Below the pieces are notes generated by a model that saw nothing but the letters and a program-made list of their open reading frames with translations, was not told the DNA's origin and searched no databases. From Stenotrophomonas sp. MMGLT7 (GTDB lineage: Bacteria; Pseudomonadota; Gammaproteobacteria; Xanthomonadales; Xanthomonadaceae): a DNA stretch of 64,000 nucleotides. Positions 1 through 64,000 of the stretch are shown here, in pieces (position 1 is the stretch's first letter; each line of letters begins with the position of its first letter). The stretch covers positions 62,001 to 126,000 of the forward strand of contig NZ_JAJOZS010000002.1 of the NCBI RefSeq assembly GCF_021168555.1. The letters are read 5' to 3'. The translations under genes and the position numbers were made by a program.

Positions 1-355
1 CGTCGATGGTCAGGGCGACGTCGCCGCCGCTCTGGCGCATGATCAGCACGCGCTGGCCTTCCTGCAGGGCGGTGCGCTTGCCTTCCAGGAAGTGCTTCAG
101 GTCGACCACCGGGAACAGGTTGCCGCGCAGGTTGCCCACGCCCAGCAGCCACGGCTGCGCGCACGGCACCGGGGTGACCGGCGGCATCGGCACGATCTCC
201 ACCACCTCGCGGAAGTCGGACACCAGGTGGCGACTGCCGACGCGATAGCCGACGCCGCGCCACACATCCGCGGCGAACTGCCGCGCCGGCAGCTGCACCG
301 CATGTGCCAGGCTGCGCTGCTGGTAGCCTTCGAGGATGTCGAACGGCGAGCGCAT
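1..355 (-). CDS. pilI: PilI, CheW-like adaptor of the Pil-Chp system (3' part missing)
   Basis: This is a CheW-type scaffold that would couple the PilJ receptor to the ChpA kinase controlling type IV pili. The reading frame on the minus strand starts at the ATG that overlaps the pilH stop codon (TGATG at 353-357) and is still open at base 1, so only about 118 residues are present. The visible part contains the CheW-fold stretch WLLGVGNLRGNLFPVVDL, typical of CheW/PilI proteins. It is third in the order pilG-pilH-pilI, and the overlap suggests translational coupling. The family call is firm; naming it PilI rests on the neighbours. Confidence 0.88.
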   Translation of the reverse strand, partial: MRSPFDILEGYQQRSLAHAVQLPARQFAADVWRGVGYRVGSRHLVSDFREVVEIVPMPPVTPVPCAQPWLLGVGNLRGNLFPVVDLKHFLEGKRTALQEGQRVLIMRQSGGDVALTID

Positions 356-717
356 CAGGCCACCAGCGCGTGGATGCGGGCCATCAGTTCGTCCTCGCGC
401 GGGGGCTTGACGACGTAGTCGGTCGCGCCCTGGCGCAGGCCCCAGGCCTTGTCGGTCTCCATGCCCTTGGTGCTGACGATCAGCACGGGAATGGCGCGGG
501 TGGAAGCGTCGCGCGACAGCGCGCGGGTGGCCTGGAAGCCGCTCATGCCCGGCAGCACCACGTCCATCAGGATCAGCGCCGGCGCGCCGGTGCGGGCGAT
601 CTCCAGCCCGTCCTCGGCGTTGTCCACGGCGACCACCTCGTGGCCCGCCTTTTGCAACCATTGGGTGAACACCGCCCGATCAGTCGGCGAGTCCTCGATC
701 AACAGGATACGAGCCAT
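355..717 (-). CDS. pilH: PilH, single-domain response regulator of twitching motility
   Basis: A 120-residue stand-alone receiver domain (CheY fold). The acidic pocket is in IEDS near residue 8, the phospho-acceptor is D52 in LMDVVLPG, and a conserved lysine follows in STKGMETDK. In the Pil-Chp pathway PilH is phosphorylated by ChpA and is associated with pilus retraction and signal damping. It lies 18 bp downstream of pilG and overlaps pilI. There is no output domain, as usual for the family. The assignment of PilH versus PilG follows gene order and similarity. Confidence 0.93.
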   Translation of the reverse strand: MARILLIEDSPTDRAVFTQWLQKAGHEVVAVDNAEDGLEIARTGAPALILMDVVLPGMSGFQATRALSRDASTRAIPVLIVSTKGMETDKAWGLRQGATDYVVKPPREDELMARIHALVA

Positions 718-735
718 GTTTGCCTTACCCCCTGG

Positions 736-1137
736 TCAGGCGTTGACGTAGGTACGGATTGCGTCCAGCAGTTCTTCGCGGGTGAATGGTTTGGTCAGGT
801 ACTGCTCGGAGCCGACGATGCGACCGCGCGCCTTGTCGAACAGGCCGTCCTTGGAGGACAGCATGATCACCGGCGTCGACTTGAAGCTGCGGTTGCCCTT
901 GATCAGCGCGCAGGTCTGGTAGCCATCCAGCCGCGGCATCATGATGTCGACGAAGATGATCTGCGGATGCTGGTCGGCGATCTTGGCCAGCGCCTCGAAG
1001 CCGTCGGTCGCGGTGACGACCTCGCAGCCCTCGCGCTTGAGCAACGTCTCGGCCGTGCGCCGGATGGTCTTCGAGTCGTCGATGACCATCACCTTGAGTC
1101 CTGCAAGCTCCCCGCTTGCAGCCATGTCTTCAGCCAT
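736..1137 (-). CDS. pilG: PilG, single-domain response regulator of twitching motility
   Basis: A 133-residue CheY-like receiver. It has the acidic pair in MVIDDSKT (D20, D21), the phosphorylation site D64 in FVDIMMPRLDG, and a KPF motif near the C-terminus. PilG acts with ChpA and is associated with pilus extension and cAMP signalling in related bacteria. It is the first gene of the pilGHI set on the minus strand, and its promoter should lie in the 296-bp gap shared with the divergent gshB. An ATG three codons further in is also possible. Confidence 0.93.
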   Translation of the reverse strand: MAEDMAASGELAGLKVMVIDDSKTIRRTAETLLKREGCEVVTATDGFEALAKIADQHPQIIFVDIMMPRLDGYQTCALIKGNRSFKSTPVIMLSSKDGLFDKARGRIVGSEQYLTKPFTREELLDAIRTYVNA

Positions 1138-1433
1138 TCAGTTTTCCCCGGGCGCGCGGCGCGCCATCCGTTCCGGCGCCGCTACGAAGGTGCATGTATA
1201 CCTCAAAATCGTTGCCAGCTGTCAAGCGCCTGCGGCCCGGGCGGGCGGGACGGCACATGAGCGCGAACGGGCTCCCGCTTCTGCGCGAGCGGCCGGCCTG
1301 CGGCACTCGGACCCACCTGCCTGCCGGTCCGCAACGGCTGCCCGCGGACCGGCACACACTGCGTCCCGGGCACGCGGCTGGGAGAAAGCCTGCCCAGCGG
1401 CTAACATCGCCGCCAGCCCCACAGGTACAGACC

Positions 1434-2399
1434 ATGCCGTCACAGACCGCACCGCTCGACGTCGTCGTGGTGATGGATCCCATCGCCGAGATCAAGATCG
1501 CCAAGGACACCACCTTCGCCATGCTGCTGGAAGCGCAGCGGCGCGGGCACCGCCTGCACTACGTGCGGCCGGGGGGGCTGGCGCTGCGTGCGGGCACCGC
1601 CGTGGCCACCGCCGCGCCGCTGCAGGTGCGCGACGACAAGGCCGGCTGGTTCACCCTGGGCGAGTTCGTCGAACTGGCGTTCGGCCCCGGCCAGGTGGTG
1701 CTGATGCGCAAGGACCCGCCGTTCGACGGCGAGTTCCTCTACGACACCCATATCCTCACCGTGGCGCAGAACGCCGGCGCACAGGTGGTCAACGACCCGC
1801 AGGGCCTGCGCGACTTCAACGAGAAGCTGGCCGCGCTGCTGTTCCCGCAATGCTGCCCGCCGACCCTGGTCAGCCGCGACGCCCGCTCGCTGAAGGCCTT
1901 CGTGCACGAGCACGGGCAGGCGGTGCTCAAGCCGCTGGACGGCATGGGCGGGCGCTCGATCTTCCGCAGCGGCGCCAGCGATCCCAACCTCAACGTGATC
2001 CTGGAGACGCTGACCGACGGTGGCCGCAAGCTGGCGCTGGCGCAGCGCTTCATCCCCGACATCAGCGCCGGCGACAAGCGCATCCTGCTGATCGACGGCA
2101 CCCCGGTGGACTACTGCCTGGCGCGCATCCCGCAGGGCGACGAGTTCCGCGGCAACCTGGCCGCCGGCGGCCGCGGCGAAGGCCGGCCGCTGTCCGAGCG
2201 CGACCGCTGGATCGCCGCCCAGGTCGGCCCGGAGATGAAGCGGCGCGGCATGCGCTTCGTCGGCCTGGACGTGATCGGCGACTACCTCACCGAGGTCAAC
2301 GTCACCAGCCCGACCTGCGCGCGCGAGCTCGACGCGCAGTTCGGCATCAACATCGCCGGCCTGCTGTTCGACGCGATCGAGGCCGGCCCGGCCCGATGA
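1434..2399 (+). CDS. gshB: Glutathione synthetase
   Basis: An ATP-grasp ligase of 321 residues (E. coli GshB has 316) that joins glycine to gamma-glutamylcysteine in the cytoplasm. The N-terminal stretch DVVVVMDPIAEIKIAKDT, the glycine-rich loop GMGGRSIF and the C-terminal metal-binding EVNVTSPTC are characteristic. I chose the ATG at 1434 because the family N-terminus begins just after it, although the frame is open further upstream. The stop overlaps the start of the following tonB-like gene (ATGA), so the two are probably translated together, an arrangement I recall from other xanthomonads. Confidence 0.95.
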   Translation: MPSQTAPLDVVVVMDPIAEIKIAKDTTFAMLLEAQRRGHRLHYVRPGGLALRAGTAVATAAPLQVRDDKAGWFTLGEFVELAFGPGQVVLMRKDPPFDGEFLYDTHILTVAQNAGAQVVNDPQGLRDFNEKLAALLFPQCCPPTLVSRDARSLKAFVHEHGQAVLKPLDGMGGRSIFRSGASDPNLNVILETLTDGGRKLALAQRFIPDISAGDKRILLIDGTPVDYCLARIPQGDEFRGNLAAGGRGEGRPLSERDRWIAAQVGPEMKRRGMRFVGLDVIGDYLTEVNVTSPTCARELDAQFGINIAGLLFDAIEAGPAR

Positions 2400-3274
2400 G
2401 CGCGGCCGCGCCCGCCGCGCCGCGCGTGGACGAGGACCAGCGGCTGATCGCGACGCTGGTGCTGTCGGTCATCGTGCACGGGCTGCTGATCCTGGGCGTG
2501 GGCTTCGCGATCAAGGGACAGGCGCCGCTGGTGCCGACGCTGGACGTGATCTTCAGCCAGACCAGCACGCCGCTCACGCCGAAGCAGGCCGACTTCCTGG
2601 CGCAGGCCAACCAGAGCGGCGGCGGCGACCACGACAAGGCCCAGCGCCCGCGCGACAGCCAGCCCGGCGTGGTGCCGCAGCCGCGGCAGGGCCTGGCGCC
2701 GGAACAGCTGCGCGCGCAGACCGCCGCGGCGGCGCCGGCGCCGCAGGCGCGCGTGATCTCCAGCCCGCGCGGCGAGGACGCCCTTCCGCAGGCGCGGCCG
2801 CAGCCCCGGGTCGATCCGTCCCAGCTCCCGCCCGATGCCGCCCGCGAGCAGCGCGATGCGGAGATGGCGCGATTGGCGGCCGAGGTGCACCTGCGCTCGG
2901 AGCAGTACGCCAAGCGCCCGAACCGCAAGTTCGTCTCCGCCAGCACCCGCGAGTACGCCTACGCCAACTACCTGCGCGGCTGGGTCGACCGCGCCGAACG
3001 GGTGGGCAACCTCAACTATCCCGACGAGGCGCGCCGGCGCCGGCTCGGCGGCCAGGTGGTGATAAGCGTCGGCGTGCGCCGCGACGGCAGCGTGGAAAGC
3101 GCGCGCATCCTGCGCTCGTCGGGCACGCCGCTGCTCGATTCCAGTGCGCTGCGGATCGTGCAGCTGGCGCAGCCGTTCCCGCCGCTGCCCCGGACCGACG
3201 ACGACATCGACATCCTGCAGGTCACCCGCACCTGGGTGTTCCTGCCCGGCGGCGAGCTGCACGACGATCGCTGA
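2396..3274 (+). CDS. TonB-like energy transducer
   Basis: A 292-residue protein. One N-terminal membrane segment (about residues 17-38, LIATLVLSVIVHGLLILG) is followed by a proline/alanine/glutamine-rich periplasmic spacer, and a TonB C-terminal domain covers roughly the last 90 residues (LNYPDEARRRRLGGQVVISV, then a GxP and PFPP-like motif). Such proteins pass proton-motive force from ExbB/ExbD to outer-membrane receptors. No exbBD genes are visible here, so its partners are elsewhere. It overlaps gshB by 4 bp (ATGA). It could serve either of the two receptors in this window, but that is inference. A TolA-like or secreted variant role is less likely. Confidence 0.85.
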   Translation: MSAAAPAAPRVDEDQRLIATLVLSVIVHGLLILGVGFAIKGQAPLVPTLDVIFSQTSTPLTPKQADFLAQANQSGGGDHDKAQRPRDSQPGVVPQPRQGLAPEQLRAQTAAAAPAPQARVISSPRGEDALPQARPQPRVDPSQLPPDAAREQRDAEMARLAAEVHLRSEQYAKRPNRKFVSASTREYAYANYLRGWVDRAERVGNLNYPDEARRRRLGGQVVISVGVRRDGSVESARILRSSGTPLLDSSALRIVQLAQPFPPLPRTDDDIDILQVTRTWVFLPGGELHDDR

Positions 3275-3283
3275 GGGCGTGGC

Positions 3284-4429
3284 TCAGGGAGCGAGATCGA
3301 CCTTGCCCGGATGCTCGCGCACCACGCGCCAAGGCAGCACGGACCAGTCCGGACCGTCGCAGTTGCGCGCGGCACGGTAGAACGTCGCTCCCAGGTACAG
3401 CCCTTTTTCGGTCACATGCCAGCTGGGGAAGTCCCAGGAGTCCTGATCGGTGTAGTCGCAGCCGTCCTCGCCGTCGTCCTTGACCTCGTCCGGGTACAGC
3501 CGCGCCATCCGCGCGGCCACCCAGGGGGCGAAGACCCGGGTCCGGTAGTCCATCCAGGCATCGCGCTCGGCTTCGCTTGCGCTCTCGCGCCGCGGCGGGG
3601 TGCCTTGTCCCAGCCACAGCACGTCTTCCAGCGACAGCTCCCCGCCGCTGCGCGCATCCAGGTTGACCGGGGAATCGCCGAAGTCGGGATGGGCGCCGCC
3701 GCAGTAGTACGAGGCAAAGAGGCTTGCGCTGATCACCTTGGCATCGATCCGGTGCAAGGTCGTGGTCGAATCCCATTCGCCGCCGGAAGCGCCGTTCCCG
3801 GACAGGCACTCCATGCCCGACTCGACCTCGTCCCACTGGTGCCGGCGCAATGCCTGGTTGATCCTGAGCTGCAGCGCCGGTGCGTAGCCGGATTCGACCT
3901 GGAACAGGCTCACCCCGGTGCGCGGCTCGTCCCACCATTGCAGGCGGTAGCCGCCACGGACCTCCAGCCGGCCTTTGCGCAGCGGCAACGTCGACAGCCG
4001 CAGGAAGACATAGGGCTGCTCCAGACGCAATGCCTCCAGTGCCGGATCGGCAGGCGCGGGAAGCTGCGATGGCGCCACGGGCGCCAGGACGATCGGCAGG
4101 CGCCGCCCATCCGCGCCCTGCCACCAGCCTTGATACCCCCCTCCGGCCCGAGGCCGCAGCTCCCAGCGTGGCCGGCTGTCGGCATCGGAGCGCCAGTCCG
4201 CGATCTCGCCGAAGACGAGCGTGCCGGCCGGAGCCTGCCCGGCCTCCAGGTCGATATCCAGACCGTGGCGGCGATAGAAATAGCGTGCCTGCTCCCCGGC
4301 ATCGTGGCCATCGGGCAGTTCCACCACGATCGCCGACCTGCCCAGCGTGCCGCTGAACACACTGCCCCACGCCAGCGGACACACCAGCGCAAGGACGATC
4401 CCCGATGTCGAGCCGATGAGCCTGTTCAC
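3284..4429 (-). CDS. Secreted DUF3298-like protein
   Basis: A 381-residue exported protein of unknown function. A short hydrophobic signal (LIGSTSGIVLALVCPLAWGS) precedes a two-part globular body. The C-terminal half contains SYYCGGAHPDFG followed by a D-x-x-SGGELSLEDV stretch, which closely resembles the DUF3298/RsiV-type domain found in anti-sigma factors and secreted proteins. The start is read as GTG at 4429, because this GTG overlaps the tsaB stop (GTGA) and directly precedes the signal peptide. It runs tail-to-tail against the tonB-like gene with only 9 bp between. The role is unknown; a cell-envelope ligand-binding or lysozyme-related role is only a possibility. Confidence 0.75.
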   Translation of the reverse strand: MNRLIGSTSGIVLALVCPLAWGSVFSGTLGRSAIVVELPDGHDAGEQARYFYRRHGLDIDLEAGQAPAGTLVFGEIADWRSDADSRPRWELRPRAGGGYQGWWQGADGRRLPIVLAPVAPSQLPAPADPALEALRLEQPYVFLRLSTLPLRKGRLEVRGGYRLQWWDEPRTGVSLFQVESGYAPALQLRINQALRRHQWDEVESGMECLSGNGASGGEWDSTTTLHRIDAKVISASLFASYYCGGAHPDFGDSPVNLDARSGGELSLEDVLWLGQGTPPRRESASEAERDAWMDYRTRVFAPWVAARMARLYPDEVKDDGEDGCDYTDQDSWDFPSWHVTEKGLYLGATFYRAARNCDGPDWSVLPWRVVREHPGKVDLAP

Positions 4430-5175
4430 CGCGCCTGCCCGCGCTTGCCAGGGGTGGACGAACCGTCGCGCGGACCTGCCTTGTCGCGCGCAGCCTGCTG
4501 CTGTTCCAGGGTCAGGGCGACGTTGTTGCGCAGGTAGGCCGGCTCGGCCAGTTCCGGGGCCACGCCCTCGCCGCGGGCGAAGGCCGGCGCCGCCAGCGCC
4601 AGCAGGTCGGCCGCGTGCGGCAGCGCCTGCGCGTCCACGCCTTCGAGACGGCCCTGCAATCGCGTGGCCAGGGCCCGCTCCGCCGCGGCGAAGCCGGTGC
4701 CGACGCCATGCCAGCGAGCGGCCATGTCCGGCAGTTCCACCGCCTGCGGCGCCGACACGGTTTCCGCCGACAGCGGTGCCAGCCCGGCGCCGGTGCGCAC
4801 GAACGCGCCGGCATAGACCTCGCCCATGCGCGCGTCGATGCTGGCGAGGATGTGCGTGGCCGACGGCGGCGCGCGCAGCGCCAGCACCGCCAGCGTGGAC
4901 ACCGGCAGCAGCGGCACGTCCAGCGCCAGCGCCATGCCCTGCGCCAGGGCGATGGCCAGGCGCACGCCGGTGAAGGCACCCGGCCCACGGCCGACGGCGA
5001 TGGCATCGAGCCGGGAACGGGAGATGCCGGCCTCGGCCAGCAGTTCCCCGGCCCACGGCAGCACCAGCTCGGCATGGCGGCGCGGGGCGATCTCGAAGCG
5101 CTCGAGCACCTGCCCATCGACCTGCACGGCGACGGAACAGGCTTCGGTGGCGGTTTCGATGGCGAGCAGTCTCAT
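4426..5175 (-). CDS. tsaB: TsaB, tRNA t6A37 biosynthesis subunit
   Basis: A 249-residue ASKHA-fold protein that dimerises with TsaD to make N6-threonylcarbamoyladenosine at position 37 of ANN-decoding tRNAs. It starts MRLLAIETATEACSVAV and has the family signature GRGPGAFTGVRLAIA. Length and start agree with the family. It lies 29 bp downstream of the DinG-type helicase and overlaps the following secreted-protein gene by 4 bp, so the three minus-strand genes may be one transcript. Confidence 0.94.
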   Translation of the reverse strand: MRLLAIETATEACSVAVQVDGQVLERFEIAPRRHAELVLPWAGELLAEAGISRSRLDAIAVGRGPGAFTGVRLAIALAQGMALALDVPLLPVSTLAVLALRAPPSATHILASIDARMGEVYAGAFVRTGAGLAPLSAETVSAPQAVELPDMAARWHGVGTGFAAAERALATRLQGRLEGVDAQALPHAADLLALAAPAFARGEGVAPELAEPAYLRNNVALTLEQQQAARDKAGPRDGSSTPGKRGQAR

Positions 5176-5204
5176 TGCGGGTCCAGCGGGATCTCGGAAA
5201 CGCG

Positions 5205-7211
5205 TCATTGTCCGCTGTTTGCGGCAGCGGCGCCCGCATCGCCGGGATGACCGAAGAACGCCTGCACGTCGGCGATGTCGCGGGTAAGGGCGAACGGCGG
5301 CAGCGAATCCAGGAACACCCGGCCGTAGCCGCGGCGGGTCAGGCGCGGATCGCACAGCACCAGCACCCCGCGGTCGCTCTCGCTGCGGATCAGCCGGCCC
5401 ACGCCCTGCTTGAGCGCGATCACCGCCTGCGGCAGCTGCTCGTCGCGGAACGGGTTGCCGCCGTCGCGGCGGATCGCCTCCAGCCGCGCCTCGTACACCG
5501 GCTCGTCGGGGGCGGCGAACGGCAGCTTGTCGATCACCACCACGCTCAGCGCATCGCCGACCACGTCCACGCCCTCGCGGAAGCTGGCGCTGCCCAGCAG
5601 CACGCCGTTGCCGGAGTCGCGGAAGCGCTGCAGCAGGCTCGCGCGCGGCGCCTGCCCCTGCACGAACAGCGGCCACGGCGCGTCGCGCAGCGCCTCGGCG
5701 GCCTCGCGCAGCGCGCGGTGCGAGGCGAACAGCACGAACGCCCTGCCCTGCGATGCCTGCAGCACCGGGAACAGCGCCGCGATCAGCGCGGTGCCGTAGC
5801 CGCGCGCGTTCGGGTCGGGCATGTCCGGCGGCAGGTAGCACAGCGCCTGGCGGCTCCAGTCGAACGGGCTGGGCTGCATCAGCGTCGGCGGATCGTCCAG
5901 CCCCAGCCGCCTGGCGATGTGCTCGAAGTCGCCGTCCACTGCCAGCGTGGCCGAGGTGAACACCCAGGCCGCGCGCGATTGCTCGCGGTGCTGGCGCAGC
6001 GGCGCGGACACGTCCAGCGGCGTGCGCTGGCAGCGGAAGCCGCGCGGCGTCAGCTCGTACCACAGCACGTCCGACGACGGCGGCGGCGCCTCCTGGTCGA
6101 AGTCGGCCACCGGCTGGTCCTCGCCCAGCCAGCGCGCCAGCCGGCCCCGCGCCTCCAGTGCCCGCGCCGCGCACGCCTGCAGCCCGGCCGAGGCCTCGCC
6201 CAGCGGGACCAGGATCTCGCCCAGGTTGGCCAGCGCCGTCATCAGGGCATCGAAACCGTCGCGCACCTCGGGCCTGGCCAGCGCGCGCCATTGGGTGCCG
6301 CGTGCCGGCAGGCCCTCGAGCGCCGCGCGCAGGTCGCGCAGCGACGCTTCCAGCGCCTGCACCGGCTGCTGCAGGCTTGCCTGGGCGCCGGCGACGCTGC
6401 GGCTCTCGGCCAGGCAATCGCGCGCCAGTTCCTGCCACGGCCGCATGCCGAAGCCTTCGCCGAAGAAGTTGGCCGCCAGTTCCGGCAACTGGTGCGCCTC
6501 GTCGATCACGAACGCCTGCGCGCCCGGCAGGATCTCGCCGAAGCCCTCCTGCTTGAGCGCCAGGTCGGCCAGCAGCAGGTGATGGTTCACCACCACCAGG
6601 TCGGCCGCCTGCGCGCGCTGGCGCGCCTGCACCACGAAGCACTCGTCCCAGAACGGGCAGTCGCTGCCCAGGCAGTTGTCCACGGTGGAAGTGACCATCG
6701 GCAGCAGCGGCGAATCGTCCGGCAGCGACTCCAGCTCGGCCATGTCGCCGAACTGGGTGCGCCCGCTCCAGGCGACGATGCGCTGGAACTGCGCGACCAG
6801 CTCGTGCCCGCCGAAGCCGGCGTTCAGGCGCTGCGGTTCGCCGCGCGCCTGCTGCAGGCGGTAGCGGCACAGGTAGTTGGCGCGCCCCTTGAGCAGCGCA
6901 CTGCGCAGGCCGATGCCGAGCGCGGCGCGCACGCGCGGCAGGTCGCGGTGGTAGAGCTGGTCCTGCAGCGCGCGGGTGCCGGTGGAGACGATGGTCTTCA
7001 GGCCCGACAGCAGCGCCGGTACCAGGTAGGCGTAGGTCTTGCCGGTGCCGGTGCCGGCCTCGGCCAGCAACACGTCGCGATGGTCGAAGGCCTCGGCGAT
7101 GGCCGCGGCCAGCCGCAGCTGCGCCGGCCGCGACCGGAATGCATCGAGCTGGCGCGCGAGCGCGCCGTCCTCGCTGAGGGCTTCGAGGCTGGCTTGGGCG
7201 AGTAAGGACAT
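5205..7211 (-). CDS. yoaA: DinG-family (YoaA-like) ATP-dependent DNA helicase
   Basis: A 668-residue XPD-like superfamily 2 helicase. Walker A is GTGTGKTYAY near residue 53, the DEAH box lies in FVIDEAHQLPE, and cysteines of the iron-sulfur domain are seen in NYLCRYR and CLGSDCPFWDEC. The C-terminal helicase motifs appear in GSASFREGVDVVGD and QGVGRLIRSE. Family members unwind damaged or structured DNA during replication stress. The length is closer to YoaA than to DinG of E. coli. The start is the ATG at 7211. The gene is divergent from the TonB-dependent receptor across 388 bp. Confidence 0.9.
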   Translation of the reverse strand: MSLLAQASLEALSEDGALARQLDAFRSRPAQLRLAAAIAEAFDHRDVLLAEAGTGTGKTYAYLVPALLSGLKTIVSTGTRALQDQLYHRDLPRVRAALGIGLRSALLKGRANYLCRYRLQQARGEPQRLNAGFGGHELVAQFQRIVAWSGRTQFGDMAELESLPDDSPLLPMVTSTVDNCLGSDCPFWDECFVVQARQRAQAADLVVVNHHLLLADLALKQEGFGEILPGAQAFVIDEAHQLPELAANFFGEGFGMRPWQELARDCLAESRSVAGAQASLQQPVQALEASLRDLRAALEGLPARGTQWRALARPEVRDGFDALMTALANLGEILVPLGEASAGLQACAARALEARGRLARWLGEDQPVADFDQEAPPPSSDVLWYELTPRGFRCQRTPLDVSAPLRQHREQSRAAWVFTSATLAVDGDFEHIARRLGLDDPPTLMQPSPFDWSRQALCYLPPDMPDPNARGYGTALIAALFPVLQASQGRAFVLFASHRALREAAEALRDAPWPLFVQGQAPRASLLQRFRDSGNGVLLGSASFREGVDVVGDALSVVVIDKLPFAAPDEPVYEARLEAIRRDGGNPFRDEQLPQAVIALKQGVGRLIRSESDRGVLVLCDPRLTRRGYGRVFLDSLPPFALTRDIADVQAFFGHPGDAGAAAANSGQ

Positions 7212-7599
7212 GGGAATGGGGGATACGGCATCGGAGGATCGGGAAAGCGCGACTCCGGGAACCAAGGCCTCCCAAGCCCTTGCCAGGACCGGCAGTGACT
7301 GCCGCCGCATGTGCGCCGGCCCAGTATCGCAGAGCCGCCGTTGCCGATCACCGGCAACGGTACCCGCGGCCTGCAGGCCGGCCCGGCTGCGCCCCGCCCG
7401 CGGCACGGGCCCTGGACAGGCGCCGCCGCCGCTTTTCGCGTCGCGTTCCACGGCTCCTGCATGACGCCCGGCGGTTCCACGCGTGGGTGTCTTTGGCTAT
7501 GCTATCGAGAACCACTTGCATTTATCTCTCTCCACTTTTCGTGCCGCCTGCCACCGACCCCGGTCTCCGCCAGCCGCACGTTTCAGGGCCTCCAACTTC
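7212..7599. other. Divergent intergenic region with a candidate Fur box
   Basis: This 388-bp space holds the promoters of the helicase gene (minus) and the receptor gene (plus). The half near the receptor contains the 19-bp Fur-like site listed separately. The other half is GC-rich with no coding frame I can support. Confidence 0.6.
7501..7519 (+). promoter_or_regulatory. Candidate Fur box upstream of the TonB-dependent receptor
   Basis: The 19 bases GCTATCGAGAACCACTTGC match the palindromic Fur consensus GCAAATGAGAATCATTTGC at 14 of 19 positions by direct comparison, including both outer GC pairs and the central GAGAA. The site is 81 bp before the receptor start codon, a usual place for iron repression. 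The site is seen; binding is inferred. Confidence 0.5.
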
Positions 7600-9726
7600 A
7601 TGACTCCATACCTCCGCGGGGCGGTGTCCACGCCGCTCGCCGCCGCCGTCTGCCTGTCCCTGTCCGTTTCCGCGCCGGCACATGCGCAACAGGACGAACC
7701 CGGCACCCTGGACACCGTCGTCGTCTCGGCCTCGCGCGCCAACATGACCGTGGCCGAATCGCCGCAGACGGTGTTGATCATCGACAGGCAGCAGATCCAG
7801 CAGCAGTTGACGATCTCGAGCAACTCCTCGGATGTCCTGGCCAACCTGATCCCGTCCTACACCCCCAGCCGCGGCAAGATGAACGGCAGCGGCGAGACCC
7901 TGCGCGGGCGCTCGCCGCTGATCCTGATCGACGGCGTGCCGCAGTCCAACCCGATCCGGCCGACCGGGCGCGAGGCGCACACCATCGACTTCGGCATGGT
8001 CGAGCGCATCGAGGTCATCCAGGGCGCGAGCGCGATCAACGGGCTCGGTGCCACCGGCGGCACCATCAACATCATCACCCGGCGCCCGCAGGACGGCTCG
8101 CTCAACCAGCACATCGACGTGCAGGCCACGCTGCCGACCGACGAGACCCGCGCCGAGACCGCCAGCTACGAGACCCGCTACCGCGTCGATGGCCGCTCGG
8201 ACCGGTTCGACTACCTGTTCTCGGCCAGCTACAGCGACCAGGGCCTGTACGTGGACGGCAAGGGCCGGCCGATCGGCGCCGACAACACCCAGGGCGACCT
8301 GATGGACTCGCGCGGCTACGACGTGCTCGCCAAGCTCGGCTATCAGATCGACGACGCCCAGCGCCTGGTCGCCAGCGTCAACCGCTACCGCATCCGCAAC
8401 GACAACGACTACATCGGCATCGCCGGCGACCGCGCCCTGGGCATCCCCACCACCTCGGTCCGCGGCACTCCCGCAGGCACCGCGCCGCACAACGACGTGT
8501 GGACCTCCAGCCTGGCCTACACCCACGACGACCTGGCCGGCATGCAGCTGAGCGCGATGGTGTTCAACCAGGAGTTCGAGGGCCTGTTCGGCGCCGACGA
8601 CTCCAGCACCTTCCAGGACCCGCTGATCGCGCCGGTGGGCACGCTGTACGACCAGTCGCGCTCGGTCGCCTCCAAGTGGGGCAGCAAGCTCAGCCTGACC
8701 AAGGACGACCTGCTCGACTCGCGCCTGAAGCTGACCGGCGGCTTCGACCTGCTGGCCGACAGCGGCAAACAGGACCTCCACGGCACCGGCCGCACCTACG
8801 TGCCGGAGTCGGACTACCGCAACGTGTCGCTGTTCCTGCAGGGCGAGTACAAGCTGCTGCCGGAACTGACCCTGCATGCCGGCGTGCGCCGCGAGGAGGC
8901 CGAACTGGAGATCGACAGCTACCAGACCCTGTGGCGCTACAACCGGGTGGACGTGGAAGGCGGCAAGCTGGATTTCAACCAGACCCTTTACAACGTCGGC
9001 CTGGTGTACGAGCCGGTGCGCGACGTGACGTTCTTCGCCAGCTACTCCGAGGGCTTCGGCATGCCGGACGTGGGCCGCGTGCTGCGCGCCATCAATGTCC
9101 CGGGCGCCACCGTGGCCAGCCTCGGCGACCTGGAGCCGATCCTGACCAAGAGCGTCGAGGCGGGCACCCGCATCCGCCGTGGCGCGTTCGACATCGACCT
9201 GAGCTACTTCCAGTCCAACTCCGACCTCGGCACCCGGGTGGTGTCGGTCGATGGCGCCTTCATGATGAGCCGCGAGAAGACCCGCGTGCAGGGCGTGGAC
9301 GCCGCCGTCGCCTACCGCATCGACGAGGCGCATCGCGTGCGCCTGTCGTACGCGTATACGCGCGGGCGCTACGACAGCGACAACGACGGCAGCCTCGACG
9401 CGCGCCTGGACGGCCTGAACGTGGCGCCGAACCGCCTGATCGCCACCTGGTCGGCGGACTGGACGCCGCGACTGTCCACCTTCGTCCAGGCCCAGCACGC
9501 CTTCAGCCAGTCCTTCGACGAGGCGGCCAAGCGCTTCAGCGGCTATACCCTGGTGGACGCGACGGCCAGCTACCGGCTGCCCCGCGGCAGCCTGCGGCTG
9601 GGCGTGTCCAACCTGTTCGACAAGGACTACATCACCTACTACTCGCAGTCGGCGCTGGTGGAACCGCTGCGCTACTTCGCCGGCCGCGGGCGCACCGTCA
9701 CCGTGGGCTACTCGCTCGACTTCTGA
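7600..9726 (+). CDS. TonB-dependent outer-membrane receptor, probably for a ferric siderophore
   Basis: A 708-residue receptor. A signal peptide ends at about residue 29 (APAHA-QQ), a TonB box is at 38-44 (DTVVVSA), and the plug domain ends in the typical RIEVIQGASAINGLGATGG. A 22-stranded barrel finishes in an aromatic residue (GYSLDF). The plug wording SPQTVLIIDRQQI and the pattern NNDNDY suggest the siderophore-receptor branch, and the Fur-like site upstream supports a role in iron uptake. The substrate cannot be read from the sequence. I chose the ATG at 7600 since an upstream ATG in the same frame (7483) would bury the signal peptide. Confidence 0.9.
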   Translation: MTPYLRGAVSTPLAAAVCLSLSVSAPAHAQQDEPGTLDTVVVSASRANMTVAESPQTVLIIDRQQIQQQLTISSNSSDVLANLIPSYTPSRGKMNGSGETLRGRSPLILIDGVPQSNPIRPTGREAHTIDFGMVERIEVIQGASAINGLGATGGTINIITRRPQDGSLNQHIDVQATLPTDETRAETASYETRYRVDGRSDRFDYLFSASYSDQGLYVDGKGRPIGADNTQGDLMDSRGYDVLAKLGYQIDDAQRLVASVNRYRIRNDNDYIGIAGDRALGIPTTSVRGTPAGTAPHNDVWTSSLAYTHDDLAGMQLSAMVFNQEFEGLFGADDSSTFQDPLIAPVGTLYDQSRSVASKWGSKLSLTKDDLLDSRLKLTGGFDLLADSGKQDLHGTGRTYVPESDYRNVSLFLQGEYKLLPELTLHAGVRREEAELEIDSYQTLWRYNRVDVEGGKLDFNQTLYNVGLVYEPVRDVTFFASYSEGFGMPDVGRVLRAINVPGATVASLGDLEPILTKSVEAGTRIRRGAFDIDLSYFQSNSDLGTRVVSVDGAFMMSREKTRVQGVDAAVAYRIDEAHRVRLSYAYTRGRYDSDNDGSLDARLDGLNVAPNRLIATWSADWTPRLSTFVQAQHAFSQSFDEAAKRFSGYTLVDATASYRLPRGSLRLGVSNLFDKDYITYYSQSALVEPLRYFAGRGRTVTVGYSLDF

Positions 9727-9892
9727 GCCTCGCCGGCGGAGCGCTTGCGGAAGCCGCAGGCCGTTGCAGCAGGCGCTGCGCGGCCTGCCGGCGGCGGCCG
9801 GGTGGCCTGCTCGAGGGGCAGATTCGCGTAGGCGGGCCGCGTCGGGGTCCCGCCTCACGGGGCATCTCGACAGCCGCGGGCCGGCCCTCTCC

Positions 9893-10429
9893 TCAGTAGC
9901 GCTTGATCCCGGGCACCGTGCAGCCGGCGATCTGCGCGTGGGCCGACGCCGCGTTTTCCGCCTGCCCGCGCGCCAGGCGCGACTGCTCGATGGTCGACCA
10001 GTGGCGGCGGCACAGCGGCCCGGTCTTGGAGCCCAGTTCCACCGCGCGCAGGGCGTAGGTCTCCGCACCGGCGTAGTCGGCGGCCAGCAGCGCGATCTCG
10101 GCGCGCTCCTGCAGCAGCGACGGATTCTCCGGCGCCAGCTGCAGGGCCTGGTCCAATGCCCGGACCGCGCCGGCCAGGTCGCCGCTGCGCCGCTGCGCGT
10201 CGGCCTGCTCGCGCAGGTCCTCCACCTGCGGGTCGCGCAACGGCGCCACCGACAGCTCGGTATCGTCGGCGCCTGCGGCGGCATCGACCGCGGCCAGGCG
10301 CTGCGCCGGCGTGGTGGTGTCCACCGGCACGGATGCCGTGGGAGGCGGCGCGCTCACGCATGCCGACAGCAGCAGCGGCGGCAGGATGGCGGCCAGCAGG
10401 CGGGGCAACCGGCGCAGGTTACTGGACAT
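9893..10429 (-). CDS. TPR outer-membrane lipoprotein next to PBP1B (LpoP-like candidate)
   Basis: A 178-residue predicted lipoprotein. A signal peptide ends in the lipobox LLLSACV, and a proline/threonine-rich linker precedes a TPR-like region (about residues 70-160, with QADAQRRSGDLAGAVRALDQAL and AEIALLAADYAGAETYALRA). It starts 8 bp after the stop of the PBP1B gene on the same strand, so it is almost certainly co-transcribed. In Pseudomonas aeruginosa a TPR lipoprotein called LpoP, encoded beside PBP1b, activates that synthase from the outer membrane. Size, lipobox, TPR and position all fit, but orthology is inferred, so no symbol is assigned. Confidence 0.8.
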   Translation of the reverse strand: MSSNLRRLPRLLAAILPPLLLSACVSAPPPTASVPVDTTTPAQRLAAVDAAAGADDTELSVAPLRDPQVEDLREQADAQRRSGDLAGAVRALDQALQLAPENPSLLQERAEIALLAADYAGAETYALRAVELGSKTGPLCRRHWSTIEQSRLARGQAENAASAHAQIAGCTVPGIKRY

Positions 10430-10437
10430 GGCGGGAA

Positions 10438-12858
10438 TCACTCTGCGGGGGAGTCTGCGGGCGTGGCGGGTGCGGGCTGCTGCTGCGGCCGGTCGAGACC
10501 GAACCAGCTGCGCCAGCCGCCGCCTTCGTTCTGTTCGCCGTCCGGCTGCGGCTGGGTCGCCGCGCACGGCGCATAGGCCGGCGCATACCCGACCACGAAC
10601 GGGAACTGGCGCGCGCCGGGGCATCCGGGGTCGGTGCTGGCAGAGCCGCTGGCGCCCACCCATTGCCAGTCCAGGCCCTTGCCGTTGACCTTCAGCGGCG
10701 CGCTCGGCAGCCGCGAGAAGATGCCCGACCATACCCGCATCGCGCCGGTGGCGCCGTACAGGCCGGTCTGCTCGTTCTGGTCGTTGCCCATCCACACCAC
10801 CGCCAGGTGGTCGCCGGTGTAGCCGGCGTACCAGCTGTCGCGGCCGTCGTTGCTGGTGCCGGTCTTGCCTGCCGGCGACAGCCGGCCCAGGCCGTCGGAC
10901 AGCAGCTGGCGGCCGGTGCCGCCGGTCACCACCTGCTGCAGGCCGATGCCGATCAGGTTGGCGGCGATCGAATCGCCCTCCTGCGCCGCGGCCGGGGTCT
11001 TGTCGTAGCGCTTGAGCAGCTTGCCGTCCGGGGCGAGCACGCCGCGCACCGCATGCAGCGGCTGGATCTCGCCGCCGGAGGCCAGGAACTGGTACAGCTG
11101 CGCCATCGCGTACGGGCTCTGGTCGGTCGATCCCAGGATCAGTGCCGGGTTCGGATCGGCCTTGATGCCCGCCAGCACGTGGACCAGCTGGGCGATGCGC
11201 TCGGGCCCTACCTGCATGCCCAGCCGCACCGTGGCCTGGTTGTACGAATGCGCCAGCGCATCGACCAGCCGCACGGTGCCGTGGCTGCGGTTGTCGGAAT
11301 TGCCCGGCGACCAGTTGCGGCCGCGGCTGAGCTGCACCGTCACCGGCGAGTCGTCGACCCAGCTGGCCAGCGACCAGCGATCCGGCTGCGCCAGCGCCAG
11401 CAGGTAGACGAACGGCTTGAGCAGCGACCCCACCGGACGCTGCGCCTCGACCGCGCGGTTGAACCCGGGCTGCGCCACGTCGCGGCTGCCGACCACCGCC
11501 AGCACGTCGCCGTTGTGAACGTCGGTGAGCACCAGGCCGGCCTGCAGCGGCGGGCGCTTGCGCCCTTCCAGCGACTTGACGGTGCGCGTCACCGCGCCTT
11601 CGGCATAGGCCTGCGCCGCAGGCGACATGCCGGTCAGCACGCTCAGCCCGGCGCCCTGCAGCGCGCTTTCCGGGTAGTCGTGGGCCAGCTGCCGGCGCAC
11701 CAGGTCGATGTAGGCGGGGAAGCGGTTGGCCGCCACCAGGCCCGGATTGGCCGGTACGCCCAGCGGCGCGGCCAGCGCGCGCCGGTACTCGGCATCGTCG
11801 ATCAGCTTGTTGTCGTGCAGCCTGCCGAGCACGAAATCGCGGCGAGCCGTGGCCCGCTCCGGGTTGCGCCGCGGATCGTAGTACGAGGGCCCCTTCACCA
11901 GCCCGATCAGCAGCGCCACCTGCTCGGTGGTCAGCGAGTCCAGGTCGCGACCGAACCAGAACTCCGCGCCAGAGGACACGCCGTGGATCGCCTGGCTGCC
12001 GCGCTGGCCCAGGTAGACCTGGTTGAGGTAGGCCTCCAGGATCGTGCGCTTGTCGTAGCGCGCCTCCATGATCAGCGCGTACAGCACCTCGTTGAACTTG
12101 CGCGTCAGCGTCTGCTCGCGGCCGATGCCCAGCAGGCCGCTGCGCGCCAGCTGCTGGGTCAGCGTGCTGGCGCCCTGGCGGGTCTGCCCGCCGGACTTGA
12201 CCATCACCCACACCGCGCGGGCGATGCCGCTCAGGTCGATGCCGTGGTGATAGGCGAAGTCGCGGTCCTCCACCGCCTGCAGGCCGGTCACCAGCAGGTC
12301 GGGGGTCTCGTCGATGCGCACCAGCCGGCGCTCCTCCTGCTTCTGCCCGTACAGCGTGGCGATGCGCGCCGGATCCAGCCGCACCGCCTTGAGCGCCTTG
12401 CGGGTACCGGCCTCGCGCAGCGAAGCGACGCGGCCGCCGGACAGCGCCACCTCCACCTGCCGCGCCGGCACCTTGCCGTCCACGTCGATGTAGCCGCGGC
12501 TGGCGATGGCGAAGCGCCCGCCCTCCTGCGCATAGGTACCTGGCGCCTTGCCCTGGCCGTCGTCGCGGTAGGACGCCGCGTCCAGCTCGGTCTTGAGCGT
12601 GGCCGCGTCCAGCGCCTTGCCCGGCTCCAGCACCAGCGGCCGCGCGTACACGCGCGTGGGGATCTGCCAGCGCAGCTCGCCGAAGTGCCGGGTGACCTGC
12701 TGGTTCAGGTACAGGGTGTAGGGGATCAGGAAGCCCAGGCCCAGCGCAACGACGGCCAGGCCCCAGGTGATCAGCCGGTTCTGCCAGCGCGAGCCTGGGT
12801 CCTCGATGTCATCCTCGTCGTCAAGTTCTTCGGGGTCGTAGTCGTAGCGTCGGGGCAC
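10438..12858 (-). CDS. mrcB: Penicillin-binding protein 1B, bifunctional peptidoglycan synthase
   Basis: An 806-residue class A PBP. The order is an acidic cytoplasmic tail, a membrane segment at about 28-50, a UB2H-like regulatory domain, a GT51 glycosyltransferase (EDRDFAYHHGID and GASTLTQQLARS), and a transpeptidase with SLLK (active serine), HSYNQAT and KTGTSND. The UB2H-like region (RVYARPLVLEPG) marks PBP1B and is where lipoprotein activators dock in other bacteria. The start MPRRYDYDPEE is preceded by a purine-rich stretch. It is divergent from the glycosyltransferase gene and is followed by the TPR lipoprotein gene. Confidence 0.96.
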   Translation of the reverse strand: MPRRYDYDPEELDDEDDIEDPGSRWQNRLITWGLAVVALGLGFLIPYTLYLNQQVTRHFGELRWQIPTRVYARPLVLEPGKALDAATLKTELDAASYRDDGQGKAPGTYAQEGGRFAIASRGYIDVDGKVPARQVEVALSGGRVASLREAGTRKALKAVRLDPARIATLYGQKQEERRLVRIDETPDLLVTGLQAVEDRDFAYHHGIDLSGIARAVWVMVKSGGQTRQGASTLTQQLARSGLLGIGREQTLTRKFNEVLYALIMEARYDKRTILEAYLNQVYLGQRGSQAIHGVSSGAEFWFGRDLDSLTTEQVALLIGLVKGPSYYDPRRNPERATARRDFVLGRLHDNKLIDDAEYRRALAAPLGVPANPGLVAANRFPAYIDLVRRQLAHDYPESALQGAGLSVLTGMSPAAQAYAEGAVTRTVKSLEGRKRPPLQAGLVLTDVHNGDVLAVVGSRDVAQPGFNRAVEAQRPVGSLLKPFVYLLALAQPDRWSLASWVDDSPVTVQLSRGRNWSPGNSDNRSHGTVRLVDALAHSYNQATVRLGMQVGPERIAQLVHVLAGIKADPNPALILGSTDQSPYAMAQLYQFLASGGEIQPLHAVRGVLAPDGKLLKRYDKTPAAAQEGDSIAANLIGIGLQQVVTGGTGRQLLSDGLGRLSPAGKTGTSNDGRDSWYAGYTGDHLAVVWMGNDQNEQTGLYGATGAMRVWSGIFSRLPSAPLKVNGKGLDWQWVGASGSASTDPGCPGARQFPFVVGYAPAYAPCAATQPQPDGEQNEGGGWRSWFGLDRPQQQPAPATPADSPAE

Positions 12859-12970
12859 GGGAATGCGAGAATGTAAATTCCGGCGAGTCTAGCGCAGCCC
12901 TGTCGGTGGCGCGGGCCCGCCGCGTTTCCCGTTAAATTGCCGCACAGGGACGGGCGGGCTGGCGCGCGGG

Positions 12971-13002
12971 CTGACTGGCTGACTGGCTGGCTGGCTGGCT
13001 GG
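12971..13002. repeat. Tetranucleotide tract (CTGA/CTGG)8
   Basis: Eight consecutive 4-base units are seen: CTGA, CTGG, CTGA, then five CTGG. The tract lies between the divergent PBP1B and glycosyltransferase genes, 85-116 bp before the glycosyltransferase start. Tetranucleotide tracts of this kind can change length by slipped-strand mispairing. Confidence 0.9.
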
Positions 13003-13024
13003 CGCGACAGGATTGGCGCAATTC

Positions 13025-13065
13025 GAATCCCCGCGCACGGATGTGCGGGCTTCTGCGAAGGATTC
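13025..13065. repeat. 41-bp palindromic repeat, copy A
   Basis: The element is bounded by GAATCC and GGATTC and carries the hairpin CCGCGCAC-GGAT-GTGCGGG followed by the tail CTTCTGCGAAGGATTC. A near-identical copy lies between tolR and tolQ (39935-39975). Here it lies just ahead of the ribosome-binding site of the glycosyltransferase gene. Confidence 0.8.
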
Positions 13066-13086
13066 CATGTAAGGAGTTGCAACCCG

Positions 13087-15186
13087 ATGTCGATGTCCCT
13101 GGCCGATGCGCGCTACCTGCTGCAACGCGTGTCGGGCCTGATCCGCCGCGGCCTGTCGAGCCTGCGCGCACGCGGCTGGCGCGCCACCTGGCAAAGGGTG
13201 CGGGTGCGGACCGGCAGGCTGCCGGCCATGCGCGGGCAGCCGCTGTGGTTCCCGGACGAAGCGGAGTTCGCCGCGTTCGCGGTGCCGGCCAGCCTCACGC
13301 CCGTGGCCTCGATCGTGATCCCGGTCTACGACCAGTGCAGGCATACGCTGGCGTGCCTGCGCGCGCTGTCGACACATCCCCCGGCGACGGCATGCGAGGT
13401 ACTGGTGATCGACGACGGCAGCACCGACCAGACCGCCGCCTGGATGAAGCAGATCGAAGGCCTGCACTATCACCGCCGGCAGCAGAACGGCGGCTTCATC
13501 GCCGCCTGCAACGACGGTGCGGCGCTGGCGCGCGGCCGCTACCTGGTTTTCCTCAACAACGACACGGTGCCTCAGCCGGGCTGGCTGGATGCGCTGCTGG
13601 CGACCTTCGATACGCATCCCGATGCCGGGCTGGTGGGCGCGCAACTGCTCTATCCCGACGGGCATCTGCAGGAATCGGGCGCGCTGGTGTTCGCCGACGG
13701 CAGCGCCTGGAGCTACGGCCGCTTCGAGTCGCCCGAGGATCCGCGCTACGCCTATCTGCGCGAAGCCGACTACTGCTCCGGCGCGGCGCTGGCGATCCCG
13801 CGCGCATTGTTCGCGCAACTGGGCGGGTTCGATCGCCGCTATGCACCGGCCTACTACGAAGACACCGACCTTTCCTTCGCCGTGCGCGATGCCGGCCACC
13901 GGGTGCTGGTGCAGCCGGCCAGCCGCGTCGTCCACGACGAGGGTACCAGCCACGGCACCGATACCGGCAGCGGACTGAAGGCCTACCAGGTGCGCAATTC
14001 CAGCGTTTTCGCCGACAAGTGGTCGCAGGCGCTGGCACGGCAGCCGACCCTCGACGAGGTCGTGGGCCCGGGATTGCCGCATCGCCGCCAGCGGCAGATC
14101 CTGATCCTGGACGAAGCGGTGCCGCAGGTGGATCGCGACTCGGCCTCGCTGCGCCAGTTCAACCTGATCCGCCTGCTGTTGGCCGAAGGCGCACACGTGG
14201 TGTTCGTCCCCACCGGCCGCGAGCATGGCGGCCGGCACACCGAAGCGTTGCAGCGGCTGGGCGTCGAGGTCTGGTATGCCCCGTACCTGGGAGGCATCGG
14301 CAGCTGGCTGGCCGAGCATGGCAAGCGATTCGCCGTTGTCGTGGCAGTGCGCCACCACGTCGCCGGCGAATGCCTGCCGCTGCTGCGACGCTATGCGCCG
14401 CAGGCAAGGCTGGTTTTCGATACCGTTGACCTGCACTACCTGCGCGAGCGCCGCGGCGCCGAGGTGGCCGGCGATGCCGCCCTGCTACGTGGCGCCGAAC
14501 GCACACGTTCGCGCGAACTGGCGGTGATGCAGGCGATGGACGTCACCCTGCTGGTCAGCGAGGCCGAGCAGCACCAGTTGCGGCAGGACGCGCCGCAGGT
14601 CCGTACCGCGCTGCTCTCCAACCTGCACGAAGTCGCCGGTCCCGGCCTGCCGTGGTCGCAGCGGCGCGACCTGGTGTTTGTCGGCGGGTTCGGCCATCCG
14701 CCCAACGTCGATGCAGTGAAATGGTTCATCGCCGAGGTCCTGCCGCGGCTGCTGCCGCAACTGCCGCAGGTCCGCTTCCATTGCATTGGCGCCGGCGTGG
14801 CGGAGGACGTCCACGCCCTCGCCGCAGCGCAGCCGGCAGTGGAACTGCACGGTCATGTACCCGAACTGCAGCCGTGGATGGATGGAGTGCGCGTTGCGGT
14901 GGCGCCGCTGCGCTTCGGCGCCGGCGTCAAGGGAAAGATCAACCTGAGCATGGCTCACGGCCAGCCGGTGGTGGCCACCTCGTGTGCGGTGGAAGGCATG
15001 TACCTGCACGATGGCGAGGACGTGCTGGTGGCCGACGAGGCGCAGGCCTTCGCCGATGCAGTGGCCCGCCTCTACCTGGATCAGGCGCTATGGCAGCGGC
15101 TGGCCGACAACGGCTTGCGCAACGTCGCCGAGCATTTCTCGATGGATGCCGCCAAGGACACCGTGAGGCGCGTATTCCTTGAATGA
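13087..15186 (+). CDS. Two-domain glycosyltransferase (GT2 joined to GT4)
   Basis: A 699-residue cytoplasmic enzyme with two catalytic modules. The N-terminal GT2 domain (about 70-330) shows VIPVYDQC, VIDDGSTD, the DxD-like NNDTVPQPG and the acid/base YYEDTDLSF. The C-terminal GT-B module (about 350-690) shows VFVGGFGHPPNVDA, PLRFGAGVKGKI and the E-containing stretch VVATSCAVEGM. Proteins of this design usually extend surface polysaccharide such as O-antigen. The start at 13087 has AAGGAG 10 bases upstream, so I prefer it to an open TTG-initiated extension starting at 12937 that would read through the tetranucleotide tract. No other polysaccharide genes are adjacent. Confidence 0.85.
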   Translation: MSMSLADARYLLQRVSGLIRRGLSSLRARGWRATWQRVRVRTGRLPAMRGQPLWFPDEAEFAAFAVPASLTPVASIVIPVYDQCRHTLACLRALSTHPPATACEVLVIDDGSTDQTAAWMKQIEGLHYHRRQQNGGFIAACNDGAALARGRYLVFLNNDTVPQPGWLDALLATFDTHPDAGLVGAQLLYPDGHLQESGALVFADGSAWSYGRFESPEDPRYAYLREADYCSGAALAIPRALFAQLGGFDRRYAPAYYEDTDLSFAVRDAGHRVLVQPASRVVHDEGTSHGTDTGSGLKAYQVRNSSVFADKWSQALARQPTLDEVVGPGLPHRRQRQILILDEAVPQVDRDSASLRQFNLIRLLLAEGAHVVFVPTGREHGGRHTEALQRLGVEVWYAPYLGGIGSWLAEHGKRFAVVVAVRHHVAGECLPLLRRYAPQARLVFDTVDLHYLRERRGAEVAGDAALLRGAERTRSRELAVMQAMDVTLLVSEAEQHQLRQDAPQVRTALLSNLHEVAGPGLPWSQRRDLVFVGGFGHPPNVDAVKWFIAEVLPRLLPQLPQVRFHCIGAGVAEDVHALAAAQPAVELHGHVPELQPWMDGVRVAVAPLRFGAGVKGKINLSMAHGQPVVATSCAVEGMYLHDGEDVLVADEAQAFADAVARLYLDQALWQRLADNGLRNVAEHFSMDAAKDTVRRVFLE

Positions 15187-15299
15187 CTTCCGCGTGCCGA
15201 CGGTAACGAAGCAACGCCGGCGGAGAGGGGAAGCGCGTCCTCGGGCATAGCCGGCCGGGCAATCCACATGGTCCTGCGCGGACGGAGAATCTGGCGAGG

Positions 15300-15324
15300 T
15301 TCCGGGGCGGAGTCCGCCCCGGAA
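15300..15324 (-). terminator. Hairpin after the first small secreted protein
   Basis: Perfect 12-bp arms (TTCCGGGGCGGA and its complement) with a 1-base gap start 8 bases beyond the stop codon at 15332. No U-run follows on the minus strand, so termination would not be of the classic intrinsic type. Confidence 0.55.
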
Positions 15325-15331
15325 TTCAAGC

Positions 15332-15538
15332 TCAGATGTAGATACAGCCACGGTCGGTGCACACGGCAACGCGCAACCATATCCCGTCGAAGCACTGATA
15401 GATCGCGTTTCCATCCCGCACTTCCTGCCCCTCGTTCTCCGCAGTGCAGGGAATGCTCGGGAACGCCCACGCCGCTCCAGCCACGGCCAGCAGCGAAAGA
15501 AGGAACAATGCAGAGCCTGCTTTTGCCATTCTTTTCAT
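15332..15538 (-). CDS. Small secreted cysteine protein, paralogue 1
   Basis: A 68-residue exported protein of unknown function. A signal peptide (MKRMAKAGSALFLLSLLAVAGAAWA) is followed by a mature part of about 43 residues with four cysteines in the pattern PCTAEN-x-GQ, YQCFDG, VAVC and DRGC. It shares this pattern, its length and its signal start with the protein at 17654-17860. The conserved GN-x-x-YQC-x-x-G-x-W suggests a small disulfide-bonded fold. A hairpin lies directly after the stop. The function is not known to me; a periplasmic or envelope role is a guess. Confidence 0.75.
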   Translation of the reverse strand: MKRMAKAGSALFLLSLLAVAGAAWAFPSIPCTAENEGQEVRDGNAIYQCFDGIWLRVAVCTDRGCIYI

Positions 15539-15884
15539 GGAATACCCCATCCAGAAGTAAACCGCCGTCCATTGCGTTTCCACTGTCTCGCCGATTTGGC
15601 GGCAAGGCCGTTGCAGCAAGCGGCGGCGTACTGCCGCACCGCCTTGCCCGGCAAAAGTAGCACCGTCCCCGCCTCGGGATTCATGCGGCCCGTCACAATC
15701 GAAACCATCTCCCGGGGCCGGAAAATGGCCTCGTATCGCCATCCGGTCCCTTCAACCGGAGCCATCACGGGAGTTATCCGGACGCTGCCCCACCAATCCG
15801 TGCCGCCTCACCCCGCCCGGATGGGCTGGGACGATCGGTCGATCATTGCCGACCACTGTCCCATGCATTCGTTGGGGCCAACCC
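15539..15884. other. Intergenic region, no gene supported
   Basis: These 346 bp separate the first small secreted protein from the TPR protein; both are on the minus strand, so the small protein has its own leader here. Open frames across it look random, and I see no RNA gene or strong terminator. Confidence 0.5.
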
Positions 15885-17441
15885 TCACGGTTGCGCACGC
15901 AGCGTCGCCGCTGCAACCCGCTGGCGGAACTCGGCCAGCTCGGACATCGACGGATCCAGCCGGCCCGCTTCCTCCAGCGCCTGGCGGGCAAAGGCCACGT
16001 CCTCGGCGCGCAGGCGCTCGCTGCCCACGGCGATCCAGCGCTGCGCCAGCCGGCGGCGGGCCGCCGCGAGTCCCGACGATTGCGGCGCCAGCGAATGCCA
16101 GGCGTCCAGGCAGGCGCCCGCGGCGCGGACGCGATTGCCGCTCAGTTCGCGTTCGAAGCAGCGCTCGGTCTCCGGGACGATGCGGGCCGCGGCGCGGCGC
16201 ACGCGCGCATCGGCCGGCGCCAGCGCCTGGGCCGCACGCAGCGCGTCGTAGGCACTGGCTCCGGGAGGCGTCAGCCAGTCGCCGCGGGCGCCCGCCGCGT
16301 CCAGTTCGGCCAGCCGTTGCCGCAGCCTGCGCTCGCGTACCGCTGGCGACAGCTTCGATTCCATCGACTGCTGCGCGCGCCGGCTCTTGTCCACGCTCTG
16401 CCGGGCCTCGGCCAGCACCGGCGAATCGGCCGCCAGGGCGGCAGCCGCTTCCAGTGCGCGCTCGGCCTCGGCGAAGCGGAAGTCGGCCGAGCTGCGCACG
16501 GCCATGCCGGCATAGGCGGCGGCGGTGCGCTCCAGGCCCTGTCTGGCCTGCACGTCGGTGGGAACGGCCGCGAGGATCTCGCGATAGCCCTCGCCCGCCC
16601 GCGCCAGCCGCTGGCGGCGCAGGTCGCCATCGGCGCGCCTGCGCCGCTGCTCGATCGCCGCGTTGAGCGCGGCCTCCTGCGCGGGCAGGTCGTAGTGGCC
16701 GGCATCGTAGCCGCGAGCACGGCCGATGATGTCGGCCGCCTCGGCCAGGCGGCCGCGCGACAGCGCCGTGCCGGCCTGCTGCAGCAGGTCGGACAGGGCG
16801 TCCTCGCGCCCTTCGAGCGCCGCGGTGCGCCCGGGCTCGTAGCTCAGCACCTCCCGGTACAGCGGCAGCGCGCTGTCCGGCGTGCCGTCCAGCCGGCCCT
16901 CGGCATGCGCCTGCGCGGCCTGCCGCAGCAGGTCGTCGACGCCGGCATGGCGGGACCGGCGCTGGCGCAGCTGGACGGCGATCTCGGTCACCTGCGCCTG
17001 CGGCACCTGCAGCTCGCGCGCGAGTTGCAGCGACTCGCTCGCACGCGCGTACTCGCCTGCAGCCAGTTCCGCGCGCGCGCGCGCCAGTGCGGCCTGCCCG
17101 GTCGATGCCAGCCCCTGGCGTGCCTGGCTGCGGTCGCCGTCCAGCGCGAGCGCCGCCTCGTACAGCTGGCGCGCACCGGTACCATCGTCCGCGCTGAGCC
17201 TGCCGGCCTTCAGCGCCGCCTGGCCGCGGTCGAGCAGTTGCTGGATACGCGTATCCGGCCACAGCCAGTCCGCCAGCGGCTGCCGGAACACCGCGGCCAG
17301 CCCGGCGAGCGCCAGCAGCACGAGCAACATCCAGCGCCAGACCACGCGGTCGCGCCACGCCGGCACCTCGCGGACATGCGCGCCGTCGCGGCCATGCGCG
17401 CGTTGCGAAGGGGAGCTATCGGGGCGATCCGGCGGTTGCAC
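15885..17441 (-). CDS. Membrane-anchored TPR/helical-repeat protein
   Basis: A 518-residue protein of unknown function. A short cytoplasmic N-terminus is followed by one membrane segment (about 36-53, RWMLLVLLALAGLAAVF) and about 460 residues of alanine/arginine-rich helices with TPR-like repeats (for example ARELAAGEYARASESLQLA and AGTALSRGRLAEAADIIGRA). This layout points to a periplasmic helical scaffold held in the inner membrane. No catalytic motif is visible. It lies between the two paralogous small secreted proteins on the same strand, so a functional link is possible but unproven. Confidence 0.75.
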   Translation of the reverse strand: MQPPDRPDSSPSQRAHGRDGAHVREVPAWRDRVVWRWMLLVLLALAGLAAVFRQPLADWLWPDTRIQQLLDRGQAALKAGRLSADDGTGARQLYEAALALDGDRSQARQGLASTGQAALARARAELAAGEYARASESLQLARELQVPQAQVTEIAVQLRQRRSRHAGVDDLLRQAAQAHAEGRLDGTPDSALPLYREVLSYEPGRTAALEGREDALSDLLQQAGTALSRGRLAEAADIIGRARGYDAGHYDLPAQEAALNAAIEQRRRRADGDLRRQRLARAGEGYREILAAVPTDVQARQGLERTAAAYAGMAVRSSADFRFAEAERALEAAAALAADSPVLAEARQSVDKSRRAQQSMESKLSPAVRERRLRQRLAELDAAGARGDWLTPPGASAYDALRAAQALAPADARVRRAAARIVPETERCFERELSGNRVRAAGACLDAWHSLAPQSSGLAAARRRLAQRWIAVGSERLRAEDVAFARQALEEAGRLDPSMSELAEFRQRVAAATLRAQP

Positions 17442-17615
17442 CGGCCAAGCTTAGCGTCGCCGGCGAGAAAACCGGCGTCACGGCGCAACCTCGTTCAGAG
17501 AGCGGGAAAGCAAGAATGCCGCAACCGGGCGATCCCGGCGGCGGCGCCGGCCCGGTACTGCGAACCGGCGGCGGTGGTCCTCGACGAAGCTTGACCTGGA
17601 GCTTTGCAGCCTGAT

Positions 17616-17646
17616 GGTTCGAGGGGCCGGAAGCGCCCCTCGAACC
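17616..17646 (-). terminator. Hairpin after the second small secreted protein
   Basis: Arms GGTTCGAGGGGC (17616-17627) and GCCCCTCGAACC (17635-17646) pair perfectly and lie 8 bases beyond the stop codon at 17654, the same layout as after the paralogue. No U-run follows on the minus strand. Confidence 0.55.
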
Positions 17647-17653
17647 GGGACGG

Positions 17654-17860
17654 CTAGTACCACACGCAACCACGACTCCCGCAGACCCCGACAACCTCCC
17701 AGGTTCCCCCGAGACACTGGTAAAGCCGGTTGCCCTCCTGGACCGTCTGGCCAGTATTTTCGCTCGTGCATGGGGCGGTCGGTACCGCCGCGGCAGCACC
17801 CGCGAAAAGCATCAGGGAAAAAATCGCCATGGAAACACCTGCCTTCAACATCCGTTTCAT
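17654..17860 (-). CDS. Small secreted cysteine protein, paralogue 2
   Basis: A 68-residue exported protein, clearly paralogous to the one at 15332-15538. The two share MKRM-x-KAG at the start, a signal peptide ending AGAAAA, and the mature pattern PCTSEN-x-GQ, GNRLYQCLGG-x-W, VGVC and SRGCVWY. All four cysteines are conserved, so a disulfide-bonded fold is likely. It may also start 6 codons earlier (MDEETAMKRM), but the shared MKRM start is preferred. It is encoded upstream of the TPR protein on the same strand, with about 210 bp and a hairpin between. The function is unknown. Confidence 0.75.
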   Translation of the reverse strand: MKRMLKAGVSMAIFSLMLFAGAAAAVPTAPCTSENTGQTVQEGNRLYQCLGGTWEVVGVCGSRGCVWY

Positions 17861-18116
17861 CGCCGTTTCCTCATCCATGCTGCATGGAGCCGCCATCGTC
17901 CACGAAACGTCGCGAGGCATCCTGGCAGACACCGGCGGCACGAATGTCGCCACGCCTTGCCGTTCCAGGCTAGCAGCGTAGCCGGCCGTCTTTCCGCCGA
18001 TCGGATCACGGAAGCAGACAGCGCGCGTCACGGACAGGCCAGATGCCTGCGGGAATCGCCATCGCCCGGGCGTCCGTTGGCCTTATGGGGCCGCCGCTGG
18101 CGGTCTTCCCCCGTCT

Positions 18117-20276
18117 TCACCCCAGCCGACGCGCGTGGTCCACGCCCGGCAACGCATCGAGCTTGCCCAGCAGGTTGGACAGCTGGCCGTAGTCGCTGAC
18201 CTTCAGCCGCAGCCGGAACTGCGCGCGACCGCTGTCGCGCACGTTGTCGCTGTTGATCTCCAGCACGTGCGCGTCCTCCTGCGCGATCAGGTTGGTGATG
18301 TCCTTTAGCAGCCAGCGCCGGTCGATGCCGCGCACCACCACGTCCACCTCGTAGCCGCCTTCGGCCTGCCCCCACTCCACCGGCAGCACGCGCTGCGGGT
18401 TGACCGCCGCCAGCCGCATGAAGGCGGCGCAGTCGCAGCGATGCACGGTGACGCCGCGGCTGCGGGTGAGATAGCCGACGATCGGCTCGCCCGCCACCGG
18501 GTGGCAGCAGCGCGCCAGCTGCACCAGCAGGTTGCCCACGCCCTGCACGGTGAACTTGGACTTGCCGATGTCGTCGCGGCGCGCGGTGGGCCGCGGCGTG
18601 GCGGGTACCGGCGGCGCGGCCGCGGCGCGCTCGGCCTCCAGCAGCGCGCGGCTGACCTGGCTGGGGCCGGTGTCGCCCAGCGCCACCTGGATGTAGAGGT
18701 CGTCGATGCTGTCGGCATGGAAGCGGCGCGCCATCGGCGCCAGGTCGGCCTGCGCCAGCCCCAGGCGCTTGAGTTCGCGCTCCAGCAGCTCCTTGCCGGC
18801 CTGGACGTTGCGCGCGCGGTCGAGCTTGTGGAACCACGCCCGCACCTTGTCGCGCGAACGTCCGCTGGCAAGGTAGCCGTTGGCCGGCAGCAGCCAGTCG
18901 CGACGCGGTTCGGCCTCCTTGCCGGTGAGGATCTCCACGCGGTCGCCGCTGCGCAGCTGGTAGCTCAGGGGCACGATGCGGCCATCGACCTTGGCGCCGC
19001 GGCAGCGGTGCCCGACCATGGTGTGCACGTGGTAGGCGAAATCCAGCGGGGTGGCGCCGCGCGGCAGGTCGATGACCTCGCCCTTGGGAGTGAGCGCATA
19101 GACCCGGTCCTCGACCAGCTCGGCATCGAGCGCGCCGGCCAGTTCGCCCTGCTCGCCGTCCTGCGATTGCTCCAGCAGCTGGCGCATCCAGGTGATCTTG
19201 CGGTCGAACGCCTTCTCCGCGCCCTTGCCCCCCTCCTTGTAGCGCCAGTGCGCGGCGACGCCGAGCTCGGCCTGGGCGTGCATCTCGTGGGTGCGGATCT
19301 GGATCTCCACCGTGCGCCCCTCCGGGCCGACCACGGCGGTGTGCAGCGAGCGGTAGTCGTTGGCCTTGGGCCGGGCGATGTAGTCGTCGAACTCGCTCGG
19401 CACCGGCGCCCACAGCGCATGCACCACGCCCAGCGCCGCGTAGCAGGCGGCGACGTCGTCCACCATCACCCGCACCGCGCGCACGTCGTAGAGCTGGTCG
19501 AAGGACAGCCGCTTCTTCTGCATCTTCCGCCAGATGCTGTAGATGTGCTTCGGACGGCCGCTGACCTCGGCGCGCAGGCCGTGCTCGGCCAGCGCCCGCG
19601 ACAGGTCGTGCTTGACCGACTCGATGTAGCGCTCGCGCGCCACCCGCGACTCGTCCAGTTCGCGGGCGATGTGGCGGTAGGTGTCCGGTTCCAGGTAGCG
19701 GAACGCCAGGTCCTCCAGCTCCCACTTCAGCTGCCAGATGCCCAGGCGGTTGGCCAGCGGCGCATGGATGTCGCGGGTGAGCTGGGCCAGGGCGCGGCGC
19801 TCGTCCCCGGGCAGCGCGGTCGCCGCGCGCATCTTGGCCAGCTGCCGCGACAGCAGGATCGGCACCACCCGCAGGTCGTGGATGATCGACAGCAGCAGCC
19901 GCCGCAGGCCCTCGCTGTTGCGCCCGGCCTCGCGCCCGGCGTGCAGCGCCCACACCTGCTCGGCCGCGTCCTGGCCCTCGAGCAGCCCTTCCAGCGCCTT
20001 GACGCGCTTGTCCGATCCCAGCGGCAGTCGCCCGCGCAGCTCGCGCAGGCCCGGCAGGTCGAACAACAGCGCGGCGGTCAGCGCGGTCTCGTCGGCCGCC
20101 AGCAGCGCCAGCGAATCCAGCGTGTCGGCCAGCACCGGCCACGGCAGTGCGATGTCGCGGCGGGTATCGGGCTGGGCCCAGGCCTGCGCCAGCGCCTCGC
20201 GCAGCGGCGGTGCCAGCGTCGCCAGCGCGGGACGTCGAAGCAGGGCTTCCAGGCTGTCGGGCGGGACGGCGGTCAA
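18117..20276 (-). CDS. relA: RelA, (p)ppGpp synthetase
   Basis: A 719-residue long RSH enzyme. The N-terminal HD hydrolase region is degenerate: where SpoT has an HDxxED motif it reads FDLPGLREL. The synthetase domain carries EFDD at 295-298 (the acidic motif of monofunctional RelA, versus RFKD in SpoT). TGS (about 390-455), helical, Zn-finger-like (RCCHPV, HRCDC) and ACT (about 640-719) regulatory domains follow. RelA makes pppGpp on ribosomes stalled by uncharged tRNA. The start codon lies 75 bp from a divergently transcribed secreted-protein gene. Confidence 0.96.
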   Translation of the reverse strand: MTAVPPDSLEALLRRPALATLAPPLREALAQAWAQPDTRRDIALPWPVLADTLDSLALLAADETALTAALLFDLPGLRELRGRLPLGSDKRVKALEGLLEGQDAAEQVWALHAGREAGRNSEGLRRLLLSIIHDLRVVPILLSRQLAKMRAATALPGDERRALAQLTRDIHAPLANRLGIWQLKWELEDLAFRYLEPDTYRHIARELDESRVARERYIESVKHDLSRALAEHGLRAEVSGRPKHIYSIWRKMQKKRLSFDQLYDVRAVRVMVDDVAACYAALGVVHALWAPVPSEFDDYIARPKANDYRSLHTAVVGPEGRTVEIQIRTHEMHAQAELGVAAHWRYKEGGKGAEKAFDRKITWMRQLLEQSQDGEQGELAGALDAELVEDRVYALTPKGEVIDLPRGATPLDFAYHVHTMVGHRCRGAKVDGRIVPLSYQLRSGDRVEILTGKEAEPRRDWLLPANGYLASGRSRDKVRAWFHKLDRARNVQAGKELLERELKRLGLAQADLAPMARRFHADSIDDLYIQVALGDTGPSQVSRALLEAERAAAAPPVPATPRPTARRDDIGKSKFTVQGVGNLLVQLARCCHPVAGEPIVGYLTRSRGVTVHRCDCAAFMRLAAVNPQRVLPVEWGQAEGGYEVDVVVRGIDRRWLLKDITNLIAQEDAHVLEINSDNVRDSGRAQFRLRLKVSDYGQLSNLLGKLDALPGVDHARRLG

Positions 20277-20351
20277 GGCGGTTCCAGCAAAGCGCGTTCG
20301 GACAAGGGATGCGAATACACTAGCCCTCCTTCGTCCCGGGAAACAATCGCC

Positions 20352-20867
20352 ATGTCATCGCCGCGCATGCTCCGGCTCGCCGCCGCCATCGTCCTTTCGA
20401 CCTGTTTCGCCGCGCCGGGCATCGCACAGCGCGCGGTATCCGGCGACCTGCAGCAGCAGATGACGCCGGCCGAGTTCAAGGCCGCCGGCCTGGACAAGCT
20501 CAGCGCGCAGGAACTGGCCGCGCTCAACGACTGGCTGCACGGCAAGGTGGCCAGCGAGACCGCCGATGCGGTGGAGCGGGCGAAGGAGGAAGGCCGCCAG
20601 GAGGTGATCGTCAAGAACCGCGGCTTCTTCGACTTCGGCACCAAGGAACCGATCGAGAGCACCCTGGTCGGCGGCTTCGACGGCTTCGCCAAGGGCAAGC
20701 GCTACGTGCTGGCCAATGGCCAGGAATGGGAACAGACCGAAGCGGCCAGCCTGTCCGGCGTGCGCCTGTCCGATCCGGAGGTGAAGATCGCTCCCGGACT
20801 GATGGGCGTGTGGTACCTGCAGGTCGGCAAATACAACACCAAGGCCAAGGTGCGGCGGGTGAAGTGA
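20352..20867 (+). CDS. Conserved secreted protein of unknown function
   Basis: A 171-residue exported protein. A signal peptide ends near residue 25 (APGIA-QR). A region QMTPAEFKAAGLDKLSAQELAALNDWL resembles an EF-hand-free helical linker often seen in proteobacterial secreted proteins, and a basic, aromatic C-terminal part follows (FDGFAKGKRYVLANGQEWEQ and VWYLQVGKYNTKAKV). I recall similar proteins in xanthomonads without an assigned role. It reads away from relA and is followed after 80 bp by pqqA, with no clear terminator between them, so it could be co-transcribed with the pqq genes. Confidence 0.7.
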   Translation: MSSPRMLRLAAAIVLSTCFAAPGIAQRAVSGDLQQQMTPAEFKAAGLDKLSAQELAALNDWLHGKVASETADAVERAKEEGRQEVIVKNRGFFDFGTKEPIESTLVGGFDGFAKGKRYVLANGQEWEQTEAASLSGVRLSDPEVKIAPGLMGVWYLQVGKYNTKAKVRRVK

Positions 20868-20947
20868 ACGGCGCGCCACCGCGCAATTCCCGTGCTGCGG
20901 GCCGCGGAGTAAGCTACCCGCCCCCAACCAACGGGAGACACCCCGAC

Positions 20948-21034
20948 ATGAAGAGCTGGACCAAGCCGGTGATCCGCGAGATCTGCCTGGGCGCGGAGAT
21001 CAATTCCTACGCCTCCGGCGGCTTCGGACGCTGA
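20948..21034 (+). CDS. pqqA: PqqA, precursor peptide of pyrroloquinoline quinone
   Basis: A 28-residue peptide that is the substrate for making the redox cofactor PQQ. The essential pair is present: glutamate and tyrosine in GAEINSYASG with the family E-x-x-x-Y spacing, whose side chains are cross-linked by PqqE. It starts MKSWTKPVIREI, typical of PqqA, and GGGAG stands 12 bases before the ATG. The separation from pqqB is 54 bp, longer than the other gaps, which fits the higher expression usually needed for the substrate peptide. Confidence 0.96.
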   Translation: MKSWTKPVIREICLGAEINSYASGGFGR

Positions 21035-21088
21035 GTCCACGCGGGCCGCCGCCGCATGCCGGCGGCGTCCCGATCGAACACTATCCAG

Positions 21089-21988
21089 ATGCGCATCATC
21101 GTCCTGGGCGCCGCCGCCGGCGGCGGCCACCCGCAGTGGAACTGCCATACCCCCGCCAGCCAGCGCGCCTGGCAACAGCTGCCCGGCGCCGCACGCCGCA
21201 CCCAGGCCAGCATCGCCGTCAGCGGCGACGACCGCCACTGGCTGCTGGTCAACGCCTCGCCCGACTTCCGCCAGCAGGTGCTCGCCACCCCGGCGCTGTG
21301 GCCCGGCGAGGGCCTGCGGCACAGCCCGATCGGTGCGGTGCTGCTGACCAGCGGCGAGATCGACCACATCGCCGGCCTGCTGTCGATGCGCGAGCGCCAG
21401 CGCTTCGATCTGTACGCCAGTGCGCGGGTGCTCGACGTGCTGGCGCAGAACCCGGTGTTCGACGCGCTCGACCCGGCCTTCGTGCAGCGCCGCGCCATCG
21501 GCCTGGAGCAGCCGCTGGAACTGTTCGGCCTGCGCGTCACGCCCTACAGCGTGCCCGGCAAGGTACCGCTGTTCATGGAAGGCCGCAGCGGCGGCGACCT
21601 GGCTGGCTCGGCCGAGGAGACGCTGGGGCTGTGCATCGACGACGGCCGCCATCGCTTCCACTACCTGCCCGGCTGCGCGGCGATGACCGACGCCCTGCGC
21701 GCGCGCCTGCGCGGTGCCGGGCTGGTGTTCTTCGACGGCACCCTGTGGCGCGACGACGAGATGCTCGCCGCCGGGGTCGGCAGCAAGACCGGCAAGCGCA
21801 TGGGCCACATGAGCATCGCCGATCCCGACGGCACCCTCGCCGCCTTCGCCGGCCTGGATGTCGCCCGCAAGGTCTTCATCCACATCAACACCACCAATCC
21901 GATCCTCGACGCCAGTTCGCCCGAGTGCGCCCAGGTGCGCGGCCACGGCTGGGAAGTGGCGTACGACGGCATGGAGATTCAGCTTTGA
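21089..21988 (+). CDS. pqqB: PqqB, PQQ biosynthesis metallo-hydrolase-fold protein
   Basis: A 299-residue metallo-beta-lactamase-fold enzyme with the family start MRIIVLGAAAGGG-x-PQWNC. Reports place PqqB in oxidation of the cross-linked tyrosine before the last PqqC step; older work suggested transport. The ATG at 21089 is chosen because the family N-terminus begins exactly there. Its stop overlaps the TTG start of pqqC (TTGA), so translation is probably coupled. Confidence 0.95.
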   Translation: MRIIVLGAAAGGGHPQWNCHTPASQRAWQQLPGAARRTQASIAVSGDDRHWLLVNASPDFRQQVLATPALWPGEGLRHSPIGAVLLTSGEIDHIAGLLSMRERQRFDLYASARVLDVLAQNPVFDALDPAFVQRRAIGLEQPLELFGLRVTPYSVPGKVPLFMEGRSGGDLAGSAEETLGLCIDDGRHRFHYLPGCAAMTDALRARLRGAGLVFFDGTLWRDDEMLAAGVGSKTGKRMGHMSIADPDGTLAAFAGLDVARKVFIHINTTNPILDASSPECAQVRGHGWEVAYDGMEIQL

Positions 21989-22734
21989 CCGACCTGCTTT
22001 CCCCCGCCCAGCTCGAGGCCGAGCTGCGCGCCATCGGCACGCGCCTGTACCACGACCAGCATCCCTACCACCGGCTGATGCGCGACGGCCGCCTGACCCG
22101 CGGCCAGATCCAGGCCTGGGCGCTGAACCGCTTCGAGTACCAGCGCAGCATCCCGCTCAAGGATGCGGCGATCATGGCGCGCATGCACGATCCGGCGCTG
22201 CGCCGGATCTGGCGCCAGCGCATCGTCGACCACGACGGCAACGGCGAGGGCGAAGGCGGCATCGCCCGCTGGCTGCACCTGACCGATGCGCTGGGCCTGG
22301 ACCGCGAACTGGTCCTGTCCGGGCGCGGCCAGCTGCCGGCCACGCGCTTCGCGGTGAATGCCTACCTGCACTTCGTGAGCGAGCGCAGCCTGCTGGAGGC
22401 CATCGCCTCGTCGCTGACCGAGCTGTTCTCGCCGCAGATCATCTCCAACCGCGTCTCCGGCATGCTGCGCCACTACGACTTCGTCTCGCGCGATGCGCTG
22501 GCCTACTTCGACCACCGCCTGAGCGAGGCGCCGCGCGATTCGGACTTCGCCCTGGATTACGTCAAGCGGCACGCCGACAGCGTGGAGAAGCAGCAGCAGG
22601 TGCTGGCCGCGCTGCACTTCAAGTGCGGCGTGCTGTGGTCGCAGCTCGACGCGCTGCACCTGGCCTACGTCGCCGATCCCTCGGTCCGCTGGCCCGACGC
22701 CTTCGTCCCCGACGACGCGCGGGCCGCGGCGTGA
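21985..22734 (+). CDS. pqqC: PqqC, pyrroloquinoline-quinone synthase
   Basis: A 249-residue all-helical oxidase, normal length for the family, which performs the final ring closure and eight-electron oxidation without a metal. Recognisable stretches are [23 protein letters not shown] and [18 protein letters not shown]. The most plausible start is a TTG at 21985 that overlaps the pqqB stop by 4 bases, since the product begins [14 protein letters not shown] as in other PqqC proteins and no ATG or GTG is nearby. It overlaps pqqD at its own stop. Confidence 0.94.
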
Positions 22735-23006
22735 GCACGCCCGGCTTCACCCGCCCGGCGCTGCTGCCCGGCGTGCGCCTGCACCGCGATCGCCACCGCG
22801 GGCAATGGGTCCTGCTGGCCCCGGAGCGGGTGATCGAGCTGGACGAGGTGGCCTACGCGGTGCTCTCGCGCTGCGACGGCAGCCGCACACTGGAACGCAT
22901 CGTCGACGAACTGGCCGGCGAGTTCGACGCTCCCGCCGCACAGATCCGCCCGGACGTGGCCGAGCTGCTGCAACAGTTGCTCGACAAGCGGCTGCTGGCG
23001 CCATGA
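22731..23006 (+). CDS. pqqD: PqqD, peptide chaperone for PqqA
   Basis: A 91-residue RiPP-recognition (RRE) protein that binds PqqA and presents it to the radical-SAM enzyme PqqE. The winged-helix fold motifs are visible ([19 protein letters not shown] and [14 protein letters not shown]). It begins with GTG at 22731, overlapping the pqqC stop by 4 bases, and its own stop overlaps the pqqE ATG. The length matches the usual stand-alone PqqD, so there is no PqqC-D or PqqD-E fusion. Confidence 0.95.
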
Positions 23007-24115
23007 ACGCCCCGGCGCCGCCGCCGGACGCGCCGCTTTCGATCCTGCTCGAACTCACCCATCGCTGTCCGCTGGCCTGCCCGTACTGCTCCAACCCGTT
23101 GCAGCTGGCGGGCATCGCCGAGGAACTGGATGCCGCGACCTGGAAGGACGTGATCGCCCAGGCCGCGGCGCTGGGCGTACTGCAGGTGCATTTCTCCGGC
23201 GGCGAGCCGACCCTGCGCAGGGACCTGCCCGAACTGGTCGCCCACGCCCGCGCGCAAGGCCTGTACAGCAACCTGATCACCTCCGGCGTGGCCCTCGACG
23301 AGGCCGGACTGGACCGGCTCATCGACGCCGGGCTGGACCACGTCCAGCTCAGCATGCAGGACGCGCGCGCCGAGAGCGCCGACCTGTTCTCCGGCTACCG
23401 CCGCAGCCACGAGAAGAAGCTGCGATTCGCCGGCTGGATGCGCCAGCGGCAACTGCCGCTGACGCTCAACGCCGTGGTTCATCGCCACAACATCGAACGC
23501 ATCCCGGCGATGATCGAACTGGCCCTGGAGATGCAGGCGCGGCGCCTGGAAGTGGCACACACCCAGTACTACGGCTGGGGGCTGCGCAACCGTGCCGCGC
23601 TGATGCCCAGCCGCGCGCAGGTCCACACGGCCACCGCCGAGGTCGAGGCCGCGCGCGAGCGCCTGCGGGGCGTGCTGGCGATCGACTACGTCATTCCCGA
23701 CTACTACGGCGACCGCCCCAAGGCGTGCATGGGCGGCTGGGGCCAGCGCTTCATCAACATCGGCCCGCGCGGCGAGGCCATGCCCTGCCATGCCGCCGAC
23801 ACCATTCCCGGCATGCGCTTCGACAACGTGCGCGAACGCCGGCTCGAGGACATCTGGCTGCACAGCGAGGCATTCGCGCGCTACCGCGGCACCGCTTGGA
23901 TGCCCGAACCGTGCCGCAGCTGCGCGCTGAAGGAGGTGGACTGGGGCGGCTGCCGCTGCCAGGCGCTGGCGCTGGCCGGCGATGCGGGCGCCACCGACCC
24001 GGTCTGCAGCCGCTCGCCGGCGCATGCGCGCATCCAGGCGCTGGCCGAGGCCGAGGCCGCCGCGCCCGCACCGGCGTTCCTCTACCGCCGTCCCGGCCGG
24101 GCCGCGAGCGCCTGA
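23003..24115 (+). CDS. pqqE: PqqE, radical SAM enzyme cross-linking PqqA
   Basis: A 370-residue radical SAM/SPASM enzyme. The SAM cluster motif is C22-x3-C26-x2-C29 (RCPLACPYC), and the glycine-rich loop is [15 protein letters not shown] cysteines appear in KACMGG, MPCHAAD and the C-terminal CRSC...GGCRCQA group. It forms the carbon-carbon bond between glutamate and tyrosine of PqqA. It is last in the operon. No pqqF protease and no PQQ-dependent dehydrogenase are encoded in this window. Confidence 0.96.
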
Positions 24116-24125
24116 CGGGGCCAAG

Positions 24126-24312
24126 GAGCGTGGGCGGCAGAAACGTTCGAGGCGAAGCGCTTCACCACGGCGAAGCTGGGTCGAAGTTCGCTGTGCGAGG
24201 CAGGTCTTGCGGCGATTCGCCGGCCTGTAGCCGCGCTACGGGCCGAGAAGCGGCACGAAGGCGGACCGCATCGGCGGGCTCGCAACCCGGACGGCTTCTG
24301 CCGCCCACGCTC
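24126..24312. repeat. Element with 17-bp inverted ends at the end of hrpA (MITE-like), copy 1
   Basis: The ends GAGCGTGGGCGGCAGAA (24126-24142) and its exact complement (24296-24312) enclose about 150 bp of non-coding DNA that fills the pqqE-hrpA gap. The right end overlaps the hrpA stop codon. A diverged second copy without a clear right end lies at 32867-33000. Confidence 0.7.
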
Positions 24313-27300
24313 TAGCTTGCCTGCGCCCGCAGCGCCGCCACCCGCTGCGCCAGCTTCTTGGCCGAGATGCCGGACTTGAAGCCCAGTTCCTGCGCGAACA
24401 GCGACACCCGCAGTTCCTCCAGGTCCCAGCGCAGCGCCTGCCACTGCGGGCGCTGCTGCAGCCCCTGGGCGGCGGCCTCCTCCAGCGCTTCGATGAACGG
24501 CCGCAGCTCCAGCATCCGCGCCTGGTCGCGCGGCGGGTCGCGCTTGGCACGCTCGGCGCGCAGGATCATCGCCTTGAGATAGCGCGGGAACTGCGACAGC
24601 GCCTCGGCCGGGGTCTCGCGCAGGAAGCCCGGATGCACCAGCGCCGCCAGCTGCGCCAGCATGTCGTCGAGGTTGCCGCGCGCCCAGCCCATCAGCGGGG
24701 CGTCCAGCGCCGGCTTCACCTCTGCCACGCCGGCCATGATCTTCTCGGCCAGCTGCAGCCGCGCCATCGCCTCGCCGAACAGCGCCTTGCCGGCGGCCTC
24801 GCGGCGCTGCTCGAACGCGGCGCGCTCGCGGATGCCGTCCAGACCCTCGGCCAGCACCGCGTTGAGCGCGGCGTCGACCAGGTCGCCGCGCAGGCGTTCC
24901 TGCGATTCGATCGCCGCGTACAGCAGCCCGGTCTTGGGCGACACCGGCAACTGCTTGCGCGCCTGCTTGATGCGGTCGGCCAGTGCGATCTCCAGCAGCC
25001 GGCGCACACCGCGCGGATGCGCCTCGGCCGCCTCGGTGCGGTCGGCGAAGATGCGCAACGCGGCGGTATCGCCCCCGCTTTCGGACGCGGTATCCACCAG
25101 CGCCGGATACGCCGGCACGCCGGCCTCGCCCGGTACCTGCGCGGGGATGGCCGCGGCGGGGAAGTCGCGCAGCCCCTCGGCCGCCAGTTCGCGCCCGGCG
25201 CGCACCGCGAATGCCTGCCCGGCGCGCTCGCCGAAGCGCTCGCGCAGCGCATCGAGGTCGCGCGATTCGGCCAGCACCTTGCCCTGCCCGTCGCGCAGGC
25301 GCAGGTTCATGCGCAGGTGCGGCTCGAGCGCGGCCTCGTCGAAGTCGGTGGCCGCCACCTGCGCGCCGGTGGCGCGCGACAGGAACCGCGCCAGCTCGCC
25401 GCGGATGTCGTCGGCCCCGGGCTGCGCGAACGCCTCGAAGAACGCGCGGCCGAAGTCCGGCGCCGGCACGTAGTTGCGCCGCTGCGCCTTGGGCAGCGTG
25501 CGGATCAGCTCGGACGCCTTCTCGGCGACGAAGCCCGGCGCCAGCCACGACAGCCGCGCCGGGTCCAGCGCGCCGAGCAGGTGCAGCGGCACCTCCAGCG
25601 TCACCCCGTCGTCGTCCGCACCCGGCTCGAAACGGTAGTGCAGCGCCAGCCGCGCATCGCCCAGCGGCAGGTACTTGGGATAGCGGTCGGCCCCGCTGCC
25701 CTCGCCGGGCAGCAGGTCGGCCAACGACCAGCGCAGCACGCGGCGCTTGTCCTCGGCCAGCGTCTTCCACCATGCGTCCAGCCCGGCTGACGAATGGATC
25801 TGCGGCGGGATCCGGTCCAGGTACCAGCGCGCCTGCCAGTCCTCGTCGGCGACGATGCCGGCGCGGCGCAGCTTGGCCTCCTCCTCGCGCGCCTGCTCCA
25901 GCACCTTGAGGTTGTCGGCGAGGAAACCGGCGCGGGTGTCGATCTCGCCGGTGACCAGCGCCTGCCGCACGAAGATGTCGTGCGCACCGGCCGGGTCGAT
26001 GGCGCCGTAGCGCACCGGCTTCTTCGGCGCCAGCACCAGGCCGAACAGGCTGATCTGCTCGGACGCGACCACCTGCCCCTGCGCGCGCGACCAATGCGGG
26101 TCGAAGTGCTTGCGCGCCAGCAGGTGCGGCAGCTCGGCGATGGCCCAGTCCGGCTCGATCGCGGCCAGGGTCAGGCCCCAGACCTTCTGCGTGTCCAGCA
26201 GCGTGGCGGCGAGCACCCACGGCGGCGGTTTCTTCGCCAGTGCCGAGCCGGGAAACGGCAGGAAGCGGCGCTGCCGCGGGGCCTGGAAATCGCCCTTGTC
26301 GGTGCGGTGGCCGAGTTGCGTCGGCAGGCCGGCGATCAGCGCTCGATGCAGCGCCTGGTAGGCGGCGGCACGCACGCGCTCGCCGATGCGCGGGGATTGC
26401 TCGGAATCGGCTTCGCCTTCGCGGACGGCGGCTCGACCATTGCCAGTGGCAATCGAGCCACCGACCGGCTTGTCGCCATTTCCCGGAGCAAGCGAACCCG
26501 TCTTTCCCTCCCGCGCCAGCCGCGCGGCGCGGTGCAACTGGCCGCGGGTCAGCCGCGCCTTGGCCTCGCCAGCGGCCGGCTGTGCCGGTGCAGCGGCCAG
26601 CAGCGGCTCCAGCGACGCCGCCTGCGCCTCCTCGCTCCAGCCCAGTTCCTCGCACAGCAGCCGCAGCTGGCGGTGCAGCTCGCGCCACTCGCGCATGCGC
26701 AGGAAGCCGAGGAAATTCCGCCCGCACCAGTCGCGCAGCTTCGATTGGGTCAGGTCCTCGTGCGCCTGGCGGTAGCCGTCCCACAGGCGCAGGATGCCGA
26801 CGAACTCCGAGCGCGCGTCGGCGAACCTGGCATGGGCGTTGTCGGCCGCCTCGCGCGCCTCCGGCGGCCGTTCGCGCGGGTCCTGGATGCCCAGGAACGA
26901 GGCGATCACCAGCATCGGCCGCAGGCAGCCGTGCTGCTGCGCCGCCACCAGCATCCGCGCCAGCTTCACGTCCACCGGCAGCCGCGCCATGCGCCGGCCG
27001 GTCTCGGTGAGCTTGCGCAGGCCGTGGCGGTCCGGCTCGCCGACCGCGCCCAGCTCCACCAGTTGCTGCCAGCCGTCGGCCACCGCGCGCTCGTCCGGCG
27101 GCTCGATGAAGGGGAAATCCTCGATCCGGCCCAACCCGAGCTGCAGCATGCGCAGGATCACCCCGGCCAGCGACGAGCGCCGGATCTCGGGGTCGGTGAA
27201 CTCCGGGCGCGCCTGGAAATCGGCCTCCGCGTACAGCCGGTAGCACACGCCCTCGGCGATGCGCCCGCAACGGCCCTTGCGCTGGTTGGCGCTGGCCTGG

Positions 27301-28559
27301 CTGATCGGCTCGATATGCAGCCGGTCCAGCTTCTGCCGCGGACTGTAGCGCTTGACCCGGGCGTAGCCGGGATCGACCACGTAGCGGATGCGCGGCACCG
27401 TCAGCGAGGTCTCGGCGACATTGGTCGCCAGCACGATGCGCCGCTGCGGCCCCGGGTTGAACACCCGGTCCTGGTCCTTGGCCGACATCCGCGCGTACAG
27501 CGGCAGCACCTCGGTGGCGCGGTACTTGCGTCGCTCCAGCGCGAGGTGGGCATCGCGGATCTCGCGCTCGCCCGGCAGGAACACCAGCACGTCGCCGCGT
27601 GCGTCCTCGCGGGTGATCTCGTCCACCGCGGCGACGATGGCGTCGTTGACAGTGAGGCCGGGATTGGGGATTCGGGATTGGGGATTGGCAGAAGCGCGAG
27701 CAGCCGAACGCTCGCCGCGCCCCGCCGTTTCGAATCCCGAATCCCGAATCTCCGATCCCGGCTCTTCCAGCGGCCGGTAGCGCACCTCCACCGGCCAGGT
27801 GCGGCCTTCCACGTCGATCACCGGCGCGCCGTCGAAATGGCGGGCGAAGCGCTCGGTGTCGATGGTGGCCGAGGTCACGATCAGCTTCAGGTCGGAGCGC
27901 TTGCGCAGCAGCTGCTTGAGGTAGCCCAGCAGGAAGTCGATGTTCAGGCTGCGCTCGTGCGCCTCGTCGACGATGATCGTGTCGTAGCGCGACAGCCAGC
28001 GGTCGCTGGCGATCTCGGCCAGCAGGATGCCGTCGGTCATGAACTTGATGCGGCTGTCCTCGCCGACCTTGTCGGTGAAGCGCACCTGGTAGCCGACCAC
28101 GCTGCCCAGCGGCGAATGCAGCTCCTCGGCCACCCGCGCGGCCACCGCGCGCGCGGCGATGCGGCGCGGCTGGGTGCAGCCGATCATCCCGGCGGTGCCG
28201 CGGCCGGCCGCCAGGCACAGCTTGGGCAGCTGCGTGGTCTTGCCCGAGCCGGTCTCGCCGGCGATCACCACCACCTGGTGGTCGCGGATCAGCGCGGCGA
28301 TGCGCTCGGCCTCGCGCGCGATCGGCAGCGACTCGTCCAGCGTGATCGCCGGCTGGCTCTGCAACCGCGCCTGGCGCTGCCGCACGGACGCCTGCAGCGC
28401 CCCGGCGAAGGCTGCGCTCGATTGGGCATTGCCCGGCTGGGCCCGCCAGCGCGACCATAGGCCGATCAGGCGGCCGCGATCGCGGCTCATCGCGCCGTCG
28501 ATCGCCTGCCGTTGTTCACGCAGTTTCGCGTCTTGATCCACTTCAATAGACGACATCAA
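24312..28559 (-). CDS. hrpA: HrpA, DEAH-box RNA helicase with an in-frame repeat insertion
   Basis: A 1415-residue helicase (E. coli HrpA 1300). Walker A GETGSGKT is at 101-108 and DEAH at 198-201. Helicase-C motifs follow (ATNVAETSLTVP, GRCGR), then winged-helix and OB-like domains and a long C-terminal DUF3418-type region. HrpA rescues stalled or collided ribosomes in E. coli. Residues about 267-301 (EPGSEIRDSGF through SRIPNPGL) are encoded by a GGGATT-armed repeat placed between the helicase ATPase lobes and are absent from ordinary homologues as I know them. The frame stays open. The stop codon lies in the inverted-end element described above. Start ATGATG at 28559. Confidence 0.94.
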   Translation of the reverse strand: MMSSIEVDQDAKLREQRQAIDGAMSRDRGRLIGLWSRWRAQPGNAQSSAAFAGALQASVRQRQARLQSQPAITLDESLPIAREAERIAALIRDHQVVVIAGETGSGKTTQLPKLCLAAGRGTAGMIGCTQPRRIAARAVAARVAEELHSPLGSVVGYQVRFTDKVGEDSRIKFMTDGILLAEIASDRWLSRYDTIIVDEAHERSLNIDFLLGYLKQLLRKRSDLKLIVTSATIDTERFARHFDGAPVIDVEGRTWPVEVRYRPLEEPGSEIRDSGFETAGRGERSAARASANPQSRIPNPGLTVNDAIVAAVDEITREDARGDVLVFLPGEREIRDAHLALERRKYRATEVLPLYARMSAKDQDRVFNPGPQRRIVLATNVAETSLTVPRIRYVVDPGYARVKRYSPRQKLDRLHIEPISQASANQRKGRCGRIAEGVCYRLYAEADFQARPEFTDPEIRRSSLAGVILRMLQLGLGRIEDFPFIEPPDERAVADGWQQLVELGAVGEPDRHGLRKLTETGRRMARLPVDVKLARMLVAAQQHGCLRPMLVIASFLGIQDPRERPPEAREAADNAHARFADARSEFVGILRLWDGYRQAHEDLTQSKLRDWCGRNFLGFLRMREWRELHRQLRLLCEELGWSEEAQAASLEPLLAAAPAQPAAGEAKARLTRGQLHRAARLAREGKTGSLAPGNGDKPVGGSIATGNGRAAVREGEADSEQSPRIGERVRAAAYQALHRALIAGLPTQLGHRTDKGDFQAPRQRRFLPFPGSALAKKPPPWVLAATLLDTQKVWGLTLAAIEPDWAIAELPHLLARKHFDPHWSRAQGQVVASEQISLFGLVLAPKKPVRYGAIDPAGAHDIFVRQALVTGEIDTRAGFLADNLKVLEQAREEEAKLRRAGIVADEDWQARWYLDRIPPQIHSSAGLDAWWKTLAEDKRRVLRWSLADLLPGEGSGADRYPKYLPLGDARLALHYRFEPGADDDGVTLEVPLHLLGALDPARLSWLAPGFVAEKASELIRTLPKAQRRNYVPAPDFGRAFFEAFAQPGADDIRGELARFLSRATGAQVAATDFDEAALEPHLRMNLRLRDGQGKVLAESRDLDALRERFGERAGQAFAVRAGRELAAEGLRDFPAAAIPAQVPGEAGVPAYPALVDTASESGGDTAALRIFADRTEAAEAHPRGVRRLLEIALADRIKQARKQLPVSPKTGLLYAAIESQERLRGDLVDAALNAVLAEGLDGIRERAAFEQRREAAGKALFGEAMARLQLAEKIMAGVAEVKPALDAPLMGWARGNLDDMLAQLAALVHPGFLRETPAEALSQFPRYLKAMILRAERAKRDPPRDQARMLELRPFIEALEEAAAQGLQQRPQWQALRWDLEELRVSLFAQELGFKSGISAKKLAQRVAALRAQAS
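27659..27761. repeat. GGGATT-armed repeat, copy a (inside hrpA)
   Basis: The left arm has repeated GGGATT/GGGGATT units, the right arm AATCCCGAATCCC units, with about 45 bp between. The element is translated in frame as hrpA residues about 267-301. The same arm design recurs five more times in the window. Confidence 0.85.
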
Positions 28560-28610
28560 TCATTAGACCGTAAAAATTGAACTTCAATACACCGTATATC
28601 GCGTCTATTG
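28544..28610. promoter_or_regulatory. Divergent hrpA-dps control region with inverted CAATAGACG boxes
   Basis: CAATAGACG (28544-28552) and its exact complement CGTCTATTG (28602-28610) face each other across 49 bases of AT-rich DNA. A further box ACTTCAATA occurs twice (28540 and 28580 region). The region is much richer in AT than its surroundings. A role as regulator binding site for dps is inferred; the match to the OxyR pattern is not good. Confidence 0.45.
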
Positions 28611-28645
28611 TGGACGCCTGATCTTCACTACGAGAGGAACCCGCG

Positions 28646-29194
28646 ATGGCCAAGCGCAAGACCACCAGCAAGAAGACCACCACCCCGGCCAAGGATCTGG
28701 CCGCCGCCCTGTCCGCACCCAACATCGATATCGGGATCAAGACCGCCGATCGCAAGAAGATCGCCGAGGGCCTGTCGCACTACCTGGCCGACGCCTTCAC
28801 CCTGTATCTGAAGACCCACAACTTCCACTGGAACGTGACCGGCTCGATGTTCAACTCGCTGCACACCATGTTCGAGGAGCAGTACACCGAGCAGTGGGGC
28901 GCGCTGGACGACGTCGCCGAGCGCATCCGCGCCCTGGGCTTCAATGCGCCGGGCTCGTACCAGGAATTCATCACGCTGACCTCGATTCCCGAGGAGCCCG
29001 GCCTGAGCGACAGCGCGGACTGGCGCGAGATGGTACGCCAACTGGTGGCCGGCAACGAAGCGGTATGCCGCACCGCGCGCAGCGTGCTCGACACCGCCGA
29101 CGATGCCGACGACGCCCCCACCGAGGACCTGATGACCCAGCGCCTGCAGACCCACGAGAAGTACGCCTGGATGCTGCGCTCGCTGTTGCAGTAA
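28646..29194 (+). CDS. dps: Dps-family DNA-protecting ferritin
   Basis: A 182-residue Dps protein. A lysine-rich N-terminal tail (MAKRKTTSKKTTTPAKD) suited to DNA binding precedes a ferritin-like four-helix body with the ferroxidase residues in HNFHWNVTG, LHTMFEEQYTE and ALDDVAERIR. Dodecamers oxidise iron with hydrogen peroxide and compact DNA in stationary phase or under oxidative stress. The ribosome-binding site GAGAGGAAC lies 8 bases ahead of the ATG. It is divergent from hrpA with an AT-rich control region between them. Confidence 0.94.
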   Translation: MAKRKTTSKKTTTPAKDLAAALSAPNIDIGIKTADRKKIAEGLSHYLADAFTLYLKTHNFHWNVTGSMFNSLHTMFEEQYTEQWGALDDVAERIRALGFNAPGSYQEFITLTSIPEEPGLSDSADWREMVRQLVAGNEAVCRTARSVLDTADDADDAPTEDLMTQRLQTHEKYAWMLRSLLQ

Positions 29195-29583
29195 ACCCTC
29201 CGGGCTTCGCCCCTGCGGGGTCTACCCAAGGTTGCGCCTGCGGCGCAACCTTGGGCCCCTGCTCACTCGCCTGCCACAACCCCGCGCCTGTCGGCGCGCC
29301 CCCTTGATCCAAGGGGGCTCTTCGTCTGAAACATCATGGCGGCCCCTATCCAGGGCCGCCGTTCAGACCTTCCAGTTCTGCAGCCTCGCAAAGTGGAAGC
29401 CTTTTTCAGGATCCAATGGCCGGCTCTGGCCACCCAGGCACTCTCAGTCGTCGCATGCCGGCCAAATCCATCCGACTCTAGATCGGCCATCGAGGATGTC
29501 CCACCCCCGCATTCGCTGTTCCCCTATGGCGCGCCACTGCCATGACGGACGGGAACGCGTCGACGGCGCGGTATCCTAGGCCG
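29195..29583. other. dps-recQ intergenic region with three hairpins
   Basis: These 389 bp hold no convincing gene. Three perfect hairpins stand in a row: 14-bp arms CCCAAGGTTGCGCC (29225-29255), 8-bp arms CCCCCTTG (29299-29317, followed by CTCTTCGTCT) and 8-bp arms GGCGGCCC (29338-29360). The second is the best candidate terminator for dps. Confidence 0.55.
29225..29255 (+). terminator. Hairpin downstream of dps
   Basis: Perfect 14-bp arms around a TGC loop begin 30 bases after the dps stop. No U-run follows, so it may protect the transcript end rather than terminate on its own. A second hairpin lies at 29299-29317. Confidence 0.5.
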
Positions 29584-31383
29584 ATGCATTCCCCCGCTCA
29601 TGAACTGCTGAAGCGCGTCTTCGGCTACGACGACTTCCGCGGCCCGCAGCAGGACATCGTCGAGCACGTCGCCGCGGGCAACGACGCCCTGGTGCTGATG
29701 CCCACCGGCGGCGGCAAGTCGCTGTGCTACCAGGTGCCATCGCTGCTGCGCGAAGGCACCGGCATCGTCGTCTCGCCGCTGATCGCGCTGATGCAGGACC
29801 AGGTCGAGGCGCTGCGCCAGCTCGGCGTGCGTGCCGAGTTCCTCAACTCCAGCCTCGACGGCGAGACCGCGATGCGGGTCGAGCGCGAGCTGCTGGCGGG
29901 CGAGCTGGAACTGCTCTACGTCGCCCCCGAGCGGCTGCTGACACCGCGCTTCCTGTCGCTGCTGGACCGCAGCCGCATCGCCCTGTTCGCCATCGACGAG
30001 GCCCACTGCGTCTCGCAATGGGGCCACGACTTCCGTCCCGAGTACCGCCAGCTGACGGTGCTGCAGGAACGCTGGCCGCAGGTGCCGCGCATCGCCCTGA
30101 CCGCCACCGCCGACCCGCCCACCCAGCGCGAGATCGCCGAACGCCTCGGCCTGGCCCAGGCGCGCCACTTCGTCAGCTCCTTCGACCGCCCCAACATCCG
30201 CTACACCGTGGTGCAGAAGGACAACGGCCGCCGCCAGCTGCTGGATTTCCTGTCGCGCCACCGCGGCGAGGCCGGCATCGTCTACGCCATGTCGCGGCGC
30301 AAGGTCGAGGAGACCGCCGAACAGCTCGCCGCGCAGGGCTTCAACGCCCTGCCCTACCACGCCGGCCTGCCGGCGCAGGTGCGCGCCGACAACCAGCGCC
30401 GCTTCCTGCGCGAGGACGGCATCGTGATGGTGGCCACGATCGCCTTCGGCATGGGCATCGACAAGCCGGACGTGCGCTTCGTCGCCCACGTCGACCTGCC
30501 CAAGTCGCTGGAGGGCTACTACCAGGAGACCGGACGCGCCGGCCGCGATGGCGAGCCGGCCGAGGCCTGGCTGTGCTACGGCCTGGGCGACGTGGTGCTG
30601 CTCAAGCAGATGATCGAGCAGGGCGAGGCCGGCGAGGAACGCAAGCGCCTGGAGCGCGGCAAGCTCGACCACCTGCTCGGCTACTGCGAGTCGATGCAGT
30701 GCCGCCGCCAGGTGCTGCTGGCCGGCTTCGGCGAGACCTACCCCCGGCCCTGCGGCAACTGCGACAACTGCCTCACCCCGGCCGCGTCCTGGGATGCCAC
30801 GGTAGCTGCGCAGAAGGCCATGAGCTGCGTCTACCGCAGCGGCCAGCGCTTCGGCGTCAGCCACCTGATCGACATCCTGCGCGGCAGCGACAGCGAGAAG
30901 ATCCGCCAGTTCGGCCACGACAAGCTCAGCACCTACGGCATCGGCACCGACCTGGATGCCCGCACCTGGCGCAGCGTGTTCCGCCAGCTGGTCGCCAGCG
31001 GGCTGCTTCAGGTCGATGCGGAGGCCTACGGCGGACTGCGCCTGACCGACGGCAGCCGCGAGGTGCTCAAGGGCCAGCGCCAGGTCATGATGCGCAAGGA
31101 AAGCCCGCGCAGCCGCGAGCGCGAGCGCGGCGGCCAGCGCAGCGGGCTGTCGGTGCAGCCGCAGGACCTGGAGCTGTTCAATGCGCTGCGCGAACTGCGC
31201 GCAGGCCTGGCGCGCGAGCAGAACGTGCCGGCCTTCGTCATCTTCCACGACAGCACGCTGCGCAACATCGCCGAGCAGCGGCCGGCCAGCATCGACCAGC
31301 TGGCGCGGGTCGGCGGCATCGGCGGCAGCAAACTGGCCCGCTACGGCGAGCAACTGGTGCAGATCGTGCGCGAGCAGGGCTGA
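29584..31383 (+). CDS. recQ: RecQ, ATP-dependent DNA helicase
   Basis: A 599-residue 3'-5' helicase of normal RecQ length. Walker A is in MPTGGGKSLCYQ, the DEAH box in AIDEAHCVSQWGH, motif VI in QETGRAGRDG, and the zinc-binding cysteines in QCRRQVLL and PCGNCDNC. Winged-helix and HRDC domains occupy the C-terminal third. It resolves recombination and fork structures together with topoisomerase III. I chose the ATG at 29584 (MHSPAHELLKRVFGY) because the family begins there, although the frame is open 14 codons upstream. Confidence 0.96.
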   Translation: MHSPAHELLKRVFGYDDFRGPQQDIVEHVAAGNDALVLMPTGGGKSLCYQVPSLLREGTGIVVSPLIALMQDQVEALRQLGVRAEFLNSSLDGETAMRVERELLAGELELLYVAPERLLTPRFLSLLDRSRIALFAIDEAHCVSQWGHDFRPEYRQLTVLQERWPQVPRIALTATADPPTQREIAERLGLAQARHFVSSFDRPNIRYTVVQKDNGRRQLLDFLSRHRGEAGIVYAMSRRKVEETAEQLAAQGFNALPYHAGLPAQVRADNQRRFLREDGIVMVATIAFGMGIDKPDVRFVAHVDLPKSLEGYYQETGRAGRDGEPAEAWLCYGLGDVVLLKQMIEQGEAGEERKRLERGKLDHLLGYCESMQCRRQVLLAGFGETYPRPCGNCDNCLTPAASWDATVAAQKAMSCVYRSGQRFGVSHLIDILRGSDSEKIRQFGHDKLSTYGIGTDLDARTWRSVFRQLVASGLLQVDAEAYGGLRLTDGSREVLKGQRQVMMRKESPRSRERERGGQRSGLSVQPQDLELFNALRELRAGLAREQNVPAFVIFHDSTLRNIAEQRPASIDQLARVGGIGGSKLARYGEQLVQIVREQG

Positions 31384-31505
31384 CTATGTTGCAATCCATG
31401 TCGGCCGCGTCAGAAAAATCCGGGAAAACGACAGCGCGCATTCAATCAGGCATTGCTAGCTTGAGCCCCATGAACCGGCATGCAACGTCTCCGAGGAGCC
31501 ATCCG

Positions 31506-31988
31506 ATGAATCCCCGTCTTCTGCTGCTGTCCTTGTTGCTCGGCGCCGGCGCCGCCTCGGCGCAGTCCACGGACGCGGCGGCGCAGCCCTCGGCCACGGA
31601 AGCCAGCGCCGCCGCGCTGGACCTGAGCGTGCCGCAGGCGCCGATCCAGTACCGGTCCGACCCCACCTACAGCCAGGATCCGCCGGGCACGTTCTACGGC
31701 GACAAGAGCGGCAAGGTCGCCTCGGCCGAAGCGGCGCAACCGTCGATCACCGCCGAGGACGTGTGCCAGGGCAAGCTCCACGGCAGCGTCACCACCGGCA
31801 TCGGCTATTCCAAGCGCGGCGGCAACAGCAACTGGCAGGGCGCGAACCTGAATTCGTGCAAGACCTACTACGACGACGACGGCAAGCCGCACCAGATCGG
31901 CATCAGCATCAGCGTCGGCCGCAGCGACGGCCCGGGCTTCTACGGGCCTGGTCCCGGCTGGGGCGGCCATCCGCCGTTCGGCTGGTAG
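31506..31988 (+). CDS. Small secreted protein with Gly/Pro-rich tail
   Basis: A 160-residue exported protein of unknown function. A signal peptide ends near residue 20 (GAASAQ). The mature part has two cysteines (DVCQGK and NSCKTYY), which could form one disulfide, a central GIGYSKRGGNSNWQGANL stretch, and a tail GPGFYGPGPGWGGHPPFGW rich in glycine, proline and aromatic residues. The start at 31506 is chosen for the signal peptide and the upstream GAGGAG. It follows recQ on the same strand after 122 bp. Confidence 0.7.
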   Translation: MNPRLLLLSLLLGAGAASAQSTDAAAQPSATEASAAALDLSVPQAPIQYRSDPTYSQDPPGTFYGDKSGKVASAEAAQPSITAEDVCQGKLHGSVTTGIGYSKRGGNSNWQGANLNSCKTYYDDDGKPHQIGISISVGRSDGPGFYGPGPGWGGHPPFGW

Positions 31989-32092
31989 GTACGGGCTATC
32001 CGGAAAGCAGCTATCCAGAAAGCATGAAGTGAGCCTCTTGCCTGGTGACCGGTGCAGCCCAAACCAGACCTCCCGCAAGGCAATCAAACAGC

Positions 32093-32118
32093 AGAAGCCC
32101 CGCTACAGCGGGGCTTCT
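32093..32118 (+). terminator. Intrinsic terminator, probably bidirectional
   Basis: Arms AGAAGCCCCGC and GCGGGGCTTCT with a TACA loop are followed by TTTACGTT on the plus strand. It ends the secreted-protein transcript and, from the other side, the toxin-antitoxin operon. Confidence 0.8.
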
Positions 32119-32144
32119 TTACGTTAACCTTGCGGCAATACGGA

Positions 32145-32480
32145 TCAACCAACAGCAGCGACCCTGTCGCCATCGTCGCAACTGTTGAGTTCGGACACCA
32201 GATTGTCACGCGCCATCGAGCGGAACTCCGCGTGGGCAAAGCGAAGCAGCACGCGACGGATCATGGGCTGGTAGCCAATGCCTTCCTTTTGGGCGATCAG
32301 CTTTAGATCGTCTATCAGCTTCCTCGGCAACCGGATAGAGATCAGTTGGAGGGCGAGAGCTTCATCCACTTCCTGCTCCAACTCGGCCGGCGCCGGCACC
32401 GCATGTTCGGCGGACAGTCCGAGAGTTCCCTCGTCCCATGCAGCCTCGTTGGTGTCCTTGACGTCAGCGGTAATCATCAT
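32145..32480 (-). CDS. Probable antitoxin, ribbon-helix-helix (CopG/BrnA-like)
   Basis: A 111-residue protein. The region ISIRLPRKLIDDLKLIAQKEGIGYQPMIRR is a typical ribbon-helix-helix motif of BrnA/CopG-type antitoxins, with acidic flanking tails that could bind a basic toxin. The start overlaps the toxin stop by 4 bases (ATGA), so the pair is translationally coupled in the order toxin then antitoxin. An operator-like double palindrome lies upstream of the pair. The GC content is lower than that of the neighbours, which suggests acquisition. The partner identity is inferred. Confidence 0.72.
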   Translation of the reverse strand: MMITADVKDTNEAAWDEGTLGLSAEHAVPAPAELEQEVDEALALQLISIRLPRKLIDDLKLIAQKEGIGYQPMIRRVLLRFAHAEFRSMARDNLVSELNSCDDGDRVAAVG

Positions 32481-32770
32481 TTCACCTCTTTCATAAGGCG
32501 CTCGTAGAGCGCGTCGGAGCCGTCCTCAGGATCGTAGGCCGACTTGATAGCGAAGAATTCCGGGTGGCGGACGAAGATGACCTTCAGCATCCTCCCTTGA
32601 TCTGTCTCTGAGACGAACCAGTAGGTCGGCGGGTTGGTCTGATGGTCATGGCGGCTGTCAGTGAAGAACTTGCCCCATCTATTGGCGAAACACTCTGCCA
32701 CTTCCTGTTGTGTGACGCGGTGCTGATCCCTGAGCTTTGTCAGGATCCTGGGCGAGATCTTCAGTTCCAT
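32477..32770 (-). CDS. Probable toxin of a type II toxin-antitoxin pair
   Basis: A 97-residue basic protein beginning MELKISPRILTKLRDQH. Its body (VSETDQGRMLKVIFV, then FAIKSAYDPE) resembles a family that databases have labelled ADP-ribosyl-(dinitrogen reductase) hydrolase but that sits beside BrnA/CopG-type proteins. The size and beta-rich C-terminus recall BrnT-type RNase toxins. I chose the inner ATG at 32770 because the upstream extension covers the operator. The activity is not proven by any visible catalytic set. Confidence 0.62.
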   Translation of the reverse strand: MELKISPRILTKLRDQHRVTQQEVAECFANRWGKFFTDSRHDHQTNPPTYWFVSETDQGRMLKVIFVRHPEFFAIKSAYDPEDGSDALYERLMKEVK

Positions 32771-32795
32771 CTGTATTTCCGTCCTGAGCCAGCAT

Positions 32796-32822
32796 TGTAT
32801 ATACACCACAACTGTATATACA
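32796..32822. promoter_or_regulatory. Twin-palindrome operator of the toxin-antitoxin operon
   Basis: The 10-base palindrome TGTATATACA occurs twice (32796-32805 and 32813-32822), 17 bases centre to centre, 26 bases upstream of the toxin ATG. On the minus strand a -35-like TTGTAT (32825-32820) and a -10-like TACAAT, 18 bases apart, overlap both copies, so bound antitoxin would block the promoter. Ribbon-helix-helix proteins bind such twin sites. Confidence 0.75.
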
Positions 32823-32866
32823 ACAGGAGGAAAGTCGCGGATTTAACCCTTGTTCTCGTGTCTACC

Positions 32867-33000
32867 CAGGAGCGGCCGGCAGAAATGCTTGAGGCTTAGC
32901 ATTAACAGCAGACAAGCGGACCCAAATTCGCCCTGCGGGGCCAGATCGCGGCGATTCGCCGGCCTGCAGCAGCTACAGGCCAGAGATCCATGGCGGGCTC
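32867..33000. repeat. Diverged copy 2 of the hrpA-end element
   Basis: It shares AGGAGCG...CGGCAGAAA at its left and the block GCGGCGATTCGCCGGCCTG followed by GGCGGGCTC with copy 1 at 24126-24312, with gaps between. The right inverted end is not recognisable. It lies between the toxin-antitoxin operon and the next minus-strand gene, ending at that gene's stop codon, as copy 1 does at hrpA. Confidence 0.55.
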
Positions 33001-33298
33001 AGAAATCGAAGATTTCACCCAGGAGCGACTTCTTGCGCTTCTTCCGGTAACCGTCGTGGTAGTGGTCACCCTGCTTGTACGGGCGATGGTCCTCGTACAG
33101 ACGCTCCGGGACCGGCGGCGGCGATGCGGCGGCTGCCGGCCTGGGCGCCGCAGCCGATCCCTGGTCGGTCCGCTCGATGATCCGGTCGAGCTCGCCGCGG
33201 TCCAGCCAGACTCCGCGGCACTTCGGGCAATAGTCGATCTCGATGCCCTGGCGATCGGCCATGGACAGGTTCACGTCTTTACAGGCGGGACACAGCAT
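32999..33298 (-). CDS. Zinc-ribbon (zf-TFIIB type) protein
   Basis: A 99-residue protein with an N-terminal zinc ribbon: CPAC near residue 3 and CPKC in DYCPKCRGVWLDRGELDRII, the signature of the zf-TFIIB domain family (YjdF/DUF-type). The rest is a proline/alanine-rich spacer and a basic tail (GYRKKRKKSLLGEIFDF). I start it at the ATG at 33298, just before the first CxxC. The biochemical role is unknown. Its stop codon lies at the edge of a repeat copy. Confidence 0.75.
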   Translation of the reverse strand: MLCPACKDVNLSMADRQGIEIDYCPKCRGVWLDRGELDRIIERTDQGSAAAPRPAAAASPPPVPERLYEDHRPYKQGDHYHDGYRKKRKKSLLGEIFDF

Positions 33299-33550
33299 GC
33301 AGCACTCCTTGGTGGTTCCATTATCAGAGCCACGGCCGGATACGCACAGAAGACAACAGGCATACCCTCGCCGCAGCAGCGGCGAAGGTCTTGCTCGCGG
33401 GCGATCAAACCGCCCGCTGCTGCACCGGGGACAGGCCCGTAATGACGGCGACAGCACAAGGGAGCTACTCCCCTTCGAGCCAGCAGGCTAGCACGTGCAT
33501 GGGCTGCCAGTCGCTGAACCGCTGGACCGCTATTGCGAGGGCCGAACCTC

Positions 33551-33733
33551 TTACTGGCCGTCGGGACGCCTGTCGCGGTAGTCGTCGCGGTTTCCGCCAG
33601 GCCCCCGGTCGTCGCGGTCGTGCTGCCCCCGATGGTCACGCCCACCGTCGCGTCCGCCGTCACGCGGAGGCGGCAGGCAGGCAGTCATGCAAAGGGCTAT
33701 CACGGTTGCCATCAGCGCGGTACGAATCTTCAT
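33551..33733 (-). CDS. Tiny lipoprotein with an Arg/Asp/Gly-rich tail
   Basis: A 60-residue predicted lipoprotein. A short signal ends in the lipobox CMTAC, after which nearly every residue is R, D, G, H or P (PPPRDGGRDGGRDHRGQHD and onwards). It is a low-complexity, highly charged tail with no fold I recognise. A purine-rich stretch (CAGGAGCT-like on the minus strand) precedes the ATG at 33733. Its reality is supported by the clean signal peptide and lipobox. The function is unknown; membrane-surface or metal binding would be speculation. Confidence 0.6.
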   Translation of the reverse strand: MKIRTALMATVIALCMTACLPPPRDGGRDGGRDHRGQHDRDDRGPGGNRDDYRDRRPDGQ

Positions 33734-33812
33734 GCCAAGCTCCTCAGTAGCAGGAACATCGACTATAGCGCCCGCCTGGCTGAGCGAAGCTTGACCGCGT
33801 CCCAGATGGCAC

Positions 33813-33836
33813 AAGCCCCGCGCGGCGGCGGGGCTT
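33813..33836 (-). terminator. Hairpin downstream of tRNA-Lys
   Basis: Arms AAGCCCCGC and GCGGGGCTT flank a 6-base loop about 40 bases beyond the tRNA 3' end. The U-run is short on the minus strand (TTG) and better on the plus strand (TTTCGT). Confidence 0.6.
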
Positions 33837-33877
33837 TCGTCCACGGCCGCCCCGATTCGGGTCGCGCCGGTGGTTAT

Positions 33878-33953
33878 TGGTGGGCCGTGATGGACTCGAA
33901 CCATCGACCAAAAGATTAAAAGTCTTCTGCTCTACCAACTGAGCTAACGGCCC
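33878..33953 (-). tRNA. tRNA-Lys (anticodon TTT), CCA encoded
   Basis: A 76-nt tRNA reading GGGCCGTTAGCTCAG at the 5' end, anticodon stem-loop AGACT-TTT-AATCT region, T-loop GGTTCGAGTC and an acceptor stem closed by ACGGCCC, then A and CCA. The anticodon TTT gives lysine. All four stems pair. I searched by eye for a duplicated tRNA 3' end in the following 1.8 kb, as an integrated element would leave, and saw none. Confidence 0.95.
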
Positions 33954-34019
33954 ACAAGCTAAAGACCCGGCTGCGATGCCGGGCCGATCATTCTAACCCA
34001 GCAGCCCGGCAAGGAGAAA

Positions 34020-34688
34020 TCACGCGTAGCGTGTCGGGTCGGGCACGCCGGCGGCGGCGAATCCGGCCGCGCGCAGTTGGCAGGCGTCGCAGTGACCGCA
34101 GGCGCGGCCCTGCTCGTCGGCGCTGTAGCACGAGACCGTCAGCGAGAAATCCACGCCCAGGCGCACGCCTTCGCCGGCGATGTCGGCCTTGCTCAGGTAC
34201 TGCAGTGGCGCGTGCACGCGCAGCCCCGCCCCTTCCACGCCGGCCTTGGTGGCCAGGTTGGCCAGCCGCTCGAATGCGGCGACGAACTCCGGCCGGCAGT
34301 CCGGGTAGCCGGAATAGTCCACCGCGTTGACGCCGCAGAAGATGTCGTTGGCGCCCAGCACCTCGGCCCAGCCCAGCGCCACCGACAGCATGATGGTGTT
34401 GCGCGCCGGAACGTACGTGGCCGGGATGCCGCCGCCGCCGGCTTCGGGAACCGCGATCTCGTCCGAGGTCAGGGCCGAGCCGCCGATGCTGCGCAGGTCC
34501 ACGTTCACCACCTTGTGCTCGGCCGCACCCAGCGCGCGCGCAACGCGCTCGGCCGCATCCAGCTCGGAGGTGTGGCGCTGGCCGTAGCGCACGCTCAGCG
34601 CATGCACCGCGAAGCCCTGCTCGCGGGCCATGGCGACGACGACGGCGGAATCCATGCCACCGGACAGGAGGACGACTGCTTTTTTCAT
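34020..34688 (-). CDS. queC: QueC, 7-cyano-7-deazaguanine synthase
   Basis: A 222-residue PP-loop enzyme that turns 7-carboxy-7-deazaguanine into preQ0, the queuosine precursor, using ATP and ammonia. The PP-loop is [10 protein letters not shown] near residue 7, and the zinc site is [17 protein letters not shown] at the C-terminal end. It lies downstream of queE on the same strand, separated by a 160-bp stretch filled by a GGGATT-armed repeat. Confidence 0.96.
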
Positions 34689-34691
34689 GGG

Positions 34692-34842
34692 AATGGAGAT
34701 TCGGGATTCGAGATTCGGGATTCGTCAGAAGCTACGGCATCGCGGCGGGCCTTGCTTTCCAGGCTGGAAGCTCAAGATCGTGCGGGGACTCCGGGGCGGG
34801 GACGCTTCTGCGAATCCCCAATCCCCAATCCCCCAATCCCGG
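34692..34842. repeat. GGGATT-armed repeat, copy b (queE-queC gap)
   Basis: It has a left arm with GATTCGGGATTCG units and a right arm with AATCCCCAATCCCC units, with about 85 bp between, including TCAGAAGC on the left and its complement-like GCTTCTGCG on the right. It occupies almost the entire gap between queE and queC. Confidence 0.85.
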
Positions 34843-34850
34843 CCCCTCAG

Positions 34851-35534
34851 TCATCGTCCCGGCTCATCGTTCCACAGCAGCTTGTGCAGCTGCATCTGGA
34901 AACGTACCGGCAGGCGGTCCTGGACGATCCAGTCCGCCAGCTCACGCGGCGACACCTCGCTCTTGCTCGGCGAGAACCACACCGTGCAGCGTTCGGCCAG
35001 CCCTTGCGCCTGCACCAGCTCGCGCGCCCACTCGTAGTCCTGCCGTCCGCACAGGACGAACTTGATCTGGTCGCGCGCAGTCAGCAGCGGCAGGTTCTCC
35101 CAGCGGTTGCGATGCACCTCGCCCGAGCCCGGCGTCTTGATGTCCACCACCCGCGAGACCCGCGGATCGACAGCGGACACGTCCAGCGCACCGGAGGTCT
35201 CCAGCGACACGTCGAGGCCGGCATCGCACAGCTGCCGCAGCAGCAGCAGGCAGCGCTTCTGCGCCAGCGGCTCGCCGCCGGTCACGCAGACGTGGCGCAC
35301 GCCATGGCCCAGCACCTCGGCCACGATATCGTCGATGTCGTGCCACTGCCCGCCGTGGAAGGCGTATTCGGTATCGCAGTAGCGGCAGCGCAGCGGGCAG
35401 CCGGTCAGGCGCACGAACACGGTCGGCCAGCCCGCGGTCTCGGCCTCGCCCTGCAGGGACAGGAAGATCTCGGTGATCTTCAGCCGCGGCAGCGGCGACT
35501 GGACGATTTCACTGGGGACGGCAGCGGTGCTCAT
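34851..35534 (-). CDS. queE: QueE, 7-carboxy-7-deazaguanine synthase
   Basis: A 227-residue radical SAM enzyme that contracts the pterin ring of carboxytetrahydropterin on the way to queuosine. The cluster motif is C46-x3-C50-x2-C53 (TGCPLRCRYCDTEYAF), typical of QueE. The stretch VTGGEPLAQK is the SAM-binding loop. It is located directly downstream of cpoB (45 bp) as in many gammaproteobacteria, so it may share the pal-cpoB transcript. Confidence 0.95.
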   Translation of the reverse strand: MSTAAVPSEIVQSPLPRLKITEIFLSLQGEAETAGWPTVFVRLTGCPLRCRYCDTEYAFHGGQWHDIDDIVAEVLGHGVRHVCVTGGEPLAQKRCLLLLRQLCDAGLDVSLETSGALDVSAVDPRVSRVVDIKTPGSGEVHRNRWENLPLLTARDQIKFVLCGRQDYEWARELVQAQGLAERCTVWFSPSKSEVSPRELADWIVQDRLPVRFQMQLHKLLWNDEPGR

Positions 35535-35579
35535 GCGGGAAGTATGCGCCCCGCATCCAAGGCGGTCCGGCGCGGAAGA

Positions 35580-36389
35580 TCAGTGCAGCTGGCCGATCTT
35601 GATCGCCTGCAGGCGATCCTGGGCGGTGCGTGCGGCATCGCTGTTCGGATACTGGCTGATGACCTGCTGCAGGGTCTGCTCGGCCTGGGCGGCATCGCCT
35701 TCGCCGTACTGCGACAGGCCCAGCTTCAACAGGCCGCCGGCGGCCTTGTCGTGGGTCGGGTAGCGGGCCAGGAGGTCGCGGAACTGCGCTTCGGCCAGCT
35801 GGAAGTTGCGGGTGGCGTAATAGCTCTCGCCCAGCCAGTACAGGGCGTTGGGCGCATAGGCGCCCTCGGGATAGAGCTGCAGGAAACTCTGGAACAGGCG
35901 CGCCGAATCGTCGTAGTTGCCCTTCTTCAGGGCATCGAAGGCGACGTTATAGGCGGTACGCTCGTCGGCGGCGACGGCCAGGGTGCCGGCATCGCCATGT
36001 ACGGAAGGCGGCCGCTCGGCAGAGGCGGCCGCGTTCGTGGATTTCGGGGGGGCCGCCGCTGCGGGAGCGGAGCCATCGGCAGGTGGCAAGGCTGGCATCT
36101 GCCCGCCCTCGAGCCGGTTCAGGCGCCCGTCCAGATCGAGATACTGGTCGCGGCCCTGCTGCTTGAGTTGCTCGTTCTGGTGCTGCAGCTCCTCGATCGT
36201 CCCCTGCAGGGACTGGACCTGGTTGCGCAGCTGCTGGATCTGGCCGAGCAGTTCCATGTTGGCCTGCGTGTTGTTGGCCTGGGCTTCCAGCGCGGCCACG
36301 CGGTCGGCCAGGCTCTGGCGTTGCGCGTATGCCGGTGCGGCGGCCACGAGGGCCGCCGCAACGAACATCGATGTCAATCGAAAGCGCAT
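35580..36389 (-). CDS. cpoB: CpoB, Tol-Pal associated periplasmic TPR protein
   Basis: A 269-residue periplasmic protein (formerly YbgF). A signal peptide ends at APAYA-Q, an N-terminal trimerising coiled coil (about 25-90) is followed by an alanine/proline linker, and TPR repeats run from about 145 to the end (AFDALKKGNYDDSARLFQSF, AYAPNALYWLGESYYATRN). CpoB coordinates PBP1B activity with outer-membrane constriction by Tol during division. Only 3 bp separate it from pal. Confidence 0.95.
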   Translation of the reverse strand: MRFRLTSMFVAAALVAAAPAYAQRQSLADRVAALEAQANNTQANMELLGQIQQLRNQVQSLQGTIEELQHQNEQLKQQGRDQYLDLDGRLNRLEGGQMPALPPADGSAPAAAAPPKSTNAAASAERPPSVHGDAGTLAVAADERTAYNVAFDALKKGNYDDSARLFQSFLQLYPEGAYAPNALYWLGESYYATRNFQLAEAQFRDLLARYPTHDKAAGGLLKLGLSQYGEGDAAQAEQTLQQVISQYPNSDAARTAQDRLQAIKIGQLH

Positions 36390-36392
36390 CGA

Positions 36393-36908
36393 TTACTGCG
36401 CCGTGTAGACGATCTCGGCGCGACGGTTCTGCGACCAGCAGCTTTCGCTGGACTCGGTGCAGACCGGACGCTCCTCACCGTAGCTGACCACGGTCAGCTG
36501 GCTGGCCGAACCACCGTTGGCCTGCAGCGCGGACGACACGGCATTGCCGCGACGCTCGCCCAGGGCCTGGTTGTACGCACGGCTGCCGCGCTCGTCGGTG
36601 TTGCCCTGCAGGGTGATGCGCGAGGACGGACGGTCACGCAGGTACTTGGCGTGGCAGGCCACGATCGCCTGGAACTCCGGCTTCACGGAATCCTGGTCGA
36701 AATCGAAGTAGACCACGCGCTGGCGCAGGCAGGCGTCGGTGTCCAGATCGCCCGGACCGTACAGGCCGGAAGTGGTGGGGGCGGTCGGAGCCGTGGTGGC
36801 AGGGGTATCGGTAGCCGGCGGAGGAGTTTCCTTCACCTTCTTCGAGCAACCAGCCAGAACGGCGACAGACATCAGGGAAACAAGCAAGACTCGGGTGGAC
36901 TTGTTCAT
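36393..36908 (-). CDS. pal: Pal, peptidoglycan-associated lipoprotein
   Basis: A 171-residue outer-membrane lipoprotein. The lipobox is VLAGC with C21, a proline/threonine-rich linker follows, and the OmpA-like domain carries YFDFDQDSVKP and NTDERGSRAYNQALGERRG, which includes the aspartate and arginine that hold diaminopimelate. It anchors the outer membrane to peptidoglycan and interacts with TolB. I use the ATG at 36908 because it begins the signal peptide. It is preceded by an AT-rich gap after tolB. Confidence 0.96.
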   Translation of the reverse strand: MNKSTRVLLVSLMSVAVLAGCSKKVKETPPPATDTPATTAPTAPTTSGLYGPGDLDTDACLRQRVVYFDFDQDSVKPEFQAIVACHAKYLRDRPSSRITLQGNTDERGSRAYNQALGERRGNAVSSALQANGGSASQLTVVSYGEERPVCTESSESCWSQNRRAEIVYTAQ

Positions 36909-36970
36909 GGCGATACCTTTGTGGCTCCTAGGCCAATGGTGGGTGTGACGCATCGAAATATTAACATTAA

Positions 36971-38287
36971 TTAACGCGCAGTCCGGTAGGGGGACCAGGC
37001 CGGTTCTCTCACATCGCCATCGGCCAGTACGAGGCGCTGGCGCACGCGTCCGTCGGCGGACACGGCGTACAGCACGCCACGGCCGCCTTCGCGGGCCGCG
37101 TACAGGATCATGCTGGCATTCGGGGCGAAGCTGGGGGATTCGTCGAGCGAGCCGGTGGACAGCGTGCTCCAGCGCGGAGAACCGAGGCTGCTGTCCATCA
37201 TCGCGATCTTATAGCTGTTGCCGGAGCCCTGCGCGACGGCGATCTTCTTGCCGTCGTAGGACACGGTGGCCTTGGCGTTGTAGTTGCCCTGGAAGGTCAC
37301 GCGGTTGGCGCTGCCGCCGCCGGCCGACACCTGGTAGATCTGCGGGCGGCCGCCGCGATCGGAGGTGAAGTAGATCGAGGAACCGTCCGGGCTCCACACC
37401 GGCTCGGTGTCGATGCCGAAGTGGTTGGTGATCTGGCTCAGCTGCTTGCTGCCCAGGTCCATCACGTACAGCTCGGGATTGCCGCTGCGCGAGAGCGCCA
37501 TCGCCAGCTTGCGGCCGTCGGGCGAGAACGCCGGGGCGCTGTTGATGCCGCGGAAGCTGGCGACCAGCTCGCGCGCGCCGGTGGAGATGTCCTGCACGTA
37601 GATCGAGGAGTTGCCGCGCTCGAAGCTCACGTAGGCCAGCTTCTTGCCGTCCGGGCTCCAGTTCGGCGACAGCAACGGCTCGGCGGAGCGGACGATGGTC
37701 TGCGGGTTGTAGCCGTCCGAATCGGCCACCATCAGCGCATAGCGCATGTTGCCGCCGCTGCCGCTGGCGGTGACGTAGGCGATGCGGGTCCAGAACGCGC
37801 CGCGCACGCCGGTGATCTTTTCGTAGATGGCATCGGCCATCTGGTGGGCGACGTCGCGCATCGCGCTGGAGCGGGCGGTCATCGCCAGGCCCAGCAGGCG
37901 CTCGCCCTTGGCCACGTCGAACAGTTCGTACTCGACGCGGTAGGCGCCCTCGCCGGCATCGAGCACGCGGCCGACGACCAGGTAGTCCTGCTTGAGCGCG
38001 CGCCAGGTCGGGTACTGGACCTCGCTGCCACGGGTCGGGCGCTCGACGATCTGCGCCTCGGGCAGGCTGCGGAACTGGCCGGAGCGGTCCAGGTCGGCGC
38101 GCACCACCGACGCCACGTCGGTCGCCGGCGGCGAACCCGAGCCCTGGTAGGGCATCGGCACGACGGTGATCGGCGTGGCGGAGGCGTTGCCGCCGACGAT
38201 GTCGATTTCCAGCCCCTGCTGCTGTGCCAGCGCGGCAAAGGGCAGCAACAGGGCGGCAAGTACGGCTAGCCAGCGTGGTTTCTTCAT
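36971..38287 (-). CDS. tolB: TolB, periplasmic beta-propeller of the Tol-Pal system
   Basis: A 438-residue periplasmic protein. A signal peptide ends at AALAQ. The N-terminal TolB domain binds TolA, and the C-terminal six-bladed propeller is recognised by repeats such as NWSPDGKKLAYVS, FSPDGRKLAMAL and WSPDGSSIYFTSDRGG, which bind Pal. The start at 38287 is chosen for the signal peptide. A 132-bp gap separates it from tolA and may hold an internal promoter. Confidence 0.96.
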   Translation of the reverse strand: MKKPRWLAVLAALLLPFAALAQQQGLEIDIVGGNASATPITVVPMPYQGSGSPPATDVASVVRADLDRSGQFRSLPEAQIVERPTRGSEVQYPTWRALKQDYLVVGRVLDAGEGAYRVEYELFDVAKGERLLGLAMTARSSAMRDVAHQMADAIYEKITGVRGAFWTRIAYVTASGSGGNMRYALMVADSDGYNPQTIVRSAEPLLSPNWSPDGKKLAYVSFERGNSSIYVQDISTGARELVASFRGINSAPAFSPDGRKLAMALSRSGNPELYVMDLGSKQLSQITNHFGIDTEPVWSPDGSSIYFTSDRGGRPQIYQVSAGGGSANRVTFQGNYNAKATVSYDGKKIAVAQGSGNSYKIAMMDSSLGSPRWSTLSTGSLDESPSFAPNASMILYAAREGGRGVLYAVSADGRVRQRLVLADGDVREPAWSPYRTAR

Positions 38288-38419
38288 GGGTGGCCTGGTG
38301 ACTCGAATGGGAAGGTGCGGCAAGGGATAGCAACCGGCAGGTGAATATTTTCGCAATCGTGAACGAAGGCAGCGTGAAATAAATCCCAACGGAGGTTTTC
38401 TACCGGGAAATCGGCTGTC

Positions 38420-39476
38420 TCAGCGATCCTGCGCGGTGAAGTGGAAGGTCAGATTGCGCTGGAACACCGATTCGAAGCCCCGGTACGGCAGCGGCTGGGC
38501 CCGCAGTACCGCCGCCTCGATGGAGCGCCGGCCCGCCTCGTCGTACGGGCAGTTGGGCGAGACGGTGGCATCGACCACCTGCCCGCCCGGGAGCTGGCGG
38601 ATGTTGATGGTGCAGCGCTGGCCCAGCGGCACCGAGTCGGGCCGCACCCATTGCCCCAGTACCGCCTGCTGGATCGCCGCGGCGTACTTGGCCGACAGGT
38701 CGGTGCTGGTGCCGCCCTGCCCCGGCGAGGCCTGCGCCGCCGAGCCGCTGCCGGCGGCCGCGGCCGCCGCGGCCGAGGCCTGGCTGGCGCGCGCATCGGC
38801 CAGCTGGCGCAGCTTCTGCTCGGCCAGGCGCGCGTCGCGCTCGGCCTGCTCGCGCCGCTTGCGGATGTCGGCCAGCTTCTTCTCGCGCTCGGCCTGCTCG
38901 GCCGCCTGCGCCTTCTGTTCGGCGATCTTCTTCTGCTCTTCTTCCTGCTGCCTGGCCAGACGCTGCTTCTGCTCGGCCTCCTCCTGCCGCTTGCGCTCGG
39001 TCAGGTCGATCTGTTCCTGGCGGCGCTTGGCCTCCTGCTCCTGGCGGGCCTTCTCCTGGGAAAGCGCCATGGCGCTGACGCGCTCCTGCTCGACGGTATC
39101 GGGCTGGGCCACGCGCTCCTGGGCCTGCGCCTGCCGCGGCGTGGGTGCGTCCTGCGGGTTCGGCTCGGGGATCGGCTGCGGCGGCGGCACGGTGTCCTCG
39201 GGAGCCGGCTCGGGCAGCGGCTCCGGTTCCGGCGCGGCGACCGGCTCGGCCGCTTCCGGGGTCTGGCTCAGGGCGCGGCGCGCGGCGCGCGCCTCCGACG
39301 CCGACACGTCCATGCTGGCCTCGATGGTCGGATCGCCGGCGGCCGGCTCGACATGCCGCTGCGGCGACCACAGCCAGGCGCCGACGAACACCGCCAGCAC
39401 CAGCAGGTGCACCAGCAGGGCCAGGGCGAACGGCCGGCCCCAGCCCTCGTCCTGGCGCAGTTGCAGCGGCAGCGCG

Positions 39477-39487
<11 letters not shown>
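38420..39487 (-). CDS. tolA: TolA, inner-membrane spanner of the Tol-Pal system
   Basis: A 355-residue protein with one N-terminal membrane segment (PFALALLVHLLVLAVFVGAWL), a proline-rich linker (PEPEPLPEPAPED), a long charged coiled coil (about 140-230), an alanine-rich hinge and a C-terminal TolA/TonB-like globular domain (CTINIRQLPGGQV). It carries proton-motive force from TolQR to Pal. The start is the ATG at 39487; a GTG two codons earlier is possible, and both overlap the tolR stop region. Confidence 0.94.
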
Positions 39488-39920
<433 letters not shown>

Positions 39921-39934
39921 ACGAGCTTCCTGTT

Positions 39935-39975
39935 GGATTCCCGCACATGGATGTGCGGGCTCTTGCGAAGGATTC
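39935..39975. repeat. 41-bp palindromic repeat, copy B (tolQ-tolR gap)
   Basis: GGATTCCCGCACAT-GGATGTGCGGG is followed by the tail CTCTTGCGAAGGATTC. It is the same design as the copy at 13025-13065, with only a few differences. It fills most of the tolQ-tolR gap and would place a hairpin in the mRNA just ahead of tolR. Confidence 0.8.
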
Positions 39976-39978
39976 GCA

Positions 39979-40758
39979 TCAATCCTCGCCGCCGCTCTGG
40001 CGCTGCAGGATCGAGCTGAACTCGTCAGCGAAGGTCTCGTAGCGCATCGCCAGGCGTTCGACCCGGTTGGTGAAGCGGTTGAACGCCCAGGTCGCCGGGA
40101 TCGCCACGAACAGGCCGATGGCGGTGGCGAACAGCGCCTCGGAGATGCCCGGCGCCACCGAGGCGATGCCGGCCTGCTCGCCGCTGCTGACCATGTCGTG
40201 CATGGTCACCATGATGCCGAACACGGTGCCGACCAGGCCCACGTACGGGGCGTTGGAACCGATGTTGGCCAGCAGCTCGATGTTGCGCTCAAGCTGCCCC
40301 ACCTCGCGGTTGTAGGTGGCGCGCATGGCGCGCTGGGCGCCCTCGAGCTGGGCGTCGGCATCGACGCGGCGGCGGTCGCGCAGCCGGGTGAACTCGCGGA
40401 AGCCGGCCTCGAAGATGGCCTCCAGCCCGGTCACCACGCGGTTGCGGTCGGCCGCGGCGGCGTAGAGCTTGCCCAGGTCGGCGCCGGACCAGAAGCGGTT
40501 CTCGAACTCGTCGGCCTCGCGGTTGGCCTGCTTGAACACCCGCGCCTTGCGGAAAATGATCACCCAGCTGATGAACGAGCCGACCAGCAGCAGCAGCACG
40601 ATCAGCTTGACCGGCAGGCTGGCGCGCACGATCAGGTCCAGGTAGTTGATGCCGCCATGGGAAACGGCCGTGCTCGCGGTCTGCGCGGCGGCGCTGGTGA
40701 CTTCCTGCGGCAGCGCTTCCACCACCGTGTCCTGCAGGGCCAGGAGCATTGCGATCAT
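39979..40758 (-). CDS. tolQ: TolQ, motor subunit of the Tol-Pal system
   Basis: A 259-residue MotA/ExbB-family protein. The first membrane segment (LPVKLIVLLLLVGSFISWVII, about 48-68) is followed by a large cytoplasmic loop and two C-terminal membrane segments (NAPYVGLVGTVFGIMVTM and ISEALFATAIGLFVAIPA). With TolR it forms the proton-driven motor. Only 12 bp separate it from ybgC. Confidence 0.96.
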   Translation of the reverse strand: MIAMLLALQDTVVEALPQEVTSAAAQTASTAVSHGGINYLDLIVRASLPVKLIVLLLLVGSFISWVIIFRKARVFKQANREADEFENRFWSGADLGKLYAAAADRNRVVTGLEAIFEAGFREFTRLRDRRRVDADAQLEGAQRAMRATYNREVGQLERNIELLANIGSNAPYVGLVGTVFGIMVTMHDMVSSGEQAGIASVAPGISEALFATAIGLFVAIPATWAFNRFTNRVERLAMRYETFADEFSSILQRQSGGED

Positions 40759-40770
40759 CCGTTGGTTTCC

Positions 40771-41232
40771 TCAGTAATCGGAATCGGTTGTTTCAAGGGC
40801 TTGGAGCTTGTCGTGCAACGCGTCGTCCATGGCGCGCGGCCGGAAATTGTGCGCCGAAAGCGCCGCCACTTTCACCTCGGCGGCAAGCAGCAGTTCACCT
40901 TCGCGGCGCACCGACTGGGCGAACACCAGGCTGGCACGCTTGCACCGCGCAAGCGCGACGGTCACGTCCAGGGCATCGTCCAGCCGCGCCGGCTTGAGGA
41001 AATCCAGGCGCATCGAACGCACCGCGAATACCAGGTCGTGCTCCAGGCGCATGCGCTCCTGGCCGTACCCCAGCGACCGCATCCACTCGGTGCGCGCACG
41101 CTCCATGAAGGCCACGTAGCGCGCGTGGTAGACCACGCCGCCAGCGTCGGTATCTTCCCAGTAGACGCGTGTCGGCCAACTGAATAGGCGGGGTTGCGGG
41201 TTGGGGGTTGGGGATTGGGTCGTCAATGGCAT
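40771..41232 (-). CDS. ybgC: YbgC, Tol-Pal-linked acyl-CoA thioesterase
   Basis: A 153-residue hot-dog thioesterase. The catalytic region is YWEDTDAGGVVYHARYVAFMERARTE, where the aspartate of DTD is the 4HBT-type catalytic residue. It is first of the ybgC-tolQRAB-pal-cpoB operon. The first 16 residues (MPLTTQSPTPNPQPRL) are encoded by a GGGATT-armed repeat that sits in the ruvB-ybgC gap. No other start codon is available before the conserved YWEDTD, so the repeat appears to supply the start. Confidence 0.93.
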   Translation of the reverse strand: MPLTTQSPTPNPQPRLFSWPTRVYWEDTDAGGVVYHARYVAFMERARTEWMRSLGYGQERMRLEHDLVFAVRSMRLDFLKPARLDDALDVTVALARCKRASLVFAQSVRREGELLLAAEVKVAALSAHNFRPRAMDDALHDKLQALETTDSDY

Positions 41233-41288
41233 GGCAGCGGCATCAGAACAGGCTCTCCGAATCCCCGATCCCCAATCCCGATTCCCGC
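41191..41288. repeat. GGGATT-armed repeat, copy c (ybgC start / ruvB end)
   Basis: The left arm reads GGGTTGGGGGTTGGGGATTGGG, the right arm CCGAATCCCCGATCCCCAATCCC. The left arm lies inside the first codons of ybgC and the right arm inside the last codons of ruvB, so both gene ends are built from the element. Confidence 0.85.
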
Positions 41289-42286
41289 ACCCTGGGCGTC
41301 AACCCCAGGTGCAGGTAGGCCTTGCGGGTGGCCATGCGTCCGCGCGCGGTGCGTATCAGGAAGCCCTGCTGGATCAGGAAGGGCTCGACCACGTCCTCGA
41401 GCGTGCCGCGCTCCTCAGACAGCGAGGCGGCCAGCGACTCGACCCCGACCGGGCCGCCGTCGAAATGGTCGACGATGGTGCGCAGCATGCGCCGGTCGAG
41501 TTCGTCGAAGCCCTCCGGATCGACCTTGAGCATCTGCATGGCCGCCTGCGCCACCGCGCTGTCGATGTGGCCGCCGGCCCTGACCTGGGCGTAGTCGCGC
41601 ACCCGCCGCAGCAGCCGGTTGGCGATGCGCGGGGTGCCGCGCGCACGGCGGGCGATCTCGCCGGCGCCGTCGCCGCTGCAGTCGATGCCCAGGATCGTCG
41701 CCGAGCGGCGCACGATCCGGGTCAGTTCCTCGGGCGAGTAGAACTCCAGCCGCTGGACGATGCCGAAACGGTCGCGCAGCGGCGCGGTCAGCAGGCCGGC
41801 GCGGGTGGTGGCGCCAATCAGGGTGAACGGCGGCAGGTCGATCTTGATCGAGCGCGCGGCCGGGCCCTCGCCGATCATGATGTCGATCTGGAAGTCCTCC
41901 ATGGCCGGGTACAGGACCTCCTCGACCACCGGCGACAGGCGGTGGATCTCGTCCACGAACAGCACGTCGTGCGGCTGCAGGTTGGTCAGCAGCGCCGCCA
42001 GGTCGCCGGCCTTCTCGATCACCGGGCCGGAGGTGACGCGCAGGTTCACCCCCAGCTCGTTGGCGATGACGTGGCTGAGGGTGGTCTTGCCCAGTCCGGG
42101 CGGGCCGAAGATCAGCACGTGGTCGAGCGCGTCGCCGCGGGCCTTGGCGGCCTCGATGTAGATCGACAACTGCTCGCGCACCGGCTGCTGGCCGAGGTAG
42201 TCGTCCAGCCGCTTGGGCCGGATGCTGGCCTCGACGGCTTCGTCCTCGCGGGTGACAGTGCTGCCGATGATCCGTTCGCTGGTCAT
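41243..42286 (-). CDS. ruvB: RuvB, Holliday-junction branch-migration ATPase
   Basis: A 347-residue AAA+ motor. Walker A is [13 protein letters not shown], Walker B is FVDEIHRL, and the winged-helix domain follows with [15 protein letters not shown] near the end. The last 14 residues ([14 protein letters not shown]) are encoded by the GGGATT-armed repeat and do not look like the normal RuvB tail. With RuvA it drives branch migration. It is separated from ruvA by kup. Confidence 0.96.
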
Positions 42287-42360
42287 GCGTGGTATGGGGT
42301 GGAAGGCCGCAAAAGGCTAGCAGGATCGAGCCTGGACAGGTGAGACGTGATCATGCGCCA

Positions 42361-44271
42361 TCAGATCTCCACCTGCGCTCCCAGTTCCACCAGGCGATTG
42401 CCCGGGATGCGGAAGAAGCCGGTGGCCGGCGCCGCGTTGCGGTGCATGAGCGCGAACAGCTTGTCGCGCCACACCGGCATGCCGCGGTTGGCACTGGCCA
42501 CCACGGTCTCGCGGCTGGCGAAATAGGTGGTGTCCATCGGATCGAAGATGACGCCGCCCTGGTCGCAGGAGCGGGTCAGCGCCAGCGGCACGTCCGGGGT
42601 CTCCATGAAGCCGAAGCGCACGATCACCCGGTAGAAGTCGTCGCCGATGGACTCGATCTTCAGCCGCTGCCTGCTGCTGGCGTACGGCACCTGCAGGGTT
42701 TCCACGTTGAGGAACACGTTGCGCTCGTGCAGCACCTTGTTGTGCTTGAGGTTGTGCATCAGCGCGTGCGGCACCACCATCGGGTCGGCGGTCAGGAACA
42801 CCGCCGTGCCGGGCACCCGCACCGGCGGCGCCAGCATCAGCCCGGGCAGGAAGCTGTCGATGCGGATGCCGTCCTTGCGGATCTCCTCGCGCAGCAGCTG
42901 GCGGCCGCGGCGCCAGGTCCGCATCATCGTGAACACCACCACGCCCAGCACCAGCGGGAACCACGCTCCCTGCAGGATCTTGGCGCCGTTGGCGACGACG
43001 AAGGCCAGCTCGATCAGGAAGAACACCACGCACAGCGGCAGCACCCAGCGCCGCCACTTCGGCCACAGCGCGCGCGCCACCAGCACCAGCAGCAGGGTGT
43101 CGATCAGCATCGTCAGCGACACCGAGATGCCGTAGGCCACGGCCAGGTTGGCCGAGCTGCGGAACACCAGCACCAGCGCGATCACCAGCACCGCCAGCAA
43201 CCAGTTGATGCCCGGCACGTAGATCTGGCCGATGGTGTCGTGCGAGGTGTGCTTGACCAGCATGCGCGGGATGTAGCCCAGCTGCATGGCCTGGCGCGCC
43301 ACCGAGAACGCGCCGGTGATCACCGCCTGCGAGGCGATCACCGCCGCCAGCGTGGCCAGCACGATCATCGGGTACAGCGCCCACTGCGGCACCGCCTCGA
43401 AGAAGGGGTTCTTCACCGAGGTCGGGTGGTTGAGCACCAGCGCGCCCTGCCCCAGGTAGTTCAGCACCAGGCACGGCAGCACGAAGAAGTACCAGGCATG
43501 GCGGATCGGCTGGGCGCCGAAATGGCCCATGTCGGCGTACAGCGCCTCGCCGCCGGTCACCGCCAGCACCACCGCGCCGAGGATGAAGATGCCGTGCCAG
43601 CCGTGGTCGAGGAAGAATCGCATGCCCCACCACGGGTTGAACGCCTTGAGCACCTCGGGCGCATCGACGACGTTCCAGATCCCCACCGCCGCCAGCGACA
43701 GGAACCACACCGTGGTGATCGGCCCGAACACCTTGCCGACCTTGGCGGTGCCGAAGCGCTGGGCCATGAACACCAGCACCAGCACCACCACGGTGATCGG
43801 CACCACGAACGCATGCAGGCCCGGCGCGGCGATCTCCAGGCCCTCGACCGCGCTCATCACCGAGATCGCCGGGGTGATCACGCCGTCGCCGAAGAACAGC
43901 GAGGCGCCGAAGATACCCAGCATCCCCACCACGTAGGCCGAGCGCGAGCCGTTGCGCAGGGTGCGCTGGGCCAGCGCCATCAGCGCCATGATGCCGCCCT
44001 CGCCCTCGTTGTCGGCGCGCATGATGATGGTCACGTACTTGAGCGTGACCACGATCATCAGCGCCCAGAACGCCAGCGACAGCACGCCCAGCACGGTGTC
44101 GTGGTCGCTGGCCAGGCCGTAGTGCGGCGAGAACGCCTCCTTGATGGTGTACAGCGGGCTGGTGCCGATATCGCCGAACACCACGCCGATGGCGCCGATG
44201 ACCAGTGCCAGGCGGCTGCCATGGGCGGCGTGGCCGGTGGCCGGGGAAGCGGGAGGGGTGGGGGATGACAT
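42361..44271 (-). CDS. kup: Kup-type potassium uptake protein
   Basis: A 636-residue low-affinity potassium/proton symporter. About 12 membrane segments are spread over the first 440 residues, starting [22 protein letters not shown], which is the Kup signature, followed by a cytoplasmic tail. The length matches the family. It lies between ruvA and ruvB on the same strand, an unusual place for a transporter inside a repair gene set. Confidence 0.95.
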
Positions 44272-44317
44272 GGGATGCTCAGGTTATAGCCGCGGCCCGT
44301 GAAGAGGGCGCGCGGAC

Positions 44318-44905
44318 TCAGCGCAGCGCGGCCTGCAGGGCCTTGCGGATGACCGTGGCGACATCGTCGCCCTCGCCGCCGGCGTCGCGCGCCATGCGCG
44401 CCGCCTCGGCCGGCTTGTAGCCCAGCTGCTGCAGCGCCACCGACGCCTCGGACACCGGGTCGTTGCCGAGCTGGCTGCTGATCGGCGCCCCGCCGCCGCC
44501 GAACTGGTCGGCGCGGTCGCGCAGTTCCACCACCATGCGCTCGGCGGTCTTCTTGCCGATGCCGGGGATGCGGGTCAGCGCGGCGACGTCGCCGGTCTGC
44601 ACCAGCCGTGCGAACTCGTCCACGCTCACCCCCGACAGCACCGCCAGCGCGATCTTGGCGCCGATGCCGGACACCCGCTGCACGTCGCGGAACAGCCTGC
44701 GCTCGCCCTCGCGCAGGAAGCCGTACAGCGACACGCTGTCCTCCTTCTGCGCGTAGTGGGTGAACAGGGTGACCTCGCGGCCCAGGTCGGGCAGGTCGTA
44801 GAAGGTGCTCATCGGCGTCTCCAGCTCGTAGCCGACGCCGCCGACGTCGATCACCAGCCACGGCGGCTGCTTGTAGGCCAGGATGCCGCGCAGGCGGCCG
44901 ATCAT
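44318..44905 (-). CDS. ruvA: RuvA, Holliday-junction binding protein
   Basis: A 195-residue tetramer-forming protein. The N-terminal OB fold ([20 protein letters not shown]), the HhH motifs ([13 protein letters not shown] and [13 protein letters not shown]) and the C-terminal RuvB-binding domain are all present. The start is the ATG at 44905. Its ribosome-binding site AGGAGG is inside a perfect hairpin (see 44908-44927). Confidence 0.96.
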
Positions 44906-44907
44906 GG

Positions 44908-44927
44908 GGCGCCTCCTTGGAGGCGCC
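44908..44927 (-). promoter_or_regulatory. Hairpin that buries the ruvA ribosome-binding site
   Basis: On the minus strand the sequence reads GGCGCCTCC-AA-GGAGGCGCC followed by CCATG. The Shine-Dalgarno bases AGGAGG are part of the right arm of a 9-bp perfect stem directly before the ruvA start, so the site would be hidden unless the stem opens. Confidence 0.7.
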
Positions 44928-45020
44928 GGGATTGGGGACTGGGGATTGGGGATTCGTCGAAGCGGGATCGCGCGGCTGTTGCCGTTGCCGTGCCAATCCC
45001 GAATCCCGAATCCCGAATCG
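44927..45020. repeat. GGGATT-armed repeat, copy d (ruvC-ruvA gap)
   Basis: The left arm holds GGGATTGGGGACTGGGGATT units and the right arm CCAATCCCGAATCCCGAATCC. It fills most of the gap between ruvC and ruvA, next to the ruvA hairpin. Confidence 0.85.
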
Positions 45021-45029
45021 CTGCTTCGT

Positions 45030-45551
45030 TCATTTCCGGCTCCAAGCCTGTCTGGTATCCACTCCCAGGCGGCGCGCGGTCGCGCGCACGTGGGCGTGGG
45101 TGATGGCCACCGCCAGCGCATCGGCGGCGTCGGCCTGCAACTTGCCCTGCAGGTTGAGCATGACCCCGACCATGTGCTGGACCTGGACCTTGTCCGCCCC
45201 GCCCTTGCCGACCACCGCCAGCTTGATCTCCTTGGCGGCGTACTCGTGCACCGGCAGGTCCTGCATCACCACGGCGCAGATCGCCGCGCCGCGGGCCTGG
45301 CCGAGCTTGAGCGCGGAGATCGCGCTCTTGCCCATGAACACCTGCTCGATCGCCACCTCGTCGGGCCGGTACTCCTCGATCAGTGCGTTCAGCCCCTGCG
45401 CCAGCAGCTTCAGCCGCCGGGCGAAGTCCTCCGCGCCCAGCAGCACCAGCGGCACGTGATGGACATGGCGGGTGCGCCCGGCATCGTCGATGTCGATGAT
45501 GCCCACGCCGGTGCGCTGCGAACCGGGATCGATGCCGAGGATGCGGGTCAT
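45030..45551 (-). CDS. ruvC: RuvC, Holliday-junction endonuclease
   Basis: A 173-residue resolvase. The catalytic acids are visible in [11 protein letters not shown] (D7), AIEQVFMG (E) and [10 protein letters not shown] (two aspartates). It cuts junctions after RuvAB branch migration. It is followed, through a repeat-filled gap, by ruvA and preceded by yebC, a common gammaproteobacterial order. Confidence 0.96.
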
Positions 45552-45558
45552 GGGAGGA

Positions 45559-45650
45559 CCGGGATTGGGGATTCGGGATTGGAGATCAGTGAAGAGCGTA
45601 CGCCGACGCGGACGGGCCGCCTCGGCGATTCCCCGATCCCGAATCCCGGG
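45559..45650. repeat. GGGATT-armed repeat, copy e (yebC-ruvC gap)
   Basis: The left arm is CGGGATTGGGGATTCGGGATTGG, the right arm CCCCGATCCCGAATCCCGGG. It fills the gap between yebC and ruvC. Confidence 0.85.
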
Positions 45651-45656
45651 GCGCCA

Positions 45657-46388
45657 TCAGGCGCTCCCCAGGGATGCCTGATCGACGTTGGAATACACGT
45701 CCTGGACGTCGTCCAGGTCGTCCAGCAGGTCCAGCAGCTTGCGCACCTGCTGCGCGGTGTCGCCGTCGACGGCGATGTCGTTGTCGGCGCGGAAGGTGAC
45801 CTCGGCGTGGTCGGGGGCCAGCCCGGCCGCCGCCATCGCGTCCTTGACCGCGACGAACGACTCCGGCGCGGTGACCACGTCGATCGCGCCGTCCTCGGGG
45901 TAGACCACCACGTCGTCGGCACCGGCCTCGATCGCCGCCTCGGTGACCTTGTCCTCGTCGGCGCCCGGCGCGTAGCTGAGCACGCCCAGGCGCTTGAACA
46001 TGAACGCGACCGAGCCCTCGGTGCCCATGTTGCCGCCGCACTTGCTGAAGGCGTGGCGGACGTCGGCCACGGTGCGCACGCGGTTGTCGGTCAGGCAGTC
46101 CACGATCACCGCCACGCCGCCGGGGGCGTAGCCCTCATAGCGCACTTCCTCGTACTCCACGCCTTCCAGCTCGCCGGTGGCCTTCTTGATCGCGCGCTCG
46201 ATCACGTCCTTGGTCATGTTGGACGACAGGCCCTTGTCGATCGCCACGCGCAGCCGCGGGTTGTTGCCCGGGTCGCCGCCGCCGGCGCGCGCGGCGACGC
46301 CGATCTCGCGGATGATCTTGGTGAACACCTTGCCGCGCTTGGCATCGGAGGCGTTCTTGCGTGCCTCGATCGACGGACCTCTACCCAT
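45657..46388 (-). CDS. yebC: YebC/PmpR-family protein
   Basis: A 243-residue protein starting [20 protein letters not shown], the family signature. Members were described as transcription regulators (PmpR) and more recently as relieving ribosome stalling at polyproline. It is first in the yebC-ruvC-ruvA order. It starts with ATG at 46388, and only 75 bp separate it from the hydrolase gene downstream of the RND operon. Confidence 0.94.
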
Positions 46389-46463
46389 GGCTGTTTCCTG
46401 GATGCTGCTTGAATGACAAGCGGCTGATTTTACCCGATCCCCGCCGCGGGCCGTTGACCGGGG

Positions 46464-47090
46464 TCAATTGGCGCGGAAGCGGCCCTCGCGCAGGAACGCC
46501 AGCGCCTGCCGCGCCGCCTCCGGCGAGAACACCAGCCCGCTGTGGCTGGCCGGCACCACGCAATGGTCGGCCAGCCCGTCCAGCCGGGTCTCGGCGACGG
46601 CGACGGTGCCGTCCGACTCCGCCATTTCCACGAACAGCCGCCCCAGGCCCATCGGCCTGGCTCCGGCGATCATGCCGACCGGTATGCCTCCGGCCCACGG
46701 TGCAACGCCATCGAGCAGGAGCGTGCGGCCGTGCCCCAGTGCCCAGGCACACCAGCGCAGCCCGGCCACCCGGCGCGCGACGCCGCTGCCGCACAGTGGA
46801 CTGCCGAGGCAGACGATGCGCCCGATCGGCAACTCCGGGTACCGGCGTGCCGTCTCCAACGCCACCATCCCGCCCAGGCTATGCCCGACCAGCGCCAGCG
46901 GCCGCCCGTCCTGCGCTCCGATGTGCCGCGCCAGCGATGCCACCGCGGCTTCCGGCCCCTGCAAGGCGCCGCGGTAGCCGAACAGCCGGGCATCGAATCC
47001 TGCCGCGCGCAAATGCCACGCCAGTGGCCACATCCACCAGGCGGGATTCCAGATGCCGTGCAGGAGCAGAACCTTGGACAGCCGCACCAT
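46464..47090 (-). CDS. Alpha/beta hydrolase
   Basis: A 208-residue lipase/esterase-like hydrolase. The nucleophile elbow GHSLGG is near residue 68, the oxyanion region is VLLLHGIWNPAWW, and the acid and histidine are probably in the region GLADHCVVPASHSGL. The substrate is unknown. No signal peptide is present, so it acts in the cytoplasm. It lies downstream of the RND pair on the same strand (141-bp gap). Confidence 0.82.
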   Translation of the reverse strand: MVRLSKVLLLHGIWNPAWWMWPLAWHLRAAGFDARLFGYRGALQGPEAAVASLARHIGAQDGRPLALVGHSLGGMVALETARRYPELPIGRIVCLGSPLCGSGVARRVAGLRWCAWALGHGRTLLLDGVAPWAGGIPVGMIAGARPMGLGRLFVEMAESDGTVAVAETRLDGLADHCVVPASHSGLVFSPEAARQALAFLREGRFRAN

Positions 47091-47231
47091 GACGATTCCT
47101 CGACGGCGGGACGGACAACGAGGCGCAGGCTACGGAAAGGCACCTCCGGCCGCCAGTCGACCTGCAAGCGGCGCGAGTCCATCGGGCACGACGACGCGCT
47201 GCGGCGCCGGCCCGCCCGTCCTCGCGCACGC

Positions 47232-48509
47232 TCACTGCGCCGGCGGCCGCACCCGCACCCGGGCGCCGTCGGCCAGCAGCGCGTTCGGCGCCAGCACCAC
47301 CTCGTCGCCGGCGGCCACGCCGGACAGCACCTCGATCTCGTTGCCCAGCTGGCGCCCCGGCGTCACCTCGACGTAGCGCAGCACGCCGCCCTCCTCCACC
47401 CGCCCCACCCGCGTCACGGCACCGTCCTGGACCACCGCCGCCAGCGGCAGCACCGCCGCCGGCGCCGCGCGCGGCACGCTCAGGCGCACCTGGCCGACCA
47501 TCCCGGCCGGGATGCGCCCGCCCGGGTTGGGCAGGCGCAGTTCCACCCGCATGCCGCCGGCGTCCTCGGAGATGCGCTGCGCGCTGCGCACCACCTCCGC
47601 ATCGAACTGTTCGCCCGGCAGTTCGGCGAACGCCACCTGCGCACGCATGCCCGGCCGCACCTGCAGCACCGCGCTCTGCGGCACGTCCACTGCGATGCGC
47701 AGCGGGTCGAGCGCGTCGATGCGGAACATCGGCACCAGGGCCGCGGCGGCATCGCCGACCACGCGGTCGCCGCGCTCGACGTTGCGCACGCTCACCACGC
47801 CGTCGAACGGGGCGCGCACGCGGCTGAAGTCCCGGCGCTCGCGCGCACTGGCCAGTTGCGCACGCGCCGCCTCCAGCGCCGCCTGCGCGGCGTCGCGCAC
47901 GCCCAGCCGGTTGCTGTAGTCCTCGCGCGAGACCAGTTGCTCGCGCAGCATCGCCTCGGCGCGGTAATGGTTGCCGCGCGCCAGCGCCAGGTCGGCCTCG
48001 GCCCGGGCGACCTGGGCCTGCGCCTCGCGCACCGCCTGGTCGATCTCCGGCGCATCGATGACGGCCAGCACCTGGCCGGCACGGACGGGGTCGCCGAGGT
48101 CGGCCAGGCGTTCGCCGACCAGCCCGGTGGCACGCGCGAACACCTGCGCGGTCTGCCCGGGCTGGGCGCGCGCCGGCAGCACCATCGCCTGCTCGGGTTC
48201 GGCCGCACGCGCCTGCGCCAGCGCGACCTCGGGCACCTGCGCGGCCGCGGCGCCCTGGCCCTTCCCCTCGCCGCAGCCGGCGAGCAGCAGGCACAGCAAC
48301 GGCACCGCGGCGGCGGCCGGAAAGGAACGGACAGCCCGTGCCGCGACGGCGCCCGAATGCCGGGCATGCGCCCGGCCATCGGCATGCAGCGCAAGGCGTG
48401 GCCCGCCGTCAGGACCGGCCTTCCCGGCACGCTCCGCGACGCGGTGGTGCACGTCGGCGGCCTGGCCGGCATTCGGGCGCTGCCGCGCCACTGGACCCAT
48501 GGCATTCAT
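47232..48509 (-). CDS. RND efflux periplasmic adaptor (MFP), lipoprotein
   Basis: A 425-residue HlyD-type membrane-fusion protein. The lipobox is LLAGC at about 75-79, then lipoyl and alpha-hairpin halves (GLVGERLADLGDPVRAGQVLAVID and ARAQLASARERRDFSRVRAPFDGVVS) and beta-barrel/membrane-proximal domains. It bridges the RND pump with an outer-membrane channel. Its start overlaps the transporter stop by 4 bases. The ATG at 48509 leaves about 60 polar residues before the lipoprotein signal, and no better start codon exists in this stretch; this is odd for a lipoprotein. Confidence 0.87.
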   Translation of the reverse strand: MNAMGPVARQRPNAGQAADVHHRVAERAGKAGPDGGPRLALHADGRAHARHSGAVAARAVRSFPAAAAVPLLCLLLAGCGEGKGQGAAAAQVPEVALAQARAAEPEQAMVLPARAQPGQTAQVFARATGLVGERLADLGDPVRAGQVLAVIDAPEIDQAVREAQAQVARAEADLALARGNHYRAEAMLREQLVSREDYSNRLGVRDAAQAALEAARAQLASARERRDFSRVRAPFDGVVSVRNVERGDRVVGDAAAALVPMFRIDALDPLRIAVDVPQSAVLQVRPGMRAQVAFAELPGEQFDAEVVRSAQRISEDAGGMRVELRLPNPGGRIPAGMVGQVRLSVPRAAPAAVLPLAAVVQDGAVTRVGRVEEGGVLRYVEVTPGRQLGNEIEVLSGVAAGDEVVLAPNALLADGARVRVRPPAQ

Positions 48510-51500
48510 CGGACGACTCCTTCGCCGTCGGCCTGGCCGTCGGCGGTTGCGGCCGCGGCGAGGCGGCGGTTGTGGTGGCGGCCGAGCACGGCCAGGATCG
48601 AGGGCACCAGCAGCAGCGTGGCCGGGGTGCCGAACATCAGCCCGCCGATCACCGCGCGGCCGAGCGGCGCGTTCTGCTCGCCGCCCTCGCCCAGCCCGAG
48701 CGCCATCGGCACGATGCCCAGCACCATCGCGCTGGCGGTCATCAGCACCGGCCGCAGCCGCACCGCCGCGGCCTCGTAGGCGGCCTGCTCGGGATCGTGG
48801 CCGTCAGCGATCAGGTTGCGCGCGAAGCTGGTCACCAGCACGCTGTTGGCGGTGGACACGCCGATCACCATCATCACCCCCATCAGCGCCGGCACGCTCA
48901 GCGGGGTGCCGGTGACGAACAGCGCCACCGCCGCCCCGGCGATCGCCAGCGGCAGCCCGGACATCGCCACCAGCGGCTGGATCCAGGACTGGAAGTTGAC
49001 CACCAGCACCAGGAACACCAGCACCGCCGCGGTCAGCAGGCCGGCGGCCAGTTCGCCGTAGGCGCTGCGCATCTCCCCGGCCTGGCCGACGATCTCGATG
49101 CGGTTGCCGGGCTTGAGGCGCCCGCCCATCTCGTCGGTGATCCGCTGCAGGTCGGCGTAGACGCCGCCGAGGTCGCGCTCCTGGACGTTGGCGACGACGC
49201 TGACGGTCGGCGCCAGCATCACCCGGCCGATGCTGGCCGGGACCGTGCGCGGAACCACGCTGGCGACGCTGCGCAGCAGCACGGTGCCGTCCGTGCCCAC
49301 CCGCAGTGGGGTGTTGAGCAGTTCGTCGATGCTTTCCAGGTCCGCCGGCAGCACCTGCAGCTGCACCGTGTAGGAGGTGGCGGCGGCCTGGTCGACCCAG
49401 TACACCGGCGTCACCGTGCCGGCCGAGCCGAGCACCGCCAGCACCGCGCGACTGGCGTCCTCGGCGCTGATGCCAAGCTGGGCGGCGCGGCTGCGGTCGA
49501 TGGCGATGTGGTACTCGGGCAGGTCCAGCACCTGCCGCACCATCACGTCGGTGGCGCCGCGCACCTGCTGCAGCCGCGGCACCAGCTCGCGCGCCAGCGC
49601 CAGGTTGCCGGCGGCGTCGCGGCCATTGAAACGCACTTCCAGCGCGCCCATCGCCGCGCCGGCCAGGGTGCGGCCGGTGGCATCGGGCGGGCGCTCGAAC
49701 AGGCGCACCTCGGGGAAGCGCTCGGCGATGCGCTCGCGGATCGCCTTCAGGTAGCCGGCGCTGGGCGCGTGCGGCGCGCGCAGCTGCAGCATCAGCTCGG
49801 CCTCGAACGAACCGACCACCGCGCTGTCCACCCAGGCCAGGTTGACCGCGTCGGGGATGCCGATCTGCTCGTACACGGTCTGCAGCTCGGCGGCGGGGAC
49901 GATGTCGCGGATCTCGCGCTGGATCTGCGCCAGCCGCTGCGCCGTTTCCTCCAGCCGGGTGCCCGGCGGCATCCGCACCTGCAGCCGCAACTGCCCGGCA
50001 TCGACCTGAGGGAAGTACTCGCGCCCGAGCATCAGCCCGGCGCCGGTGCCGAGCGCCAGCAGCAGCAGCGCCGCGGCCGCCAGCACGCCGCCATGGTGGC
50101 CGAGCCGCAGCAGCAGCGCGTGGTGGCGTCCGCGCAGCCGCACCAGGGCGTGGTCGAAGCGGTGGTGCAGCACCAGCAGCGCGCGCTCGGCACCGCGGCG
50201 CGGCTGCCGGCGGCTGCGGATGTCGGCCGGCAGCAGCAGGTAGCACAGCACCGGTATCAGCGTGCGCGAGAGCAGGAACGAGGCCATCATCGCGAAGATC
50301 ACCGCCAGCGCCAGCGGCGTGAACACCCATGCCGACAGCCCGGTCATCAGCAGGATCGGGGTGAGCACGATGCAGATCGACACGGTGGAGACGAACTCGG
50401 GGAACACCACCTCGCTGGCGCTGTCCAGGATCGCGCTGCGCACGTCCTTGCCCAGGGCGATGTGGCGGTTGGTGTTCTCCACGTCCACCACCGCGTTGTC
50501 GACCAGGATGCCGATCGCCAGCGCCAGCCCGCCCAGGGTCATCACGTTGAAGGTGTAGCCGAGCAGGTACAGCGCGGTCACCGAGGCCAGCAGCGCCAGC
50601 GGGATCGCCGACAGCACGATCAGGCTGGAGCGCCAGGAACCGACGAACACCAGCACCACCGCCGCCACCAGCAGCCCGACCAGGATCGCCTCGTGGCGGA
50701 TCGAGGCGATCGCGTTGTCGACGAACAGCGACTGGTCGAAGATCGGCTCGATGCGCGTGCCCGGTGGCGCCGAGGCAAGGATTTCCGGCAGCCGCTCGCG
50801 CGCCTGGCGCACGATCTCCACCGCCGAGGCGCCGCCCATCTTGATCAGCGCCACCGATACCGCGTTGGCGCCGTCCATGCGCGCGATGTTGGTCTGCAGC
50901 GCGCCGCCGTCGCGCACGCTGGCCACGTCGCGCACGTAGACGACGTTGCCGCCGCGGCTGGCGATCGGCAGGTCGAGGAAGCCGGCCGCGCTCTCCGGGC
51001 TGGTCTCCAGCGCGACCTGCATCTCGCGCGTGCCCTCGCGGATGTTGCCCGACGGCAGCGTCGGGCTGCCGCGTTCCAGCGCGCCGGTCACGTCCTGCGG
51101 GGTCAGTCTGTGGGTCTGCAGCGCCTGCGGGTCGAGGTCGACCATGACCTGCCGCGCCGCGCCGCCGTACGGCAGGGTCATGCGCACGCCCGGGATCGAC
51201 TGGATCTGCGAGCGCAGCTGCAGCCGCGCGTAGTCGTACAGCTGCGCCCCGCTCATCGAGTCCGACGACAGCACCAGCTGCAGCACCGGCGTGCTGGAGA
51301 CGTTGTTGCGCACCACCAGCGGCGGCGAGGTGCCCGGCGGCATGCGCCGCAGGATGGTCTGCGAGACCGCGGTCATCTGCGCCAGGGCGCGCTCCAGGTT
51401 GACCCCCGGCTGGAAGTCCACGCGCACGATGCCGATGCCGTTCAGGGTTTCCGAGCGCACCTCCTTGAGGTCGTCGACGTTGTTGAGCACCGAGGTCTCG

Positions 51501-51700
51501 GAGAACGAGGTCAGCTTGGCCGCCATCTCCGACGCCGGCAGGCCGGCGTAGGTCCAGATCAGGTTGACCGAGGGGATGCCGACCTCGGGCAGGATGTCGG
51601 TGGGCATGCGCCGCGCCGACTGCAGCCCGAACAGCAGGATCACGATGGCGAGTACGCCGATGGTGTAGCGGCGCGACAGGGCGTACTGGACGATCCACAT
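48506..51700 (-). CDS. RND-type efflux transporter
   Basis: A 1064-residue inner-membrane pump of the HAE/AcrB-like or Czc-like class. Twelve membrane segments and two large periplasmic loops can be followed, for example LVGLLVAAVVLVFVGSWRSSLI and IGILVDNAVVDVENTNRHIA, the latter being the TM4 region with the DNAVVDVEN motif that often carries the proton-relay aspartate. The substrate range is unknown. It is transcribed ahead of its adaptor, and no outer-membrane factor or regulator gene is next to it. Confidence 0.9.
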   Translation of the reverse strand: MWIVQYALSRRYTIGVLAIVILLFGLQSARRMPTDILPEVGIPSVNLIWTYAGLPASEMAAKLTSFSETSVLNNVDDLKEVRSETLNGIGIVRVDFQPGVNLERALAQMTAVSQTILRRMPPGTSPPLVVRNNVSSTPVLQLVLSSDSMSGAQLYDYARLQLRSQIQSIPGVRMTLPYGGAARQVMVDLDPQALQTHRLTPQDVTGALERGSPTLPSGNIREGTREMQVALETSPESAAGFLDLPIASRGGNVVYVRDVASVRDGGALQTNIARMDGANAVSVALIKMGGASAVEIVRQARERLPEILASAPPGTRIEPIFDQSLFVDNAIASIRHEAILVGLLVAAVVLVFVGSWRSSLIVLSAIPLALLASVTALYLLGYTFNVMTLGGLALAIGILVDNAVVDVENTNRHIALGKDVRSAILDSASEVVFPEFVSTVSICIVLTPILLMTGLSAWVFTPLALAVIFAMMASFLLSRTLIPVLCYLLLPADIRSRRQPRRGAERALLVLHHRFDHALVRLRGRHHALLLRLGHHGGVLAAAALLLLALGTGAGLMLGREYFPQVDAGQLRLQVRMPPGTRLEETAQRLAQIQREIRDIVPAAELQTVYEQIGIPDAVNLAWVDSAVVGSFEAELMLQLRAPHAPSAGYLKAIRERIAERFPEVRLFERPPDATGRTLAGAAMGALEVRFNGRDAAGNLALARELVPRLQQVRGATDVMVRQVLDLPEYHIAIDRSRAAQLGISAEDASRAVLAVLGSAGTVTPVYWVDQAAATSYTVQLQVLPADLESIDELLNTPLRVGTDGTVLLRSVASVVPRTVPASIGRVMLAPTVSVVANVQERDLGGVYADLQRITDEMGGRLKPGNRIEIVGQAGEMRSAYGELAAGLLTAAVLVFLVLVVNFQSWIQPLVAMSGLPLAIAGAAVALFVTGTPLSVPALMGVMMVIGVSTANSVLVTSFARNLIADGHDPEQAAYEAAAVRLRPVLMTASAMVLGIVPMALGLGEGGEQNAPLGRAVIGGLMFGTPATLLLVPSILAVLGRHHNRRLAAAATADGQADGEGVVR

Positions 51701-51919
51701 GCGAACGGCTCCGGCGGGGGACGGAAGGCTCGCCGGCCGGGTCGGCTATGCGGCGACAGCACCGCCCGGGCCGGATTGCCGGCGGACGCGACCACGGCCG
51801 CGCCCGCACCCGGCAATACTGGCCTGACGCCACGCCGCTCCGGTCAAAACTGACACGATGGTAATTTCGGCGTCAGCGTCGGTCGCGGCCAGGGTGTCCC
51901 GGAAGCGGCTCATGCCCCC

Positions 51920-51974
51920 GCAGGAGCAATGCAGGAGCAATGCAGGAGCGATGTAGGAGCGATGTAGGAGCGAC
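51920..51974. repeat. 11-bp tandem repeat leading into a REP
   Basis: Five head-to-tail units: GCAGGAGCAAT twice, GCAGGAGCGAT, GTAGGAGCGAT, then GTAGGAGCGAC, which is the start of the REP pair. The units become progressively more like the REP head. Confidence 0.85.
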
Positions 51975-52031
51975 TTCAGTCGCGACGGGGCTTTACCGGT
52001 AGAGTCCCTTCGCGACTGAAGTCGCTCCTAC
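51964..52031. repeat. REP pair (68 bp), copy 1
   Basis: A 22-bp arm beginning GTAGGAGCGACTTCAG and its exact inverted complement flank a 24-bp centre containing ACCGGT. Identical arms and identical total length occur at two other places. The GTAG start is that of REP families mobilised by RAYT transposases; no RAYT gene is in the window. Confidence 0.9.
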
Positions 52032-52133
52032 ATGGCTCCTGCGGGTCACTGCACGCCGGCATTGCCGGGTCGCTGCACGTCCGCGGCTGCGTAGCCACGC
52101 CCGACCGGCCGCCGCACTGCAGGCACCCGCGGA

Positions 52134-52661
52134 TCAGCGCTCCGGCTGCGGCCCGCGGCGCAGGATGAACTCCAGGTCGCGCACGCGGCCGACCGGGAAC
52201 TCGTAGCTGCCGACCTTCTCGAAGCCGTGGCGGGCATAGAAGCGCTGGGCGCCGAAGTTCTGCGACCACACGCCGATCCACAGCGTGCGCGGCCCCTCGC
52301 GCAGCAGCCACTGCAGCGCGGTGTCGAACAGGCGGCTGCCCAGGCCCGCGTTCTGGTGGCTGCCCAGCAGGTACAGCCGCTTCAGCTCGCCGTCGCCGTG
52401 CCGTACCTGCGGGTGCGGCAGGCCGCAGGGACCGGCGGCGGCATGGCCGACCGCCACGCCGTCGTCCTCCAGCAGCCAGATCGCGTAGTCCGGATGCGCC
52501 AGCACGATGCGCGAGCGCTCAACCGCGTAGCTCTCGGCAAGGAAGTCGCGCAGGTCCTGGTCCGGGTACAGGTGCCCGAAGGTCTCGGTGAAAGTCTGCG
52601 CGGCCAATGCCGAGAGCGCCTCGGCGTCGGCCGGACCGGCGCGGCGGATGTTCAGCGGCAT
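52134..52661 (-). CDS. GNAT N-acetyltransferase
   Basis: A 175-residue Gcn5-related acetyltransferase. The acetyl-CoA loop is LYLLGSHQNAGLGSRLFD (Q-N-A-G-L-G), and the C-terminal stretch WIGVWSQNFGAQRFYARHGFEKVG fits the family. The acceptor is unknown. It lies 109 bp downstream of aspS on the same strand and is followed by the REP region. Confidence 0.88.
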   Translation of the reverse strand: MPLNIRRAGPADAEALSALAAQTFTETFGHLYPDQDLRDFLAESYAVERSRIVLAHPDYAIWLLEDDGVAVGHAAAGPCGLPHPQVRHGDGELKRLYLLGSHQNAGLGSRLFDTALQWLLREGPRTLWIGVWSQNFGAQRFYARHGFEKVGSYEFPVGRVRDLEFILRRGPQPER

Positions 52662-52770
52662 CCGCCCGCCCCCGCCCCGTTTCCTTCCCCCGCAACCTGG
52701 GGAAGGTCGGACGTGTCGCGCGGGACCGGCTTCGATGCCATCGACGTGTCGCCAGGTCGGCCGGCCGGGA

Positions 52771-54525
52771 TCATTCCGGCTTCTTGGGGCGCACCTGCAC
52801 GTGCACCTCGGCCAGCTGCGCGTCCGGGATCGGCGACGGCGCGCCGGTCATCAGGCACTGCGCACCGGTGGTCTTGGGGAACGGGATGACGTCGCGGATC
52901 GACTCGGTGCCGGCCATCAGCGCGGCGATGCGGTCGATGCCGAAGGCGATGCCGCCGTGCGGCGGGGCGCCGTAGTTGAGCGCGTCGAGCAGGAAGCCGA
53001 ACTTGGCGCGCGCCTCCTCGGCGCCGATGCCGAGCAGCTCGAACACCGCGCTCTGCATCTCCGGCCGGTGGATGCGGATCGAGCCGCCGCCGATCTCGTT
53101 GCCGTTGAGCACCATGTCGTAGCCGCGCGACACCGCGGTCCTGGCGTGCTCGCGCAGCTGCGCGATGTCGTTCACCGCCGGCGCGGTGAAGGGATGGTGC
53201 AGGGCCACGTAGCGCTGCTCGGCCTCGTCCCACTCGAACATCGGGAAGTCGGTGACCCACAGCGGCCGCCAGCCCTCGGCGACCCGGCCGAACTCGCGGC
53301 CGGCCTTCAGCCGCAGCGCACCCATGAAGTCAGACACGGTGTTGTACTTGCCGGCGCCGAAGAACACGATGTCGCCGTTGCCGGCGCCGACCTGCCCGAG
53401 CAGCGCGGCGAAGGCGTCCTCGTGGAAGAACTTGGCGATCGGCGAGCTGACCTCGCCGTTCTCGCCCAGCTTGACGTAGGCCAGGCCCTTGGCGCCGAAC
53501 TTGGCCGCATGCGCGGCGTAGTCGTCGATGTGCTTGCGCGACAGGCTGGCACCGCCGGGGATGCGCAGCGCCGCCACGCGCCCTTCCGGGTCGGCCGCGG
53601 CGTCGGTGAACACCTTGAACTCGCTGCCGCGCACCTGCTCGGCGACGTCGACCAGCTCCAGGTCGATGCGCAGGTCCGGCTTGTCCGAACCGTAGCGGCG
53701 CATCGCCTCGGCCCAGGTCATGCGCGGGAACTGCGCGTCCAGCTCGACGTCCACCACCTGCTTGAACACGTGGCGGATCATCCCTTCCACCGCATCCTGG
53801 ATGTCGCGCTCCTCGACGAAGGCGAACTCCATGTCCAGCTGGGTGAACTCCAGCTGGCGGTCCGCGCGCAGCGCCTCGTCGCGGAAGCAGCGCGCGATCT
53901 GGTAGTAGCGGTCGAAGCCGGCGATCATCAGGATCTGCTTGAACAGCTGCGGGCTCTGCGGCAGCGCGTAGAACTCGCCCTCGTGCATGCGCGCCGGCAC
54001 CAGGAAGTCGCGCGCGCCCTCCGGCGTGGCCTTGGTCAGGATCGGCGTCTCGATGTCCTGGAAGCCACGCTCGTCCAGGTAGCGGCGCAGCGCCTGCACC
54101 AGCTTGATGCGGGTGCGCTGCATGCGCTGCATCTGCGGCCGGCGCAGGTCCAGGTAGCGGTAGCGCAGGCGGGTTTCCTCGGTGGGGTTCTCGTGGGCGT
54201 GGAACGGCAGCGGCGCGGCCTTGTTGAGCACGCTGATGCGGGTGGCGATCACCTCGACCTTGCCGCTGCGCAGCTTGTCGTTGACCGACTCGCGCGCACG
54301 CACCACGCCCTCGACCTGCAGCACGTCCTCGTAGCCCAGGCTGGCGGCCACCGCGAACACCTCGGCGTTGGAGGGTTCCACCGTCACCTGGACGATGCCC
54401 TCGTGGTCGCGCAGGTCGATGAAGCACACGCCTCCCAGGTTGCGGGCGACGTCGGTCCAGCCGGCCAGGGTGACGGTTTGCCCGATCAGGGTCTCGTCGA
54501 CCAGGCCGCAGTAGTGGGTACGCAT
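52771..54525 (-). CDS. aspS: Aspartyl-tRNA synthetase
   Basis: A 584-residue class II synthetase. An N-terminal OB anticodon-binding domain ([23 protein letters not shown]) precedes motif 1/2/3 regions including [20 protein letters not shown] and [13 protein letters not shown], and a bacterial GAD insertion. The length (E. coli 590) indicates the bacterial type. The start is the ATG at 54525, where the family N-terminus MRTHYCGL begins. In relatives aspS often adjoins yebC and ruvC; here GNAT, pump and hydrolase genes intervene. Confidence 0.97.
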
Positions 54526-54679
54526 GGGGTAAAGCTCCGCAGGGTGTCCGACGCGGGTGGCGCCGGGAAGCCGGATATTCTGCGGCGAGCGGCGGATGGG
54601 GGCAAATCGCGCCCACTCATCCTTTCTTAATTTTCCGCCGGGCCAAATGACGCCATCCCCGATCACAGGAAGACCCTCC

Positions 54680-55210
54680 ATGGCCAGACCCCGCCTTTCC
54701 CTCCTCGTCCTGCTGGCGCTCGGCGCGGCGGCAGCGGGCCTGTCGGCCCACGCGCAGCCGGCGCGCGGCTGGGATGGCCCCGGCCCGGGCAGCACCGTCC
54801 GCTGCGAGAGCAACGACCGCCGCGAGCGCAGTTGTCCCACCCCCTGGCGCAGTGCCCGGCTGGTGCGCCAGCTGTCGAGCACGCAATGCGTGGAAGGCCG
54901 CACCTGGTACTCGCGCCAGGGCGAGATCCACGTCCGCAACGGCTGCCGCGGCGAGTTCGCCGAGGCCCGCGGCAACGGCTCCCGCGGCAATGGCTGGGGC
55001 CCCGGACGTCCCGGCAACAGCGGCTACTCGGTGACCTGCTCCAGCGACAACAACCGCCTGCGCACCTGTGCCTGGGACCGCCGCCAGGGGCGCCCCTACG
55101 TGGCCCAGCAACTGTCCAAGACCCGCTGCGAGGAAGGCCGCACCTGGGGCGTCCGCGGCACCGACCTGTGGGTCAACGACGGCTGCCGGGCCAGGTTCGG
55201 CGCGCGCTGA
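54680..55210 (+). CDS. Secreted protein with two DUF3011 repeats
   Basis: A 176-residue exported protein. A signal peptide ends at SAHAQ. Two DUF3011-like units follow (about 38-92 and 116-174); both show CxSxxxRxRxC, [10 protein letters not shown] or [17 protein letters not shown] or CEEGRTW, and an NGC/DGC ending. Conserved cysteines suggest intramolecular disulfides. The function of DUF3011 is unknown to me; it is widespread in xanthomonads. It starts with ATG at 54680 and is divergent from aspS, with a REP pair after its stop. Confidence 0.8.
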
Positions 55211-55249
55211 CGGGGGACAGGTTCGCTGGAAACGGCTGTGGGAGCGACC

Positions 55250-55317
55250 GTAGGAGCGACTTCAGTCGCGATGGGGCCTTACCGGTAGAGCCCGATCGCG
55301 ACTGAAGTCGCTCCTAC
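55250..55317. repeat. REP pair (68 bp), copy 2
   Basis: The two 22-bp arms are identical to copies 1 and 3, with an ACCGGT centre. It lies between two convergent genes and could serve as a shared end structure. Extra partial GGAGCGACC/GTCGCTCCTAC units flank it. Confidence 0.9.
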
Positions 55318-55364
55318 AGTCGCTCCTACGGGTGCTCCTGCGCGGATCGACCTCCTGACGGCCC

Positions 55365-55976
55365 TCAGTCCGACGCGCCCCAGGGCGCCGGCGGCAGCGG
55401 CACCGGCCGCGACAGGTCGAACTCCACCTGGAACAGGCGTCCGTCCGGGCGGCTCAGTTCGTACAGCAAGCGCTTGCGCGGCTCGACCTCCATCGCCCAG
55501 GTATTGCTCAGCGAGGCGCTGGAGCCCTCGCGCCGGAACAATGCGATGGATTCGGCATCGACCGGGAACTCCTGGCGCAGCGCGGTGCCCGCTGCGCTGC
55601 TGTCGCCGCCGTACCGGGTCAGCACGTCCTCGCTGCCGTCGGCGTGCCGGTGATCGTGCTTGAGGCGCAGGCCGCCGCCGGTACGGGTCAGCACCCAGGT
55701 CCGCGAATGGTCCTCGCCCACATGGAAGGGCACGCGCAGCTCCCGCTCGGGCGCATCGCAGCCGCGCACGTGCATCACCAGCGGCTTGCCCTCGAACGGA
55801 TCGGGCGCGGCGGTGGCCGGTTCGTTGGCGACGATGCGGCCGGCGAAGGCCTGGCCGCAATGTGCGGCGATCGCAGCCATGAAGCGATCGGCCGGCTGCG
55901 TCTGCGCGGTGGCCCGCGCGGCAGAGACGGGAAAGGCAAAGGCCGCGACGAGCAGGGGGAACGCGCATGTCTTCAT
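55365..55976 (-). CDS. Secreted protein of unknown function
   Basis: A 203-residue exported protein: a signal peptide ends near residue 24 (SAARATAQ). The mature part contains CG near the start (IAAHCGQAFAGRIV) and RGCDAPERELRVPFHVGEDHSRTWVL, then ends in a beta-rich region (RLLYELSRPDGRLFQVEFDLS). I recall no family name. It is convergent with the DUF3011 gene across a REP pair and has no obvious operon partners. Confidence 0.7.
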   Translation of the reverse strand: MKTCAFPLLVAAFAFPVSAARATAQTQPADRFMAAIAAHCGQAFAGRIVANEPATAAPDPFEGKPLVMHVRGCDAPERELRVPFHVGEDHSRTWVLTRTGGGLRLKHDHRHADGSEDVLTRYGGDSSAAGTALRQEFPVDAESIALFRREGSSASLSNTWAMEVEPRKRLLYELSRPDGRLFQVEFDLSRPVPLPPAPWGASD

Positions 55977-56045
55977 GCCGCCAAGCTAGCAATGCGGCAT
56001 GGCACGATCAAGCCGGCTCCGCGGCGACCTGCGCCGGGCGGCGGT

Positions 56046-56354
56046 CTAGCCCGCGGCCTTTTCCGCCGCGGGGGCGTTCGCGGCGTTGTCGGTCTTGGCG
56101 GGTGCTGCCGTCTCCGCCGGCTTCGCCTCGCCCGAAGTTCCGCTCTCGGCCAGGTTGTGCTTCTTCTCGCCGGCCGACTTGAAGTCGGTCTCGTACCAGC
56201 CGCTGCCGGCCAGACGGAAGGCCGGTGCGGTGACTTGCCGCTTCACGGCATGGGCGCTGCAGGCCGGGCACACTTCGGGATCGGGGGCGGACATCTTTTG
56301 CAGGCGGTCGAAGCTGTGGCCGCAGGCAGTGCATTTGAACGCGTAGATGGGCAT
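56046..56354 (-). CDS. FmdB-family zinc-ribbon protein
   Basis: A 102-residue protein. It starts MPIYAFKCTACGHSFDRLQKMSAPDPEVCPAC, with two CxxC pairs forming a zinc ribbon, the FmdB/CxxC_CXXC_SSSS type. The rest is a polar alanine/lysine/proline tail. In xanthomonads this small gene typically lies near aspS, as here. The role is unknown; it was named after a formamidase regulator. Confidence 0.85.
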   Translation of the reverse strand: MPIYAFKCTACGHSFDRLQKMSAPDPEVCPACSAHAVKRQVTAPAFRLAGSGWYETDFKSAGEKKHNLAESGTSGEAKPAETAAPAKTDNAANAPAAEKAAG

Positions 56355-56555
56355 GGGGAGTGAGGGGCTGGGAAACTGACGGAGCGCAAGGTGGGGACGG
56401 TAGACACGATTTCAATGCGGCCATCCCGTCGGGGTACCGCCCCAATCCGCTTCCTTCGGGCTACGGCATCCGCGGCGTTCTCCGCGTCCCAGCGCTTCCA
56501 TCGTTGCCCCGCGGACCGTCTTCGATCACGCCACGCGGGGCGACGCCGCGTCCGC

Positions 56556-57269
56556 TCAGTCCCTGAGGAAGTACTCCACGGTCGTCACCACCCGCACCGT
56601 CTTGACCTGCGGGCTGCCGCGGTCGCGGTCGCTGATCGAGACCACGCCCTGGTTGGCGCTGCGGATGCCGCCCAGGCGGGCGCCGGAATCCTTGGCGAAC
56701 TGCTCGGCCGACTTGCGCGCGTTGGCGGTGGCCTCGGCGATCAGTTCGGGCTTGATGTCGTTGAGCTTGGTGAACTCGAACGTGGGGCCGCCGTCGTCGC
56801 TGCTGTTGAGCATCACGCCCTTGGCGACGATCTCGCCGCTGCGGCGCAGCGCCGACATCGCCTCGGCGACCTTGGCGGTGCGCAGGGTGACGGTATTGGA
56901 ATAGCGGTAGCGCTCCGGCGGGCGGTTGTCGCCGTAGGAATAGGCCCAGCGATCCTCCAGCCGCGGCGGCGACACCACCACCTCGTCCTCGCCGAAGCCG
57001 GCGCCGGTGAGGAACGTGCGCACGGTGGCGCTGTTGGCATCGAGCTGCGCCTGCACCGCGGCCAGGTCGTCGCCGCCCACCGTCTGCGACAGCGGCCATA
57101 CCACCAGGTCGGCATCGACGATGCGCTCGGCCGAGCCCTTGACGGTGACGTAGCGATCGGCGGTGCGCAGGTGCGCCATGCCGCTGGCGGCGAACCAGCC
57201 GGCAGCGGCCAGGCCGATGGCGATCAACAGGGCGGCGACGATGCGGCCGGCGCGGTGACGGACTTCCAT
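56556..57269 (-). CDS. SIMPL-domain (DUF541) protein
   Basis: A 237-residue membrane-anchored periplasmic protein. One N-terminal segment (AGRIVAALLIAIGLAAAGWF) is followed by a DUF541/SIMPL domain (YVTVKGSAERIVDADLVVWPL, TVRTFLTGAGFGEDEV, SNTVTLRT). The family is linked to oxidative stress or signalling in a few bacteria, but its activity is unclear. The start is the ATG at 57269. It lies downstream of the ABC-F gene on the same strand (97-bp gap). Confidence 0.85.
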   Translation of the reverse strand: MEVRHRAGRIVAALLIAIGLAAAGWFAASGMAHLRTADRYVTVKGSAERIVDADLVVWPLSQTVGGDDLAAVQAQLDANSATVRTFLTGAGFGEDEVVVSPPRLEDRWAYSYGDNRPPERYRYSNTVTLRTAKVAEAMSALRRSGEIVAKGVMLNSSDDGGPTFEFTKLNDIKPELIAEATANARKSAEQFAKDSGARLGGIRSANQGVVSISDRDRGSPQVKTVRVVTTVEYFLRD

Positions 57270-57366
57270 GCTGGGCGACTCCTGGGGACGGAAACTGCGC
57301 GCAAGGATAGCGCGGCCGGCGCCGGCGCCGGGTCCGGTGACGCGGGCGCCCGCCGGCAGCGCCGGT

Positions 57367-59304
<1,938 letters not shown>

Positions 59305-59457
59305 CCGGGGAGGACTCGTAAATAACCAAAAGGAATGAGCAGATGAGCAGCATTCCTGCGACGCCATTCTAGCGTTAACGAATACTTGACACTCCATAGC
59401 CGCCGTCCCCCATGTCTGCTCCCCCGTCGAAACACTGCGGGAACACCGCGAAACGCT

Positions 59458-59525
59458 GTAGGAGCGACTTCAGTCGCGATCGGGCTCTACCGGTAAAGCC
59501 TCATCGCGACTGAAGTCGCTCCTAC
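59458..59525. repeat. REP pair (68 bp), copy 3
   Basis: The two 22-bp arms are identical to copies 1 and 2, with an ACCGGT centre and equal total length. It lies between divergent genes, upstream of the second TonB-dependent receptor. Confidence 0.9.
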
Positions 59526-59604
59526 GGGTCGCTCCTGCAGTCGCCCGCGGCCATCCAGCGATCTGTGCCTGCCCCGTGGCGACCGTTTTCAGGCGAAACC
59601 TGTT

Positions 59605-59633
59605 TTGACACACCAATTAAGAAAGAGTTAATT
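59605..59633 (+). promoter_or_regulatory. Candidate promoter of the second receptor
   Basis: TTGACA at 59605-59610 is a perfect -35 hexamer. After 17 bases TTAATT is a weak -10. It is in an AT-rich island about 90 bases before the start codon. It is seen in the sequence; activity is inferred. Confidence 0.45.
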
Positions 59634-59723
59634 CGAGATGCGCTTCCCGCAACCCTGCCGTCCCCCGAACCGCGGGACGCAGCGCCGCTGCACCGCATCG
59701 CCCATACCCGGAGTCGCAAGTCG

Positions 59724-62105
59724 ATGAATCGCAAGTCCACGCTAGCCGCCGCCGTTGCCGTCGCACTCGGCCTTCCCTTCTCCGCCCTGGCGCAGTCCAA
59801 TGCCGCGCCGGCTCCCAGCACGCTCGACACCATCATCGTCACCGGCACCCGCGTCAGCGACCGCACGGTGGCCGAGTCGCAGTCGCCGATCGACATCGTC
59901 ACCCCGCAGGCGCTGCGGTCCACCGGTTCCACCGAGCTGGCCACCGCCCTCTCGCGCGTGCTTCCCTCGCTCAACTTCCCGCGCCCGGCGCTGGTGGACG
60001 GCACCAGCGGCGTGCGCCCGGCGCAGCTGCGCGGGCTGTCGCCGGACCAGGTGCTGGTCCTGGTCAACGGCAAGCGCTACCACTCCTCGGCCGCCATCAA
60101 CCTCAACGGCAGCATCGGCCGCGGCTCCTCGGCGGTGGACCTGAACACCATCCCGATCGCCGCCATCGAGCGCGTGGAGGTGCTGCGCGACGGCGCCTCG
60201 GCGCAGTACGGCTCCGATGCCATCGCCGGCGTGATCAACATCGTGCTCAAGGGCGCGGGCCAGGGCGGCAGCCTGGGCGTGAACTACGGCAAGTACTCCG
60301 CCGGCGACGGCTCGCAGTACCAGCTCTCCGGCGACACCGGCGTGAGCTTCGGCGACGGGCGCGGCACGCTGCACGTGGCCGGCCAGATCGACAAGCAGGA
60401 CGAGACCAACCGCTCCGGCCCCTATGCCGGTACCACGCCCAATACCGGCAACTACCCGGCGGTCGGGGAGAAGGCCTTCGTCATCGGCGACCCCAGGGTC
60501 CAGGCCGAATCGGTCTCGGCCAACGGCGAGTTCCAGTTCTCCGACGCGGTCACCGGCTATGCCACGGCGCTGGCCAGCAACCGCGACATCGACTCGTTCG
60601 CGTTCTATCGCTCCAGGAACCACAGCAACCAGACGGCCCTGCTGGCGCAGTTCTACCCGGATGGCTACGTTCCGGTGATCAACCAGTACTCCAAGGACCG
60701 CACCCTGCTGGCGGGCCTGAAGGGGGCCACCGACGGCGGCTTCACCTGGGACGTGAGCTACAACTACGGCTACAACAAGATCGACTACAACACCCGCAAC
60801 ACGATCAACTACACACTGGGCAGCGACAGCCCGACCCGCTTCTACGACGGCGCGCTGGAGTACACCCAGAACGCGCTCAACGCCGACTTCACCCAGCCGC
60901 TGGACTGGGGCCTGGCCTATCCGGTGACCTTCGCCTTCGGCGCCGAATACCGCCAGGAGAAGTGGAACCAGTCGCCGGGCGCCGAAGGTTCCTACCTGGG
61001 CAGCGGCGCGCAGGGCTTCCCGGGCTTCACCCCGGCCAACGCCGTCCACGCCGACCGCCACAACTACGCCGTCTACGCCGGCCTGGAGGCCGACCTGACC
61101 GACAAGTTCTCCGCCGGCCTGACCGGCCGCTACGAGGACTACTCGGACTTCGGCAGCAAGACCTCCGGCAAGCTGTCGCTGCGCTATGCGTTCACCGACG
61201 CGGTGGCGTTGCGCGCCACCGTGTCCAACGGCTTCCGCGCCCCCTCGCTGGCCCAGCAGAGCTTCCAGGCCATCTCCAGCATCATCAGCGACGGCGTGTT
61301 CTACCAGAGCGGCACCTTCCCGGCCTCCAGCGCCGCCGCCCAGGCGCTCGGTTCCAAGCCGCTCAAGGCCGAGACCTCCACCAACTACAGCCTGGGCCTG
61401 GTGCTGCAGCCCACCAGCCAGTTCTCGCTGACGGTGGACGCCTACCAGATCGAGATCGACGACCGCATCCTGCTGTCCTCCAACGTGGCCACCAACGCGG
61501 CGGCCAATGCGCTGCTGTCGTCGCTGGGCATCGACAACGTCAGCTCGTTCCGCTATTTCACCAACGCGGCCGACACCCGCACCCGCGGCGTCGACGTGGT
61601 CGGCACCTACACCATCCCGTTCGCCGCCAGCTCGCTGAACCTCAGTGCCAGCTACGGCTACAGCAAGACCGAGATCCAGAAGCTGGACGATTCGCCCAGC
61701 GCGCTCACGGACCTGGGCATCACCACCTCGCTGGTGGCCCGCGACGAGATCGGCCGGCTGGAGGACAGCTTCCCGAAGGACAAGGCGGTGCTGGGCGGGA
61801 AGTGGACCGCCGAGCACTGGGACCTGGGCCTGACCGCGACCCGCTACGGCGACTTCACGGTGCGCAACGCGACCGACCCCACCCGCGACCAGACCTTCGA
61901 CGCCAAGTGGATCGTGGACGTCTCGGCCAGCTACAAGCCGAGCGAGCAGTGGACGCTGACGCTGGGCGCCGACAACGTGTTCGACACCTATCCGGACAAG
62001 AACATCTACCTCAACTCCACCAGCGGCGTGTTCCCGTACAGCAACTACTCGCCGTTCGGCTTCAACGGCGCCTACGTCTACGGGCGCGTCAACTACACGT
62101 GGTGA
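59724..62105 (+). CDS. TonB-dependent outer-membrane receptor
   Basis: A 793-residue receptor. A signal peptide ends at residue 23 (SALA-Q), a TonB box is at 35-41 (DTIIVTG), the plug ends with IERVEVLRDGASAQYGSDAIAG, and the barrel finishes GRVNYTW. The order and wording of the plug (SRVLPSLNFPRP, NGKRYHSSA) fit the family of receptors for carbohydrates, metals or small organic molecules, which are numerous in xanthomonads. I see no Fur-like site. The substrate is unknown. ATG at 59724. Confidence 0.88.
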   Translation: MNRKSTLAAAVAVALGLPFSALAQSNAAPAPSTLDTIIVTGTRVSDRTVAESQSPIDIVTPQALRSTGSTELATALSRVLPSLNFPRPALVDGTSGVRPAQLRGLSPDQVLVLVNGKRYHSSAAINLNGSIGRGSSAVDLNTIPIAAIERVEVLRDGASAQYGSDAIAGVINIVLKGAGQGGSLGVNYGKYSAGDGSQYQLSGDTGVSFGDGRGTLHVAGQIDKQDETNRSGPYAGTTPNTGNYPAVGEKAFVIGDPRVQAESVSANGEFQFSDAVTGYATALASNRDIDSFAFYRSRNHSNQTALLAQFYPDGYVPVINQYSKDRTLLAGLKGATDGGFTWDVSYNYGYNKIDYNTRNTINYTLGSDSPTRFYDGALEYTQNALNADFTQPLDWGLAYPVTFAFGAEYRQEKWNQSPGAEGSYLGSGAQGFPGFTPANAVHADRHNYAVYAGLEADLTDKFSAGLTGRYEDYSDFGSKTSGKLSLRYAFTDAVALRATVSNGFRAPSLAQQSFQAISSIISDGVFYQSGTFPASSAAAQALGSKPLKAETSTNYSLGLVLQPTSQFSLTVDAYQIEIDDRILLSSNVATNAAANALLSSLGIDNVSSFRYFTNAADTRTRGVDVVGTYTIPFAASSLNLSASYGYSKTEIQKLDDSPSALTDLGITTSLVARDEIGRLEDSFPKDKAVLGGKWTAEHWDLGLTATRYGDFTVRNATDPTRDQTFDAKWIVDVSASYKPSEQWTLTLGADNVFDTYPDKNIYLNSTSGVFPYSNYSPFGFNGAYVYGRVNYTW

Positions 62106-62122
62106 CCGGCCGCTGAGCGTCG

Positions 62123-62159
62123 CCCGCGGCGGTCCCGGTTGCGCCGGGATCGCCGCGGG
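62123..62159 (+). terminator. Hairpin after the second receptor
   Basis: A 16-bp stem with a single mismatch-like pair (CCCGCGGCGGTCCCGG, loop TTGCG, CCGGGATCGCCGCGGG) is followed by TTCGTT, 18 bases after the stop. Confidence 0.7.
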
Positions 62160-62382
62160 TTCGTTCCGCGCCCGGCGCGGGATGCCCCAGGCCGCGTCCG
62201 ACACGCCTTTCGATCGCGGCCCGGGCGGCGCCCGCACGCGAGCGCACAGGCCGCGCCGCGCCGGCCCGCACACGCAAGCCAAGCGCACCGATGCCCGCCC
62301 GCAGCGCGAAAAGACGACGCCGGTTTGCGCATAAACCGGCCAATCGGCGAAACTCGGGCACTTGCCAGCGCTTGGGATCCGG

Positions 62383-64000
62383 ATGCATCACGACACCAGC
62401 CTCATCGACATCATCGCCGTCGGCCTGGCGATCGCCTTCGTGCTCGGTACGCTGGCCAACAAGCTGAAAGTCTCGCCTCTGGTGGGCTACCTGCTGGCGG
62501 GCGTGTTCGTGGGTCCGTTCACCCCGGGCTTCGTCGCCGACCAGGACCTGGCCAACCAGCTGTCGGAGCTGGGCGTGATGCTGCTCATGTTCGGCGTCGG
62601 GCTGCACTTCTCGCTCGAAGACCTGATGGAAGTGAAGTGGATCGCGATCCCCGGCGCCATCGCCCAGATCGCGGTCGCCACCCTGCTCGGCTGGGGCCTG
62701 GCCTGGAGCATGGGCTGGTCGCCGATCAACGGGCTGGTGTTCGGCCTGGCGCTGTCGGTGGCCAGCACGGTGGTGCTGCTGCGCGCGCTGGAGGAACGCC
62801 GCCTGCTTGAGACCAAGCGCGGCAAGATCGCCATCGGCTGGCTGATCGTCGAGGACCTGGTGATGGTGGTGGCGCTGGTGCTGCTGCCGGCACTGGCCGA
62901 CATCCTCGGCGACACCGGCGCGGCGGCGGCGGCCGACGGCGGCTCGGCGACCATCCTCAAGGCGCTGGGCTGGACCCTGCTGAAGGTGGCCGCGTTCGTG
63001 GCGGTGATGCTGGTGGTCGGCGCGCGGGTCATCCCGTGGACGCTGGAGAAGGTGGCCGCGACCGGCTCGCGCGAGCTGTTCACGCTGTCGGTGCTGGCCA
63101 TCGCGCTGGGCGTGGCGTTCGGCTCGGCGCTGCTGTTCGGCGTGTCGTTCGCGCTGGGCGCGTTCTTCGCCGGCATGCTGCTCAACCGCTCCGAGCTCAG
63201 CCACAAGGCCGCCAACGACTCACTGCCGCTGCGCGACGCGTTCGCGGTGCTGTTCTTCGTCTCGGTCGGCATGCTGTTCGACCCGCACATCCTGCTGCAG
63301 CACCCGCTGCTGGTGCTGGCGACCTTCCTGACGATCACCGTGGGCAAGTCGGTGGCGGCGTACTTCATCGTGCGCGCGTTCGGCCATCCCACCTCCACCG
63401 CGCTGACCATCTCCGTCAGCCTGGCGCAGATCGGCGAGTTCTCCTTCATCCTGGCCGGGCTGGGCGTGAGCCTGGCGATCCTGCCCGAGACCGGCCGCGA
63501 CCTGGTGCTGGCCGGCGCGCTGATGTCGATCATCGCCAACCCGTTCCTGTTCTCCTGGCTGGACCGCTGGCAGGCCAAGCACCCGATCCTGGTGCCGGCC
63601 AAGGCCGAGCCGGAGCTGCCGCCCGGCCCCTCGCTGGACCTGCATGGCCACGCCATCGTGATCGGCTACGGCCGCGTCGGCCAGGAGCTGGCGCGGGTGC
63701 TGCGCGAGCGCGGGGTCCCGGTGCTGGCGATCGACGACAACCGCGAGCACGTGGCCAAGGCGCATGCCCTGGGCATCCCCGCCATCCGCGGCAGCGCGGC
63801 GGCCGACAAGGTGCTGGCCGAGGCCCATCCGGAGCGCGCCAAGATCGCGGTGCTGGCGATCCCGCAGCCGCTGGAGGCCGGCGAGGCGCTGGCCAAGCTG
63901 CGCGCGCTGAACCCGTCGCTGACCCTGCTGGCGCGCGCGCACAGCGACGCCGAGGTCCGGCACCTGCTGGAACACGGCGCCGACGGCGCGGTGATGGCCG
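62383..64000 (+). CDS. KefC/YbaL-type cation:proton antiporter (3' part missing)
   Basis: At least 539 residues, cut by the window end. About 12 membrane segments run from residue 7 (IIAVGLAIAFVLGTLANKL) to about 400, with the CPA2 pattern LLMFGVGLHF and ASTVVLLRALEE. A RCK/TrkA-N domain then begins with HAIVIGYGRVGQELARVL (about 420), where G-x-G-x-x-G would bind NAD(H) or glutathione-related ligand. Members release potassium under electrophile or osmotic stress. ATG at 62383 begins the membrane part (MHHDTSLIDI). Confidence 0.9.
   Translation, partial: MHHDTSLIDIIAVGLAIAFVLGTLANKLKVSPLVGYLLAGVFVGPFTPGFVADQDLANQLSELGVMLLMFGVGLHFSLEDLMEVKWIAIPGAIAQIAVATLLGWGLAWSMGWSPINGLVFGLALSVASTVVLLRALEERRLLETKRGKIAIGWLIVEDLVMVVALVLLPALADILGDTGAAAAADGGSATILKALGWTLLKVAAFVAVMLVVGARVIPWTLEKVAATGSRELFTLSVLAIALGVAFGSALLFGVSFALGAFFAGMLLNRSELSHKAANDSLPLRDAFAVLFFVSVGMLFDPHILLQHPLLVLATFLTITVGKSVAAYFIVRAFGHPTSTALTISVSLAQIGEFSFILAGLGVSLAILPETGRDLVLAGALMSIIANPFLFSWLDRWQAKHPILVPAKAEPELPPGPSLDLHGHAIVIGYGRVGQELARVLRERGVPVLAIDDNREHVAKAHALGIPAIRGSAAADKVLAEAHPERAKIAVLAIPQPLEAGEALAKLRALNPSLTLLARAHSDAEVRHLLEHGADGAVMA

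Follow-up and report, generated by a model that had tools for sequence, protein, structure and literature searches.

A DNA repeat of inverted tandem heptads lies in frame in hrpA of Stenotrophomonas sp. MMGLT7, and heptad inserts also occupy the same linkers of purL and of an ABC-F-type ATPase gene in several genera. It appears that in relatives of Xanthomonas such repeats have turned into loops of housekeeping proteins on repeated occasions (hrpA, purL, ABC-F). For hrpA, we regard a tolerated in-frame insertion of a dispersed repeat, inherited and presumably translated, as the probable origin of the additional residues. In the following, the window is the whole stretch of 64,000 nucleotides that was analysed; its features are listed in Table 1.

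Table 1. Heptad elements in the window and the hrpA gene
Feature	Position	Strand	Description and evidence
hrpA, ATP-dependent RNA helicase	24312..28559	-	open 1415-aa ORF; TIGR01967 DEAH_box_HrpA, 1437 bits (NCBIfam)
Inverted heptad element in hrpA	27658..27762		105 nt = 35 codons, in frame; outer ends GCCGGGAT..ATCCCGGC
First arm of hrpA element	27658..27686	+	four GGGATTN units (sequence)
Second arm of hrpA element	27733..27761	-	four units, including one GAGATT and one GGGATC (sequence)
Copy in ABC-F-type ATPase gene (57367..59397, -)	58250..58327		in frame; R1 74.2 bits; translation
Copy giving last 14 residues and stop of RuvB (41243..42286, -)	41188..41287		R1 49.3 bits; translation; RuvB NF000868, 530 bits
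Intergenic copy filling gap 34689-34850	34694..34841		R1 64.3 bits; ORF ends 34688, 34851
Intergenic copy filling gap 45552-45656	45559..45655		R1 71.1 bits; ORF ends 45551, 45657
Copy read as intergenic, between aligned genes	44926..45023		R1 79.1 bits; upstream ORF stop 45030

An inverted heptad element in the HrpA reading frame

The hrpA element is composed of four GGGATTN units, an A-rich core with AGAAGCG, a loop and a mirror arm. Its tandem G-rich heptads are of the GGGANTN type, with four units per arm where at least two were asked for. Terminal inverted repeats are present, i.e., the arms pair over about 21–29 nt, and as DNA the stretch 27659–27761 is predicted to fold into a single long hairpin of −38.1 kcal/mol. 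The covariance model R1, built on 12 copies including the one in hrpA, matched this element at 27658–27760 on the plus strand with 90.0 bits and at 27659–27761 on the minus strand with 82.0 bits. In the whole-genome model search the hrpA copy was third among the 150 matches listed. An earlier note on this DNA had described positions 27659–27761 as an extragenic-type repeat within an open hrpA frame. The R1 matches place the element within 1–2 bases of these coordinates, the 1415-residue ORF that NCBIfam names HrpA runs open through it, and the plus-strand score identifies it as a member of a dispersed family.

In the protein, the insert corresponds to about residues 267–301, between ..TSATID.., which we take to belong to the first RecA-like domain, and ..LVFLPGERE.., which we take to belong to the second. 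The solved HrpA chain 6zwx_A, presumably the E. coli protein, aligned to its position 269 and resumed at 277, its linker is therefore short. We modelled a 566-residue part of HrpA with AlphaFold2 (29 sequences, mean pLDDT 78.9). The 35-residue insert was predicted with pLDDT below 50 and without secondary structure, the flanking strand and helix with confidence. From this model, the insert is presumably a disordered loop that connects the two RecA domains and is compatible with the fold. Judged from its open frame, it is presumably translated in the cell.

The hrpA linker in relatives

The earlier note had expected the insert to be absent or variable in related HrpA proteins, and this was borne out. 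Among 129 rows of hrpA linkers, in which at least 11 loci appear under two ids, two or more heptad hexamers were found in 13 rows (12 distinct loci) and a single one in 5; solved HrpA chains had short linkers. A stretch carried by all HrpA relatives, which the note had named as evidence against its reading, was not what we found: 111 of the 129 rows had no heptad hexamer at all. The heptad-positive loci belong to genus codes g1 (the window's own), g6, g23 and g36 and to named Pseudoxanthomonas, and two g6 genomes (G005, G193) had a linker without the insert. P. winnipegensis and P. composti carry an insert of equal length at the same site, in frame and with partly decayed heptads, and the insert of Pseudoxanthomonas sp. 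CF125 at this site is 6 nt longer. Since these species share the site, sequence comparison indicates that the hrpA insert is neither private nor recent; nor is it universal.

As a separate observation, the hrpA linker of P. yeongjuensis (L060) contains another short palindrome, GTGATTCCGAGGAATCAC, possibly the remnant of a further repeat.

Copies in the window and in the genome

We searched the window for the heptad pattern with up to three mismatches and obtained 28 overlapping matches, whereas 100 dinucleotide shuffles gave 0.13 on average. The window contains six clear copies, two of them gene-internal, one at the RuvB C-terminus and three intergenic; a seventh match at 7210–7353 was weak (15.3 bits, E 0.21) and was left out of this count. 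The earlier note had assigned the further copies to intergenic gaps. This applies to those starting at 34694, 44926 and 45559, whereas the copy at 58250–58327 is located within the ABC-F gene and that at 41188–41287 ends RuvB. The ABC-F copy is placed between VES and VVVLHDVGFGL, directly before the second ABC domain, in a gene whose best NCBIfam matches include ABC-F families with scores under their cut-offs. The copy starting at 44926 is likely intergenic; read from the flank, a gene start is likely near 44905. A longer ORF (44318–45121) would span this copy, yet it is absent among the 28 same-frame cases given below. Almost exact filling of the gap between a stop and the next gene by an intergenic copy was seen at 34689–34850, at 45552–45656 and in L028.

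The genome has at least 84 distinct elements, counted in the 150 matches that are listed for the inverted-pair model. Because 150 scored matches of 5808 candidates are listed, 84 is a lower bound, and fractions such as 2/84 are not rates. Neither the ABC-F copy nor purL site A was picked up in this survey. For 28 of the 84 listed elements the best coding frame was identical on both sides. Only the hrpA and purL elements (2/84) were stop-free over the element and its 300-nt flanks, i.e., genic copies are a minority of the distinct listed elements. The length of the model match was divisible by three in 25 of the 84, a number that is uninformative on net insertion length because the hrpA match has 103 nt though its insert is in frame. 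Outward extension of the arms yielded exactly four units in 118 of 159 arms, three in 10 and five or more in 31; the search model itself had four units, so that arms of this length were favoured. The AAGC core occurred in 64 of the 159 arms, compared with a mean of 13.5 in shuffles. The element family is dispersed and has a conserved core.

At three sites in G000 (C4:85024-85109, C34:255016-255098 and C12:258808-258910) genes apparently end in an element, from which 1 to about 11 C-terminal residues are derived.

Inserts at the same purL and ABC-F linkers

The purL gene of the window genome (NF003672 PurL, 1934 bits, NCBIfam), for which this genome has one match at E up to 1e-60, contains two inserts, at sites A and B; the open frame revealed the second, a GGGAAT-type insert. 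We compared 50 purL loci, i.e., the 30 best matches and 20 chosen ones, from the 193 matching genomes of 198. The counts below are not frequencies, because the query itself contained the inserts and biased the 30 best matches towards them. Two loci with unreadable site B (L295, L299) were dropped, leaving 48 rows, of which 46 had a readable site A (L267 and L274 had none). The site patterns for hrpA, purL and ABC-F demand a continuous frame, and off-frame alleles would therefore escape them.

Site B is located between VGKDSLSMQAQW and KSVSPVSL and consists of exactly 7 residues in 17 of the 48 rows. Heptads were found here in 24 rows, a bare or short linker in 21 and other inserts in 3. The heptads were of the GGGATT (10 rows), GGGAAT (8 rows) or GGGACY type (6 rows), and by eye a fourth type, GTGATT, was seen in L283 and L294. 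At site A, 18 of the 46 rows had heptad inserts, including two doubtful labels (L300 with two hexamers in a 327-nt insert, L253 with both types in equal number), 9 had other long inserts and 19 were short. At both sites, the heptad type varies from genus to genus. On a quick purL tree with the linkers removed, in which gain is indistinguishable from loss, presence at site B changed at least 10 times and type at least 21 times; for site A these numbers were 5 and 19, respectively. A palindrome-like insert of the CCCTTCTCCCGCC..GGGAGAAGG type was also found at site A in g23 and g59. Of 30 ABC-F loci, 5 were unreadable; 3 of the remaining 25 (g1, g51, g62) had heptads in the linker, and others had other inserts. 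In-frame palindromic repeats occur across unrelated protein genes, i.e., in hrpA, at two sites of purL and in ABC-F.

Several further in-frame sequences were seen at these linkers. At purL site A, L269, L275, L281 and L300 (g10, g28, g51, g61) have a GGCCCGGCGCAGCACGCCGGGCG-like, palindrome-like insert with GCGCGGCAGTG, and L271 has an insert that encodes PHPNPSPEGRG. In other genera, inserts encoding LLPP.GEGARRADEG or PPRAGE.ARRADGG are found both at purL site A (L272, L282, L284) and in ABC-F (L307–L311). A small palindrome like GACCAGCCTGCGGCTGTNGAGGAGC appears to be nested in or beside a heptad arm in hrpA (L224, L225) and at purL site B (L260, L283, L252).

Arms of the purL inserts match within alleles

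Each left arm was paired either with the right arm of its own allele or, in 20000 permutations, with right arms swapped between alleles. At purL site B, own arms paired better than swapped ones; none of the 20000 permutations reached the observed pairing at three arm lengths (n = 25, 25, 23). Within g25 alone, 13, 4 and 77 permutations did so (n = 8, 8, 7), within g6 alone 162, 241 and 281 (n = 7). Site A gave the same result as the full site B set, with 0/20000 permutations at two arm lengths (n = 16). The test had no signal for hrpA, where 6045 and 3544 of 20000 permutations did equally well (n = 12). When codons were shuffled at purL site B, 23 of 25 alleles had z ≤ −1.6; the exceptions, L266 (z 0.1) and L273 (z 1.2), have no hairpin. 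At purL the arms are matched within the allele.

Judged from the allele sequences, both purL arms tend to change heptad type together. In the clearest pair, the loci L258 and L263 are 97.6% identical over 4 kb, and the type of both arms differs, being GGGATT in one and GGGAAT in the other. Their site B cores have 21 of 23 letters in common, compared with 17 of 23 for the best of the 84 listed elements of the window genome. This common, locus-specific core suggests that one heptad type may have become the other around a kept core.

Joint arm type could be due solely to whole elements or alleles being inserted or exchanged by homologous recombination, without any process between arms, and we consider this quite possible, if short of probable. 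Xanthomonas recombines, site B of L263 is very similar to that of L264 whereas the locus as a whole has 97.6% identity with L258, and the L263 allele could have come by recombination from an L264-like donor; the arm test, moreover, is blind to the difference between arm-to-arm copying and insertion or exchange of whole elements. An L264-like donor, however, leaves unexplained why, in g25, the GGGATT and the GGGAAT allele have a locus-specific core in common, and mixed alleles exist, e.g., site A of L253 with GGGAAT on the left and GGGATT on the right. Tentatively, and as a somewhat unlikely case, we propose that flexible core-gene linkers of Xanthomonadaceae are standing landing pads on which dispersed hairpin repeats settle, and that hairpin-templated copying from arm to arm would then rewrite the PurL linker peptide on both sides, selection acting only to preserve the frame and to exclude stops.

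Origin of the inserts

We propose that a dispersed, usually non-coding inverted heptad repeat entered the hrpA linker in an ancestor of this Pseudoxanthomonas-like species and its relatives. The insert would have been retained because it keeps the frame, carries no stop and falls in a loop that tolerates extra residues, and it would be nearly neutral for the protein. The same event would have been repeated in core-gene linkers across genera, i.e., at two purL sites and in one ABC-F gene, in each case by a mover or another route of insertion followed by survival of the frame-keeping copies only. After insertion the repeat would continue to behave as such, with purL arms switching type together through templated copying between arms or through conversion or recombination in which other copies or alleles take part.

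The earlier note had read the repeat as able to move into genes and become peptide. Movement is deduced from the distribution; a transposition event, a mover or a target-site duplication was not seen. The mean longest direct repeat in the flanks was 0.95 compared with 1.13 in shuffled sequences (n = 75), and 0.96 compared with 1.00 in another run. The repeat could nevertheless be a MITE or REP that is moved by RAYT or another transposase of the genome: it has inverted ends, the conserved AAGC core and a high copy number. The missing target-site duplication speaks against this, and for RAYT, where Y1_Tnp alone was examined, so do the Y1_Tnp counts (PF01797), which do not track heptad counts in 15 genomes (11 matches and no GGGATT triple in G070, 1 match and 355 triples in G123). 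Moreover, both Y1_Tnp matches of the window genome sit among GTAG-type palindromes, although a heptad element is located at a distance of about 2.1 kb from one match (L303). We hence regard a transposase-moved MITE or REP as unlikely, and a RAYT-moved repeat as unsupported. Another explanation would be a contingency locus, where gain or loss of a single 7-nt unit shifts the frame and toggles hrpA (phase variation). Seven is not a multiple of three, 31 of the 159 arms have five or more units, and heptad arrays vary among Xanthomonas strains, e.g., the MLVA locus Xe_09 with GGGATTT in a range of 6–18, according to the accessible text of PMC8002079. However, the hrpA, purL and ABC-F inserts are in frame, although continuous-frame patterns would miss off-frame alleles, most arms (118 of 159) consist of exactly four units, and the host genes are housekeeping genes. 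Phase variation is also argued against by Rehm et al. in the accessible part of their report (PMC4692102), and we consider it very unlikely here.

The stretch could also be an ordinary low-complexity linker, conserved or convergent, with only a resemblance to the repeat. In the family, the hrpA linker does vary in length, and G, E, R and P are often frequent in it. Yet the stretch matches the dispersed family with 90 bits, has heptads in both arms and the core AGAAGCG, while purL site B is either the bare 7 residues (17/48) or has a heptad insert (24/48). The absence of the repeat from most hrpA rows (111/129) largely refutes this reading, and we hold it to be extremely unlikely. Pre-adaptation of the repeat to all six frames was rejected as the main cause, its open-frame advantage being modest. 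Pure GGGATTC, GGGATTG and GGGATTT arrays are open in six frames, GGGATTA arrays are not. In real elements, 4.68 of 6 frames are open on average (78%), compared with 3.73 in dinucleotide shuffles. There is hence no strong coding pre-adaptation, because 78% is little above the 72% per frame found for 96-nt stretches of the window.

Independently of the heptad elements, the window contains three long GTAGGAGCGACTTCAGTCGCGA-type palindromes (GTAG REP-like) at 51964–52032, 55250–55318 and 59458–59526. The same sequence also flanks a Y1_Tnp (RAYT-like) match of this genome on another contig (L303).

Discussion

In-frame selfish palindromes are best known from Rickettsia; the Xanthomonadaceae group includes freely growing members. 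The present inserts would make it a second group, one in which heptads of several types and other palindrome-like inserts share the linkers of hrpA, purL and ABC-F in several genera. Natural full and empty alleles give a chance to gauge the cost of in-frame inserts, and the joint arm type in coding sequence is a record against which ideas on how inverted repeats maintain matching arms can be tested. For annotation, a peptide of this kind in a conserved protein can be a translated repeat. If linkers are indeed landing pads with templated arms, the linker peptide of a purine-synthesis enzyme would be written by DNA secondary structure.

Like the REP elements with RAYT transposases, the element is a dispersed palindrome with an extragenic bias, and GTAG-type palindromes are also found in the window genome. 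The heptad element differs from REP in sequence and lacks the GTAG tag; both Y1_Tnp matches of this genome are found amid the GTAG-type palindromes. Enterobacterial RU and ERIC sequences are, in the accessible text of Delihas 2007 (PMC2759123), small intergenic mobile repeats that also occur inside annotated genes with the frame kept. They belong to another host group, and recurrence at one linker across several genera is absent from that account as far as it is accessible.

Closer in kind are the Rickettsia palindromic elements (RPE), reportedly described by Ogata et al. in 2000 and 2002. In-frame palindromes are known from Rickettsia also through PMC10969869, in its accessible part. By this description, our element resembles RPE as a palindromic repeat that is in frame in unrelated genes (RPE have about 150 bp and lie in metabolic genes), and for HrpA only, by prediction, also in the compatibility of the insert with the host fold. 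In contrast to RPE, the host group is unrelated, each arm consists of heptads in tandem, and a given linker carries different heptad types across genera. We do not class the element as RPE.

The most similar repeats are the G-quadruplex-forming repeats with a GGGNATC heptamer in Xanthomonas and Nostoc described by Rehm et al. 2015 (PMC4692102). According to the accessible text, two Xanthomonas genomes have 186 and 183 arrays with 70 and 75 inverted pairs, 11% and 7% being intragenic, and CD data for GGGAATC oligonucleotides are given for G-quadruplex formation in vitro. In that text the heptads are treated as simple sequence repeats, no role in protein is suggested, and the words in-frame, amino acid and peptide are absent from the main text. 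Our elements are like these repeats in being G-rich heptads, often four per array, often in inverted pairs and mostly intergenic, and they have the same traits of a four-unit preference and many dispersed copies as inverted pairs (at least 84). Unlike the repeats in the accessible description, our elements share a conserved core and are found repeatedly, in frame, within named core genes. In a report on gluten-like peptides in Fischerella and Nostoc proteins, translated heptads are visible and their origin is unmentioned in the accessible text (PMC8430993). In a literature search mostly outside subscription journals, we came across no previous account of heptad repeats being translated as part of hrpA or purL. 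The repeat class and in-frame palindromes as such are already known; new, as far as these searches show, is the recurrence, and the case is strongest for the recurrence at fixed linkers and for the matched arms.
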